The notes beneath the pieces are model-generated. The model saw only the letters and a program-made list of their open reading frames with translations, was not told the DNA's origin and ran no database searches. A stretch of DNA of 42,551 nt from Pseudomonadota bacterium (GTDB lineage Bacteria; Bdellovibrionota; UBA1018; CAIMNF01). Both the position numbers and the translations under genes were made by a program. The DNA lies in NCBI GenBank assembly GCA_027486675.1, contig JAIXOQ010000023.1:1-42551 (forward strand), given 5' to 3'. Below are positions 1 to 42,551 of the stretch, in pieces (position 1 is the first letter of the stretch; every line of letters starts with the position of its first letter).

Positions 1-506
1 GTTGTACTGGTCTGGGAAAGTTTCTTCGCGCGTTCTATTAAAGCGCGGGTTTCTTCATCAATCAGGATTTTGATCTCTGTATGCGTTGCTGTCACCTGAC
101 GGATGCGTTCCTGCGATGCCAGCCGCACGGCCTATGATGCATGTGTGAGCAGGATCTTTTCCACTTCACGTTTCGATTGTCCAAGGCACTCTGTGATCAG
201 TGCTGCTTTCGTTTCCTCAGTCACTTGGACTTTTGATCCACTAGGTACTGTCTTCTTAGCGCGGATGTGGCGTTGAATCATCGCGGCTGAGGTGAGTGTT
301 AACTCGCCTGATTCGAGGTGAGTTTTCACCACCGGCGTTTCCTGCATGAGTCGCACAGCTGCTACCCGTTCTGCAGCCTGGCTTTCGGAATACTTCAGTC
401 CCCGCACGACATAATCAAAGAGACTAGAATTTGCATCTACTTCGAACGCCCGCCGCAGATCCCTTAGGAAGAGTTCAAATGAACAAAGATGAAAAAAACG
501 GCTCAA
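1..506 (-). pseudogene. HNH endonuclease family gene, decayed and cut by window edge
   Basis: This is a paralogue of the intact HNH protein encoded at 19789-20733. Shared stretches include SSLFDYVVRGL, AAERV-AVRLM, LTLTSAA-IQR and ECLGQSKR-VEKIL. Translation stops at a TAG at about 130-132, just after HAS, where the intact copy continues with Glu. The same frame stays open below the stop and still matches the paralogue (ERIRQV, then EIKILIDEET, then RAKKLSQT). At the upstream end the frame is lost near 470-500: the intact copy has LSHLGEVDKRRA, whereas this copy keeps only the final RRA and the preceding frame differs, which suggests a frameshift. The HNH motif itself would lie left of base 1. 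Nonsense codon plus lost N-terminus argue for a pseudogene. Confidence 0.8.
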
Positions 507-621
507 GCCTCAGCGCGAAGCGTCCACAGCTGTATTAAGGGCTCATGAAAGAAAACGGACTACCTGATGTCGAGTTAAAAAATCTGCAGTTTCGGTTACG
601 CGTCAAGCAGGAAAAATGAAA

Positions 622-1506
622 CTACCGCGATCGAACTTTCTTCCGCCGCATCAGCCTGCCCCCATACATATTGATGAATAACCCTGTGACGACTAAGCAT
701 GCCGCTAATACTTTCCAATCCGACATCACTTCGCCTAAAAACACCGCTGAACTTAAGAACCCAAACACAGGCACGAGTAATGTGAACGGCGCCACCATCG
801 AAGCTGGATAGCGATTGAGCAACCATCCCCACAGCGAAAAACCCAAATGGGTAGAGACATAGACAATGTACGCCAAAGCAAAAAGTGTTGTCGCATGTAT
901 GCCACTCAGACCCGTCTGAAATGATTCCGCTCCTTCAACAAGCCACGCATAGATCAATAGAAACGGCAGAGCCACAAGGCCTCCCCACACCACAACACTC
1001 AGCGGCTTCACTGTGCCCATGCTTTTGGCCACGATCGTGCCACTCGCCCAAGAAAGTGCCGCGCAAAGGAGCAGCCCTAGCCCTAAGGGGCTGACGTCTT
1101 GATCATTGTGAAGTCCGACGATGGCGATTCCCGAGAATGCAATCACGGCACCTAAGATTCGCTCACGAGTTGGTTTTTCTTTCAGGAGCAAAGCCGACAT
1201 CGCGATCGTAAAAAATACCTGAATCTGAAGCACCATGGACGCAAGCCCTGCCGACATCCCGTAGCGCATTCCTGAAAACATGAAAGCAAACTGGAGGGCA
1301 AACATAGCAATCCCATAACCGAAGAGGGACTTCAGTTTCGCTTTCGGCCTTGGGATAAAAAGAACAGCCGGAAACACGACAAACAAAAAACGCAACGCGA
1401 CAAGGGTGATCGGAGGAAAATCGATGAGCGCAAGTTTGATAAAAATGAAGTTAATGCCCCAAATGGCGGCAACCAGAATTCCAATTAAAACATGACGCAA
1501 AGGCAT
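622..1506 (-). CDS. eamA: EamA-family drug/metabolite exporter
   Basis: This is an inner-membrane transporter of the DMT superfamily, 294 residues with about ten hydrophobic segments in two EamA repeats. The sequence tracks the E. coli O-acetylserine/cysteine exporter EamA closely in several places: WGxNFxxIK near residues 16-24, LRFxxVxFPAxxF near 38-50, and AGLASxVLQxQxFFTI near 86-101. The C-terminal repeat ends in RYPASMVAPFTLLVPVFGFLSS and a short basic tail. An amino-acid metabolite efflux role is therefore likely, although substrate cannot be read from sequence. It lies on the minus strand and is a separate unit from the ATPase upstream (24-base gap). Start ATG at 1506. Confidence 0.85.
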   Translation of the reverse strand: MPLRHVLIGILVAAIWGINFIFIKLALIDFPPITLVALRFLFVVFPAVLFIPRPKAKLKSLFGYGIAMFALQFAFMFSGMRYGMSAGLASMVLQIQVFFTIAMSALLLKEKPTRERILGAVIAFSGIAIVGLHNDQDVSPLGLGLLLCAALSWASGTIVAKSMGTVKPLSVVVWGGLVALPFLLIYAWLVEGAESFQTGLSGIHATTLFALAYIVYVSTHLGFSLWGWLLNRYPASMVAPFTLLVPVFGFLSSAVFLGEVMSDWKVLAACLVVTGLFINMYGGRLMRRKKVRSR

Positions 1507-1530
1507 TTCTGTAAGCTCCGAATTCGGGTG

Positions 1531-2646
1531 TTAAATCAGTCCAGCCAGAAACACGGAAGCGGGGGCAACCCGAATTCCTTCTGGAGATGTGTAATCTTTC
1601 TTTCCGCGCAAATGAACCTGCCAAAGATTGCAGCCAGGATACTTTGAATGAAAGTAATGCAGACTGGAGCTGATTGGCGCATCACCTAACTTCACTTCCA
1701 TAGCCAAAATGGGCTTTGTCTTTTCAACAACGACAAAATCGACCTCTCTTCCATCAATATCTCTGAAATACCGGAGCTCAATCTCTCTTCCCTCCGTGTC
1801 TTCAAGAAATTGAACCCACTTGAATAGATGATTTGCGACAAGATTCTCGAATCTTGGGCCTTCATCCTCAATCAAATTCCAATCCAGGTGGTAATGCTTT
1901 TGCTCTTTCTTAACGGCTCTCATTTTTGGAGAACCAAACGGTGGGATTCTAAAGATGGAATAAACTTTCTCTAAAACGTCTAACCACCTTGCGACACTTT
2001 TATGCGCAACCTGCAGATCCTCTCTCAGTGAATTGATGGACAGCGGGGCACCCACTCTTTGCGGTAGTGCATTCATGAGTAGCTCTACTTTGGTGAGATC
2101 CTGCAGATTTTCTAACGACGAGATGTCCTCCCTAACCAATCTTCGTTTGTACTCAAGTGACCAGCGGTTTGCCTGCTTCTGGGAACCCTCAAAGAACGGC
2201 TCAGGAAAGGCACTCAGTTGAAACAGGGACTCCAGATCTCTTTGATTCGCTTTTAGGCCAAGCTCGGCAAAAGATAGAGGGTGTAGACGTAAAAAATGAT
2301 AGCGCCCCTGGAGCGAGTCCCCTCCAAAGCGGTAGAGATCAAGCTTAGCGCTCCCGGTGACCAATATTCTTTGGGTCGATTTCTTCTTATCGTAGATTCC
2401 TTTTAAAAAATTTCTCCACAACCGGAACTTGTGAATTTCATCAAAAACCCATAGGTCAGAGTTTGGAAACTGTTGCTTTAAAATAAGCTCACGATCATCA
2501 GAGGCGTCCCAATTGAGATAGCCTTCGCTGCCCCCCAAGATTTTCTTAGAAAGATTCGTCTTTCCAGACTGCCTAGGGCCCGCCAGAAAAACCATTTTTC
2601 GCATCAAGTCAGATCGCACTTGTGCTTCCAAGTAACGCTTAAGCAT
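1531..2646 (-). CDS. DUF4143-type AAA ATPase with nuclease-like C-terminal domain
   Basis: A 371-residue protein of the widespread AAA plus DUF4143 architecture. The Walker A motif GPRQSGKT is at about residues 23-30, Walker B LWVFDE at 65-70 and a sensor-like ILVTGSAKLD near 94-103. The C-terminal part carries a PD-(D/E)xK-like pattern: an aspartate in REVDFVVVE and MEVKLG about 15 residues later. Members of this family are very common in accessory gene content and their physiological role is mostly unknown. ATP binding is well supported; nuclease activity is only suggested by the motif. It stands alone on the minus strand. Confidence 0.8.
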   Translation of the reverse strand: MLKRYLEAQVRSDLMRKMVFLAGPRQSGKTNLSKKILGGSEGYLNWDASDDRELILKQQFPNSDLWVFDEIHKFRLWRNFLKGIYDKKKSTQRILVTGSAKLDLYRFGGDSLQGRYHFLRLHPLSFAELGLKANQRDLESLFQLSAFPEPFFEGSQKQANRWSLEYKRRLVREDISSLENLQDLTKVELLMNALPQRVGAPLSINSLREDLQVAHKSVARWLDVLEKVYSIFRIPPFGSPKMRAVKKEQKHYHLDWNLIEDEGPRFENLVANHLFKWVQFLEDTEGREIELRYFRDIDGREVDFVVVEKTKPILAMEVKLGDAPISSSLHYFHSKYPGCNLWQVHLRGKKDYTSPEGIRVAPASVFLAGLI

Positions 2647-2760
2647 GAAGCGAGTTTACGGGAAATTTTGACCTATGTCTAAATCAATCGCGAGTTTTTT
2701 CGCCTGCTGGTGAAATTACCCGGACCTACCCAATTCAACACACTGGGCTCTGGTGCAAGC

Positions 2761-3243
2761 CTACTCAAGGGACTGAATCGTTTTGACAAAGATCTCCAAG
2801 TACTCAAACGCGGGTGAAGTGTCCTCACAGCACCCTGGCCCAGCGGCTCTTGTGGTTAGTCTTGCTTGACCTTCAATTTCAACATCGCCCATCAATGTTC
2901 GCTTTACATCGATTGCCGCAGCAAGCTTGACTTCAGGGTCCTCCAGAGAAGTATACACCCTATGATATCTCCGGCCGGGTGCACGGGGCAGAATAGTGAT
3001 CTGATCGCTGTCAAAGCTATAAGTTCTGACGGGCCGATCGTCTGTCGCTGGCAGAGTCACTGTGATTTTTGACCAATGCAAACGGCCGCTCATCGCGCCG
3101 TCCTGACCAATCACCTTAAATTGCGTATTCAAAGTCACAGAGTAATCCGGCACATCGGTGACGGCCTGAAATTCCCACACATAGGTATCCGAAAGGCAGC
3201 CGAGAAGAGGCATCAAAATGAACAACAAAACGATAAACCGCAT
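2761..3243 (-). CDS. Hypothetical lipoprotein
   Basis: A 160-residue protein with a short hydrophobic signal sequence and a lipobox LLGC near residues 13-16, so probably a lipid-anchored envelope protein. The mature part is rich in beta-type sequence, has two consecutive cysteines (GCCED) near residue 138 and no family I recognise. It is transcribed divergently from the photolyase-family gene at 3372, with a 128-base intergenic region shared by both. Start ATG at 3243, with the lipobox at a normal distance from it. Confidence 0.7.
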   Translation of the reverse strand: MRFIVLLFILMPLLGCLSDTYVWEFQAVTDVPDYSVTLNTQFKVIGQDGAMSGRLHWSKITVTLPATDDRPVRTYSFDSDQITILPRAPGRRYHRVYTSLEDPEVKLAAAIDVKRTLMGDVEIEGQARLTTRAAGPGCCEDTSPAFEYLEIFVKTIQSLE

Positions 3244-3371
3244 GGGCTGGAATCATCCATTTACAGTGTGTTTTTGTCAACTATTAAAAACTGTGATTAT
3301 CAACTCTTACGCTCGATGAATCCGGACCAGCGAGAACTCCGCCTGGGCAATTTTCGGGTAACCTAGGCCCT

Positions 3372-4889
3372 GTGAATATCGTCTGGCTGAAACGGGACCT
3401 TCGGGCAAGAGACAACGCTGCATTGAAGGCCGCAATTCAATCCGGCCCGACCGTAGCATTGTATGTCGTAGAACCAGAATGGATGGCGTCGTCAGAATTT
3501 AGCTTCAATCACTTGCGGTTTGTCGGCGAAACGCTGAATGAACTGAGGAAAGACCTGCATGACCTTGGCATTCCTTTAGTGCTGCGGCATGGAAGCATTC
3601 CAGAAGTCTTTCAACATCTGCACGATCATCACCCCATCCAGTCCATCTATTCGCATGAAGAAACCGGTTTGTTGTGGAGCTTTGATCGCGACAAAAGGGT
3701 GATCGAATGGTGCCGCATGCGATCCATACCTTGGCATGAGTTTCGTCAGTTTGGAGTAGTCAGGCGGCTCAAGAATCGGGACCACTGGTTAAACGAGCGA
3801 AACAGGATCGTCGACCGAAAAACCATTCCAACCCTCGCTCAATCTTGGACATCATCGCCGTGGAATTCTAATGTTCCAAGTCTGCTTGACCTAATCCCAA
3901 AAGACGCCACGTTGTTTGCGCGACCCCAGGGCGGCGGCCGAACGCAGGCCGATGCCGTCGTTGATTCTTTTTTTGATTCGCGCGGCTTGCAGTACTTTGG
4001 ATCCATTTCTTCGCCGATCACTGCACATGAAGGCTGTTCCCGCATCAGCCCTTACTTGGCGTATGGAGTCCTATCCCTGACCGAAGTTGCAGAGCGAATC
4101 CGGAAGAAAAAATCCCAACTGTCACAGATCGAACCACCGATGCGTCGCCGCTGGGAAGGGTCGCTGAAAGCCTTTGAAAGCCGACTGTTTTGGCACTGTC
4201 ACTTCATTCAAAAGCTAGAATCGGAACCGGAAATCGAGTTTCAAAACTTCAATCGCGAATTTGACGGCATGCGTGAATCCGATTGGAATGAGGGATACTT
4301 TCAGGCTTGGTGCAGAGGGGAGACGGGATTCCCCATGATCGACGCTTGCATGAAAGCGCTGTTAGAAACGGGTTGGATCAATTTCCGAATGCGCGCAATG
4401 CTGATGAGCTTTGCGGCGTATCAACTTTGGTTGCATTGGAAAAAGCCTGCCGAATTCTTGGCGCGGCAGTTCTTAGACTTCGAACCCGGAATTCACTACA
4501 GCCAGGTGCAAATGCAATCCGGAGTCACGGGAATCAACACCGTTCGGATTTATTCTCCAATCAAGCAACAAAGGGATCAAGATCCCGACGGCATCTTTGT
4601 TCGGCGGTACCTGCCTGCATTAAGGTCAGTTTCCGACGCAGATCTTGTGGCTCCTCACCAGATGCCGCCCTTTGTCCAAGCACTATCAGGATTTCAAATT
4701 GGCCGTGACTATCCGGAACCGATTGTTGATGAAGATGCATCTTATCGTTTGGCTAAAGATCGAATTTTTGAATGGAAGAAACGCCCGCAGTTGAAGCGTC
4801 GTGCCCAAGGTGTCTTTCAAAAGCACGGGAGCCGCAAAAAATCTGCTTCGAAGCTTTCTGCCGAAAAGGCACAAAGAAGTAACCCTTAA
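3372..4889 (+). CDS. Photolyase/cryptochrome-family flavoprotein
   Basis: A 505-residue protein with the N-terminal photolyase alpha/beta antenna domain (VWLKRDLRARDN at residues 4-15) and the C-terminal FAD-binding helical domain (about 230-450). Recognisable FAD-domain motifs are AWCRGETGFPMIDACMKAL and TGWINFRMRAM near 312-343, and RIYSPIKQQRDQDPDGIFVRRYLPAL afterwards. Aligned by eye to E. coli PhrB, the middle triad Trp359 and FAD-contact Asp372 are kept (W356, D369), but Asn378 is replaced by His375 and the proximal Trp382 by Val379. The protein therefore belongs to a subfamily (FLDFEPGIHYSQ type) distinct from classical CPD photolyases. Light-driven DNA repair is plausible but unproven. 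The basic C-terminal tail is Lys/Arg rich. Start is GTG at 3372. Confidence 0.85.
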   Translation: MNIVWLKRDLRARDNAALKAAIQSGPTVALYVVEPEWMASSEFSFNHLRFVGETLNELRKDLHDLGIPLVLRHGSIPEVFQHLHDHHPIQSIYSHEETGLLWSFDRDKRVIEWCRMRSIPWHEFRQFGVVRRLKNRDHWLNERNRIVDRKTIPTLAQSWTSSPWNSNVPSLLDLIPKDATLFARPQGGGRTQADAVVDSFFDSRGLQYFGSISSPITAHEGCSRISPYLAYGVLSLTEVAERIRKKKSQLSQIEPPMRRRWEGSLKAFESRLFWHCHFIQKLESEPEIEFQNFNREFDGMRESDWNEGYFQAWCRGETGFPMIDACMKALLETGWINFRMRAMLMSFAAYQLWLHWKKPAEFLARQFLDFEPGIHYSQVQMQSGVTGINTVRIYSPIKQQRDQDPDGIFVRRYLPALRSVSDADLVAPHQMPPFVQALSGFQIGRDYPEPIVDEDASYRLAKDRIFEWKKRPQLKRRAQGVFQKHGSRKKSASKLSAEKAQRSNP

Positions 4890-4940
4890 ATCCAAAGTAC
4901 CGAAGCACTTTACTCCTACAACCGTGATTCGATTGATCAA

Positions 4941-5477
4941 CTACTTCCCCGAAGGCGCGTCTAAACCCGGGTCCTTCTCTTTCAGCCGCTCTTCCTCAAG
5001 CATCTGAATCCGGCGCCTCACGGCTGCAATCCGTCCGACCCGATACAATAAAGTCCGCTCGGCGACCCCATCAGTTTCTTTCGGCACATAGCCCTCCAGC
5101 ACATCGCGCAGGACTTCCTGCTCCCGCTTCACTAGGACACGCGTGGACGGTTTACCCTCGTAAAAGCCCTTAGAAATCGTAATTTTTAAGCGATAGCGAG
5201 CACGATTGTACGGCGCAGGATTTCCTGCAGCCTCCAATAGGTTCAGCGCATCGCGATTGTCGATCCATGCGGTCTCTATACTCCCCACTTCGCGATTGAC
5301 CGTTTCTAGCGCCGTGGTTTTTAAAACATCCAAGGTTGCTTCCCAGATCAGGGGGAACTCCGCCTGGTAAATTTTCGATATAATCTGATCAGGATCTCCA
5401 CCTACGGACTTTAAATAAGCCGACTGGCAGGAGACTAAAGTGAATAAACAAAAGAAGAAGATCGTTCGCAGCACCAT
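4941..5477 (-). CDS. Hypothetical lipoprotein with charged C-terminus
   Basis: A 178-residue protein with a signal sequence and lipobox LVSC ending at about residue 17. The mature domain has alternating hydrophobic and charged residues (YRLKITISKGFYEGKPSTRVLVKREQ), suggesting a beta sheet, and ends in an alpha-helical segment very rich in Glu, Lys and Arg (about 145-170). I do not recognise the family. It is divergent from kdsD with only 23 bases between the two start codons, so their promoters must lie inside one another's 5' ends. Its 3' end is 51 bases from the photolyase gene, convergent. Confidence 0.65.
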   Translation of the reverse strand: MVLRTIFFFCLFTLVSCQSAYLKSVGGDPDQIISKIYQAEFPLIWEATLDVLKTTALETVNREVGSIETAWIDNRDALNLLEAAGNPAPYNRARYRLKITISKGFYEGKPSTRVLVKREQEVLRDVLEGYVPKETDGVAERTLLYRVGRIAAVRRRIQMLEEERLKEKDPGLDAPSGK

Positions 5478-5500
5478 TTAAGCCTACAACAAAAGAAGGC

Positions 5501-6472
5501 ATGGCACTCCAATCTGACTTTTTAGAGGTCCTAAAAATTGAAGCATCCACAATTCTCGCGGCAGCCGAGCGCTTAAAAGCCTCGGACTTAGAGCCGATCA
5601 TGAGGCTACTCCTCGACCGATCGGAAAAGGGCGGCAAGGTCTTTTGCATTGGCATAGGCAAGTCAGGAAAGATCGCTCAAAAAATTGCCGCCACCTTAAG
5701 CTCAACCGGCACCCCAAGCTTCTTCGTGCACGCGACTGAAGCCCTCCACGGAGACTTAGGAGGTGTGACCCAGAACGATACGGTGCTCGCGTTTAGTTTT
5801 TCAGGAAATACAGAAGAGGTAATCCGCCTTCTACCCTTTTTTGCAACAAAAGCGGTGCCAGTAATTGGAATAGGCGGCAATACAAAGTCTGCGTTAGCCA
5901 AGAGCTGCACCCACTGGATCGATGCCTCAGTTGAAACAGAGGCCTGCCCGCTCAACCTTGCGCCGACTTCAAGCACCACACTGGCTCTTGCCATTGGTGA
6001 TGCGATCGCTGTGGCCCTCATGAAAGCGCGCGGCACAACGATGGAGGACTTCGCGCGGAACCACCCCTCAGGCTCTTTGGGCCGAAGACTTTCGCTCACA
6101 GTCGGTGATGTCATGAAGAGAGATGACCTCCCAATCGTGCCCGACACTGCAACTATGGCGCACGTCGTCGAAGTGAGCACACTCGCCAAGCTGGGTGCGG
6201 TGCTCGTGAGCCAAGATGGGCGACTTCTCTTGGGCCTCATCACCGATGGCGACATACGTCGAGCTCTAAAGACCGGGCCTGCATTTTTTCAACTCACAGC
6301 AAAAGAGTGCATGACCCAGTCCCCAATCACCGTGCAAGCGGGACAACTGGCCGTAGAGGCGCTTCACCTGATGGAGAACCGTCCCAGCCAACTTTCGGTG
6401 CTCCCGGTAGTGGATCAAAACACACAAATCTTGGGGGTTCTACGCATCCATGACCTTGTCCAAGCACTCTAA
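5501..6472 (+). CDS. kdsD: Arabinose-5-phosphate isomerase (KdsD/KpsF family)
   Basis: KdsD interconverts D-ribulose-5-phosphate and D-arabinose-5-phosphate, the first committed step to Kdo for LPS inner core. The 323-residue length and SIS plus tandem CBS layout are typical of the family. The SIS domain spans about residues 30-175 with GIGKSGKIAQKIAATLSSTG, FVHATEALHGDLG and SFSGNTEE. The CBS pair follows at about 200-323 (VGDVMKR, LLGLITDGDIRRAL, CMTQSPITV, ILGVLRIHDL). The presence of this enzyme implies an outer membrane with Kdo-containing LPS. It heads a compact rightward gene run; the next gene overlaps its 3' end by 23 bases. Confidence 0.93.
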   Translation: MALQSDFLEVLKIEASTILAAAERLKASDLEPIMRLLLDRSEKGGKVFCIGIGKSGKIAQKIAATLSSTGTPSFFVHATEALHGDLGGVTQNDTVLAFSFSGNTEEVIRLLPFFATKAVPVIGIGGNTKSALAKSCTHWIDASVETEACPLNLAPTSSTTLALAIGDAIAVALMKARGTTMEDFARNHPSGSLGRRLSLTVGDVMKRDDLPIVPDTATMAHVVEVSTLAKLGAVLVSQDGRLLLGLITDGDIRRALKTGPAFFQLTAKECMTQSPITVQAGQLAVEALHLMENRPSQLSVLPVVDQNTQILGVLRIHDLVQAL

Positions 6473-6764
6473 GTCACCCACTTCCGACTCCTGTCCCAAC
6501 TGTGGGCGCGCTCTTGCGATCCGACCCTCTGCGTCACAACCCATCCTTCTTCAGACTGTGTTTGCCTTAAGCTTCATCCTTTTTTTGATCTTCGCTGAGC
6601 GACTGAAGTCAGGAGTCTTTCTTTGGACCTGGTCCTCAATCCAGATCCTGCTCGGCGGTCTGCTCATTCGCGCCCGAATGCGTGCAGCATCGCGGGTTTT
6701 CCGTTGCTCCTCATGTGAACGTACCAGTACCATTAACATTCGAAAGGACACTCCCTCCGCATGA
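6450..6764 (+). CDS. Small zinc-ribbon membrane protein
   Basis: A 104-residue protein with a CPNC pair at residues 15-18, a hydrophobic stretch near 32-48 plus a second around 57-72, and a second cysteine pair CSSC near 86-89. This pattern suggests a split zinc ribbon brought together on the cytoplasmic face by two membrane segments. No named family is recognised. The start overlaps the kdsD end by 23 bases and the TGA stop overlaps the ATG of the next gene (ATGA at 6761), so it is probably translated as part of the kdsD transcript. Arg-rich loop RARMRAASR precedes the second cysteine pair. Confidence 0.6.
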   Translation: MTLSKHSKSPTSDSCPNCGRALAIRPSASQPILLQTVFALSFILFLIFAERLKSGVFLWTWSSIQILLGGLLIRARMRAASRVFRCSSCERTSTINIRKDTPSA

Positions 6765-7819
6765 AAATTTCACGCCTCACCCTAGTTGTATCTGGAGCGC
6801 TTCTGACAGGATTAGCAGTCGTAAGCTGTTCCGGAAGTGCCAAAGCAAAGTTAAATCTTCTTTTCAAAGACGGCACAAAGCCAGGCGTAGCAGCCTCAGT
6901 CGGAGGCGAAGAAGTCTTAGATGAAGCCTTAGTCGGCGATGCTACGTTCGAGCTCTACGAAGCTGAAAAACGCATTTATGAAATCAAGCGCGGCCAACTT
7001 GAAAAGATCCTTCAAGAAAAGCTGATCGGCGCTGAAGCGAAAAAAGCCGGTATGGAATTCAAAGAGTACGTCGAGAAAAAAGTACTCAAAGGGGACCCAA
7101 AAATTTCAGCCGATGAAATTAAGAAGTTTGCTAAAGCGCGCGGAGTTCCCGATTCGAGCATGAACGATCAGCTGAAAGAGCGTATTGCGAACTTTCTAAA
7201 AGACCGCAAGAAAGACGAAACAGTACAAAGCTACCTCGCTGGCCTGACCAAAAACTCACCGATCGAAGTCTACTTCAAGAAGCCAGTGTTGAATGTGAAG
7301 GTGGATTCCGAAGGTTCTCCGATGTCCGGCTCCGCCGATGCAAAGGTGACTGTCTATGAGTTCTCAGACTTTCAATGCCCATTCTGCTCCAAGGGCGCAG
7401 AGGTCGTGGATCAGTTGAAGAAAAAGTACGGCAGCAAGATCAACGTGGTCTTCAAGCACACACCACTCCCAATGCACCCAGAAGCGAAACCCGCCTCCCA
7501 AATGTCGATGTGTGTTCTTGAGCAAGGGAAAGACAAGTTCTGGAAATTCCACACTATTGCATTCGAGAAGCAAAAAGATGGTTTCAGCACTGAAAATCTC
7601 CTGAAGCTTGCGAAGGCTGCTGGTGCAAATGAAGCAAAAGCTAAAGAGTGTTTCGAAGCGAAAAAATACGAAGCATTTGTTGAAAAAGACCTCATGTCAT
7701 CTGAGCGCCTTGGAATCAAATCGACACCAACTTTCATCATCAATCGCCAAGCGATTGCTGGGGCACAAGATGTTGAAGCATTCCAAGAAATCATCGACGA
7801 AGAGTTAGCCGCGAAATAA
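6761..7819 (+). CDS. DsbA-like thioredoxin-fold lipoprotein
   Basis: A 352-residue envelope protein. Residues 1-23 form a lipoprotein signal with lipobox VVSC. A helical N-terminal half (about 60-165), very rich in Lys and Glu, resembles the SurA/peptidyl-prolyl isomerase N-terminal region. The C-terminal half is a DsbA-type thioredoxin domain with the redox motif CPFC at 206-209, preceded by YEFSDFQ, and the cis-proline region STPTFIIN near 323. The likely role is thiol-disulfide exchange in the periplasm. The fusion of a chaperone-like helical region with DsbA is common in lipoprotein DsbA relatives. The start codon overlaps the stop of the upstream gene. Confidence 0.85.
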   Translation: MKISRLTLVVSGALLTGLAVVSCSGSAKAKLNLLFKDGTKPGVAASVGGEEVLDEALVGDATFELYEAEKRIYEIKRGQLEKILQEKLIGAEAKKAGMEFKEYVEKKVLKGDPKISADEIKKFAKARGVPDSSMNDQLKERIANFLKDRKKDETVQSYLAGLTKNSPIEVYFKKPVLNVKVDSEGSPMSGSADAKVTVYEFSDFQCPFCSKGAEVVDQLKKKYGSKINVVFKHTPLPMHPEAKPASQMSMCVLEQGKDKFWKFHTIAFEKQKDGFSTENLLKLAKAAGANEAKAKECFEAKKYEAFVEKDLMSSERLGIKSTPTFIINRQAIAGAQDVEAFQEIIDEELAAK

Positions 7820-7847
7820 TTCATGAAATTCCAGGTTCTTGGTCATC

Positions 7848-9266
7848 GTGCGTAAAGCAAGTCCTCTACTCCGATCCGAGAACCTGGAAATTCTTTTTGC
7901 CTCTCCCAGCTCGCAAAAAAATACTCACTTCCAAAACGTTGTGACTGATTCAAGAAAGGCTTCCACTGGGAGTCTTTTTTTTGCCGTTCCGGGGGAAATC
8001 ACAGATGGTCATGCCTACATAGAATCAGCGTTGAGCCAAGGATCGACAGGGATCATCTATCAGGCATCCAGCATTACTGCAGACGCACTCGAAGCGATCG
8101 ATCGATCGGGTGCTTGGTCTTTGGGTGTAAAAGACTCGCTTGCGGCTCTGCGCACTTTTGCAGGCGCCTACCGGAAAGAGTTTCAAGTCCCAGTCATCGC
8201 GGTGATTGGGTCGGTTGGAAAGACTTCCACCAAAGAAATCATCGCAGCAATCCTTCATGGAAAGTTTTTATCCGTTAAAAAGACAGAAGCCTCCCAGAAT
8301 GGGTACCTTGGAATACCCATGACCCTACTCGCCTGGGAAGACGGCCTCCAAGCTGCGGTAGTGGAAATCGGTATTGATGCGATCGGCGCCATGCAAAAAC
8401 ACATAGAGCTTGTGTGCCCAACCATCACCGTCCTCACCCGGACTGGGCCCGAACATTTGCATCAGCTCAAAGATGAGGCAACCGCAACCCAGGAAGAGTG
8501 CATCGGACTCACGCAGACCTTAAGACTTGGTGGCGATGTAGTAGTAAACGGAGCGGATCCAGGCGCTCTTGCATGGTGGAACAAGACTTCCCCGTCGTTG
8601 AAACATGCCCGTCGTTACGCAGTGGGCGCTGATCCCAGCGCCGATTTTGCAGCCACGACCAATGGAAACCAAATCACCATCCGAGACCGCGAAAATAGGT
8701 CTCATACCTTTGCGCTCCCATTGCCTGGCTCACACCAAGCCTCCAATTTTTTAGCCGCCTATGCCACTGCCCGATCCTTAGGCTTGACCCACGCTGAGAT
8801 GAAAAAGGGGCTCAGCACATTTAGAGGTGCCGCTGGGCGAACCGAAATTCGTGCGTTAAAGAATGGCGGAATCCTGATTGCGGATCACTACAACTCAAAT
8901 CCAACGTCACTGAAAGCAGCCATTCTTCTTTTATCGGAAACAGCGAGTCAATCGGGCCTGCCGAGTGTTGCTGTTTTAGCGGACATGCTCGAGCTTGGAG
9001 AGAAAGAAGAATCCTACCACCGGGGCATCGCCGAAGCGCTTCAAGCGGCCCAAATCAAGCGCGTAGTTCTGACGGGGAATCGAATGAAGTGGCTTGAAGA
9101 TGAGCTCATCAAGAACAAATTCTCTGGGTTTTGCACGCATGAACCCGATCGTGCAGCGCTCCTTCATTCACTGAAGTCGGAGACCACTGGGGTGCGCGCG
9201 GTGATCCTGATCAAAGGGAGCCGCAGCATGAAACTTGAAGAAGTCCTCCCGCTCTATGAGTGCTAA
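7848..9266 (+). CDS. murF: UDP-MurNAc-tripeptide--D-Ala-D-Ala ligase
   Basis: MurF adds the D-Ala-D-Ala dipeptide to the UDP-MurNAc tripeptide in the cytoplasm, the last soluble step of peptidoglycan precursor synthesis. It has the Mur ligase three-domain layout: N-terminal UDP-binding region (VTDSRKASTGSLFFAVPG), central ATP-binding domain with GSVGKTSTKE and the GIPMTLL / VEIGIDAIGAM segments, then the C-terminal domain (DHYNSNPTSLKAAI, VLADMLELGEKE, LIKGSRSMKLEEVL). Start: GTG 7848 is preferred over in-frame TTG 7839 because the AGG at 7833-7835 is well spaced only for the GTG. Its 3' end overlaps the next gene. Confidence 0.92.
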   Translation: MRKASPLLRSENLEILFASPSSQKNTHFQNVVTDSRKASTGSLFFAVPGEITDGHAYIESALSQGSTGIIYQASSITADALEAIDRSGAWSLGVKDSLAALRTFAGAYRKEFQVPVIAVIGSVGKTSTKEIIAAILHGKFLSVKKTEASQNGYLGIPMTLLAWEDGLQAAVVEIGIDAIGAMQKHIELVCPTITVLTRTGPEHLHQLKDEATATQEECIGLTQTLRLGGDVVVNGADPGALAWWNKTSPSLKHARRYAVGADPSADFAATTNGNQITIRDRENRSHTFALPLPGSHQASNFLAAYATARSLGLTHAEMKKGLSTFRGAAGRTEIRALKNGGILIADHYNSNPTSLKAAILLLSETASQSGLPSVAVLADMLELGEKEESYHRGIAEALQAAQIKRVVLTGNRMKWLEDELIKNKFSGFCTHEPDRAALLHSLKSETTGVRAVILIKGSRSMKLEEVLPLYEC

Positions 9267-10353
9267 AGAAAACAAGCTTGATACAAAGAGCCTGATGCCC
9301 GATGCATCGGGAGTGAAACAAGCAATTGCAATCTTGCAAAGCGGTGGTTTAGTCGCACTCCCGACTGAGACTGTTTATGGACTTGCTGCCAACGCGCTGA
9401 ATGCACAGGCGGTTCAAAAAATTTTTGCTGCCAAAGAACGTCCTTCCTTTGACCCCCTGATTGTCCATGTTCCAGGGCCAACCCCAGATTGGGAGGAATG
9501 GGTTAGAATGGGATGGCTTGATTCTTCAGTCTTAAAAGAAAGAACACTGACCACACTGAATCTTTGGGCGAAAGATTATTGGCCAGGACCGCTCACGCTG
9601 ATTCTTCCGAAAGGAAATGCAATTCCAGACGCAGTCTCAAGCGGACTCACCACAGTTGGCATCAGGATGCCTCGAAGTGATGCGATGCAAAGCGTCCTCC
9701 AAGGAATTTCCTTTCCACTTGCAGCTCCAAGCGCAAATCGTTTTGGCCGGATTTCTCCCACAACCGCTTCCCACGTCTTAGAGGAACTCAACGGAAAGAT
9801 CGATGCGGTCTTAGATGGTGGCGCTTGCAATATCGGTGTTGAGTCCACGATCGTGCGGCCCCACTTCAAAGGAGAAGAGATCATTTCGCTTGAGATTCTG
9901 AGACCCGGCGCGATTGATCCCTCATCCCTCGCTGAATCTGGAAAAATCCCGATGCAGGCACCGAGCACAAAGCATTTCGAAAAAACAAATGCCCCGCTAG
10001 CTCCAGGAATGCTCGATTCTCACTATGCACCACGCACGCCGATGAAATGGGACCATGCGGGGGTCTCAGACCATGCGGGGGTCTCAGACCACTCAGGCTT
10101 AAGCCTTGCCGTGCTGGAGCTTCCGCACGCTGCGCCTCCGCCCGCTTCTTGGAGCAACAATACAAAAGTCTTAAAACACGCCAAGCTTTCCTCTGATCCG
10201 AACCAAGCGGCTCATGAACTTTATGCTGTCCTAAGGGACCTGGACGCACTCCAAGCAGACCTGATCTTGATCCTAGGATCGCTGCCTAAGCCTGAGGAGC
10301 ATCCTTTGTGGCACGGGATCTTAGATCGTTTGACGCGAGCGAGCCATCGATGA
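9256..10353 (+). CDS. tsaC: L-threonylcarbamoyladenylate synthase (Sua5/YrdC)
   Basis: This enzyme makes threonylcarbamoyl-AMP from threonine, bicarbonate and ATP for the t6A37 modification of ANN-decoding tRNAs. The YrdC domain occupies about the first 215 residues: ALPTETVYGLAANALN, IFAAKERPSFDPLIVHV, WPGPLTLIL, VGIRMPRSD, PLAAPSANRFGRISPT and VESTIV. The linker PGMLDSHYAPRTPM and a C-terminal Sua5 domain follow, so it is the long Sua5 form. The linker carries an 18-base tandem duplication (10051-10086). Start: ATG 9256 overlaps the murF end; an in-frame TTG at 9235 would add seven residues. The ATGA at 10350 couples it to the next gene. Confidence 0.9.
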   Translation: MSAKENKLDTKSLMPDASGVKQAIAILQSGGLVALPTETVYGLAANALNAQAVQKIFAAKERPSFDPLIVHVPGPTPDWEEWVRMGWLDSSVLKERTLTTLNLWAKDYWPGPLTLILPKGNAIPDAVSSGLTTVGIRMPRSDAMQSVLQGISFPLAAPSANRFGRISPTTASHVLEELNGKIDAVLDGGACNIGVESTIVRPHFKGEEIISLEILRPGAIDPSSLAESGKIPMQAPSTKHFEKTNAPLAPGMLDSHYAPRTPMKWDHAGVSDHAGVSDHSGLSLAVLELPHAAPPPASWSNNTKVLKHAKLSSDPNQAAHELYAVLRDLDALQADLILILGSLPKPEEHPLWHGILDRLTRASHR

Positions 10354-11408
10354 GATTAACTTTGCGCATATCTCTAATGTTCATGACCTTCCTGATTCAG
10401 ATGAATGGGTTCGCCAAGCCTTTTGAATTTCAAAAACCAAATCGAATGTGCTCACTCGACGTAGAAAGCCGGACTTACTCAAAGAGACTGGATCAAAACC
10501 TCAAACGACCTTGTGATCACTGCGATCCCCCTGACTTGAGAGAAGAAACAAAAAATCTATTTGATGATCGGTGCTTTTCTGAATCGACGCGGCGCTACTC
10601 ACCGGACACAGCTCAATACTCCGTATGCAAAGGTGGAGAACTAAAATCATCCAAGAAACCCTGTATTACCGCACAATACGCGAAAATGCTGGGTCACAGC
10701 TTTTCACTTATTCAAAAATGTGTGATTCGGAACGATACCCTGGCCCAGGGACTTTACTGGATGCTTTCTCATGAATCAGGATTCAGCCCCAACATTGAAA
10801 GTCCGACAAAAGCCGGGGGCGTAGGGCAACTGATTGGTGAACAGATTGATCATCTGATGGATCTTGATTCCTTGAAGGATCAAATCAAGACAAGCGCACT
10901 TGAAACCTCACGCTCCTCACCGGACTGTATCCAGGTTCGTGATCTCATGAACCATGCACAAGCTTTTGATTCGAGCTCATGCAATAGAACCCGAATCCCT
11001 CCAAACCCTCTGCTTGGAATGGTTTGGGCGTATATGACTCTGAAAGACAATGCAATTTCCCTAGATCGTTTCTTAAGGAGATCCTGTCCGCCTAAAAATC
11101 ACATTGGAAATCAGGCAGGATGCAAAGCGCTTAGAAATATGCAGGCCACGATCACGGCACAGAGCTACAATGCAGGCTGGGGCCACGTTTTAGGTGGCTA
11201 TCGCTATGCACTCAAAAAATGCGATGCGTTTCAAGATAATGCGGAATCTTGTATTAAAAAACGATTCAAGATCTTCACGCAGAGGAGATACAAGAAGTAT
11301 CCAAAAAGGACCACAGAAATCATCCGCTACGGGGACACTGTCTTCAGAAGAAAGAACGAGCTACAAGACGCTGCAAAAGCAAAGGGCATTCAATGTGGGA
11401 CGATTTAA
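10350..11408 (+). CDS. Secreted lytic-transglycosylase-like protein
   Basis: A 352-residue exported protein with a signal peptide (about residues 1-22, ending GFAKP). The SLT-type motif HESGFSPNIESPTKAGGVGQL places a probable catalytic glutamate at 142, and a later AQSYNAGWGHVLGG resembles the tyrosine/asparagine motif of goose-lysozyme-like transglycosylases. About a dozen cysteines in the mature part suggest several disulfides, fitting the DsbA-like protein encoded upstream. The role is likely peptidoglycan cleavage in the periplasm or extracellularly. ATG 10350 is chosen because it gives a clean signal peptide and an ATGA overlap; an in-frame upstream start at 10308 would mask the signal. 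Confidence 0.75.
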   Translation: MRLTLRISLMFMTFLIQMNGFAKPFEFQKPNRMCSLDVESRTYSKRLDQNLKRPCDHCDPPDLREETKNLFDDRCFSESTRRYSPDTAQYSVCKGGELKSSKKPCITAQYAKMLGHSFSLIQKCVIRNDTLAQGLYWMLSHESGFSPNIESPTKAGGVGQLIGEQIDHLMDLDSLKDQIKTSALETSRSSPDCIQVRDLMNHAQAFDSSSCNRTRIPPNPLLGMVWAYMTLKDNAISLDRFLRRSCPPKNHIGNQAGCKALRNMQATITAQSYNAGWGHVLGGYRYALKKCDAFQDNAESCIKKRFKIFTQRRYKKYPKRTTEIIRYGDTVFRRKNELQDAAKAKGIQCGTI

Positions 11409-11736
11409 TCTCGAACGAATCATTCTATTTCTAAGTCTGACGATAGCTGCAGGAGTAACTCAGTCACAAACTCTAGGGAAAAGCGCACTGCAGGAAGAAA
11501 TCGATCAGTATTTTAAGGAGCAAACTGAAATAAGAAAGATCACAGAAGAGGACAGGGCAGTTCTTGAGGTCATCACAGAATGTGCTGCCGATTTAGATGA
11601 AAGACTTTCCTGCAAAGAGCGGGTTGCTCAACTCAGTCTGAGTCGTGATTTTCATTCCGATGCCGGCGAAGGGTCTACTGCGCTGATCGACGACTTTATA
11701 AAGTTTTATAGCAAAAAATGCGCTATGGAGAAATGA
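11395..11736 (+). CDS. Small exported protein of unknown function
   Basis: About 113 residues from a GTG at 11395, preceded by AAAGGG eight bases upstream. The N-terminus (RFNLERIILFLSLTIAAGVTQSQT) is a signal peptide. The mature part is charged and helical with three cysteines. An in-frame ATG at 11194 lies deep in the upstream gene and would yield a basic, unlikely N-terminal extension. It overlaps the transglycosylase-like gene by 14 bases and ends 14 bases inside the convergent NHL gene. No family recognised. Confidence 0.55.
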   Translation: MGRFNLERIILFLSLTIAAGVTQSQTLGKSALQEEIDQYFKEQTEIRKITEEDRAVLEVITECAADLDERLSCKERVAQLSLSRDFHSDAGEGSTALIDDFIKFYSKKCAMEK

Positions 11737-13600
11737 GCGGCGTACCAGAGGGAGAGAATCTCTGGATGCGATTGTTCAGAGTGTCGCCCACCAAGATATT
11801 TCCAGTCGATTCTACTACGACCGAAAATGGGCTTTTTAACTTTCCGATGGGTTCACCGACGCTCCCGATCTGGCCCAGGTAAACCCCACCGTTACTGAAA
11901 CGTTGAATCCGGTTGTTTCCAGAATCCGCGATCAGAATATTTGGAGAAAACGCCCCACCCGAATATTCAAGCGCTAGTCCGTAAGGACCGGAAAACTGCC
12001 CGTTACCATTACCACTTCCCCCAAATTGAGCGATAAACGCTCCACTCGAACTCAGTCGCTGAACACGATTATTCCCGGCATCGACCACGAGAATAGTTCC
12101 TGTCACCTCGACCGCAATTCCTCTTGGACCACTGAGCTGCCCGGGAGCTGATCCTAATGTTCCAAAGGATGTGATGAAGCTGCCGGTAGCAGAAAAACGC
12201 ACGATGCGATGGTTGAGACTGTCAGAGACCAAAATCGTTCCGGCCGGTTCGATGGCGATCCCTCTGGGTGTATTGAGTTGCCCAGGAGCACTCCCCTGAC
12301 TACCCCATGCCGAGATGAAATCTCCGTTGGGTGAAAAACGTTGGATTCGATGGTTAAAAATGTCGGCAACCAAGATATTCCCATTTGCTTCAATCGCAAC
12401 GGCGCCCGGAAAACGAAATTTCCCTTCGGTCGATCCAAAACTTCCAAATGAATTGATCAGCGAACCAGTGGATGAAAATCTTTGGACCCGGTGATTGTAG
12501 GTATCGGCGACGATGATTCTGCCTATAGAGTCCACCACTATTCCATAAGGTGATGCGAGTTGTCCTAGTGCAGCTTGTGCAACTCCGATTTTTCCTGCGG
12601 CATACTCAAAGATATTTGGAGGCGCATGAAATCTTTGTATTCGAGCGTTCTGCGAATCGACGACAACAATGTCCCCACCTGAATCCAGCATGACTCCAGC
12701 AGGACTCATGAACTGCCCAACTTGGTTTCCTTCGACACCAAAACCTGAAATGTATTCACCTGCGGCGGTAAAACGCATCACTCTTTGATAGCCCGTATCA
12801 GAAACGACAATATTCCCGTCCGAATCGACGGCGACTTGATTGACGGCAGAAAACTGTCCTTGGGCTGTCCCACCGGAACCAAACCCATTCTCATAAACAC
12901 CCGCAGAGCTAAAACGTTTTACGCGATTGTTCGCAGTGTCAGAAATGAGGATAGTGCCTGATGCTTCTACTGCAATCGACACGGGTGCACTCACGTTTGC
13001 ATCGCCCGCGACTGAAGTGTCAAACTGAGCCAAAAATAAGCCTGCAGGCGTAAATCGCTGCACCCGATGCAGGGTGCGGTCCACGACCAAGATCGTACCG
13101 GAGGGTTCTACTGCGAGCGCTGACATGCTTTGAAACTGACCATCCGCTGTCCCACTGGAACCAAACTGAGACACATAGAGTCCACTCGAGCTGAACCTTT
13201 GGATTCTTAGGTTTCCAGCATCAGCAACCAGGATGTTTCCGCTTGATTCAATCGCAACCGCAACAGGAGCATTGAGCAAACCATCCGTAGAGCCGAGTGT
13301 TCCAAACGATTGAGAGAATGCACCGGATGAAGTAAATACCGCGATGCGATTGCGACCGGAATCCGCAACGAAGTAGCGCCCATCACTGGCTTTTGCAACC
13401 GCCTTGGGCGCAACAAAACGACTTGGACTCATCCCAAAGGGTACGCCGGAGCTTTCGTTCATGACCGCCTGCCACCAGGGGCCTGCATCAGAACCTGGAG
13501 GCGGGCCTTGATCAAAACCAATACTCCCAAGAACCTTTTTCTTGGAGCAAGCGCCCGTCATTACCAGTAACAAAAGCAAAAAGCCGAAACGAAAGGTCAT
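11723..13600 (-). CDS. NHL-repeat lipoprotein (12 repeats)
   Basis: A 625-residue lipoprotein. The signal and lipobox MTGAC end near residue 18. The rest is about 12 consecutive NHL repeats of roughly 45 residues with the core pattern P-x-G/A-x-A-x-E/D-x-x-G-x-I-x-V-x-D-x-x-N-x-R-I/V-Q-R-F followed by F-G-x-x-G-x-x-x-G-Q. Twelve repeats could form two six-bladed beta propellers or one large scaffold. These domains normally mediate protein, ligand or carbohydrate contact, and no catalytic motif is visible. Start: ATG 13600 fits the lipobox; an ATG 17 codons further upstream is less likely. The start region sits in a strong hairpin, listed separately. Located downstream of hppA on the same strand. 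Confidence 0.8.
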   Translation of the reverse strand: MTFRFGFLLLLLVMTGACSKKKVLGSIGFDQGPPPGSDAGPWWQAVMNESSGVPFGMSPSRFVAPKAVAKASDGRYFVADSGRNRIAVFTSSGAFSQSFGTLGSTDGLLNAPVAVAIESSGNILVADAGNLRIQRFSSSGLYVSQFGSSGTADGQFQSMSALAVEPSGTILVVDRTLHRVQRFTPAGLFLAQFDTSVAGDANVSAPVSIAVEASGTILISDTANNRVKRFSSAGVYENGFGSGGTAQGQFSAVNQVAVDSDGNIVVSDTGYQRVMRFTAAGEYISGFGVEGNQVGQFMSPAGVMLDSGGDIVVVDSQNARIQRFHAPPNIFEYAAGKIGVAQAALGQLASPYGIVVDSIGRIIVADTYNHRVQRFSSTGSLINSFGSFGSTEGKFRFPGAVAIEANGNILVADIFNHRIQRFSPNGDFISAWGSQGSAPGQLNTPRGIAIEPAGTILVSDSLNHRIVRFSATGSFITSFGTLGSAPGQLSGPRGIAVEVTGTILVVDAGNNRVQRLSSSGAFIAQFGGSGNGNGQFSGPYGLALEYSGGAFSPNILIADSGNNRIQRFSNGGVYLGQIGSVGEPIGKLKSPFSVVVESTGNILVGDTLNNRIQRFSPSGTPLISP

Positions 13601-13633
13601 AAACACTCCGACCTTTAGTATCCGGCTTTTTTT
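13578..13633 (-). promoter_or_regulatory. Nested hairpin around the start codon of the NHL gene
   Basis: Outer arms are AAAAAGCCG (13578-13586) and CGGCTTTT with extra T (13623-13633). Inner arms are AAAGGTC (13592-13598) and GACCTTT (13610-13616). Read on the minus strand, the GGAG ribosome site and most of the ATG (13598-13600) fall in the apical loop and the adjacent stem edge, and the 3' arm encodes the first codons and ends in a T-rich run. It could act as a terminator/attenuator for hppA readthrough or regulate NHL translation. Visible pairing is certain; function is inferred. Confidence 0.5.
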
Positions 13634-13694
13634 GTCACAAGCGGTAGTCACCCACCGCTCGCGAATGAGTCAAAATTCTGACTGCCTCTGTGAT

Positions 13695-15773
13695 CTACAG
13701 TGTCGCGATCAAAGGAGCAATCAAGAGAGACACAACGCTCATGACCTTAATCAAAATCGCAATCCCAGGACCAGAAGTATCCTTGAACGGATCACCCACC
13801 ATATCGCCCACGACCGCAGACTTGTGTGTTTCACTGCCCTTGAGATGGCCCGGAAGTTTTCCTTTTTCGATAAACTTCTTCGCATTGTCCCAAGCACCGC
13901 CCGCATTAGCCATGTACAGCGACAACGTCGCGCCTACTGCTAACGATCCCGCAAGTAATCCGGCGAGGGCCGCAGGTCCCATCAAGAAACCTACTCCAAC
14001 CGGTGCGAGTACTGCGATCAGCCCGGGCAAGACCATTTCACGAAGCGCTGCCGCTGTCGCGATATCTACAATTTTTTTAGGTTCAGGATCAGCCTTCAGC
14101 TCCTTAAGACCTGGAATCTCGCGAAACTGGCGACGGATTTCTTCGACAATTGCACCTGCTGCCCGACCCACTGCAAGCATCGTCGTCGATCCGACCAAAA
14201 ATGGCAGAATAGAACCGAGCAAGATACCGATCAAGATTTTTGGTTCTGTCAGGACAAGAGATAGATCCTCTAAACCTTCCAGAGCTCGGGTGTGATTTAC
14301 TTCCATGTTAAACGCACTAAAGAGCGCAAGAACGGTGAGAATGGCCGAACCAATTGCAAATCCCTTACCGATTGCGGCAGTGGTATTTCCAACCGAGTCG
14401 AGCTCATCGGTGATGTCCCGCACTTCTTTTCCAAGACCCGACATCTCTGAGATCCCGCCCGCGTTATCAGAAATGGGTCCGTAGGCATCAACGGTCATCA
14501 CGACTGCCGTACCACCCAACATTCCAACAGCTGACAACGCAATCCCGTAGAGGCCTAAATAGTGATCAGCAAGATAAGCAACACCCGAAACAACCAACAT
14601 CGGAATCGCTACCGATTCCATCCCAACAGCTAAGCCTTGAATGAGGTTAGTGCCTGCGCCTGTGATCGAAGCCTGCGCGATTTTTGCTACGGGAGACGCG
14701 GACGTATAGTAATCGGTCACAAGCCCAATGATCGCACCACCTACCGCACCAAGAGCGATCACAGCACTTACATACTGAGTGACCTGAAGAAGATTCATGA
14801 CAACGACCGATACCACGGTCAGAAGAATAGGCGGCAATATCAATGCGCCCCTCAAGACCGTCGCAGGATTCATGCCTCTCATCGCTCTTGCGACAAAGAT
14901 ACAAACGATCGATACAGCAAGCCCAAGTCCTGACAACAACAGTGGCAATCCGGTTGCGATGATTTGGTTGGTCGAAGGATCTCCATCTACACCAATCAAC
15001 TGCGGAATCTGTCCACTCGATGCCGTCATTGCAATTGCCATTGCAGCGACGATTGCTGCAATCATGGATTCATAAATGTCTGCACCCATGCCTGCGACAT
15101 CACCCACATTATCGCCCACGTTGTCGGCGACTACGCCTGGATTTCGTGGGTCATCTTCAGGGATCCCTTCAATCACTTTGCCCGCGATGTCTGAACCTAC
15201 ATCGGCTGCCTTGGTGTAAATTCCGCCACCGATCCGCGCAAAGAGTGCAATGGATGAAGCCCCCACTGCAAATGAATGCAAAATAGGGCTCACTTCTGCG
15301 TGATTTTTAAAGATTAAATAGAGTGCACCTAACCCAATCAAACCTAATGCCGCGACCGACAACCCCATCACAGAGCCTCCGTCGAGAGCCGTCAAAAGAG
15401 CATTGGCTTTTACCTTAGTTCTTGCCGCTTCTGCGGTGCGAACGTTTGCGTAAGTAGCGCCTTTCATTCCAATAAATCCAGCAAGCAGACTCAAAAATGC
15501 GCCCAAAACAAAGGAAGAAGCCGCAAGGATTCCGAGTGCGTAGGTCAGCGCGAAAAAGACGACGACCGTATAGACAGCGAGCACTTTGTATTGCCGAGTG
15601 AGAAACGCCATCGAACCTTCACGGATATACCCGGCAATACGCTGCATCGTTTCGTTTCCTTCGGGCAGACCTTTCACGCGAAAGAAGAAGTAGGCTGCGA
15701 AAAAGAGCCCAATGACGCCAAATACGATCGGGGTGATCATCCAATTGTTCCAATGCTGTAATGCCAAATCCAT
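13695..15773 (-). CDS. hppA: Membrane-bound ion-pumping pyrophosphatase, K+-dependent type
   Basis: A 692-residue integral membrane protein that hydrolyses cytoplasmic pyrophosphate and pumps H+ (or Na+). The family signatures are intact: [22 protein letters not shown] from residue 191, DNVGDNVGD at 217-225, [12 protein letters not shown] near 429, and [13 protein letters not shown] in the C-terminal catalytic segment. In the diagnostic [10 protein letters not shown] segment (462-471) the residues are Ala466 and Gly469, the pattern of the K+-dependent subfamily, whereas K+-independent enzymes have Lys and Thr. Whether it pumps H+ or Na+ is not settled here. It is divergent from rplU, separated by 167 bases. 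Confidence 0.93.
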
Positions 15774-15940
15774 TTCCGTATCTCCAATGATTTTCGTTCG
15801 GTGTTTCCGGGATCCTTTACTATCCTTTCCGCCCTCAGATGCAGCAATAGCGAAATGAGATACACGAGCCTAATTGAACTGAAATATCTCTACTTAGAAT
15901 GCTTGACACTCGGGGTTGGGTCCGGCAGACCTGATCGTCT

Positions 15941-16420
15941 ATGTACGCAGTGATGGAGACGGGCGGGAAGCAACTTCGCGTCCAAAAGGGAGATATTGTT
16001 GAGATCGAGAAACTAGACGGCGATGTCGGGAGCAAGATCGCTTTTGATAAGATCTTGTTCTGCAGCCAGCCTCAAGAAGGACAGTCCGAGGTATTTATCG
16101 GACAGCCCTACTTAAGTGGCGCGACAGTGACCGGCGAAATCTTGGCTCAGGGTCGTGGCGATAAAGTGCGCATCGTGAAGATGAAGCGCCGTAAGCAATA
16201 CCGCAGAACACAAGGACATCGTCAGTTCCAGACCCAAATTCTAGTAACCAGTGTTTCGAATGGTTTAGGAATTCAAGAGGCTCTTTCGGATACTGAAAAG
16301 AAAGCTACGCTTGCAACCTTCTTCACGAACTTGAAGCCAAAAGGCCCAAAGCGCACGTTGAAGAAAGTGACTGCTCGCACAACAAAAAAACCTGCCGTAA
16401 AAGCAGCGAAAAAGAACTAG
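15941..16420 (+). CDS. rplU: 50S ribosomal protein bL21
   Basis: The N-terminal 102 residues are standard bL21: MYAVMETGGKQLRVQKGD, then VTGEILAQGRGDKVRIVKMKRRKQYRRTQGHRQ with the usual KxRRxYxRxxGHRQ ending. At 159 residues the protein is about 55 longer than the common form. The extra C-terminus is low complexity, rich in Lys, Ala and Thr, and probably contacts rRNA. It is the first gene of the rplU-rpmA-obgE cluster. No convincing Shine-Dalgarno precedes the ATG. A TTGACA at 15903 exists but lies too close to the start codon to be assigned as its promoter with confidence. Confidence 0.93.
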   Translation: MYAVMETGGKQLRVQKGDIVEIEKLDGDVGSKIAFDKILFCSQPQEGQSEVFIGQPYLSGATVTGEILAQGRGDKVRIVKMKRRKQYRRTQGHRQFQTQILVTSVSNGLGIQEALSDTEKKATLATFFTNLKPKGPKRTLKKVTARTTKKPAVKAAKKN

Positions 16421-16441
16421 AGACAGGAGCACCTCACAGTC

Positions 16442-16705
16442 ATGGCACACAAAAAAGCCGGTGGGAGTACCAGGAACGGTCGCGATAGTAATCCTAAGAT
16501 GCTGGGCGTGAAGCGCTACGGCGGTCAGTTTGTAAAAGCTGGCGAAATCATCGTGCGCCAACGCGGAACAAAATTTCACCCAGGGACCAATGTCGGTCTA
16601 GGTCGGGATTTCACCCTGTTTGCACTCGCACCAGGATTCGTGAAGTTTGAACATAAAGATCAAAAAAGAAAAAAAATCTCGGTCCACCCGCAAGTTGCGG
16701 CATAG
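16442..16705 (+). CDS. rpmA: 50S ribosomal protein bL27
   Basis: An 87-residue bL27. The family hallmark [19 protein letters not shown] is at the N-terminus, followed by [28 protein letters not shown]. The N-terminus starts directly with AHKKAGG, so there is no cleavable extension of the Firmicutes kind. The protein sits at the peptidyl-transferase centre. It follows rplU by 21 bases with AGGAG about 12 bases before the ATG. Confidence 0.95.
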
Positions 16706-16730
16706 GTCCGAGGTCGATTTCAAAAATTTT

Positions 16731-16766
16731 AATCGGCGCCAAGGAGGGCTACTCCTGGCGCCGATT
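16731..16766 (+). promoter_or_regulatory. Strong hairpin between rpmA and obgE
   Basis: Left arm 16731-16746 and right arm 16752-16766 pair almost perfectly around GGCGCC with a single unpaired base and a five-base loop (GGCTA). It sits in the 78-base gap and is followed by a short, poor T stretch (GTGTTTCTGAGG), so it is more likely an attenuator, processing site or 3'-end stabiliser than a clean intrinsic terminator. It would allow rpmA and obgE to be expressed at different levels. Confidence 0.55.
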
Positions 16767-16783
16767 GTGTTTCTGAGGCAAAA

Positions 16784-17839
16784 ATGCGTTTTATTGACGA
16801 GGCCAAGATTAAGGTCATCGGGGGCCACGGAGGCCGGGGCTGTGTCAGCTTCTGGCGGGAAAAATTCGTGGCTCGTGGCGGACCGGACGGAGGCGATGGA
16901 GGCGACGGCGGTGCTGTCATCTTTGTTGCGTCTACTCGTATCTCTACACTGCAAGACCTTCGATACAAACGCACCTACCAGGCGCCCAATGGCGAAGGCG
17001 GCAGCGGTGCAAACAAAGCGGGCCGAGATGGAATTGACATCGAAGTGTTGGTCCCGATTGGCACGATGCTAAAAGACTTTGAAACTTCAGAACTGATCTG
17101 TGACTTCACTGAGGAAGGACAGAGGTTTGTTGTTGCAAAGGGCGGACGCGGAGGAAAAGGGAACTCCCACTTTGTCACCAGCACCTACCAGGCACCCCGA
17201 CATGCGCAACCCGGGGAAGAGGGGACAGTTCGGGAACTCAAAGTTGAACTGAAGCTACTCGCGGATGTTGGCCTTGTGGGGTATCCGAATGCAGGAAAAT
17301 CGACGCTCATTTCTCGCGTCAGCGCGGCCCATCCAAAAATTGCAGACTACCCTTTCACAACACTGGTCCCAAACTTAGGCGTCGTGTTCGTAGATCAGTA
17401 TCAGAGTTTCGTCGTAGCCGACGTGCCTGGTTTGATCGAAGGTGCACATCGTGGAGCGGGACTCGGTACTCGATTCCTAAAACACCTAGAACGCACTCGT
17501 TCCTTGGTGCACTTGCTCGACGGCACACATTTGCTTGAATTTACGACTCGTCCTGATGATGAGGCCGGGGCAAGTATCGATAAAGCAGTGGAGGAATTGC
17601 TCCGACTTTACGGAGCAATTCGAAACGAGCTCGAACTCTTTAATCCGGAGTTGGCACAAAAAGAAGAAGTCGTTGTGATCAATAAGGCCGATCTTTTTGC
17701 GGGACAGCCTGAATTTCTTCCGCAGGTGGTTTTGGCACTCGAGAAAAAACTTGGAAAGCGTGCCTATGCAATTTCATGCGCTTCGGGTGAAGGAACCGCC
17801 GAACTCGTGAGTCTCTTATGGAGAATGCTCCATCCATGA
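16784..17839 (+). CDS. obgE: Obg-family GTPase
   Basis: Obg binds the 50S subunit and takes part in ribosome maturation and stress control. The 351-residue protein has the glycine-rich Obg fold (residues 1-158, GGHGGRGCVSFWREKF, GGPDGGDGGDGGAV, GGRGGKGN) and then a G domain: G1 GYPNAGKS 166-173, G2 PFTTLVPN, G3 DVPGLIEGAHRGAGLG, G4 NKAD and G5 SCASGEG. No large C-terminal OCT domain follows the G domain, the shorter Proteobacterial-like form. The GAGG six bases before the ATG supports the start. The next gene overlaps its end. Confidence 0.95.
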   Translation: MRFIDEAKIKVIGGHGGRGCVSFWREKFVARGGPDGGDGGDGGAVIFVASTRISTLQDLRYKRTYQAPNGEGGSGANKAGRDGIDIEVLVPIGTMLKDFETSELICDFTEEGQRFVVAKGGRGGKGNSHFVTSTYQAPRHAQPGEEGTVRELKVELKLLADVGLVGYPNAGKSTLISRVSAAHPKIADYPFTTLVPNLGVVFVDQYQSFVVADVPGLIEGAHRGAGLGTRFLKHLERTRSLVHLLDGTHLLEFTTRPDDEAGASIDKAVEELLRLYGAIRNELELFNPELAQKEEVVVINKADLFAGQPEFLPQVVLALEKKLGKRAYAISCASGEGTAELVSLLWRMLHP

Positions 17840-18486
17840 CTCCCCGAAATGAGGGGCAGCTTCTGGTTTTCGGAGGGGGATTTGATCCCCCGCACTTAGG
17901 CCATATCCAAGCCTTAAAAGACTGCATAACATTCGTGCGACCTAAAGCCGTCTTGATCCCTGTTTCAGCAGATCCTATTGGAAAGGCCGCGCGAGCAACG
18001 TTTGAGCAACGCCTCGCCATGGCGCGTTTGGCTTTTTCATCGTTCAACGCATCGGTTCTCGATTGGGAATTTACCCAAGGCATCCGATTTACGACGGATC
18101 TGTTAAACGTCATTCGGGATCGGTTTCATGTACCTACAACTTTTTGTGTAGGCGCGGATCAGGTGCTTCAGTTTGAGACTTGGAAAAACTTTCCAAAACT
18201 TCTATCTCAAACAAACTGGCTTGTCTTAGCGAGGCGTGGATTTAATGAAGCGGAACTTCAAACCAAAATTCATGCATGGAAACACAGTGGCTATTTTGGA
18301 ATTGGGAAAAAAGAAATCACGATATTACCCACCGAAGCTTTAGAAATCAGCTCGACGGAAGTCCGAAGCCTCATTGAGCGGGACGAGATGAGTCGTGCTT
18401 CAGAATTAGTTACCAGGGAAGTATTTAGTTTTATAGAAAAGGAAGGTCTTTATGGTTCAAGAAACACCAACTCTGTTCGTCGATAG
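17836..18486 (+). CDS. nadD: Nicotinate-nucleotide adenylyltransferase
   Basis: NadD converts nicotinate mononucleotide and ATP to deamido-NAD. Nucleotidyltransferase motifs are GGGFDPPHLGH near the N-terminus and EISSTEVRSLI (the SSTxxR variant) near the C-terminus; FCVGADQVLQFETWKNFPKLL is the usual middle segment. Start: ATG 17836 overlaps the obgE stop (ATGA) and gives a normal distance to the HxGH motif, while ATG 17818 would add six residues. It overlaps rsfS by 35 bases. The nadD-rsfS-rlmH order is typical of many bacteria. Confidence 0.9.
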   Translation: MTPRNEGQLLVFGGGFDPPHLGHIQALKDCITFVRPKAVLIPVSADPIGKAARATFEQRLAMARLAFSSFNASVLDWEFTQGIRFTTDLLNVIRDRFHVPTTFCVGADQVLQFETWKNFPKLLSQTNWLVLARRGFNEAELQTKIHAWKHSGYFGIGKKEITILPTEALEISSTEVRSLIERDEMSRASELVTREVFSFIEKEGLYGSRNTNSVRR

Positions 18487-18856
18487 CGAAGCCCTCGCGA
18501 AGGCCTACATGGGCGTCCAGGCGGCAGCAAATAAGAAGGCAGAAAATCTACGCATTTTAGATCTGCGCGAACTTTCTGGGTTTACCGACTTTTTCTTAGT
18601 GGCGAGCGGCCACTCGGATCGGCAGGTTCAAGCCATTGCAGATGCGATTGTTTTGGAATTACGTGAACAAGGCTTTAAGCCACTCAGCGTTGAGGGATAT
18701 CAAGACGGTCGCTGGGTGCTGGTCGATTTTGGCGATATGGTCTGCCATATTTTTCACGACGCTTTGCGCGACTACTACAGCATCGAAGAGTTATGGGCAT
18801 TGGCGAAACGGGTGCCCATTCCAACTGAACTCTACGTTCAAATTCCAATGAATTAG
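18452..18856 (+). CDS. rsfS: Ribosome silencing factor
   Basis: RsfS binds uL14 and blocks 30S-50S joining under starvation. The 134-residue protein carries the family motifs LDLRELSGFTDFFLVASGHSDRQVQAIADAI and the C-terminal WVLVDFGDMVCHIFHDALRDYYSIEELW. A GGAAGG just upstream of the ATG supports this start although it lies inside nadD. Located between nadD and rlmH as in many genomes. Confidence 0.94.
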   Translation: MVQETPTLFVDSEALAKAYMGVQAAANKKAENLRILDLRELSGFTDFFLVASGHSDRQVQAIADAIVLELREQGFKPLSVEGYQDGRWVLVDFGDMVCHIFHDALRDYYSIEELWALAKRVPIPTELYVQIPMN

Positions 18857-18865
18857 ACCTGCGTC

Positions 18866-19336
18866 ATGCAGACCACTCTATTGTGTTTTGGACGTCCAAA
18901 AACACCTGGAATTTCTGAGAGTATTGAGGACTACGCAAAGAGACTGCCCAAGTACGGAAAATTTCAGGAAGTAGAACTGAAACCCAGCAGCCCACCCGAT
19001 CGCGCTAAGGACACACAGACTCTCAAAGCCTGGTTGCTAAAAAATCCTAGCGCACGCGGAGCGGTTTGGATCTTGGATGAGTCAGGGAAACCAAAGAGTA
19101 CTGCTACCTGGGCAGAAGATTTTCGTGCCTACGAAAACGATGGCCTTCAGCATTTAGTGATCGCTATCGGCGGGGCGAATGGTCTCCTGCCGGATTTGGT
19201 AACTGAGTGGAAAACGGTCCAAAAGATTTCTCTCGGGCCACAGACCCTGTCTCATGAAATCGCTCGATTGGTAGTCACCGAACAAATCTACCGTGCCTAC
19301 TCTGTGGTACGGGGTGAGCCGTACCACAGGGTGTAA
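18866..19336 (+). CDS. rlmH: 23S rRNA pseudouridine-1915 N3-methyltransferase
   Basis: RlmH is a SPOUT-family methyltransferase acting on Psi1915 in helix 69 of 23S rRNA in the assembled ribosome. The family C-terminus is intact: AIGGANGL near residue 100, then ISLGPQTLSHEIARLVVTEQIYRAYSVVRGEPYHRV at the end. At 156 residues it has the normal length. It closes the rplU-rlmH core cluster. The last codons are part of an inverted repeat, listed separately. Confidence 0.94.
   Translation: MQTTLLCFGRPKTPGISESIEDYAKRLPKYGKFQEVELKPSSPPDRAKDTQTLKAWLLKNPSARGAVWILDESGKPKSTATWAEDFRAYENDGLQHLVIAIGGANGLLPDLVTEWKTVQKISLGPQTLSHEIARLVVTEQIYRAYSVVRGEPYHRV
19302..19329 (+). terminator. Hairpin at the 3' end of rlmH
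   Basis: Perfect ten-base arms CTGTGGTACG (19302-19311) and CGTACCACAG (19320-19329) enclose an eight-base loop. It lies within the last codons of rlmH and before the convergent gene at 19349. No T tract follows, so termination is uncertain; it may act from either strand or protect the 3' end. Confidence 0.4.
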
Positions 19337-19348
19337 GGTCATTCGAGA

Positions 19349-19651
19349 TTACTGAACGGTCACAAGACCTTTGTAGATTGCAGTCCAACCGGTATTTGGA
19401 TCATTTTTCGGGTTAGGCACACGCCTCGCGTTGTAGCATTCCTTGAACTTTGCCGAGATGAAGCCGGGCGTAAAGCTAAAGTGATTCTGATAAATAGTTT
19501 GCTGCATTGCAGGAGCGAAAAGACACGGATTTGATCCTCGTCCAACCTCCACAATTCGTTGTGATGTCGTTGCTGCAAAGCTATCCGCAGCAAACACAAA
19601 GCCAGCGAGTAAGCCGAATAAAGACAGTATCGATCTTTTTCCTAAAGTCAT
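19349..19651 (-). CDS. Small exported protein of unknown function
   Basis: About 100 residues with a signal peptide (SILSLFGLLAGFVFAADSFAA) and a mature domain of about 75 residues containing two cysteines that may form a disulfide, and several aromatic residues. Start: ATG 19651 has GGGGG nine bases upstream; a TTG two codons earlier is possible. Convergent with rlmH. No family recognised. Confidence 0.6.
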   Translation of the reverse strand: MTLGKRSILSLFGLLAGFVFAADSFAATTSQRIVEVGRGSNPCLFAPAMQQTIYQNHFSFTPGFISAKFKECYNARRVPNPKNDPNTGWTAIYKGLVTVQ

Positions 19652-19788
19652 GAGCAATTGCCCCCTATCTCTTAATATTCTACCGACCTAGGTAAATGGC
19701 ACAATGTGTCAAGATTGACAGCTGCCAGCCTCATTTTTAGAGTGTCTCCAGGCCAAAATGCATCTGTGGCATGGGAAGCTCTATAGCC

Positions 19789-20733
19789 TCACCCCGTCTG
19801 AGTGAACGCTTTTTTGATGTATAGCCCCAACATCTGCGCAGCTTTTTGATTGTGCGCAGGACACAAGTGACGGAGGTTTTTAAACTCCGTTTTGCCTCCT
19901 ACAGAGAGTGGGATCAAATGATCGATGTGCAGGTGCGCTTTTGAGGTGCAGCGAACCCCGGTGTACAGAGCGCGGTATTCACACTGTCCTTTTGAACGTG
20001 CGTAAATCACCCGCTTCATAGGTATTGGAATATACCTGGAGTAAGGATCATTTGACTTCGTGGGTTTCACATCCGGTTGAGTTGGTACCGATGAAACCTT
20101 CCCCATCTGTTTCTCACGTTGCTCGATGAAGATCTTCAAAGTTTGTTTAAGTAGTTCCGCTGTCGTTTGGGTCTGTGACAGTTCTTTCGCCCTCTTGAGC
20201 AGCTCTAGCGTTTCTTCATCGATTAGGATTTTAACCTCAGTCAGAGTCTTTGAGACCTGGCGAGCGCGCTCGTGTGTCGAGATGCGAGTAGCTTCAGAGG
20301 CATGAGAAAATAGAATCTTTTCTACATTCCGTTTGGACTGCCCTAGGCATTCTTGGACCAACTCTGATTGCTTCGCTTGCGTAATTGCCTGCTTTTTCTC
20401 TGCCGCCGCGGATTTCTCCGCACGCAGATATCGCTGGATCAACGCCGCAGATGTTAGCGTGAGCTTGCCCTCTTCAATATGGGCTTTCACCTCCGGTACT
20501 TCACGCATGAGCCTTACCGCTGACACACGTTCGGCCGCCTGACCTTCTGCGTAACCTAAACCCCTGACCACATAATCAAATAAACTAGAGTAAGCATCGG
20601 CTGCATAGGCCCGTCGCTTGTCGACTTCCCCAAGGTGACTGAGAAGCACCAGGGTCGCAGCTTTCTCATTCTTTGCTGCCCTGTGGGTTAAATCTAAGAG
20701 TTCTAGATCCGTAAGTTTTATATAGGTGTTCAT
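19789..20733 (-). CDS. HNH endonuclease, dispersed-family member
   Basis: A 314-residue protein with an N-terminal helical region (LTDLELLDLTHRAAKNEKAATLVLLSHLGEVDKRRAYA, then SSLFDYVVRGLGYAEGQAAERVSAVRLM), a middle coiled region and a C-terminal HNH nuclease domain. The nuclease carries CEYR and CTSKAHLHIDHLIPLSVGGKTEFKNLRHLCPAHNQ, with the His-Asp-His metal/catalytic pattern. It is the intact counterpart of the decayed copy at 1-506, and this architecture is found in multiple copies in Bdellovibrio-like genomes, suggesting mobility or recurrent duplication. Its function is unknown. Start ATG 20733 precedes the conserved N-terminal motif; the longer start at 20799 adds unrelated sequence. 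Confidence 0.85.
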   Translation of the reverse strand: MNTYIKLTDLELLDLTHRAAKNEKAATLVLLSHLGEVDKRRAYAADAYSSLFDYVVRGLGYAEGQAAERVSAVRLMREVPEVKAHIEEGKLTLTSAALIQRYLRAEKSAAAEKKQAITQAKQSELVQECLGQSKRNVEKILFSHASEATRISTHERARQVSKTLTEVKILIDEETLELLKRAKELSQTQTTAELLKQTLKIFIEQREKQMGKVSSVPTQPDVKPTKSNDPYSRYIPIPMKRVIYARSKGQCEYRALYTGVRCTSKAHLHIDHLIPLSVGGKTEFKNLRHLCPAHNQKAAQMLGLYIKKAFTQTG

Positions 20734-20961
20734 CTCACTCGCAATTGTAAGCCCTTGTTTTTTCGATGCGTGAAATGGCCTATAACTACTCCAAAACAAA
20801 AAAGCGAAAATGGAGAAACTAACAATTCAAAACGGTCGTCCACGGGCCTCCTAATCCTTATGCGAGGCCATTAGATTGTGGTGGTGAGCGATGAAGATCG
20901 GTGAACCAAAAACCCTGTCAAGAGTTTCATCGAGTTTGTAGTATTTTATTTGGAGGCCAAT

Positions 20962-21642
20962 GTGAAAAAATCTGAAGTTGCCAGCTACTACGACACTTTG
21001 GCATCGATTTACGACCACGCAACCCAAGAGGCCGGGAAGTGGACTCCACCCCAAGAAGCAGTGCAAATGCTTTCCGGATTAATAGAGGCAGTTCACTCAA
21101 TTCTTGATGTAGGTGTTGGCACTGGGCAGGTCTCAGCACCGTTTCTGAAAATGGGATGTCATGTTTGCGGGATCGATATTTCGTCCGAGATGCTTGCGAT
21201 TTGTCGGCGGAAGTTTCCGACAATGGAAGTTCACGAGGCTAGCATTCTTGATGGACTAAGGTTTTTAGAGGATCGTTCGTTTGATGTTGTGACCGCTGTA
21301 GGATTTTTGGAGTTTGTCACGGACATCGAACGCGCAATTCAGGTGCTCTCAGATCGAGTCAAGCACGATGGGCTTTTGTGCTTCACATTCGAGGAGCGGA
21401 TCAGCGACTACCCACCACAATCACAAGTTCAGTCGCGCTCGGGTGCAGGATCCGTTCAAACAGGTCACGCTCAGGGCTTGATGCATTACCGACAAACCTT
21501 GGATGAAGTCACAGAGATCCTAGAGCTTTGTGGCATACAGATAGAACAGAATCATCGCTTCCAGGCCTACACCAAAGGCGGCATTGTCCCCGTGTTCTAC
21601 CAAATCGTACTCGCGCGTAGGATCAAGGCTCCGCAGTACTGA
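20962..21642 (+). CDS. Class I SAM-dependent methyltransferase
   Basis: A 226-residue methyltransferase. The SAM-binding loop is ILDVGVGTGQVSAPFLKMG (about 47-65) with GIDISSEMLAICRRKFP following as motif II, and FDVVTAVGFLEFVTDIERAIQVLSDRVKHDGLLCFTF as the later motifs. The substrate is not readable; the family includes small-molecule and lipid methyltransferases. Start: GTG 20962 has GGAGG five bases upstream, a much better fit than TTG 20950. It is a monocistronic unit between the HNH gene (divergent) and the palindromic repeats. Confidence 0.8.
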   Translation: MKKSEVASYYDTLASIYDHATQEAGKWTPPQEAVQMLSGLIEAVHSILDVGVGTGQVSAPFLKMGCHVCGIDISSEMLAICRRKFPTMEVHEASILDGLRFLEDRSFDVVTAVGFLEFVTDIERAIQVLSDRVKHDGLLCFTFEERISDYPPQSQVQSRSGAGSVQTGHAQGLMHYRQTLDEVTEILELCGIQIEQNHRFQAYTKGGIVPVFYQIVLARRIKAPQY

Positions 21643-21653
21643 TCCTCGGCCGA

Positions 21654-21692
21654 GACCCGAACGCCTCCGTTTCTGGAAACGGCCAAAGAGGC
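21654..21692 (+). repeat. Palindromic intergenic repeat, copy 1
   Basis: It begins GACCCGAACG and continues CCTCCGTTTCTGGAAACGGCC with an inner stem CCGTTTC/GAAACGG and an outer GCCTC/GAGGC pair. The second copy lies at 22059-22096 in the same orientation. It starts 11 bases after the methyltransferase stop. Confidence 0.6.
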
Positions 21693-21773
21693 AAATAACT
21701 ACAAAAATCAATTTTATTGGTAGATCAACTCCTGCCCGCAGCTCGGTCGAATGAATTGCGAGGCAATTCGTCT

Positions 21774-22022
21774 ATGCTTTCAGATTTTGAAGCAAACCGA
21801 TGCAAATCAGCACTTAGGAAACTGCTTTCATCTGACACAAGCTTAGCAACAACCGTTCACCAAGCCAGGCTAGCGGTCGATGCAATCGCAACTGCAAATG
21901 CCAACGGTGAAGCGAAAACGATAGGCGTTTCGGTTGTAGATCTTGGCGTTGCTTTCAAGAAACTAGTGTTGAAAAACTACAGCTCAAAGCGCGAACCCAT
22001 CTACACAGACAGAGAATCATAA
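21774..22022 (+). CDS. Small protein of unknown function
   Basis: Eighty-two residues from ATG 21774, with GAGG about ten bases upstream. An in-frame TTG at 21717 would add 19 residues. The product is helical with a conserved-looking AVDAIATANANGEAKTIGVSVVDLGVAFKKLVLK and a Lys/Arg-rich end; there is no signal peptide and no recognised family. The gene is bracketed by two copies of a palindromic repeat. Its coding status rests on composition and start context only. Confidence 0.4.
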   Translation: MLSDFEANRCKSALRKLLSSDTSLATTVHQARLAVDAIATANANGEAKTIGVSVVDLGVAFKKLVLKNYSSKREPIYTDRES

Positions 22023-22058
22023 CTAGGATCTAGCAAAGCCAAGTAGAATTTTCAGCCC

Positions 22059-22096
22059 GACCCGAAAGCGCCCCCCCTCCGTTTCCGGAAACGGCC
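22059..22096 (+). repeat. Palindromic intergenic repeat, copy 2
   Basis: GACCCGAAAGCG is followed by a C run and then CTCCGTTTCCGGAAACGGCC. The central CCGTTTCCGGAAACGG (22079-22094) is a perfect 16-base palindrome. It lies 46 bases before the ComF-like start, and about 405 bases from copy 1. Confidence 0.6.
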
Positions 22097-22139
22097 CAGC
22101 AGCCCCCCGGCCCGCCCCTTGCTTTAGACCCCGCACAAG

Positions 22140-22793
22140 ATGCTTTTTCGTTGCCCGGGCTGCAGCAAGTCCACGCTTCTTCATACCTACTGCGCAGCAT
22201 GCACGGCGGTCCTACAACCTCACCCCACCTGGTGGCCTAGCCCCACCACCGCAGTCAGGCGAGTGTTCTCCCTTCACACACTCCGAGATTCGAACATGGC
22301 GCCCCTCTACGCTTACAAAAATCATTCCGGGAAAGCGATCCGCTCGGCCCTTGCGTTTGATCGCTTGCACCAGTGCATAGACCCAAGAAGTATCTACGAC
22401 TTCATCGCACCCGTTCCCGACGATAAAAGCCGCATATGGCGACGTAGACATTCACCTGCATGGCACCTTGCCCAGCACGCGTCACGGCTACTTCATTCAC
22501 CGGTTGTTGAAATCTTAGAGAGGCAAACCAAAACCAAAGATAAACAAGCGCTACTCACCGGACTTGCTCGGCGACTGGACCCACCTCAGTGGCGGATGAA
22601 TACAAGCGATGAAGCCCATCTGCCCAGAGCGAATACTGCTCTGATCGTTGACGACTTTATCGTCTCAGGAACTACGATCTGCGGCATCGCCGAAGTCCTG
22701 CGCGAGCGTTTCGGCCCGAATCTGACTATCGATGCTATGTGTCTGGGCATCCGTCGCATAAGAAAAGAGCTCGACCAAACGATCGGTCAATGA
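22140..22793 (+). CDS. ComF-family phosphoribosyltransferase-like protein
   Basis: A 217-residue protein with the ComF layout. The N-terminal zinc ribbon has CPGC (5, 8) and CAAC (18, 21). A core follows with MAPLYAYKNHSGKAIRSALAFDRL, and a PRPP-binding loop ALIVDDFIVSGTT sits near 164-176. ComF proteins of natural-competence bacteria act in DNA uptake, but phosphoribosyltransferase activity has not been shown for most. No other competence gene is nearby. The last 129 bases overlap the convergent gene at 22665. Confidence 0.8.
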   Translation: MLFRCPGCSKSTLLHTYCAACTAVLQPHPTWWPSPTTAVRRVFSLHTLRDSNMAPLYAYKNHSGKAIRSALAFDRLHQCIDPRSIYDFIAPVPDDKSRIWRRRHSPAWHLAQHASRLLHSPVVEILERQTKTKDKQALLTGLARRLDPPQWRMNTSDEAHLPRANTALIVDDFIVSGTTICGIAEVLRERFGPNLTIDAMCLGIRRIRKELDQTIGQ

Positions 22794-23675
22794 ATTCTGC
22801 CCCACCCCATCACACACCCAGATCACACGTGTGTCCTCTTGAGCCATCCGATGAGGCATAGAGCTAGGAAACAAAACGCCTGCTTCAAATCGAACCGTAT
22901 CTTCGAATAACACCGATCCAATGTCTTTAGAGTCGAGCACCTTGCGGTAAGCCGCTTTCATTTTCTTCAAACGCTTCCCAATCCCATGGTTGTCTTCGGC
23001 TTCTTCCGCGCTGATGACGGTTGTCCACACCATCTCGTTGTTTCCGATCAAGCGACCAATCGCCCTGCGATCCGTGGTGTCGCCCGACTCTTTGGGCAAA
23101 TGCATCAGCAAAGTCGCACCATCGAAATGGGGTAAAGAAACATTGGCCTTCGCAACCCATTGCAAAAGAGACCCAAACTCTGGATTCTTCTGGCCCGGCA
23201 GCTGTCCTTCGATCTCTGCCTTCAATTCTGGAAACTCAGACAACTCACTGGGCCTTGCACAAAAATAGATCTTAGAAAATTCCTCCATCTGAGTTTTTAG
23301 GAACTCGCGATCAGAGCGAACCAAAAGTTTGCCATCGCCTGCAATCATCGACTCACAAAGAGTCCACAAATCCATTCCACCTTGAAGCGTCGCCTGCGGG
23401 GTCTCAACCAAGAGGGCCTCGTATCCGGTCAGAGGAGCACGAAGATCTCGAAAGGATTCTGACTTCCACTCCAGCACCGGAGCTGGGCTCAACCCCAGGT
23501 AGCCTTTCCCTAAAACCCCAAGCAGCCGCACCAGGTTATCTGCAGACCATCCAGAAGCCGGCGGATAGAGCCCATGGCTGCCGGTCTGCAACCAAACCAC
23601 GGCTTCCCCGCGCGAAGTAGCGGCGGCAACAACTAAAAGTGCGGACCAACTTTGACCGATCACTAAGGTTTTCAT
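22665..23675 (-). CDS. Rossmann-like protein, possible FAD/NAD-binding oxidoreductase
   Basis: About 336 residues. The start MKTLVIGQSWSALLVVAAATSRGEAVVWLQTG looks like a dinucleotide-binding beta-alpha-beta unit, although the classical GxGxxG is replaced by GQSWSA. The remainder matches nothing I recognise; the C-terminal segment overlaps the ComF-like gene by 129 bases. Start: ATG 23675 gives the N-terminus directly before the Rossmann strand; an in-frame ATG at 23705 adds ten residues. Divergent from the GbsR-like regulator across a 74-base gap containing its operator, so it may be a regulated target. Confidence 0.6.
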   Translation of the reverse strand: MKTLVIGQSWSALLVVAAATSRGEAVVWLQTGSHGLYPPASGWSADNLVRLLGVLGKGYLGLSPAPVLEWKSESFRDLRAPLTGYEALLVETPQATLQGGMDLWTLCESMIAGDGKLLVRSDREFLKTQMEEFSKIYFCARPSELSEFPELKAEIEGQLPGQKNPEFGSLLQWVAKANVSLPHFDGATLLMHLPKESGDTTDRRAIGRLIGNNEMVWTTVISAEEAEDNHGIGKRLKKMKAAYRKVLDSKDIGSVLFEDTVRFEAGVLFPSSMPHRMAQEDTRVIWVCDGVGQNSLTDRLVELFSYATDAQTHSIDSQIRAETLAQDFGDAADRSS

Positions 23676-23720
23676 GGGGTTCATTCTCGCAAACCTCCCG
23701 CCCAAGCGCCCGCTTGAACT

Positions 23721-23740
23721 TGTTTATATTTTTGTAAACA
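23721..23740. promoter_or_regulatory. Operator palindrome for the GbsR-like regulator
   Basis: Perfect six-base arms TGTTTA and TAAACA with an eight-base AT-rich spacer form an inverted repeat just 9 bases upstream of the regulator start and 45 bases from the divergent gene. Dimeric winged-helix regulators commonly bind such AT-rich palindromes. Probable autoregulation and control of the divergent gene are inferred. Confidence 0.6.
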
Positions 23741-23749
23741 CTAAGGGCC

Positions 23750-24220
23750 ATGGAAATTGGCCGGCGCGTCGACGCAATGACCCTAATTTACCCGTTTGCT
23801 CTTGCTGTCGGGGATTTTGCTCACCAATTTGGCTTAAAGAAGATCCACGGGCAGGTGTGGGCTTATCTCTATGCTTCAAACCACACATTAGACGCATCTG
23901 CAGTCGCTCGTAGCCTTCAGGTCTCAAAGGCACAAATGAGTATCACACTGAAGACCCTGCTCGATTTAGGAGCCATTGAGGTGGCCGGCAGGACCTCTTA
24001 TGGCCGCACCCTTTATCGAGCGAATCCAAATGTGGTGCAGACTCTGCAACTCATTCTTAGGGCACGGAGCCAATCACACCTAAGCGCGGTTGAGGCGAAG
24101 CTTAAGCCCATCGCAAGAATATCAAGCTTAGTCGAGGGGGTTTCGGAGGACCGCATCCAAGATCTTCTTTCAAAGATCCAAAGCGCAATCGGTCTCAACG
24201 ATTCACTTACAAAGTCTTAG
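23750..24220 (+). CDS. GbsR/MarR-like winged-helix transcriptional regulator
   Basis: A 156-residue DNA-binding protein. The segment GDFAHQFGLKKIHGQVWAYLYASNHTLDASAVARSLQVSKAQMSITLKTLLDLGAIEVAGRTSYGRTLYRANP carries a MarR/GbsR-type winged helix (about 30-95), with the turn after ARSLQVSKAQMS. The rest is a helical dimerisation region. GbsR-like proteins regulate osmoprotectant or membrane-related genes, but no target is obvious here except the divergent gene. The stop overlaps the convergent mltD by 14 bases. Confidence 0.75.
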   Translation: MEIGRRVDAMTLIYPFALAVGDFAHQFGLKKIHGQVWAYLYASNHTLDASAVARSLQVSKAQMSITLKTLLDLGAIEVAGRTSYGRTLYRANPNVVQTLQLILRARSQSHLSAVEAKLKPIARISSLVEGVSEDRIQDLLSKIQSAIGLNDSLTKS

Positions 24221-25799
24221 AGGATTTCGACTGACCATGACTGGGTTTGTACCTGAGTGCAGTCGTCTTTTGTCTGCGTGTTTGCTCAACACGGCGACCA
24301 CCCTTTCGGGAACGCCTAATGCGGGGGCGCTTTGGATCGGGTGGATCATACAATTCCAGCTCCTTTAAAGAAGCAAGCGACCTCACATGGTCACGAGGTA
24401 TTGGAAGTTCAAGCATGCGGCCCGCAGGAGCCATCGACTTCACGTTGATGCCGTTCATCTGAGCGACTGGATCGGGGTTGATCTTAAAACGCCGCGCAAT
24501 CGACTTCACGCTGTCGCCTCTTCTTGCTTTGTACTGAAGAAAGTCCACCGATCGGTCAAAGTCTTTTGCAAAGTAAGTGCGAATGAATGAGTCCCTGGCG
24601 TGAAGAGGCACTTTGATTCGGTATTGTTTCATTTGCGGTGGAGTGACCCAGCGTAAAAGCTCAGGATTCATGGACTTAAAGTCGTTGTAAGACATACCCG
24701 CTGCTTTCGCGACCTGCAAAAGATTCGCAGGACTTGGGATATCAACAACGGTAAGGACCTCACCTGAGGCGGCGCCATTTTTGTTCACATGGGGCGTCAG
24801 CACATTGTCATCATTCGGGAGCGCTTTCAGCATTTTCTCTACCGAATCTTCAGCAAGCAGTGCGTCATCGTCATCATCGGATGCGACTTTATCTTCCGGC
24901 AAAGATGCGATCGGTTTTGCATCCTCATCGAGCTGATCTGGAAGCTTCGCAAGCTCAGCTTCATCCGTTGTTGGAGCTACACGGCCGACGACTGAGTTTT
25001 TATCTGCGTTGGCTTCCTTAAGCTCATCCACGTAGTGCTCTTTAAATCCGAAGTGTTGCCGGTTCTTCGCCACGATAGCGGCCGCAAATAATTTTGGAAC
25101 GTAGTTCTTGGTTTCCGGCTTCAGGTAGCGGTAACGGCACATTTCCCAAAAGTCTGTTGTCTTGTGTTTCCGAATCGCACGCTGAATTTTTCCCGGACCC
25201 GCATTGTAAGCCGCCGCCGCAAGGTGCCAGCTCCCATACTGGTTGTTCAACTCCTTTAAGAACTGAACCGCAGCCTGAGTGGACTTCAAAACATCGCGAC
25301 GCTCATCGACCCACCAATTCACGCTGAGGCCATATCTGCGACCCGTGCCTGGAATAAACTGCCAGGCCCCTACGGCTTTTGCATGTGAACGCGCTCTATT
25401 ATTGAATCCGCTTTCAATCATGGCCAGATACACAAGGTCTTCTGGAGCCTTTGCTTGCTGAAGCACGGGCTTAAGAAATGGAATGAAATATTCCGAGCGA
25501 GCTAAGTAATGCTCAAAACGCTCTCGCCCTTTTCCTGTGAAGTAGTGAATCCACTTTTCAACAGCTGGATTCATCTCAACAGGTAAATCAAAGGCGGTGT
25601 TCGGAATGCGTTCGCCCTTGTAAGTCAGAAGCAAAGGAACGCGTTCTGTCGGTTGCGTCGACGTGACGATTTGTTCAATCGTCGTCGCTTCTGCAGCTGC
25701 CTTGGCGTTTTTTAAATTGACGTCTTGTTCGGTCGTAGGAGCAGTAGCGCATCCAAACGCCACTACACTCAGAACCAATACAGAAAGAGATTTGTTCAC
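24207..25799 (-). CDS. mltD: Membrane-bound lytic murein transglycosylase D with LysM repeats
   Basis: A 530-residue outer-membrane-type lipoprotein (lipobox FGC ending at about 17). The SLT catalytic domain spans about residues 100-245, with MIESGFNN placing the catalytic Glu at 129, then GAWQFIPGTGRRYGL, AAAYNAGPGKIQRAI and ETKNYVPKLFAAAIVAKN, all characteristic of MltD. An acidic linker follows (DEDAKPIASLPEDKVASDDDDDALL), then two LysM-like domains near 345-395 and 420-465 and a very basic C-terminal tail (RPRIRRSRKGGRR). It cleaves glycan strands with anhydro product. The C-terminal basic tail is unusual compared with E. coli MltD. Confidence 0.93.
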   Translation of the reverse strand: MNKSLSVLVLSVVAFGCATAPTTEQDVNLKNAKAAAEATTIEQIVTSTQPTERVPLLLTYKGERIPNTAFDLPVEMNPAVEKWIHYFTGKGRERFEHYLARSEYFIPFLKPVLQQAKAPEDLVYLAMIESGFNNRARSHAKAVGAWQFIPGTGRRYGLSVNWWVDERRDVLKSTQAAVQFLKELNNQYGSWHLAAAAYNAGPGKIQRAIRKHKTTDFWEMCRYRYLKPETKNYVPKLFAAAIVAKNRQHFGFKEHYVDELKEANADKNSVVGRVAPTTDEAELAKLPDQLDEDAKPIASLPEDKVASDDDDDALLAEDSVEKMLKALPNDDNVLTPHVNKNGAASGEVLTVVDIPSPANLLQVAKAAGMSYNDFKSMNPELLRWVTPPQMKQYRIKVPLHARDSFIRTYFAKDFDRSVDFLQYKARRGDSVKSIARRFKINPDPVAQMNGINVKSMAPAGRMLELPIPRDHVRSLASLKELELYDPPDPKRPRIRRSRKGGRRVEQTRRQKTTALRYKPSHGQSKSSKTL

Positions 25800-25889
25800 T
25801 CTATGAACTCCAGGCAGATAAGAATCTGAAATTAAGCCTGTCCCGAGTCACCCTTCCTGGAGACCCATCGAGGCACATCAACGAGTCTA

Positions 25890-26333
25890 CTAGTGTAGAT
25901 GAGCAGGATCAAAGCGCTTTAGGAATTCGACGATAGTCTTTTCGAGTTCTTCATCCGTGAGGAAGACCTCTTCGACCTCTTTCACCTTCATCAGATACAC
26001 ACAGATGAAATTCGCCACTTCCTTGACGGAGCGCTGATAGTAAAGACCGTGGATCACATGGTCGCTGACCCGTGCGAGCAAGACCGCTTTCGCGGCTCTG
26101 AATTGTTCAGACTCCGTTGCTTCACTGCCTTCCAGCATTCCCGATTTATCCCCTAACTGGCGAATCACCTTTTCACGGATGTCTTCATCAGTCCAAATGA
26201 CCTGGGAAATTTGACCATAGAGCTGGTCAAAGGCGGTTTGCCGCGTAAGCGGGTTCAGAGCAATGGATCCATCTTGCTCGAGTCGTAGAAGCACATTTTT
26301 GGCTAACGCCCGAACTTGTTCTTTTCGCGTCAT
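25890..26333 (-). CDS. DUF507-like protein
   Basis: A 147-residue cytoplasmic protein without signal or membrane segments. The N-terminus (RKEQVRALAKNVLLRLEQDGSIAL) and the C-terminal half (VHGLYYQRSVKEVANFICVYLMKVKEVEEVFLTDEELEKTIVEFL, with IHGLY in this copy) resemble the DUF507 family of deltaproteobacteria and relatives. The assignment is tentative. It begins one base after the murJ stop on the same strand, so it is probably co-transcribed with murJ. Confidence 0.6.
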   Translation of the reverse strand: MTRKEQVRALAKNVLLRLEQDGSIALNPLTRQTAFDQLYGQISQVIWTDEDIREKVIRQLGDKSGMLEGSEATESEQFRAAKAVLLARVSDHVIHGLYYQRSVKEVANFICVYLMKVKEVEEVFLTDEELEKTIVEFLKRFDPAHLH

Positions 26334-26334
26334 C

Positions 26335-27939
26335 TCATCTTAACTTTCTATGAAACAACGAAACTATTTCAAGAGTTGTTTCGAGCTTAAAGCATTTTGC
26401 CCAAAATATAATGAAGGCGACCCCTGCGACCATGGCCCCAAAAACATAGGGTAAGAGCGCGAGCCCAGAGCCGTCCGGAAGCCTATCCGAAGCCATTTTC
26501 ATCAAAAAATAAAGAATAAGACCCCCCAACCCGTGCAAAAAGACACGGCCGAGCCAACGCAACGGTAAGTCCCTACTCCCCATGGACCTCAGCCGTTGGT
26601 CCGCAAAAAATCCAAGCAGCACCGCGTTGAGAATCGCAGTCAGCGAGGTCCCGAGCGCCAAACCCGCAAACCCTAAGTGTCGAATGAGTATTAAATTGAG
26701 CCCAAGATTGGCAACCACACTAAAGACACTGGAAATAACCGCGACACGAGTGATTCCTATGGCGTAGCACGCAGGAACCAATACCTTCACCGCACTATAA
26801 AAGCCTAATCCCACAGCATAAAAGGCCAGCGCATGAGCGGTCGCGACCGTATCGGTCTGGGTAAAGACGCCGCGCTCATAGAGCAAAGACACAATAGGAA
26901 CACCAAACCCAGCAAGACCCGCCGCTGCGGCAAAATTAATCGAAAGAACCCGCTCCAAAGCGACCTCAATCGCCTTTCTGGCACTTGCAAAGTCATTTTT
27001 AATCCAGTGGCCACTCACCGTCGGAAGCGCAGCACTGGCAAGAGCCACACCGAAGACCCCGATCGGGAACTGCATCAGTCGAAACGAATAATTGAGCCAC
27101 GAGACAGCCCCCTGTCCCTCCCCCGTCGCAAGCACACTATTGACCAGGATATTGATTTGCGTTGCCGCAAGTCCCAGAGTTCCGGGGACCATCAGCAGCA
27201 TCATGCGTCTCAATTCGGGATCCTGTCGCAGCCTAGAGATCAGAGGTGACGACCAAGAGAAACGAAAGCCTTCCCGAAAGAGGAGAGGCAGCTGAACGAG
27301 TAACTGGCAGAGCCCCCCGATCACGACCCCAAATGCCATCACTTCAATGCGCTCCATTCCAAAAGAATCGGCAAAGGGGAGTAGGACCAAGCCAACAAAA
27401 ATTGAAACCGCATTGAACGCTGCAGAGCTTGCTGCGGGAATGAAAAATTTTCCGCAGGCGTTCAGCAGCGCCATCACGGCAGCAGCCAGCGCCACAAGAG
27501 GAAAGAAGGGCATCATCTCTCTAGTCAGACGTACAGTGAGTTCGAACTTGCCTGGGACGTCTCGGTAGTCGCTGGCATAGACGGTCACCAAATCTTCAGC
27601 GAAAATAAATCCGAGAAAGGCAATAGCGGACACAACTAGGAGCAGGACCACAAATACTCGAGTCGCAAGCTGCCAACCCCGCGCTTCCCCTCCGACCGAT
27701 CGAGCTTTTAAGAAAGTTGGGACCAAGGCTGCACTCATCGCACCTTCGGCAAAGAGGTCTCGCAGCAGATTTGGAATCCTAAAGGCGATTTGAAATGCAT
27801 CACTTGCGTGAGTGGCGCCGAACCAGGCCGCAAAGACTTGCTCCCGGACTAAGCCGAGCACGCGGCTCATCATCACTGCGACGCTCATCGCGCCTGCGGA
27901 CTTTAAGTCACTGCGTTCGGAAACGCCTTTTGCAGCCAC
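26335..27939 (-). CDS. murJ: Lipid II flippase MurJ
   Basis: A 534-residue polytopic membrane protein of the MOP superfamily that moves lipid II across the inner membrane. Family motifs include SVAVMMSRVLGLVREQVFAAWFG and DAFQIAFRIPNLLRDLFAEGAMSAALVPTF at the N-terminus, with Arg residues in TM1 and around 50 that line the cavity, and later GVFGVALASAALPTVSGHW. The start is GTG 27939, which overlaps the upstream gene end by 37 bases. It is the last but one gene of the minus-strand run that also contains the biotin-carboxylase-like protein. Confidence 0.95.
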   Translation of the reverse strand: MAAKGVSERSDLKSAGAMSVAVMMSRVLGLVREQVFAAWFGATHASDAFQIAFRIPNLLRDLFAEGAMSAALVPTFLKARSVGGEARGWQLATRVFVVLLLVVSAIAFLGFIFAEDLVTVYASDYRDVPGKFELTVRLTREMMPFFPLVALAAAVMALLNACGKFFIPAASSAAFNAVSIFVGLVLLPFADSFGMERIEVMAFGVVIGGLCQLLVQLPLLFREGFRFSWSSPLISRLRQDPELRRMMLLMVPGTLGLAATQINILVNSVLATGEGQGAVSWLNYSFRLMQFPIGVFGVALASAALPTVSGHWIKNDFASARKAIEVALERVLSINFAAAAGLAGFGVPIVSLLYERGVFTQTDTVATAHALAFYAVGLGFYSAVKVLVPACYAIGITRVAVISSVFSVVANLGLNLILIRHLGFAGLALGTSLTAILNAVLLGFFADQRLRSMGSRDLPLRWLGRVFLHGLGGLILYFLMKMASDRLPDGSGLALLPYVFGAMVAGVAFIIFWAKCFKLETTLEIVSLFHRKLR

Positions 27940-28208
27940 TTTTGAATCCCTTCATCAATTTTTCCGCGAAACGGAGAAGCCAAAAGACTCAGCTTCACGT
28001 CAACGGCGACTTGGCCGGATTGCGCAACAAGACTGCCGCTTGCCATACCGGCTTTAAAAGTCACCGACTTTGAAGCGGGCTGACAATCGATCGTGAAATC
28101 ACCCAAGGGGGTTTTCTTGAGGAACGCGTCGATCTGAGTCGATATAGCGGTATAAATTGCTTCCGCAGACTGTCCGGGGACTTCATAAGTCTTTTGATGT
28201 TTGGCCAT
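27903..28208 (-). CDS. Small PHA-granule-regulator-like protein
   Basis: A 101-residue protein. The strand-rich segment KSVTFKAGMASGSLVAQSGQVAVDVKLSLLASPFRGKIDEGIQKWLQKAFP resembles the polyhydroxyalkanoic acid granule-region family (PHA_gran_rgn), which has small alpha/beta proteins ending in an amphipathic helix. The match is by pattern only. No PHA synthase is visible. It lies 3 bases after the biotin-carboxylase-like gene and overlaps murJ, so the three are likely one transcript. Confidence 0.5.
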   Translation of the reverse strand: MAKHQKTYEVPGQSAEAIYTAISTQIDAFLKKTPLGDFTIDCQPASKSVTFKAGMASGSLVAQSGQVAVDVKLSLLASPFRGKIDEGIQKWLQKAFPNAVT

Positions 28209-28211
28209 ATT

Positions 28212-30143
28212 CTAGGATTCCTTTGTTTCGATGACTTCAAGCTCGGCAAGTTCTTGCCCCACAACGACAACATCTTCGGGCCTTACTTTGAGTTTCTTCA
28301 CACAAACGGTCACAGGCAGACGATGACTGACCAACTGCTCTAGGGATTGGATCACTAAAACATTGGTCCTCGGCGAAACCACACTGCCCTCTTTCACAAA
28401 AATAGAATGCACAACACCGGACACAAGTGCCATGAGCTGAGGTGAATCGCCGCGGCTTGAACGACGGATAGAAATAAACCACTGATTCATCCGCACAATC
28501 CAACGGGTATCGCTCAGAGCAGCGATTGCCACACGTATAGGCGTAATCGACCCAGACTCCAAAGTACCAGCGACACATTTTTTCGCATGGGCCTGAACAG
28601 CATCTTGTCGATCCACCCATATGACCCGTTCCGACTCTGGTAGCACTTTATGATTCATCCACATCCAAGACTGATTGTCCGCAAGGGGACCGGCCAACTG
28701 CTCCACAAGTGCAGAGGCGATGCCCAACCAACCTTCAGGCGGAGCCGATTTGGGAATGAATTCGTGATCTACAAATCCGGAGTAAAAAACCCCCTCATCT
28801 ACCCAAGCGTGAGTGAGCAGTTCGTCCAAAAATCTTTCATTGGTCTGAATCGTTCCCGACACCCAAAGTTTACGAAGCGACTGCCGGGCCAAAGCCAAAG
28901 CCTCATCCCAAGATTCGGCAACTGCCGTCAATTGGCCTAGGACCCCGATCGACTGCCACGAAACACTTTCGCCCGGCAAAATATCCCATGAAAAGTCCAC
29001 GCTCGAAGTCGACGTTTGCGCTGCGAATGGCTCGCTCAGTTCCCACACCCAACCCGGGTGCGGAAGTCGCAATACGGGGTCTTCTGCATAGAGTTTTAGG
29101 TTGAGCCCCACCTTCTTGATCGGTGCGTCGAGTGCTTTACGTTTTGGGGCACGGGGATGTAATTCAGGAGCGAGTGTGTAAAGTTGCCAAGCGACAGCGG
29201 ACGTATTGTCCACATTTTCCCAAAGGCTAAATCCATAGTTGAGCCGAGATAATCCTTCTGAAAGATAAACCCGTCTGCCATCGGCATAAAAGACCAATAT
29301 CCCAACACCCACATAATCGATGGCCTGCAGAAGCTTGCGCGTGTGTCCATGAATCGTATCTTGAACCGTTTCATCGATCAGTTGCGCGGGGCAAACATCG
29401 ATCCAACTTTTACCTTGAAACTGAAGGGACCCATCGATGGTTGAAAATAGCTCACAAACACCCGCGCGGGTTCGTGCAAACGGCTGCACATAACACCGGG
29501 CGCCGTCTAAGACTCGCTCGACAAAAAGCATCGCTTCGCCCGAACGCTCCCTGAGCTGTTCCAACCAAAGGGGCACCCACTCTTCAAGGTCCTTTGGGTC
29601 ACGGATCGTGCGCACACCATAACCACCGCGCACTCGGAAAGCGGATTTCAGCACAAAAGGATATAGTGCGTCGTCCTTGCGCCCAGTGGACTTCAAATAT
29701 TCCTTGAGTTCTCGTACTGAAAAGAGCGGGTCTTCTCCCAGCATGAGGTTCGGAATGCCAAGCTCGAGCGCTTTCTTCTGAAGCAGCAGAGTGTTCGCAA
29801 ACAAGCCGACACTTTTTGCACGAGGGATGATGGCCTCGCATCCAAAAGATTCAATGATGCCTTGAAACTCAGCTCTTTCTGCCCAATCCGTCACCCCAGG
29901 ATGGACCCATCGAGCACCCGTGCCCAAGACTCTAAAGGCGCGCAGTGCAGCACCAAAAAGGTCTTTAGCGTCTGGGTCAATCGGATCAGGTATCGTTAAG
30001 TCCGCACCCAGCTCGCTGAGCCGTACACCGTGAAGCCCGAAAGACTCGAGTTCCGAAATGATACGTTCCCGAACGACTCCCGAACCCAATACAAGGATTT
30101 TCGGAGAATCCGGAGGTGAATCTTCTGCAAGACTTGCGCGCAT
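28212..30143 (-). CDS. Biotin-carboxylase-like ATP-grasp protein with degenerate biotinyl domain
   Basis: A 643-residue protein laid out as a biotin carboxylase (about 15-470) followed by a carrier domain (about 565-640). The ATP-grasp part has FVLKSAFRVRGGYGVRTI, LFVERVLDG and AIDYVGVGILVFYADGRRVYLSEGLSRLNYG. Aligned to E. coli AccC, Glu288 and Arg292 are kept (E296, R300), but Asn290 is Leu298, the catalytic base Glu296 is Gly304, and Arg338 is Lys350. In the carrier domain the biotinylation motif MKM is replaced by LEQ (lysine position is Glu602). It is therefore probably not a working carboxylase, perhaps another ligase or a scaffold. It shares a 47-base divergent gap with the rsm22-like gene. 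Confidence 0.8.
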   Translation of the reverse strand: MRASLAEDSPPDSPKILVLGSGVVRERIISELESFGLHGVRLSELGADLTIPDPIDPDAKDLFGAALRAFRVLGTGARWVHPGVTDWAERAEFQGIIESFGCEAIIPRAKSVGLFANTLLLQKKALELGIPNLMLGEDPLFSVRELKEYLKSTGRKDDALYPFVLKSAFRVRGGYGVRTIRDPKDLEEWVPLWLEQLRERSGEAMLFVERVLDGARCYVQPFARTRAGVCELFSTIDGSLQFQGKSWIDVCPAQLIDETVQDTIHGHTRKLLQAIDYVGVGILVFYADGRRVYLSEGLSRLNYGFSLWENVDNTSAVAWQLYTLAPELHPRAPKRKALDAPIKKVGLNLKLYAEDPVLRLPHPGWVWELSEPFAAQTSTSSVDFSWDILPGESVSWQSIGVLGQLTAVAESWDEALALARQSLRKLWVSGTIQTNERFLDELLTHAWVDEGVFYSGFVDHEFIPKSAPPEGWLGIASALVEQLAGPLADNQSWMWMNHKVLPESERVIWVDRQDAVQAHAKKCVAGTLESGSITPIRVAIAALSDTRWIVRMNQWFISIRRSSRGDSPQLMALVSGVVHSIFVKEGSVVSPRTNVLVIQSLEQLVSHRLPVTVCVKKLKVRPEDVVVVGQELAELEVIETKES

Positions 30144-30190
30144 GAGGTGTATCCAGGGTACCTGGCCCCGCGCTACACTGAAAGCTTACC

Positions 30191-31462
30191 GTGAGAATTT
30201 CTGAGGCCTTTTCCCGTAGTTTCGAAGATGAATTCGACACCCGACTCGCTGAGTTCCTGGTGGAGCAAAAATATCTAAGCAATGTCGAGGACTTGCGCTC
30301 AAGGCGGTACGTCGCGCGTTCGATCATTCCTCATATAAAAACTCTTTCAGATCACTTCAACAGGATGAACTCCGATGCCCCGGGACTGGATGGCACAGCG
30401 TACTGGGCGGAGTCCAGCAACGATGCGAATCGGCGGCTTGCCTACTTTCTTGCTTATGCGATTCCAAACGCCTTTAAAGTCGCAAGTATTCTTCATGAAA
30501 TCTCGCGTTTAGGATTTAAGAATAAAGGCTCGATTCAATCCGTCATTGAGCTCGGTGCCGGACCCGCAGCAGGCGCCGCTGGCGTCGTCTTAGCCCACAG
30601 TCGTGATCTCAAGATCACCCCTGCTTTGTCTTTAGACCCAGAGTTTGCGCTTGTAGAGCAAAGAAAAAGTGTCCTCGAACTTGGCTCCGCTTTTCTTCAG
30701 CACTTAAATCCGCGTGCAAGTGTACGCACATTTCCGAGGAGGATCGCATTCGATCAGCCTTGGTTGCCGAAGGCCGCTCCTAAATTTGATCTCGCAATAG
30801 CAAGCTTTGTCTTAAACGAAAGTTCCGTTTCACCCGATACACTTGCGTCCCGCACGGCAGAGTTTGTAGAAAATCACATCACAGAAAACGGACTCCTCCT
30901 CATTGTTGAACCCGCACTTCGCGAACAATCTCGAAGGATGCTCACACTCCGTCAGAAATGGATCGAGCGTGTGGAATTAAACGGCTATGCACAGCGAATA
31001 TTGCTGCCCTGTTTAGGTCATCAAAGCTGTCCGGCGCTCGCGAAAGAAGAGGACTGGTGCCACGAGGACGTGAGTTGGTGGCGTCCAAAATATTTGAGGA
31101 TGATTGAGGAACTCACAGGCTTAGATCGTAAATCTCTGCCGTTTTCTTACTTAGTGATTTCAAAGTCTGCACTCGGAGCGGCGCAAAGTTTTACCAGCCT
31201 GGAAGGCGCAAAGACACTCCACCGCTTGGTCAGCCCTGCGAAATCGATGGGGGGAAGTGCACTCGAATTCTTCACCTGTTCCAGTGAGGACGGGAAACGT
31301 CGGGTGCGGGCAACAAAAGGCACCGTTCAGGGACGTTTTATGCAGCGTGGGGACGTTCTGATCAACGCAGAGGTCCATGGAGCGCCAGAGAGCAGTCAGC
31401 TCGATCAGCTGTCCGCCATCGTTCCACTCATTGACCCCATGACCGACGCCCCGGTAGACTAA
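30191..31462 (+). CDS. Rsm22-family (METTL17-like) methyltransferase
   Basis: A 423-residue protein of the family that in mitochondria supports small-subunit assembly. A SAM-binding-like core is IQSVIELGAGPAAGAAGVVLA (about 115-135), followed by ASFVLNESS and LLLIVEPA. A conserved cysteine region PCLGHQSCPALAKEEDWCHEDV includes C274, C280 and C290, similar to the Fe-S-binding cysteines described for this family. FSYLVISK is a family motif. Bacterial members are thought to act on ribosomes but the substrate is not known. Start is GTG 30191; followed by tatA after 4 bases. Confidence 0.8.
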   Translation: MRISEAFSRSFEDEFDTRLAEFLVEQKYLSNVEDLRSRRYVARSIIPHIKTLSDHFNRMNSDAPGLDGTAYWAESSNDANRRLAYFLAYAIPNAFKVASILHEISRLGFKNKGSIQSVIELGAGPAAGAAGVVLAHSRDLKITPALSLDPEFALVEQRKSVLELGSAFLQHLNPRASVRTFPRRIAFDQPWLPKAAPKFDLAIASFVLNESSVSPDTLASRTAEFVENHITENGLLLIVEPALREQSRRMLTLRQKWIERVELNGYAQRILLPCLGHQSCPALAKEEDWCHEDVSWWRPKYLRMIEELTGLDRKSLPFSYLVISKSALGAAQSFTSLEGAKTLHRLVSPAKSMGGSALEFFTCSSEDGKRRVRATKGTVQGRFMQRGDVLINAEVHGAPESSQLDQLSAIVPLIDPMTDAPVD

Positions 31463-31466
31463 TCGT

Positions 31467-31709
31467 ATGTTTGGCATATCCATGGAACACCTGCTCGTCC
31501 TGGGCGCGATCTTGCTTCTTTTTGGTCCTCGCCGACTTCCTGAGCTCGGCCAGGGATTAGGAAAAGCGATTAAGAATTTTAGAGACGCTTTCACTGGCGT
31601 CGAAGAAGCCAAATACAAGCAACTGAATGCTGAAAAAGAAGCAGCTGCTGTGCAGAACGCACCTGTCGTTCAGGCTGAGAAGAAAAAAGAGCCAGAACAG
31701 CCCTCTTAG
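31467..31709 (+). CDS. tatA: Sec-independent translocase TatA/E subunit
   Basis: An 80-residue protein with a short N-terminal membrane helix (HLLVLGAILLLFGPRRLPELGQGLGKAIKNFRDAF), the hallmark FGPxxLPELGxxLGxAIxxF of TatA, followed by a charged tail. It is the pore-forming subunit of twin-arginine export. TatB and TatC are not in the window. It follows the Rsm22-like gene by four bases, so is likely expressed from the same promoter. The tail is short and Lys/Glu/Gln rich. Confidence 0.93.
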   Translation: MFGISMEHLLVLGAILLLFGPRRLPELGQGLGKAIKNFRDAFTGVEEAKYKQLNAEKEAAAVQNAPVVQAEKKKEPEQPS

Positions 31710-31720
31710 GCTTTAGAAAA

Positions 31721-31766
31721 GAAAAAAGGGTCCTCTGGATCTTCCATCCAAAGGCCCCCCACTCAG
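31721..31766 (-). terminator. Possible terminator for minus-strand transcription
   Basis: An imperfect stem (13-base arms GGGTCCTCTGGAT at 31729-31741 and ATCCAAAGGCCCC following, with two mismatch/wobble positions) lies next to an A-rich run at 31716-31727, which is a T-rich run on the minus strand. It would be about 180 bases downstream of the minus-strand gene at 31943 and also faces tatA. The orientation is inferred. Confidence 0.35.
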
Positions 31767-31942
31767 GTCAAACCGATCAATCCTTTGAAACCCGGTTCCC
31801 GCCGGGAAAATTCCATCCGCTGGAAACGTTTCGACCGCCAACACATATTCTGAATTCGCACTCGGAACCTCATCCATGAGGCCTTCAATCAAAACAGTAG
31901 TTACATGTGAAGAGAATGTCAATCAAGAAAATTATGTATGGT

Positions 31943-32398
31943 TTAAGTCCGGGCACACTGCATACGGATATCGAGGAACTCGCCGCTCTTCATTCGGATC
32001 TTCATCCTCGATCGACTGACCGCTGCGCCAGTCGTGGCGCGAAGCTCTTGAGGCAGAAACAAGGTTGCCTCCCCGATTTGCCCTAAGTCTTTGATTTGAT
32101 ACGGGGAACTCTCCTTCCAATAAGGAGAAATCGACTTGAGAGAGGGGTCAGACCCTATGGGGGACGCAGAATTCTCCCAAAGAGTTTTCTGGATTTGTCC
32201 CTGGGTCTGGGACTCCATTCTTCTAATTGTGAGAGAATCGAGCCGCTCGTCCTTAGAAATCACACCACGCACAACGAAGAAGTTTTTCGCGCGGGGCTGA
32301 ACACAGACGAACGAGCCTATATCAACTTTTGAAGTTGCGAAGCCGTTCAATGAGAACGCGGAGAGGATCAGGAGGGTCCAAATCACTTGGGCGATCAT
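31943..32398 (-). CDS. Exported protein of unknown function
   Basis: A 151-residue protein with a signal peptide (MIAQVIWTLLILSAFSLNGFA). The mature region is beta-strand-like with two cysteines and has no family I recognise. Downstream (31710-31942) I see no convincing gene: a 69-codon minus-strand open frame there lacks a ribosome site and looks accidental. It is divergent from the lipoprotein at 32517. Confidence 0.6.
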   Translation of the reverse strand: MIAQVIWTLLILSAFSLNGFATSKVDIGSFVCVQPRAKNFFVVRGVISKDERLDSLTIRRMESQTQGQIQKTLWENSASPIGSDPSLKSISPYWKESSPYQIKDLGQIGEATLFLPQELRATTGAAVSRSRMKIRMKSGEFLDIRMQCART

Positions 32399-32459
32399 GC
32401 ACCCGGGGTTTTACCCTGACCAACACTTTGTGGTCAAACTATATTTGTCAGTTATTTTC

Positions 32460-32488
32460 TTGACTGTTTAAGTCGGAAGTGGTTAAAT
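32460..32488 (+). promoter_or_regulatory. Sigma70-like promoter for the lipoprotein at 32517
   Basis: TTGACT (32460-32465), a 17-base spacer and TTAAAT (32483-32488), close to the consensus hexamers (5/6 and 4/6). It lies about 28 bases upstream of a start codon that has a good GGAGG five bases in front. The matching is by eye. Confidence 0.5.
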
Positions 32489-32516
32489 GCTACAAAAGTT
32501 TGCCTTGGAGGATCCT

Positions 32517-33734
32517 ATGAAATCACCGTTTAACTCGCTTGTCACCCGAAGCCTCATGTACTCAGTCATGATCTTGGCCTTAAATGCCTGCAACTCACAC
32601 GGAGTAAAGAAGGTTACAGGCGGTGCCAATCAGTCGATTGGAGACGGATCTCAAAAGGACCTGATTCTTTCGGAACGGGCAGGCGCATACTCGAATTCGG
32701 ATCTGTCGTTATCGATGGGGAAAAATGGATTGCTTCAGATCGCTCACTTGAGCGGTCCTTCAGCTGCCTATCTTTTTGGTGAATTGGGCATTGTAGCGGA
32801 AGAAAGCGATGCGATTACCGTTGGAAAAGTGATCTACAATGTGAAGGCAAAAGTAGGAGCTGGAACCGAGTGCCGCGAACTGAGCCCCCAAGACACTGCG
32901 TCTAAAAAAGAAAAGATTTACGATTGCCGCATTGGGTATTCCCCAAAAACCGGGATCGTTGGCCGCATCTCTCCTCCTTATGCGGGAGAAAAAGTCATTA
33001 CAGACGTGAAAGAAGTCAAAAAGGATTCTTCATTCAAGGGCTCTTTAAAAGGTGCACTGACTGCAAACCTCGTGATCACAAAGGGTGAAAAGAAAGCCTT
33101 GATCGTGATCAATGAAGCGAGCGCTGTGTTTAGTAAAATGGATGGCGTCGCTTCAGTTCCGCTAACGAAGCCTAAACATACAGATGGAAAATCGGAACGG
33201 AAGACTGCCCCGCACGTGATGATCAGACAAGATGCCATGAAAGATTCTTTAGAGCCGGTCACTACCGCTGGAATCCTGATCAGCTTAGAAGACGGGAGTG
33301 CAATCTTAAATGAAGGCACGAAAGCAGGAGACAGCACGGTAGAAGATATTGAAGAGGGCGTTCCGGCTTCTGAGGAAGAACCTAAGAACCCAGTAGTTCA
33401 AGTCATTTTTGAAAAGCTAGAGGTCTCCCCAGTAGACAAAAAGACCCTAAAGCTGAGCTACCAAGTGACAGGTGCAGATGGAAAATCGAGCATCGGAGCA
33501 CGTGTTGAAGTCGCTGGTGAGATTTCTGAGGGAGCTCAAGTGTGCATGATGGATCAAGCGCTAGATCTTGACCCAACAAAAACCTCCCTGGTTTTAACCG
33601 TAAACAACGAAGCAACCCCGACTGAGATCAACGTCTATGGAATTGATGCCGGCATCAACTGCCTTTACGAATCAAAACTAACAGATATCAAGATCGTTTG
33701 GGATGCCTGCCAACCAGCTCCGCAGGTGCTGTAA
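32517..33734 (+). CDS. Hypothetical lipoprotein
   Basis: About 405 residues. The signal sequence RSLMYSVMILALNAC is a lipoprotein signal with the lipobox LNAC. The mature protein has a Ser/Gly/Asn-rich start, then a beta-rich domain (TVGKVIYNVKAKVGAGTECRELSP), a linker very rich in Glu (VEDIEEGVPASEEEPKNPVVQ) and a C-terminal domain with LKLSYQVTGADGKSSIGARVEVAGEISEGA. Cysteines appear in C-x(n)-C spacing that could form disulfides. No family recognised; it is likely an envelope protein. ATG 32517 is preferred because GGAGG lies five bases upstream; an in-frame ATG at 32487 has no such site. Confidence 0.7.
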   Translation: MKSPFNSLVTRSLMYSVMILALNACNSHGVKKVTGGANQSIGDGSQKDLILSERAGAYSNSDLSLSMGKNGLLQIAHLSGPSAAYLFGELGIVAEESDAITVGKVIYNVKAKVGAGTECRELSPQDTASKKEKIYDCRIGYSPKTGIVGRISPPYAGEKVITDVKEVKKDSSFKGSLKGALTANLVITKGEKKALIVINEASAVFSKMDGVASVPLTKPKHTDGKSERKTAPHVMIRQDAMKDSLEPVTTAGILISLEDGSAILNEGTKAGDSTVEDIEEGVPASEEEPKNPVVQVIFEKLEVSPVDKKTLKLSYQVTGADGKSSIGARVEVAGEISEGAQVCMMDQALDLDPTKTSLVLTVNNEATPTEINVYGIDAGINCLYESKLTDIKIVWDACQPAPQVL

Positions 33735-33740
33735 TCACTA

Positions 33741-34337
33741 CTACTGTCCGAACTCAGGCTCATAAACATGAATAAAGTCGGTCGGGGCATCCATTGCGGG
33801 TGTCCTGACCTCCGACATTTTATTCATCGTATCCACAACCAAAATATGCGCGTGCTGAAGCATCGTTTTTTCCGCATCACTTAAGTTTTGCCGATAACTC
33901 ATTTCTCGAATCACATCTTGCGCAAGGTTTGCGACCTCTGCTTTGGGTTCATTTTGTAACCACATCATCAGATCACTGAGTGCCTCCACCTGATGGCCTG
34001 GGTCCTGACTTTTACTTCGGATGGTCATGAAGCGTGAAACATCGTCTGACGGTGGGTCGCCTTGTGCTTGCTGGGTTGGGGCGGAAGGATTTGTATTGGA
34101 GCCGGTTGCAGAATTTTTCTGTGCGGCTACTCGCATCTCAGCTTTCATGTTCAGCGGAGCAGATTCCAAGAATTTAGCCATGCCTTGGACTAACTTTCTG
34201 GGACTATCAGGGGCTTCTTGAGAGGCACCTTGATCGGGCCGCTGAGATGGAACTTCAGGCAATGAGAACAGCGCGTAGGAGATTGCTCCCACACAGACTG
34301 CGCATGCCACAGATAACCACCGGAAGAACCCACTCAT
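33741..34337 (-). CDS. Membrane-anchored protein of unknown function
   Basis: About 198 residues from ATG 34337, with an N-terminal membrane anchor (FRWLSVACAVCVGAISYALF). A proline/glutamine/serine-rich linker follows (SATGSNTNPSAPTQQAQGDPPSD) and then a helical C-terminal domain (VEALSDLMMWLQNEPKAEVANLAQDVIREM). A start further upstream at 34436 would add a cysteine-rich segment that does not look like signal sequence. Divergent from the gene at 34464. No family recognised. Confidence 0.6.
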   Translation of the reverse strand: MSGFFRWLSVACAVCVGAISYALFSLPEVPSQRPDQGASQEAPDSPRKLVQGMAKFLESAPLNMKAEMRVAAQKNSATGSNTNPSAPTQQAQGDPPSDDVSRFMTIRSKSQDPGHQVEALSDLMMWLQNEPKAEVANLAQDVIREMSYRQNLSDAEKTMLQHAHILVVDTMNKMSEVRTPAMDAPTDFIHVYEPEFGQ

Positions 34338-34463
34338 CTTTAGAGTTATCGGAAGAAGGGGCAAAAAAGCTGAGGATTGACGCGTTGCGCAATCGCAGTC
34401 ATCAACGCAATCCCACTCAAGGTTGACTGGATGCATTCAGATCAGTTATCCGAACTGCTCAAT

Positions 34464-35576
34464 ATGGCCAAAATTTCCCTAAGAACTCCTCTGCTCTTAA
34501 CGTTAGGTGTGCTGACTTTCCTTCAGGGGCACAGCGCCATTGCCGAAACCTTTAAGGACCTTGTGGATAGGATGCTGAGCCTAAAAGGCCCTTCGGTTCA
34601 TCGAGCTGAAATCATTTCGCGAGGGATACTCCCGTATACAACTGACAGTGGAGTAGAAGTCGGAAGCTTACGTAAAGAGTTCGAAGGACCTGCAAACGAT
34701 GAACAAGTGAAAAACCTAAGCCGTTTGATCTTAGGTGCAAACGAAGCCCTTCTCCATTCCTTGCTGCTTCATATGGAACTAAACGGGGCCCCAACTATCC
34801 GGGTCACTTCAGCGACACAGTTTGCAGAGCTTGAAAAAATTGGCGGCGATTGGAGTAGTGCTGACGACAGACACAACTCAGGATACCAGCGACAGTTTAT
34901 CGCAAATGCACTCATCCGTCGCGCGCAGGTCTTCGACGACCTCGAGGATGACGCTTACAGGATTGTTCGCATCTTAGAGCCAGAGGCGATCGATCAGATT
35001 GACGTCGATCACAAGGTTTTCGTGATCAGCGTCGGCCCTAGCAACCGGGCCCCTATTCAAAGCTTAATATCGGTGGATTTACCTCCAAGAACCCAGGCTC
35101 TTTTCAAAATCCACGAAGCGTACAAGGATTTTCTTCTCTGGAATCTCCACGTCTTAAACCACGCCACCCCGCATCACGAAGGGTTCAAGCCAAGCTTGAT
35201 GGCGAGTGTAGAAAAAATGAGACTGCTTGCGTTAAGTTATATCCCAGCGACGAAATCGAGATTGGAAGGATACGAAGAAAAAAGTAACCCCCAAATCGAC
35301 ACAAAAAAATATTCCTGGCAGTCGTATTACAACGAGCTTGTGACTATTTTGGGTCCACCTGATGGGCAGACCAATCCAACTTTGGTCCCGAGCATAGCCG
35401 ATGAGTTTACTGATGGTATCGCTCAGCTGAGGCGAAAATCAGTTCCTTCCACCGAGCACGACAGCCGTGCGGCAGCGCGATTTACAGGGGCCCTGAAAGC
35501 GCTACCTAAAGCTTATCCCGATGGCCAGTACCCAGCGCAGGTACTGGAAGCACTCTTAGACTCATTGTTTATGTAA
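34464..35576 (+). CDS. Exported protein of unknown function, open frame continues past its stop
   Basis: About 370 residues with a signal peptide (SLRTPLLLTLGVLTFLQGHSAIA). The mature protein is helical with a FKIHEAYKDFLLWNLHVL segment and no family that I recognise. The TAA at 35574-35576 is followed, in the same frame, by 110 open codons to a TGA at 35907-35909; this is listed separately. Either the protein was once 481 residues long or the stop is recoded. Start: ATG 34464 gives a clean signal; the upstream in-frame ATG at 34377 would overlap the divergent gene region. Confidence 0.6.
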   Translation: MAKISLRTPLLLTLGVLTFLQGHSAIAETFKDLVDRMLSLKGPSVHRAEIISRGILPYTTDSGVEVGSLRKEFEGPANDEQVKNLSRLILGANEALLHSLLLHMELNGAPTIRVTSATQFAELEKIGGDWSSADDRHNSGYQRQFIANALIRRAQVFDDLEDDAYRIVRILEPEAIDQIDVDHKVFVISVGPSNRAPIQSLISVDLPPRTQALFKIHEAYKDFLLWNLHVLNHATPHHEGFKPSLMASVEKMRLLALSYIPATKSRLEGYEEKSNPQIDTKKYSWQSYYNELVTILGPPDGQTNPTLVPSIADEFTDGIAQLRRKSVPSTEHDSRAAARFTGALKALPKAYPDGQYPAQVLEALLDSLFM

Positions 35577-35909
35577 AGCCGGCACGGCTCGCAAACCGAA
35601 GTCGAAGTAGAGAAAGCTCTTAAGCAATATCAGCTTCCGAACATTGAGAATCGAGAGGCGCTACTTGCGGCATTCAGAGTCATCTCTGGATTTTTCTCCA
35701 TATCTGGCCTGGCTAAGACTGAGGGTACTAAGCATGTTTCAGAACTACTCCAGACTGAAAAGGGCATGTTTGCACTGAAGACCTTACTCGAGGATTGCAC
35801 TATCGTAGCTGAGGGGACGAAGAGGATTCAGGGGCGCATTACAATAAAGGACTCGAACCTCAACTATCCTTCATGGAACTTCCAAATCAGTGGGCATTTA
35901 GATCATTGA
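35577..35909 (+). pseudogene. In-frame 110-codon extension behind the TAA stop
   Basis: Directly after the TAA the same frame is open for 110 codons and reads like protein, for example AAFRVISGFFSISGLAKTEG, TEKGMFALKTLLEDCTIVA and WNFQISGHLDH. There is no ATG, GTG or TTG near its beginning, with the first ATG 63 codons in. That rules out an ordinary separate gene and points to a recent nonsense mutation, suppressible stop or sequencing error. No match to a known family is claimed. Bases 35577-36008 otherwise hold only the approach to the tRNA gene. Confidence 0.5.
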
Positions 35910-36008
35910 GCTCTTCCGTCGACGAATAATCACAGCGGTTCTCATAGATTTTTTACCAAAGGTTTACGAAGTGGCAGGCTCTCAGTATCCTGATTCTTCT
36001 TTAACCGC

Positions 36009-36100
36009 GGAGAGGTGCGTGAGTGGTTGAAACGGCACGCTTGGAAAGCGTGTGTAGGGGTCAAACCTTACCGGGGGTTCGAATCCCCCCTTCTCCGCCA
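36009..36100 (+). tRNA. tRNA-Ser (anticodon GGA)
   Basis: A type II tRNA of 92 bases. Acceptor GGAGAGG pairs with CTTCTCC (one G-T pair) before the discriminator and encoded CCA end (36098-36100). The anticodon loop is TTGGAAA between CACGC-type stem arms, giving GGA. The long variable arm and the TPsiC arm GGGGGTTCGAATCCCCC are clear. It sits 21 bases from the integrase gene and is the probable attachment site of the island to the right. Confidence 0.95.
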
Positions 36101-36120
36101 TTAGATTCAACCCACAGATA

Positions 36121-37254
36121 TCACTCAGCTTTTTTCTGACCCGACTCAAAACGGGCCATAAACGGGCTACCTCCATTCTTTTCTTCTGCGCTACGAGGCG
36201 CAAATTGAAGAATCGTCGCAGCCCGTTTCAAATGATCTTTGGTGAGATGGGCATAGATCATCGTGTCTTTAATCTCCGAATGCCCAAGCAACTTCTGAAG
36301 CTCGAAGATGTTCCCACCCTTCATCATGAAGTGACTGGCAAAGGTGTGGCGGATGTCATGGAAGCGAAGCCTCCGCACTCCAGCCGTGTCACACGCCTTG
36401 TAGAAGAGTCTCTGGCAGAAGTGGTCTGGGCAAATTGGGTTCCCGTCCTCATCTGTGAAGACATGGCGCCCCACCGATATTCGCTTCGCCTTTAATTCGC
36501 GAAAGAACTGAAGCAAAGCGCCACTCAAAGGAAAGATCCGAAACCGTCTGCCCTTTGTGTTCTCTTGCAACCTTCCCTTTGCATGTAGGGTGCGGCAAAT
36601 CATGATCTGCTCAGACCCGAAATCCACCTTGTCCCAGCAGAGCCCTAAGAGCTCCCCTAGCCTCATCCCAGTATTCACTCCGACGTGAATAATATTTCCC
36701 AAGGCGGTTCCCTCCGTTGCCTCAAGAAGGGTCTGAATTTCTTCCACTGTGTAGAAGTCCACAGGTCTCTCAGGATCTTTAAGCATCAACCCCTTCCTCC
36801 GCATCGGCTCCGTACGAAGGCCGATTTCCCATGCGTAGTCTATGACCTGTAGAAGCACGCCTAAGATGCGATTGATGGTGCCTGGACGCTTCCCTTTAGC
36901 AACGAGCTTTTCCACAAAGGAATCGAGAGTGCTGCGATCGATAAACTCGACGAATAAATCGCCAAGCATAGGATTCACGTGACAGTCGATCACGACGCGG
37001 TAAGTTTGTTCCGTCTTTTGGGCTTTCTGATTCTTGATGCGAACCGCGAACCACTGTTCAGCTACCTTCTTCAGAGGAGTCCGCTTCGCTTTACGAAGAC
37101 CAAGCTCACCCCGCTCCTTTGCGACTTCCTGTTCTCGCTTCCATTGCTCGGCAGATTTCGCAGTACGAAAGGTCCTCGTCTGCATTCGTCCACTCAGAAG
37201 ACGCACCTTCTCGCGGTAACGGATTTCTCCGTTTTCTAATTTTACTCTCTCCAT
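36121..37254 (-). CDS. int: Tyrosine recombinase / integrase
   Basis: A 377-residue phage-type integrase. The N-terminal arm-binding region (1-60) has a strand-rich, basic sequence, the core-binding domain spans about 65-165 and the catalytic domain about 170-350. The catalytic set is present: Arg198 (NTGMRLGELLGL), Lys near 234, His299-x-x-Arg302 (HDIRHTFASH), His325 (LLGHSEI) and nucleophile Tyr334 (MIYAHL). It likely integrates the element into the adjacent tRNA-Ser. It is transcribed toward the tRNA, leaving 21 bases between its end and the CCA. Confidence 0.93.
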   Translation of the reverse strand: MERVKLENGEIRYREKVRLLSGRMQTRTFRTAKSAEQWKREQEVAKERGELGLRKAKRTPLKKVAEQWFAVRIKNQKAQKTEQTYRVVIDCHVNPMLGDLFVEFIDRSTLDSFVEKLVAKGKRPGTINRILGVLLQVIDYAWEIGLRTEPMRRKGLMLKDPERPVDFYTVEEIQTLLEATEGTALGNIIHVGVNTGMRLGELLGLCWDKVDFGSEQIMICRTLHAKGRLQENTKGRRFRIFPLSGALLQFFRELKAKRISVGRHVFTDEDGNPICPDHFCQRLFYKACDTAGVRRLRFHDIRHTFASHFMMKGGNIFELQKLLGHSEIKDTMIYAHLTKDHLKRAATILQFAPRSAEEKNGGSPFMARFESGQKKAE

Positions 37255-37363
37255 AAAACCTCCATTGGTTGGAAGTTCTTGGAATCGTTTGTTGTGGTAT
37301 TCAAAGAACGGCTATGAAGGATGATGCCGGAGAGTAGTCGAGATTTCATATTTGTCTTCCCTT

Positions 37364-37436
37364 CACGCACGCATCCCCTGAAATTTCGCTTTTCGGACAG
37401 AAATGATCAGAAAACCGAAAAATCTGGGAGTGCGTG
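37364..37436. repeat. Long imperfect inverted repeat upstream of the integrase
   Basis: Outer arms CACGCAC (37364-37370) and GTGCGTG (37430-37436), inner arms TTTTCGG (37390-37396) and CCGAAAA (37415-37421), in the 189-base gap between int and the ATPase gene. It directly follows the ATPase gene end on the minus strand, so could be its terminator, an operator for int or a replication/recombination site. The function is unresolved. Confidence 0.45.
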
Positions 37437-37443
37437 CAGCTGA

Positions 37444-38688
37444 TTAAAAAAGAGTCTGTTGCGGGGCGACTGCGTTATCGTCCCAAGCTTTGGGTGCTCG
37501 GACTGGTTGGAGGAGTCGAAGGATCTTGAAAGCTTCACGCAGGTCGTACTCGGCCGTGCCGTCGTAATTGACTTTCTCTGCGACGCCGAGCTTAACCAGA
37601 AGATCCAGTCGCTTTCTAACTGTGGCGTCGTCTTTATCCACTACGATCGAAACTTCCCTAACAGTCATCTTTGCTTCTGATTCGGTAAGGGCTCTGATTA
37701 CGCCGCGACGCAGAGGGGGTGCGCTGCCTATTGCAAGCTGCAGTGCGAGCCTTAGGTCGACATGACTGATCACTGTTCGCCCATCGGCCAATGCAGACCC
37801 CGTAACAATCTGTTCGAGGTACTTAAAGACCCGCTCTGGACTCTCGGGCTCATATTGCACGTCGCTACCATCACTCTCCTCGTCCCCTTCACTGCTCCCA
37901 ATTGCTCGGAAAAGCGTTAGTGCGACTGCAATTGTGTTCAGAATCTTCTTATTTTCGAGCGAGAGTTCGAAGCTCTGGCGTGGAACCGACCCTGGCTCAT
38001 GAAGTTTCATCAGTTCATCCACGAAATCGCTGAGCATATCTTCAGCTTGCCGCTGAAGCTGCTGCTGCTCGGGCGAGGATCCTTCCCATTTTAGTGGATC
38101 AATTTGGCGACCAAAAACCTCCCAAAAGCAAAAGCGCGGCCCGATGCCACCGAGGGACTTCCAAACATGTCCAGAGATGACATGTTTGGTAACTGCTCCA
38201 ATCAATGAAAAGACAATCGGTCTCGCGTATCCGCGCCTTCCATGGGACCCGCTACCGGAGATGTGGCCCATTCCATCAAGAACACTAGTTAGCACCGCAA
38301 ACTTTCGGATGAGTTCGTCTTCATGACCGGAAAAAAGCGGTGCCATTTCCTTCACGACCACTAATTTATTTTCGAACTGTGGCAAGAGGTCCTGATTTGC
38401 AAGATCCTTGGCATTTCGATTTGCCGCATGACTTACAAGGCTCGGCGCATTGAAGTCATCAATTCGGAAAACTTGATCTTTTAATGCCGACCCATCACCC
38501 CCTTTCGTCATCGGCATCAAGCACGTGGTTTTTCCACTGGAAGGCGGCCCGACCAGAATGACTGCAATGGGAAGGTCACGAACGAGACGAGTCGTCGCTG
38601 CTACAGCCACGACGAGCCTCGCAGTCTCTCTCAAACCGGAGTAAGCCTCGTCAAAGGTGTCTAGTACCTCAAACAGTGACTTTTTCAT
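37444..38688 (-). CDS. AAA-type ATPase with C-terminal winged helix, island-encoded
   Basis: A 414-residue protein. Walker A GPPSSGKT lies at residues 47-54. A Walker-B-like hydrophobic strand ending VKEMAPLF lies near 115-125 and an arginine near GPRFCFWEVFGR may act as a finger. The C-terminal part (REVSIVVDKDDATVRKRLDLLVKLGVAEKV) is a winged-helix DNA-binding domain. This combination is typical of replication or partition ATPases of plasmids, phages and satellites. It is the last gene of an ATGA-coupled operon on the minus strand. Replication initiation or helicase loading is a working hypothesis only. Confidence 0.65.
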   Translation of the reverse strand: MKKSLFEVLDTFDEAYSGLRETARLVVAVAATTRLVRDLPIAVILVGPPSSGKTTCLMPMTKGGDGSALKDQVFRIDDFNAPSLVSHAANRNAKDLANQDLLPQFENKLVVVKEMAPLFSGHEDELIRKFAVLTSVLDGMGHISGSGSHGRRGYARPIVFSLIGAVTKHVISGHVWKSLGGIGPRFCFWEVFGRQIDPLKWEGSSPEQQQLQRQAEDMLSDFVDELMKLHEPGSVPRQSFELSLENKKILNTIAVALTLFRAIGSSEGDEESDGSDVQYEPESPERVFKYLEQIVTGSALADGRTVISHVDLRLALQLAIGSAPPLRRGVIRALTESEAKMTVREVSIVVDKDDATVRKRLDLLVKLGVAEKVNYDGTAEYDLREAFKILRLLQPVRAPKAWDDNAVAPQQTLF

Positions 38689-38912
38689 ACGGCACCCTCA
38701 AAGAAGGTGTCGCCGCAGCGATCACATATTTGGGGCGAGACTGCACAGCAGCAATTGAAGCAGACAAGACCTTTATGGGAATAAAGCATGCGAGTGAATT
38801 TCTTCTCATCACATATCAGCTGTATTGCATCCTTGGGTGACCTTCCCAAGCCCATCAGGTTCTCTAGCGCCTCGCGGTCGGACTGTAGCCAGAGACGGCG
38901 CTGCCGAGTCAT
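38685..38912 (-). CDS. Cysteine-rich mini-protein of the island operon
   Basis: A 75-residue protein with CFNCCCAVSPQICDRCGDTFF near the C-terminus, a clustered cysteine pattern likely binding zinc, and an Arg-rich N-terminus (TRQRRLWLQSDREALENLMGLGRSPKDAIQLICD). Start ATG 38912 overlaps the upstream stop (ATGA at 38909-38912) and its own stop overlaps the ATPase start (ATGA at 38685-38688), so the three genes are translationally coupled. Its function is unknown; a partner of the ATPase is plausible. Confidence 0.6.
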   Translation of the reverse strand: MTRQRRLWLQSDREALENLMGLGRSPKDAIQLICDEKKFTRMLYSHKGLVCFNCCCAVSPQICDRCGDTFFEGAV

Positions 38913-39097
38913 TGGTGTTCCCCCCCGCTGGTATTTGCCGAAATCCATGCTTCAATCTCACCGCGCCGAAATCTTACGGACCGCCCAAGCTTTATAAATG
39001 GCATCCGTTTTCTGAAAACTTCGTACCGCACTCGGCTAACTGAGAGAGAGAAAATCTCAGCCACCTCTTTGATGGTTAACAATCGACTATCAGACAT
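38909..39097 (-). CDS. AlpA-like HTH regulator (excisionase-type)
   Basis: A 62-residue protein from ATG 39097, with AGAGG about seven bases upstream on the minus strand. LLTIKEVAEIFSLSVSRVRYEVFRKRMPFIKLGRSVRFRRGEIEAWI is a MerR/AlpA-type helix-turn-helix (HTH_17), typical of excisionases and island regulators. It begins the ATGA-coupled operon. The start at 39121 would add eight residues. The 19-base palindrome lies 25 bases upstream. Confidence 0.75.
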   Translation of the reverse strand: MSDSRLLTIKEVAEIFSLSVSRVRYEVFRKRMPFIKLGRSVRFRRGEIEAWISANTSGGEHQ

Positions 39098-39121
39098 GCT
39101 CGACCTCTTTCCATTCCGCAC

Positions 39122-39140
39122 AGCATCGATTATCGATGCT
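39122..39140. promoter_or_regulatory. 19-bp operator palindrome between divergent island genes
   Basis: AGCATCGAT and ATCGATGCT are perfect nine-base arms with a single T between them. It sits between the HTH gene (start 39097, minus) and the unknown gene (start 39159, plus), 24 and 18 bases from their starts. This is a classic position for an operator controlling both directions; the binder is not known. Confidence 0.65.
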
Positions 39141-39158
39141 TGTGGGCAATGAGCGTTT

Positions 39159-39935
39159 ATGACTGAGAGGGTGTGCCGGTCTCAAATCATAAAGTCGGCC
39201 CTGGGGGACAAAATGAGGCTGGATAATGACAAGCTTTGGCAGAAGGTTTTGAAAATTCTTGAAGTCGCATATTACTGCGAGCTTGCAACGGACCCATTAT
39301 TCGAGAGCTGGTTTCCTGACCTTGATAAGGAGGGCTTACGAAAACGTAGGCAGAGCTTGATGGCATTTAATACGCAATTGCCGGAAAAAAAGGTGAAGCT
39401 TATACCCGAGGATTTCCTCCTCTACGAGGAAATCTTCAAACGCCTTTTTTCGTACTACCGTGGATTGCAAGAGCAGAGAATCGGCCTCACAGACCAACTC
39501 TCTTCTTTAACTAAGGTGTTTCCAGGCTTGCATTCAGCCAAGCTTCAGCAATATGTAGTCAAAGACATTTCGGAAATTTCTGCGACAGGGAACGGGACGA
39601 GTTCAAAGGGCGGAGCTAAAGAATTCGCAAGAATGAAGGCTGCGAATTCAATTGGATATCGAACTGCATCTAGCGTACGAAGGGCAGCAAAGCGGGCAGG
39701 ATTCACGTTAGAAAAGCATGGATTTGGTGAGCGCAATGATCTTCTTATTTATAGAATGCTATTCAACCACGGACGACTCGAAAACATGATTAAAAAAGGA
39801 GAGATAGTCCAACATGAGGCATTCTCGGAATGGAATAGCACAAAGGAGAAAGCAGAATCCATTAAGAAAAACATACACGACGCAATCGCGAGCAGTCTGT
39901 CGAAACAACGTATGCGTGAACAAAGGGAATGCTAA
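39159..39935 (+). CDS. Island-encoded protein of unknown function
   Basis: A 258-residue protein without signal or membrane segment. The N-terminus (LWQKVLKILEVAYYCELATDPLF) is helical. A central PEKKVKLIPEDFLLYEEIFKRLFSYYRGLQEQ and a C-terminal basic region (YRTASSVRRAAKRAGFTLEKHGFGER, then a coiled AHD-like segment KEKAESIKKNIHDAIASSLSKQRMREQ) follow. No family is recognised; the basic C-terminal half could bind nucleic acid. It is divergent from the HTH operon across the palindrome, so probably controlled with it. An internal ATG at 39213 is a possible alternative start. Confidence 0.6.
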   Translation: MTERVCRSQIIKSALGDKMRLDNDKLWQKVLKILEVAYYCELATDPLFESWFPDLDKEGLRKRRQSLMAFNTQLPEKKVKLIPEDFLLYEEIFKRLFSYYRGLQEQRIGLTDQLSSLTKVFPGLHSAKLQQYVVKDISEISATGNGTSSKGGAKEFARMKAANSIGYRTASSVRRAAKRAGFTLEKHGFGERNDLLIYRMLFNHGRLENMIKKGEIVQHEAFSEWNSTKEKAESIKKNIHDAIASSLSKQRMREQREC

Positions 39936-40032
39936 TCAGCAGGGCTTCCCTTTCTGAAACGCGGGATGCGATGGTTAGACTCTAAGCACGAATAGAAAAT
40001 GGCTTCGTTTCGCAGATCGGACCGCGTGATAC

Positions 40033-40533
40033 TTAAAAATCGGGCCAATTCGACAACTTTCTCCTCCGCTGCATCTCCTGCAGTTGCTCAGTGATCTTCT
40101 CTAGCGTGCGCTCGATGTTGCTCTCATATCGCGCAAGGCTTGCCATAGTAATAGGGCGATACTCAAATGCATCCGCATGCGATCCGAAAAACGTTCCAGC
40201 GTAGTTTCCAGCCTCTGCGCTATAGACGCGGTGAAGTCTCCACTGGAGGATGATGATCTTTTCGACCAGTAGTGTTTCGAAATTGCCGACTGGAGCCATT
40301 GCCTCAGAAACCATTTTAGAAAACTCATGAAAGGTCGTTTCATCCTCGAAGGGAAGAATTCGAAACTGACTTAAGATCCCGTGCTTAAGACTATTTCCAG
40401 CACTAGCCTGCTTCCCTTCGTCAGTGGTCGGGCCAGTGCTCTTTAGTGCGTTTGTGCGATTCGCTTCGATTTGTTTCTGAGTGGCCAAGAATCCTCCTTC
40501 GGCTCCCGTTAATCCTTCTGTTTCTCGTTCCAT
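40033..40533 (-). CDS. Accessory protein with IEANRTNALKSTGP motif
   Basis: About 166 residues from ATG 40533. The N-terminal segment QKQIEANRTNALKSTGPTTDEGKQASAGNSLKHGI matches a family of short unknown proteins that often sits in accessory DNA. The rest is helical (RITLARYESNIERTLEKITEQLQEMQRRRK type end; in this copy ASLARYESNIERTLEKI). An alternative ATG at 40581 has a better ribosome site but adds a region overlapping the RHH gene. It is co-oriented with that gene and overlaps it. Confidence 0.55.
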   Translation of the reverse strand: MERETEGLTGAEGGFLATQKQIEANRTNALKSTGPTTDEGKQASAGNSLKHGILSQFRILPFEDETTFHEFSKMVSEAMAPVGNFETLLVEKIIILQWRLHRVYSAEAGNYAGTFFGSHADAFEYRPITMASLARYESNIERTLEKITEQLQEMQRRRKLSNWPDF

Positions 40534-40697
40534 TGTAAGTACTGATCGAGGACAGTGATCACAAGATCGGTCATCGGCCACCCTCGCTCGGTCGAAACCT
40601 TCTTAAGCTCCTCTAAGAGCGACTCCGGCAGCCTAAAAGAAATTAGCTTCTTATCCCCATCGCTATAGACCCGCTTCGGGATATTGAACTTCGTCAT
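40509..40697 (-). CDS. Ribbon-helix-helix DNA-binding protein
   Basis: A 62-residue protein. KKLISFRLPESLLEELKKVSTERGWPMTDLVITVLDQYLQW is a CopG/Arc-type ribbon-helix-helix: a beta strand followed by two helices. Such proteins act as repressors in plasmid copy control, partition or toxin-antitoxin systems. No toxin-like partner is visible. It is divergent from the serine recombinase across 80 bases full of inverted repeats to which it may bind. Confidence 0.75.
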   Translation of the reverse strand: MTKFNIPKRVYSDGDKKLISFRLPESLLEELKKVSTERGWPMTDLVITVLDQYLQWNEKQKD

Positions 40698-40714
40698 AAG
40701 TCTATTATGCCGAT

Positions 40715-40773
40715 TGTATTACAAATGTGTACATTATTCTATCGACATATGTATGTCATAGGTAATACACATT
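40715..40773. repeat. Res-like region with nested inverted repeats
   Basis: Arms TGTATTAC (40715-40722) and GTAATACA (40762-40769) are perfect inverted repeats, as are AATGTGTA (40724-40731) and TACACATT (40766-40773). The centre has GACATA-TG-TATGTC (40744-40757). They lie just upstream of a serine recombinase gene, as resolvase res sites do. They could also be operators for the adjacent RHH protein. Confidence 0.6.
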
Positions 40774-40777
40774 AAGC

Positions 40778-41359
40778 ATGAGTGAATCTAAGAGAGTCGC
40801 CGTGTATGTCCGAGTATCAACACAAGAACAGTCCTGCGACCTCCAAAAGAGCGAAATTCTAACCTTCATCGAGCTTAAGGGCTGGACCCTGGCCCGTATC
40901 TACGAAGACAAGGCCACGGGGACCAACGCTAACCGGCCCATGCTTAAAGCGATGCTAGAGGACGCTAAACAGGGTCAATTCGACCTTATTGTGTCCTGGA
41001 AGCTCGATCGCCTCTTTCGAAGCCTCAAAGACCTGATCCTTACCCTTCATGAGCTTTCCGCTTATGGGATCGAGTTCGTAGCCATTAAAGACAACATTGA
41101 CCTCACCACAAGCGCGGGGCGCCTCATGATGCACCTGCTAGGCGCGTTCGCAGAGTTCGAGGGCAGCTTAATTAGAGCCAGAGTTAAGGCGGGCTTAGAC
41201 AATGCCAGGGCAAAGGGCACAACCCTTGGGCGTCCTGTGAAGGTTCACCCTAGCCGGATGATTGCATTGCGCGGTCAAGGACTCTCGCTTTCTGAAATTG
41301 GAAGAGAGCTTGGAGTTTCCAAGGGGACCGTTTCGAAAACCCTCCAGAAGGTGACCTAA
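40778..41359 (+). CDS. Serine recombinase (resolvase/invertase)
   Basis: A 193-residue small serine recombinase. The catalytic domain begins VAVYVRVSTQEQ with nucleophile Ser14, then DLIVSWKLDRLFRSLKDLI, and the region LMMHLLGAFAEFEGSLIRARVKAGLDNARAKG leads to a helix-turn-helix (LSLSEIGRELGVSKGTVSKTL). It has the length of Tn3-type resolvases. The start lies directly beside the nested inverted repeats, which suggests site-specific resolution at that res-like region, as in plasmid multimer resolution or Tn3-like elements. No Shine-Dalgarno precedes the ATG. Confidence 0.92.
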   Translation: MSESKRVAVYVRVSTQEQSCDLQKSEILTFIELKGWTLARIYEDKATGTNANRPMLKAMLEDAKQGQFDLIVSWKLDRLFRSLKDLILTLHELSAYGIEFVAIKDNIDLTTSAGRLMMHLLGAFAEFEGSLIRARVKAGLDNARAKGTTLGRPVKVHPSRMIALRGQGLSLSEIGRELGVSKGTVSKTLQKVT

Positions 41360-41481
41360 AATGGGGGTTTCGAAATCTAAAGTTTTTGAAACGGTGCGAC
41401 CTAGGCGGAGTCAATCGGGGTGAAGTCCAGAGGGCAGACAGAGTTGAATCTCCTGGAGTTAAATCGAGGTGAAGACAAATT

Positions 41482-41988
41482 TCATTTCGAAGTCTCGAAT
41501 GTAGTTTCTAGTGGGTCCTTTAGAGAAAATGTGAATAGACAGTCTGGAGAGAGTACCGAAATCATACCGGGAATCCTCTCGAAAACCTTAACTCGCCAGC
41601 CTTCCTTTATAGTCGAAATTTCACTTATTAATGGCGCCCGATCAGTACTTTTCGCATAAATATAATTCATCTGAAATCCCATCGAATTCGACTTATCATC
41701 CATTATAATGAAAATGTAGGCCGTAGCATCCTTGCTTATGCTTTGGTAGACAGATTTTTTTACAATCTTCGATAATTCAGGGTGCGCAAATGCAAAGTAC
41801 ATATTCTCGTATGCCCACTCAGAAGATTCTTTTTTTGTGAGGTTTGATCCTTTTGAATCACCATTTTTTTTCGAAAGTTTTTCAATTCTTTCTAATGCCT
41901 GCAAGCCTCGTGCTTTCAGCAATAGATCGATTGAATTATCGCTCGAATAAGCTGAGTTGATTCCAAGTAAAAGCGATAGTACCAGCAT
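41482..41988 (-). CDS. AT-rich exported protein of unknown function
   Basis: A 168-residue protein with a signal peptide (LVLSLLLGINSAYSS). AAGGAG nine bases before the ATG supports the start. The mature part has YENMYFAFAHPELSKIVKKSVYQ and KDATAYIFIIMDDKSNSMGFQM, with no recognised family. Base composition is visibly richer in A and T than most of the window, as for the neighbouring gene, consistent with recent transfer. A direct repeat-like pair (GGAGTCAATCGGGGTGAAG near 41404 and GGAGTTAAATCGAGGTGAAG near 41456) lies just after its end. Confidence 0.65.
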   Translation of the reverse strand: MLVLSLLLGINSAYSSDNSIDLLLKARGLQALERIEKLSKKNGDSKGSNLTKKESSEWAYENMYFAFAHPELSKIVKKSVYQSISKDATAYIFIIMDDKSNSMGFQMNYIYAKSTDRAPLISEISTIKEGWRVKVFERIPGMISVLSPDCLFTFSLKDPLETTFETSK

Positions 41989-42025
41989 GAGTTTGATTCT
42001 CCTTACTCCCGGTTGCGAAAAAACA

Positions 42026-42412
42026 TCATTTACAAGATAGAAAAATTACCCATGCCTTACTTCCTTTTTCTAGGTGCAGGTTTGCATTTCCAATAATGTC
42101 TTTGCTGCACACTAATACTGTTCTGATGATGGTGTCCTCTTTGGTTCCGACGCGTGAGCATGATAAGGCGGCTCTTTCAAACCTGGCACCATCACTGATA
42201 GCATGGTCCAGTCGAGAGAACATGCAGTTGAATGCAGAGTCTTTTCCTAAGCTTAGGATTTGTTTTTGATCTCTAGCTAAAAACTCTTTTCTTTCATTGT
42301 CAGGAAATATGATCGAATAGCTAAACTCCACGGCGACTGCATTTTTAATGCATATTAGATGCACGGCAGTACACGCTATAAGCATCAAGATAGGTCTTTT
42401 AATTTTCTTCAT
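42026..42412 (-). CDS. AT-rich exported protein of unknown function
   Basis: A 128-residue protein with a signal peptide (RPILMLIACTAVHLICIKNAVA). The mature part has four cysteines (CMFSRLDHA, SCSRVG, VCSKDI and a C-terminal CK) that could make two disulfides. No family recognised. Co-oriented with the gene at 41482, with 37 bases between them, so they may form a two-gene transcript of foreign composition. Confidence 0.65.
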   Translation of the reverse strand: MKKIKRPILMLIACTAVHLICIKNAVAVEFSYSIIFPDNERKEFLARDQKQILSLGKDSAFNCMFSRLDHAISDGARFERAALSCSRVGTKEDTIIRTVLVCSKDIIGNANLHLEKGSKAWVIFLSCK

Positions 42413-42462
42413 GACTACGCTCTTTATGGTTTCGCGCTTACCCCCAAATCCTAGGAAGGTAT

Positions 42463-42551
42463 GAACCTTGAGTCACTCCGCGTTAACATAGCCCTAAGAC
42501 TGGGCAAAGGAGTGACCATGAAGAAGCGATTTTCAGAAGAACAGATCATTA
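42463..42551 (+). mobile_element. IS3-family element, left end, cut by window edge
   Basis: A TGAACC end at 42463 is followed by GAGTCACTCC, a short untranslated stretch and a transposase orfA start. IS3 elements commonly begin TGA/TGT with such inverted termini. The other end and most of the element lie outside the window. Confidence 0.55.
42518..42551 (+). CDS. IS3-family transposase OrfA, partial
   Basis: Only the first eleven codons are present (MKKRFSEEQII), the standard start of many IS3 orfA proteins, with AAAGGAG upstream of the ATG. The helix-turn-helix that follows lies beyond the window. Confidence 0.65.
   Translation, partial: MKKRFSEEQII

Follow-up and report, generated by a model that had tools for sequence, protein, structure and literature searches.

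PICMI satellites of the Vibrionaceae possess an early regulon composed of alpA, a small uncharacterised gene and a replication gene, in which excision is triggered by AlpA and the primase is required for replication (PMC10803314). An E. coli PICI has an AlpA that activates its own expression and brings about excision as well as replication (PMC6092414). A single search of an open literature library gave no report of satellites in Bdellovibrio. The phylum Bdellovibrionota is known for predators of other bacteria.

The stretch of DNA analysed here (the window; 42,551 nt, the entire contig C18 of its genome) harbours three coupled genes which quite probably represent the early operon of a small integrative element located in a tRNA-Ser(GGA) gene, most likely a phage satellite. 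Apparently a small DNA parasite that resides in a serine tRNA gene of its uncultured, Bdellovibrio-like host, the element probably travels in phage particles and would, by analogy, work like the PICMI and PICI satellites. It resembles PICMI in its small size, integrase and AlpA-type regulator (the PICMI model accepts PF12728, the family of the regulator encoded in the window), in a small gene between the alpA-type and the replication gene as in the early alpA-up1-prim unit, and in possessing ATGA overlaps, which in PICMI are found between int and its neighbour (PMC10803314). In contrast to PICMI, its replication gene codes for no DUF3987/DUF5906 primase, its site is tRNA-Ser rather than fis, its integrase gene follows downstream of the operon with the same orientation, its host belongs to another phylum and its relatives carry TerS-type genes; lacking DUF3987/DUF5906 and the fis site, the element is not a PICMI. 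Gram-negative PICIs (EcCICFT073) share the AlpA-type regulator (self-activating in PICI), an integrase, a replication gene, the lack of recognised structural genes and, in some, terS (PMC6092414). PICIs further possess a divergent regulator pair and a replication module (pri/rep); the window contains a divergent gene and a replication-like ATPase gene. The element has, however, no primase-Rep homologue, and the evidence at hand does not suffice to class it as a PICI.

Integration site and related elements

The integration target is a tRNA-Ser (GGA) gene on the plus strand (36009–36100, detected by ARAGORN), to the left of which ordinary chromosome (genes for photolyase, pyrophosphatase, Obg and MurJ) is located. 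By analogy with the complete element described below, the 58-nt 3' part of this gene (about 36043–36100) is the presumed att core. A tyrosine integrase gene on the minus strand (36121–37254; PF00589, E 7.6e-29; phrog_1, E 3.2e-67) reads toward the tRNA gene, which is the classical left end of a tRNA-integrated element. Beyond the operon, a divergent gene on the plus strand (39159–39935) codes for a 258-amino-acid candidate regulator without family match in profile searches. A weak match to this protein in genome G045 lies opposite a chromosomal gene among GC-rich frames and was taken as spurious. Further genes comprise one for a ribbon-helix-helix (RHH) protein on the minus strand (40509–40697; phrog_582) and one for a small serine recombinase of the resolvase/invertase type on the plus strand (40778–41359; PF00239, E 2.7e-42). 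The latter has a 41 % identical counterpart in G060 (L005 12147–12728), also downstream of the divergent gene, both possibly acting as resolvase or cargo-inverting switch.

Three relatives, designated G012, G039 and G060, were compared. G012, an Oligoflexia MAG contig (CAIOKW010000242.1), contains tRNA-Ser(UGA) and genes for integrase (43 % identical), ATPase, mini-protein and HTH protein (50 %) in the same order as in the window. The element of G039 is complete, spanning 7.87 kb between two 58-nt direct repeats of the tRNA-Ser(GGA) 3' part (L030 5238–5295 and 13109–13166). It comprises an integrase gene, a divergent gene and an HTH–mini-protein–ATPase series joined by exact ATGA overlaps at both junctions; the product of the divergent gene is weakly similar to that of the window (2 of 500 shuffles). 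Between the two att copies, a compensatory G-C to C-G change affects two positions paired in the T stem; the element thus brought along an intact tRNA 3' half of its own.

In G039, the ATPase slot is occupied by an unrelated plasmid/phage-type helicase. Its matches are plasmid proteins of Methylobacterium, Methanothrix, Stanieria and Streptomyces as well as a protein of Microbacterium phage Zeta1847 annotated as DNA helicase/primase (28 plasmid records vs. 2 records of this one phage), and one Streptomyces plasmid copy adjoins a primase-polymerase gene. This helicase family (Zeta1847 gene 37; Streptomyces and Methylobacterium plasmids) resembles the ATPase of the window in being a replication-associated P-loop ATPase and in having its gene in the same position, immediately behind that of the zinc mini-protein, whereas a sequence relation between the two is undetectable past the P-loop. 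An RHH gene in G039, homologous to that of the window (z = 10.6), is followed by a 158-amino-acid gene of small-terminase type. A relative of this gene lies directly before, and overlaps, terL in Psychrobacter phage pOW20-A, and a similar stretch occurs within the terL annotation of Bdellovibrio phage phi1402; judged by these similarities, the gene is of small-terminase type, yet no phage surrounds it. G060 combines tRNA-Asn with genes for a large serine recombinase, the ATPase, an XRE-like HTH protein and a divergent protein, lacks the mini-protein and encodes, in addition to the small serine recombinase, a lone Sf6-type small terminase (TerS).

In the window, the slot of the TerS-type gene downstream of RHH is held, by position only, by a gene for an uncharacterised protein on the minus strand (40033–40581), for which similarity gave no support as TerS. 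The RHH gene overlaps this next gene (40033–40697 in total), which contains QIEANRTNALKSTGPTTDEGKQASAGNSLKHGI. No TerS was recognised in the window's element up to the contig end at 42551. Likewise, neither the remainder of the window nor, for a 24-nt core with at most two mismatches, the assembly yielded a second copy of the tRNA 3' end; hence the right end (attR) is missing. Both went unfound because the contig ends first, and for the same reason the phage-satellite status of the window's own copy is one that we infer. The contig end lies 6.4 kb past the tRNA gene, near the 7.9-kb size of the complete G039 element; possibly the assembly was interrupted at the right att repeat.

Genes of the operon

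The operon is located on the minus strand (39097 to 37444) and consists of genes for an HTH protein, a cysteine-rich mini-protein and an ATPase in series, each joined to the next by a 4-nt ATGA overlap. As already described in the first-pass annotation, both junctions are exact, with the HTH stop overlapping the mini-protein start (38909–38912) and the mini-protein stop overlapping the ATPase start (38685–38688). ATGA overlaps on their own are commonplace in bacterial operons; their weight lies in recurrence in the relatives, where the junctions are ATGA and ATGAATGA (G012) or ATGA twice (G039).

The 62-amino-acid HTH protein (38909–39097, minus strand) is a predicted DNA-binding protein of the HTH_17/excisionase type (AlpA-like). 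In profile searches it scored above both curated cut-offs of the excisionase/AlpA HTH family (PF12728 HTH_17, 43.4 bits, cut-off 27; TIGR01764, 40.1 bits, cut-off 28.8) and also matched phrog_66, while remaining below that of AlpA proper (PF05930, 15.4 bits, cut-off 21). Translation probably starts at ATG 39097 rather than at GTG 39121, since a Shine-Dalgarno-like AGAGGT is located just 5' of the former.

The mini-protein (75 amino acids; 38685–38912, minus strand) possesses a zinc-ribbon-like CxxC-x8-CxxCG motif, the four cysteines of which are invariant in the alignment of three homologues, and these homologues yield weak double-zinc-ribbon matches. Its predicted start is ATG 38912 and not 38948; the resulting 75 amino acids equal the length of the G012 homologue. 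Among 369 genomes of the phylum, the mini-protein was clear in three (window, G012 and G039); its profile retrieved G039 as one further clear genome (E 1.1e-12) along with three matches no better than chance. It was absent from the IMG/VR search, two motif-pattern matches there being other genes (cyanophage reductase-like and tail-like), and its predicted fold (pLDDT 64) gave no significant structural match.

The ATPase (414 amino acids; 37444–38688, minus strand), presumably a replication helicase or initiator, appears from alignment and weak profile matches to combine a P-loop/AAA+-like core with a C-terminal winged helix. An invariant P-loop core (S, K, T, T) is common to the three aligned homologues (window, G012 and G060), as are a beta-strand with KE behind it, GxHGxRGY, GAxT and GxRxxF; these motifs run in AAA+ order, with K53, T54, E114 and R185 invariant and likewise in the expected AAA+ order. 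The best PDB profile match, a weak one, was RFC2 (E 0.009) with the Walker A and B region aligned, and the C-terminal part resembles a winged helix by sequence (HTH_20, E 0.0046, weak). AlphaFold prediction from three sequences reached a pLDDT of 45 with an unusable AAA region, and Foldseek on this poor model supported the C-terminal winged helix alone. No match to the DUF3987, DUF5906 or Pri-Rep families was obtained in profile searches, nor was a primase gene recognised in the window's element. The ATPase gene contains a perfect inverted repeat of 11 bp around a 7-nt loop (38161–38189).

An MCM helicase, suggested by eye from the motif order, was rejected: PF00493 was not matched, pairwise scores against the MCM of genome G088 remained at shuffle level and hhalign aligned the P-loop only. 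MCM helicases are unusual in a bacterium. The strong match in G088 (L012 1501–2169; PF00493, E 2.9e-89; 686-amino-acid open frame on a small contig) may belong to another mobile element or stem from contamination.

The search for the ATPase, covering 192 relatives and then 369 genomes of the phylum, revealed it in three genomes only (window; G012, 48 % identity; G060, 34 % identity), and genome contigs, IMG/VR, phages and plasmids yielded no homologue beyond G012. Judged by these searches, the putative copying protein of the element belongs to a family with no described relative found, and because the family is absent from the phages, plasmids and IMG/VR searched, the phage link is not seen directly.

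Across the relatives, gene position, coupling and the place of a palindrome are conserved. Of the linkage expected by the first-pass annotation, the coupling of HTH protein and mini-protein and the order of HTH protein and ATPase are both kept, though G060 is devoid of the mini-protein. The fixed ratio of the three products that had been deduced from their tight coupling is not supported: since the mini-protein is missing from G060 and its family sits with an unrelated ATPase in G039, mini-protein and ATPase form no obligate pair.

A palindrome upstream of the operon

The 61-bp intergenic gap contains a perfect 19-bp palindrome with arms of nine (AGCATCGAT-T-ATCGATGCT; 39122–39140), confirming the earlier observation. 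Its centre is located 34 nt upstream of the HTH ATG; with this start at 39097, the palindrome stands upstream of the gene and not, as formerly described, beside its start codon. Arms of at least nine occurred in 4 of 2000 dinucleotide shuffles of the gap, and the palindrome is unique in the 2.70-Mb genome, even with up to 3 mismatches.

Palindromes with arms of 7 are present in G012 and G039, their centres being located 33 and 33.5 nt, respectively, upstream of the HTH start codon; when one mismatch is allowed, that of G012 extends to 19 bp (9+1+9) as in the window. Shuffled intergenic DNA contained a palindrome at the same offset in 24 of 20000 (G012) and 58 of 20000 cases (G039), frequencies that are optimistic because the arm limits were picked after the palindromes had been seen. 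Even so, chance is a poor explanation for three offsets that agree to within 1 nt. Thus, the palindrome expected at the same position in relatives is indeed found there, but the sequences differ among all three. At 33.5 nt in G060, the HTH protein of which is unrelated, there is just an 8-bp TGCATGCA; taken alone, this is weak (242 of 5000 shuffles).

Given that its centre precedes the HTH start by 33–34 nt in all three elements (window, G012, G039), the palindrome is very likely the operator of the three-gene operon, with the HTH protein as its presumed ligand. It had been regarded as shared with the divergent gene, which is doubtful: the window and G039 differ in the distance to the start of that gene (about 28 and about 85 nt, respectively), while that to the HTH start is constant, and the palindrome therefore belongs to the operon's own promoter region. 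The same distances bear on a variant of regulation, somewhat less probable but to be taken seriously, in which the product of the divergent gene, as an Stl/CI-like repressor, binds the palindrome instead of the HTH protein. The palindrome does lie between divergent genes in both window and G039 and varies in sequence between elements like immunity operators; the divergent protein, however, belongs to no recognised DNA-binding family, and the offset is fixed relative to the HTH gene. This variant is otherwise compatible with an early operon of a satellite.

Proposed function and alternative explanations

On the most plausible reading, the HTH protein is an AlpA-type regulator/excisionase, the mini-protein a zinc-ribbon adaptor and the ATPase a replication protein of AAA+-like/winged-helix type. 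The proposal of a regulated replication or mobilization module is well supported, the cassette being located in elements with integrase and tRNA site and the ATPase slot of G039 holding a replication-type helicase. As to the palindrome-binding protein, excision, replication and helper dependence, we infer the following course. As long as the element is integrated, the promoter at the 19-bp palindrome would be kept in check until a trigger, probably a helper phage, leads to synthesis of the AlpA/HTH_17-type protein. This protein would act at its own operator and, as directionality factor, allow the tyrosine integrase to excise the element. The AAA+-like/winged-helix ATPase may then start or drive replication of the excised circle, with the zinc-ribbon mini-protein serving as putative adaptor to DNA or replisome, and the overlapping stop and start codons would ensure co-expression of the three genes.

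The strongest competing explanation, though an unlikely one, is a small integrative element other than a satellite, i.e. an integrated plasmid-like or mobilisable element with the ATPase as plasmid Rep/helicase, spread by conjugation or natural uptake. It would account for the predominance of plasmid records among the matches of the G039 helicase and for TerS not being found in the window's own element. On the other hand, no relaxase was matched among the element proteins scanned, and the lone small-terminase-type genes of G039 and G060, as recognised by similarity, point to phage satellites and favour these over an integrated plasmid.

Considerably less probable is a defence or abortive-infection cassette composed of an ATPase effector and a zinc accessory protein under HTH control. 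Integrative elements are frequent carriers of defence genes, and weak matches connect the HTH protein with MAD1 of MADS (NF047737, 35.1 bits, rejected at a cut-off of 80) and the ATPase with mad8 (E 0.03). These defence-library matches are, however, no better than chance, the operon stays constant among the elements and their cargo varies, and the slot in G039 is occupied by a replication-type helicase. Finally, an ATPase of the TnsC/IstB/TniB kind, regulating transposition or integration as partner of the element recombinases, is hardly credible despite the adjoining integrase and the serine recombinase nearby in window and G060, since the ATPase accompanies a tyrosine integrase in two elements and a large serine recombinase in a third, enzymes that to our knowledge do not need such an ATPase, and since a helicase takes its place in G039.

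Starting from the early operon of a phage satellite, we tentatively suggest, as a possibility well short of the foregoing, that the ATPase (AAA+-like core and winged helix, no recognisable primase) founds a new satellite replication family in undescribed satellites of the Bdellovibrionota, working via a zinc-ribbon adaptor that is kept while the motor is swapped. The element family displays a modular replication slot, in which regulator type, palindrome position and zinc protein are kept and the ATPase family is exchanged; the role of the small gene between alpA and the replication gene in PICMI-type satellites thereby becomes directly testable. If the elements are indeed satellites, this Bdellovibrio-like lineage would have hyperparasites of its phages.
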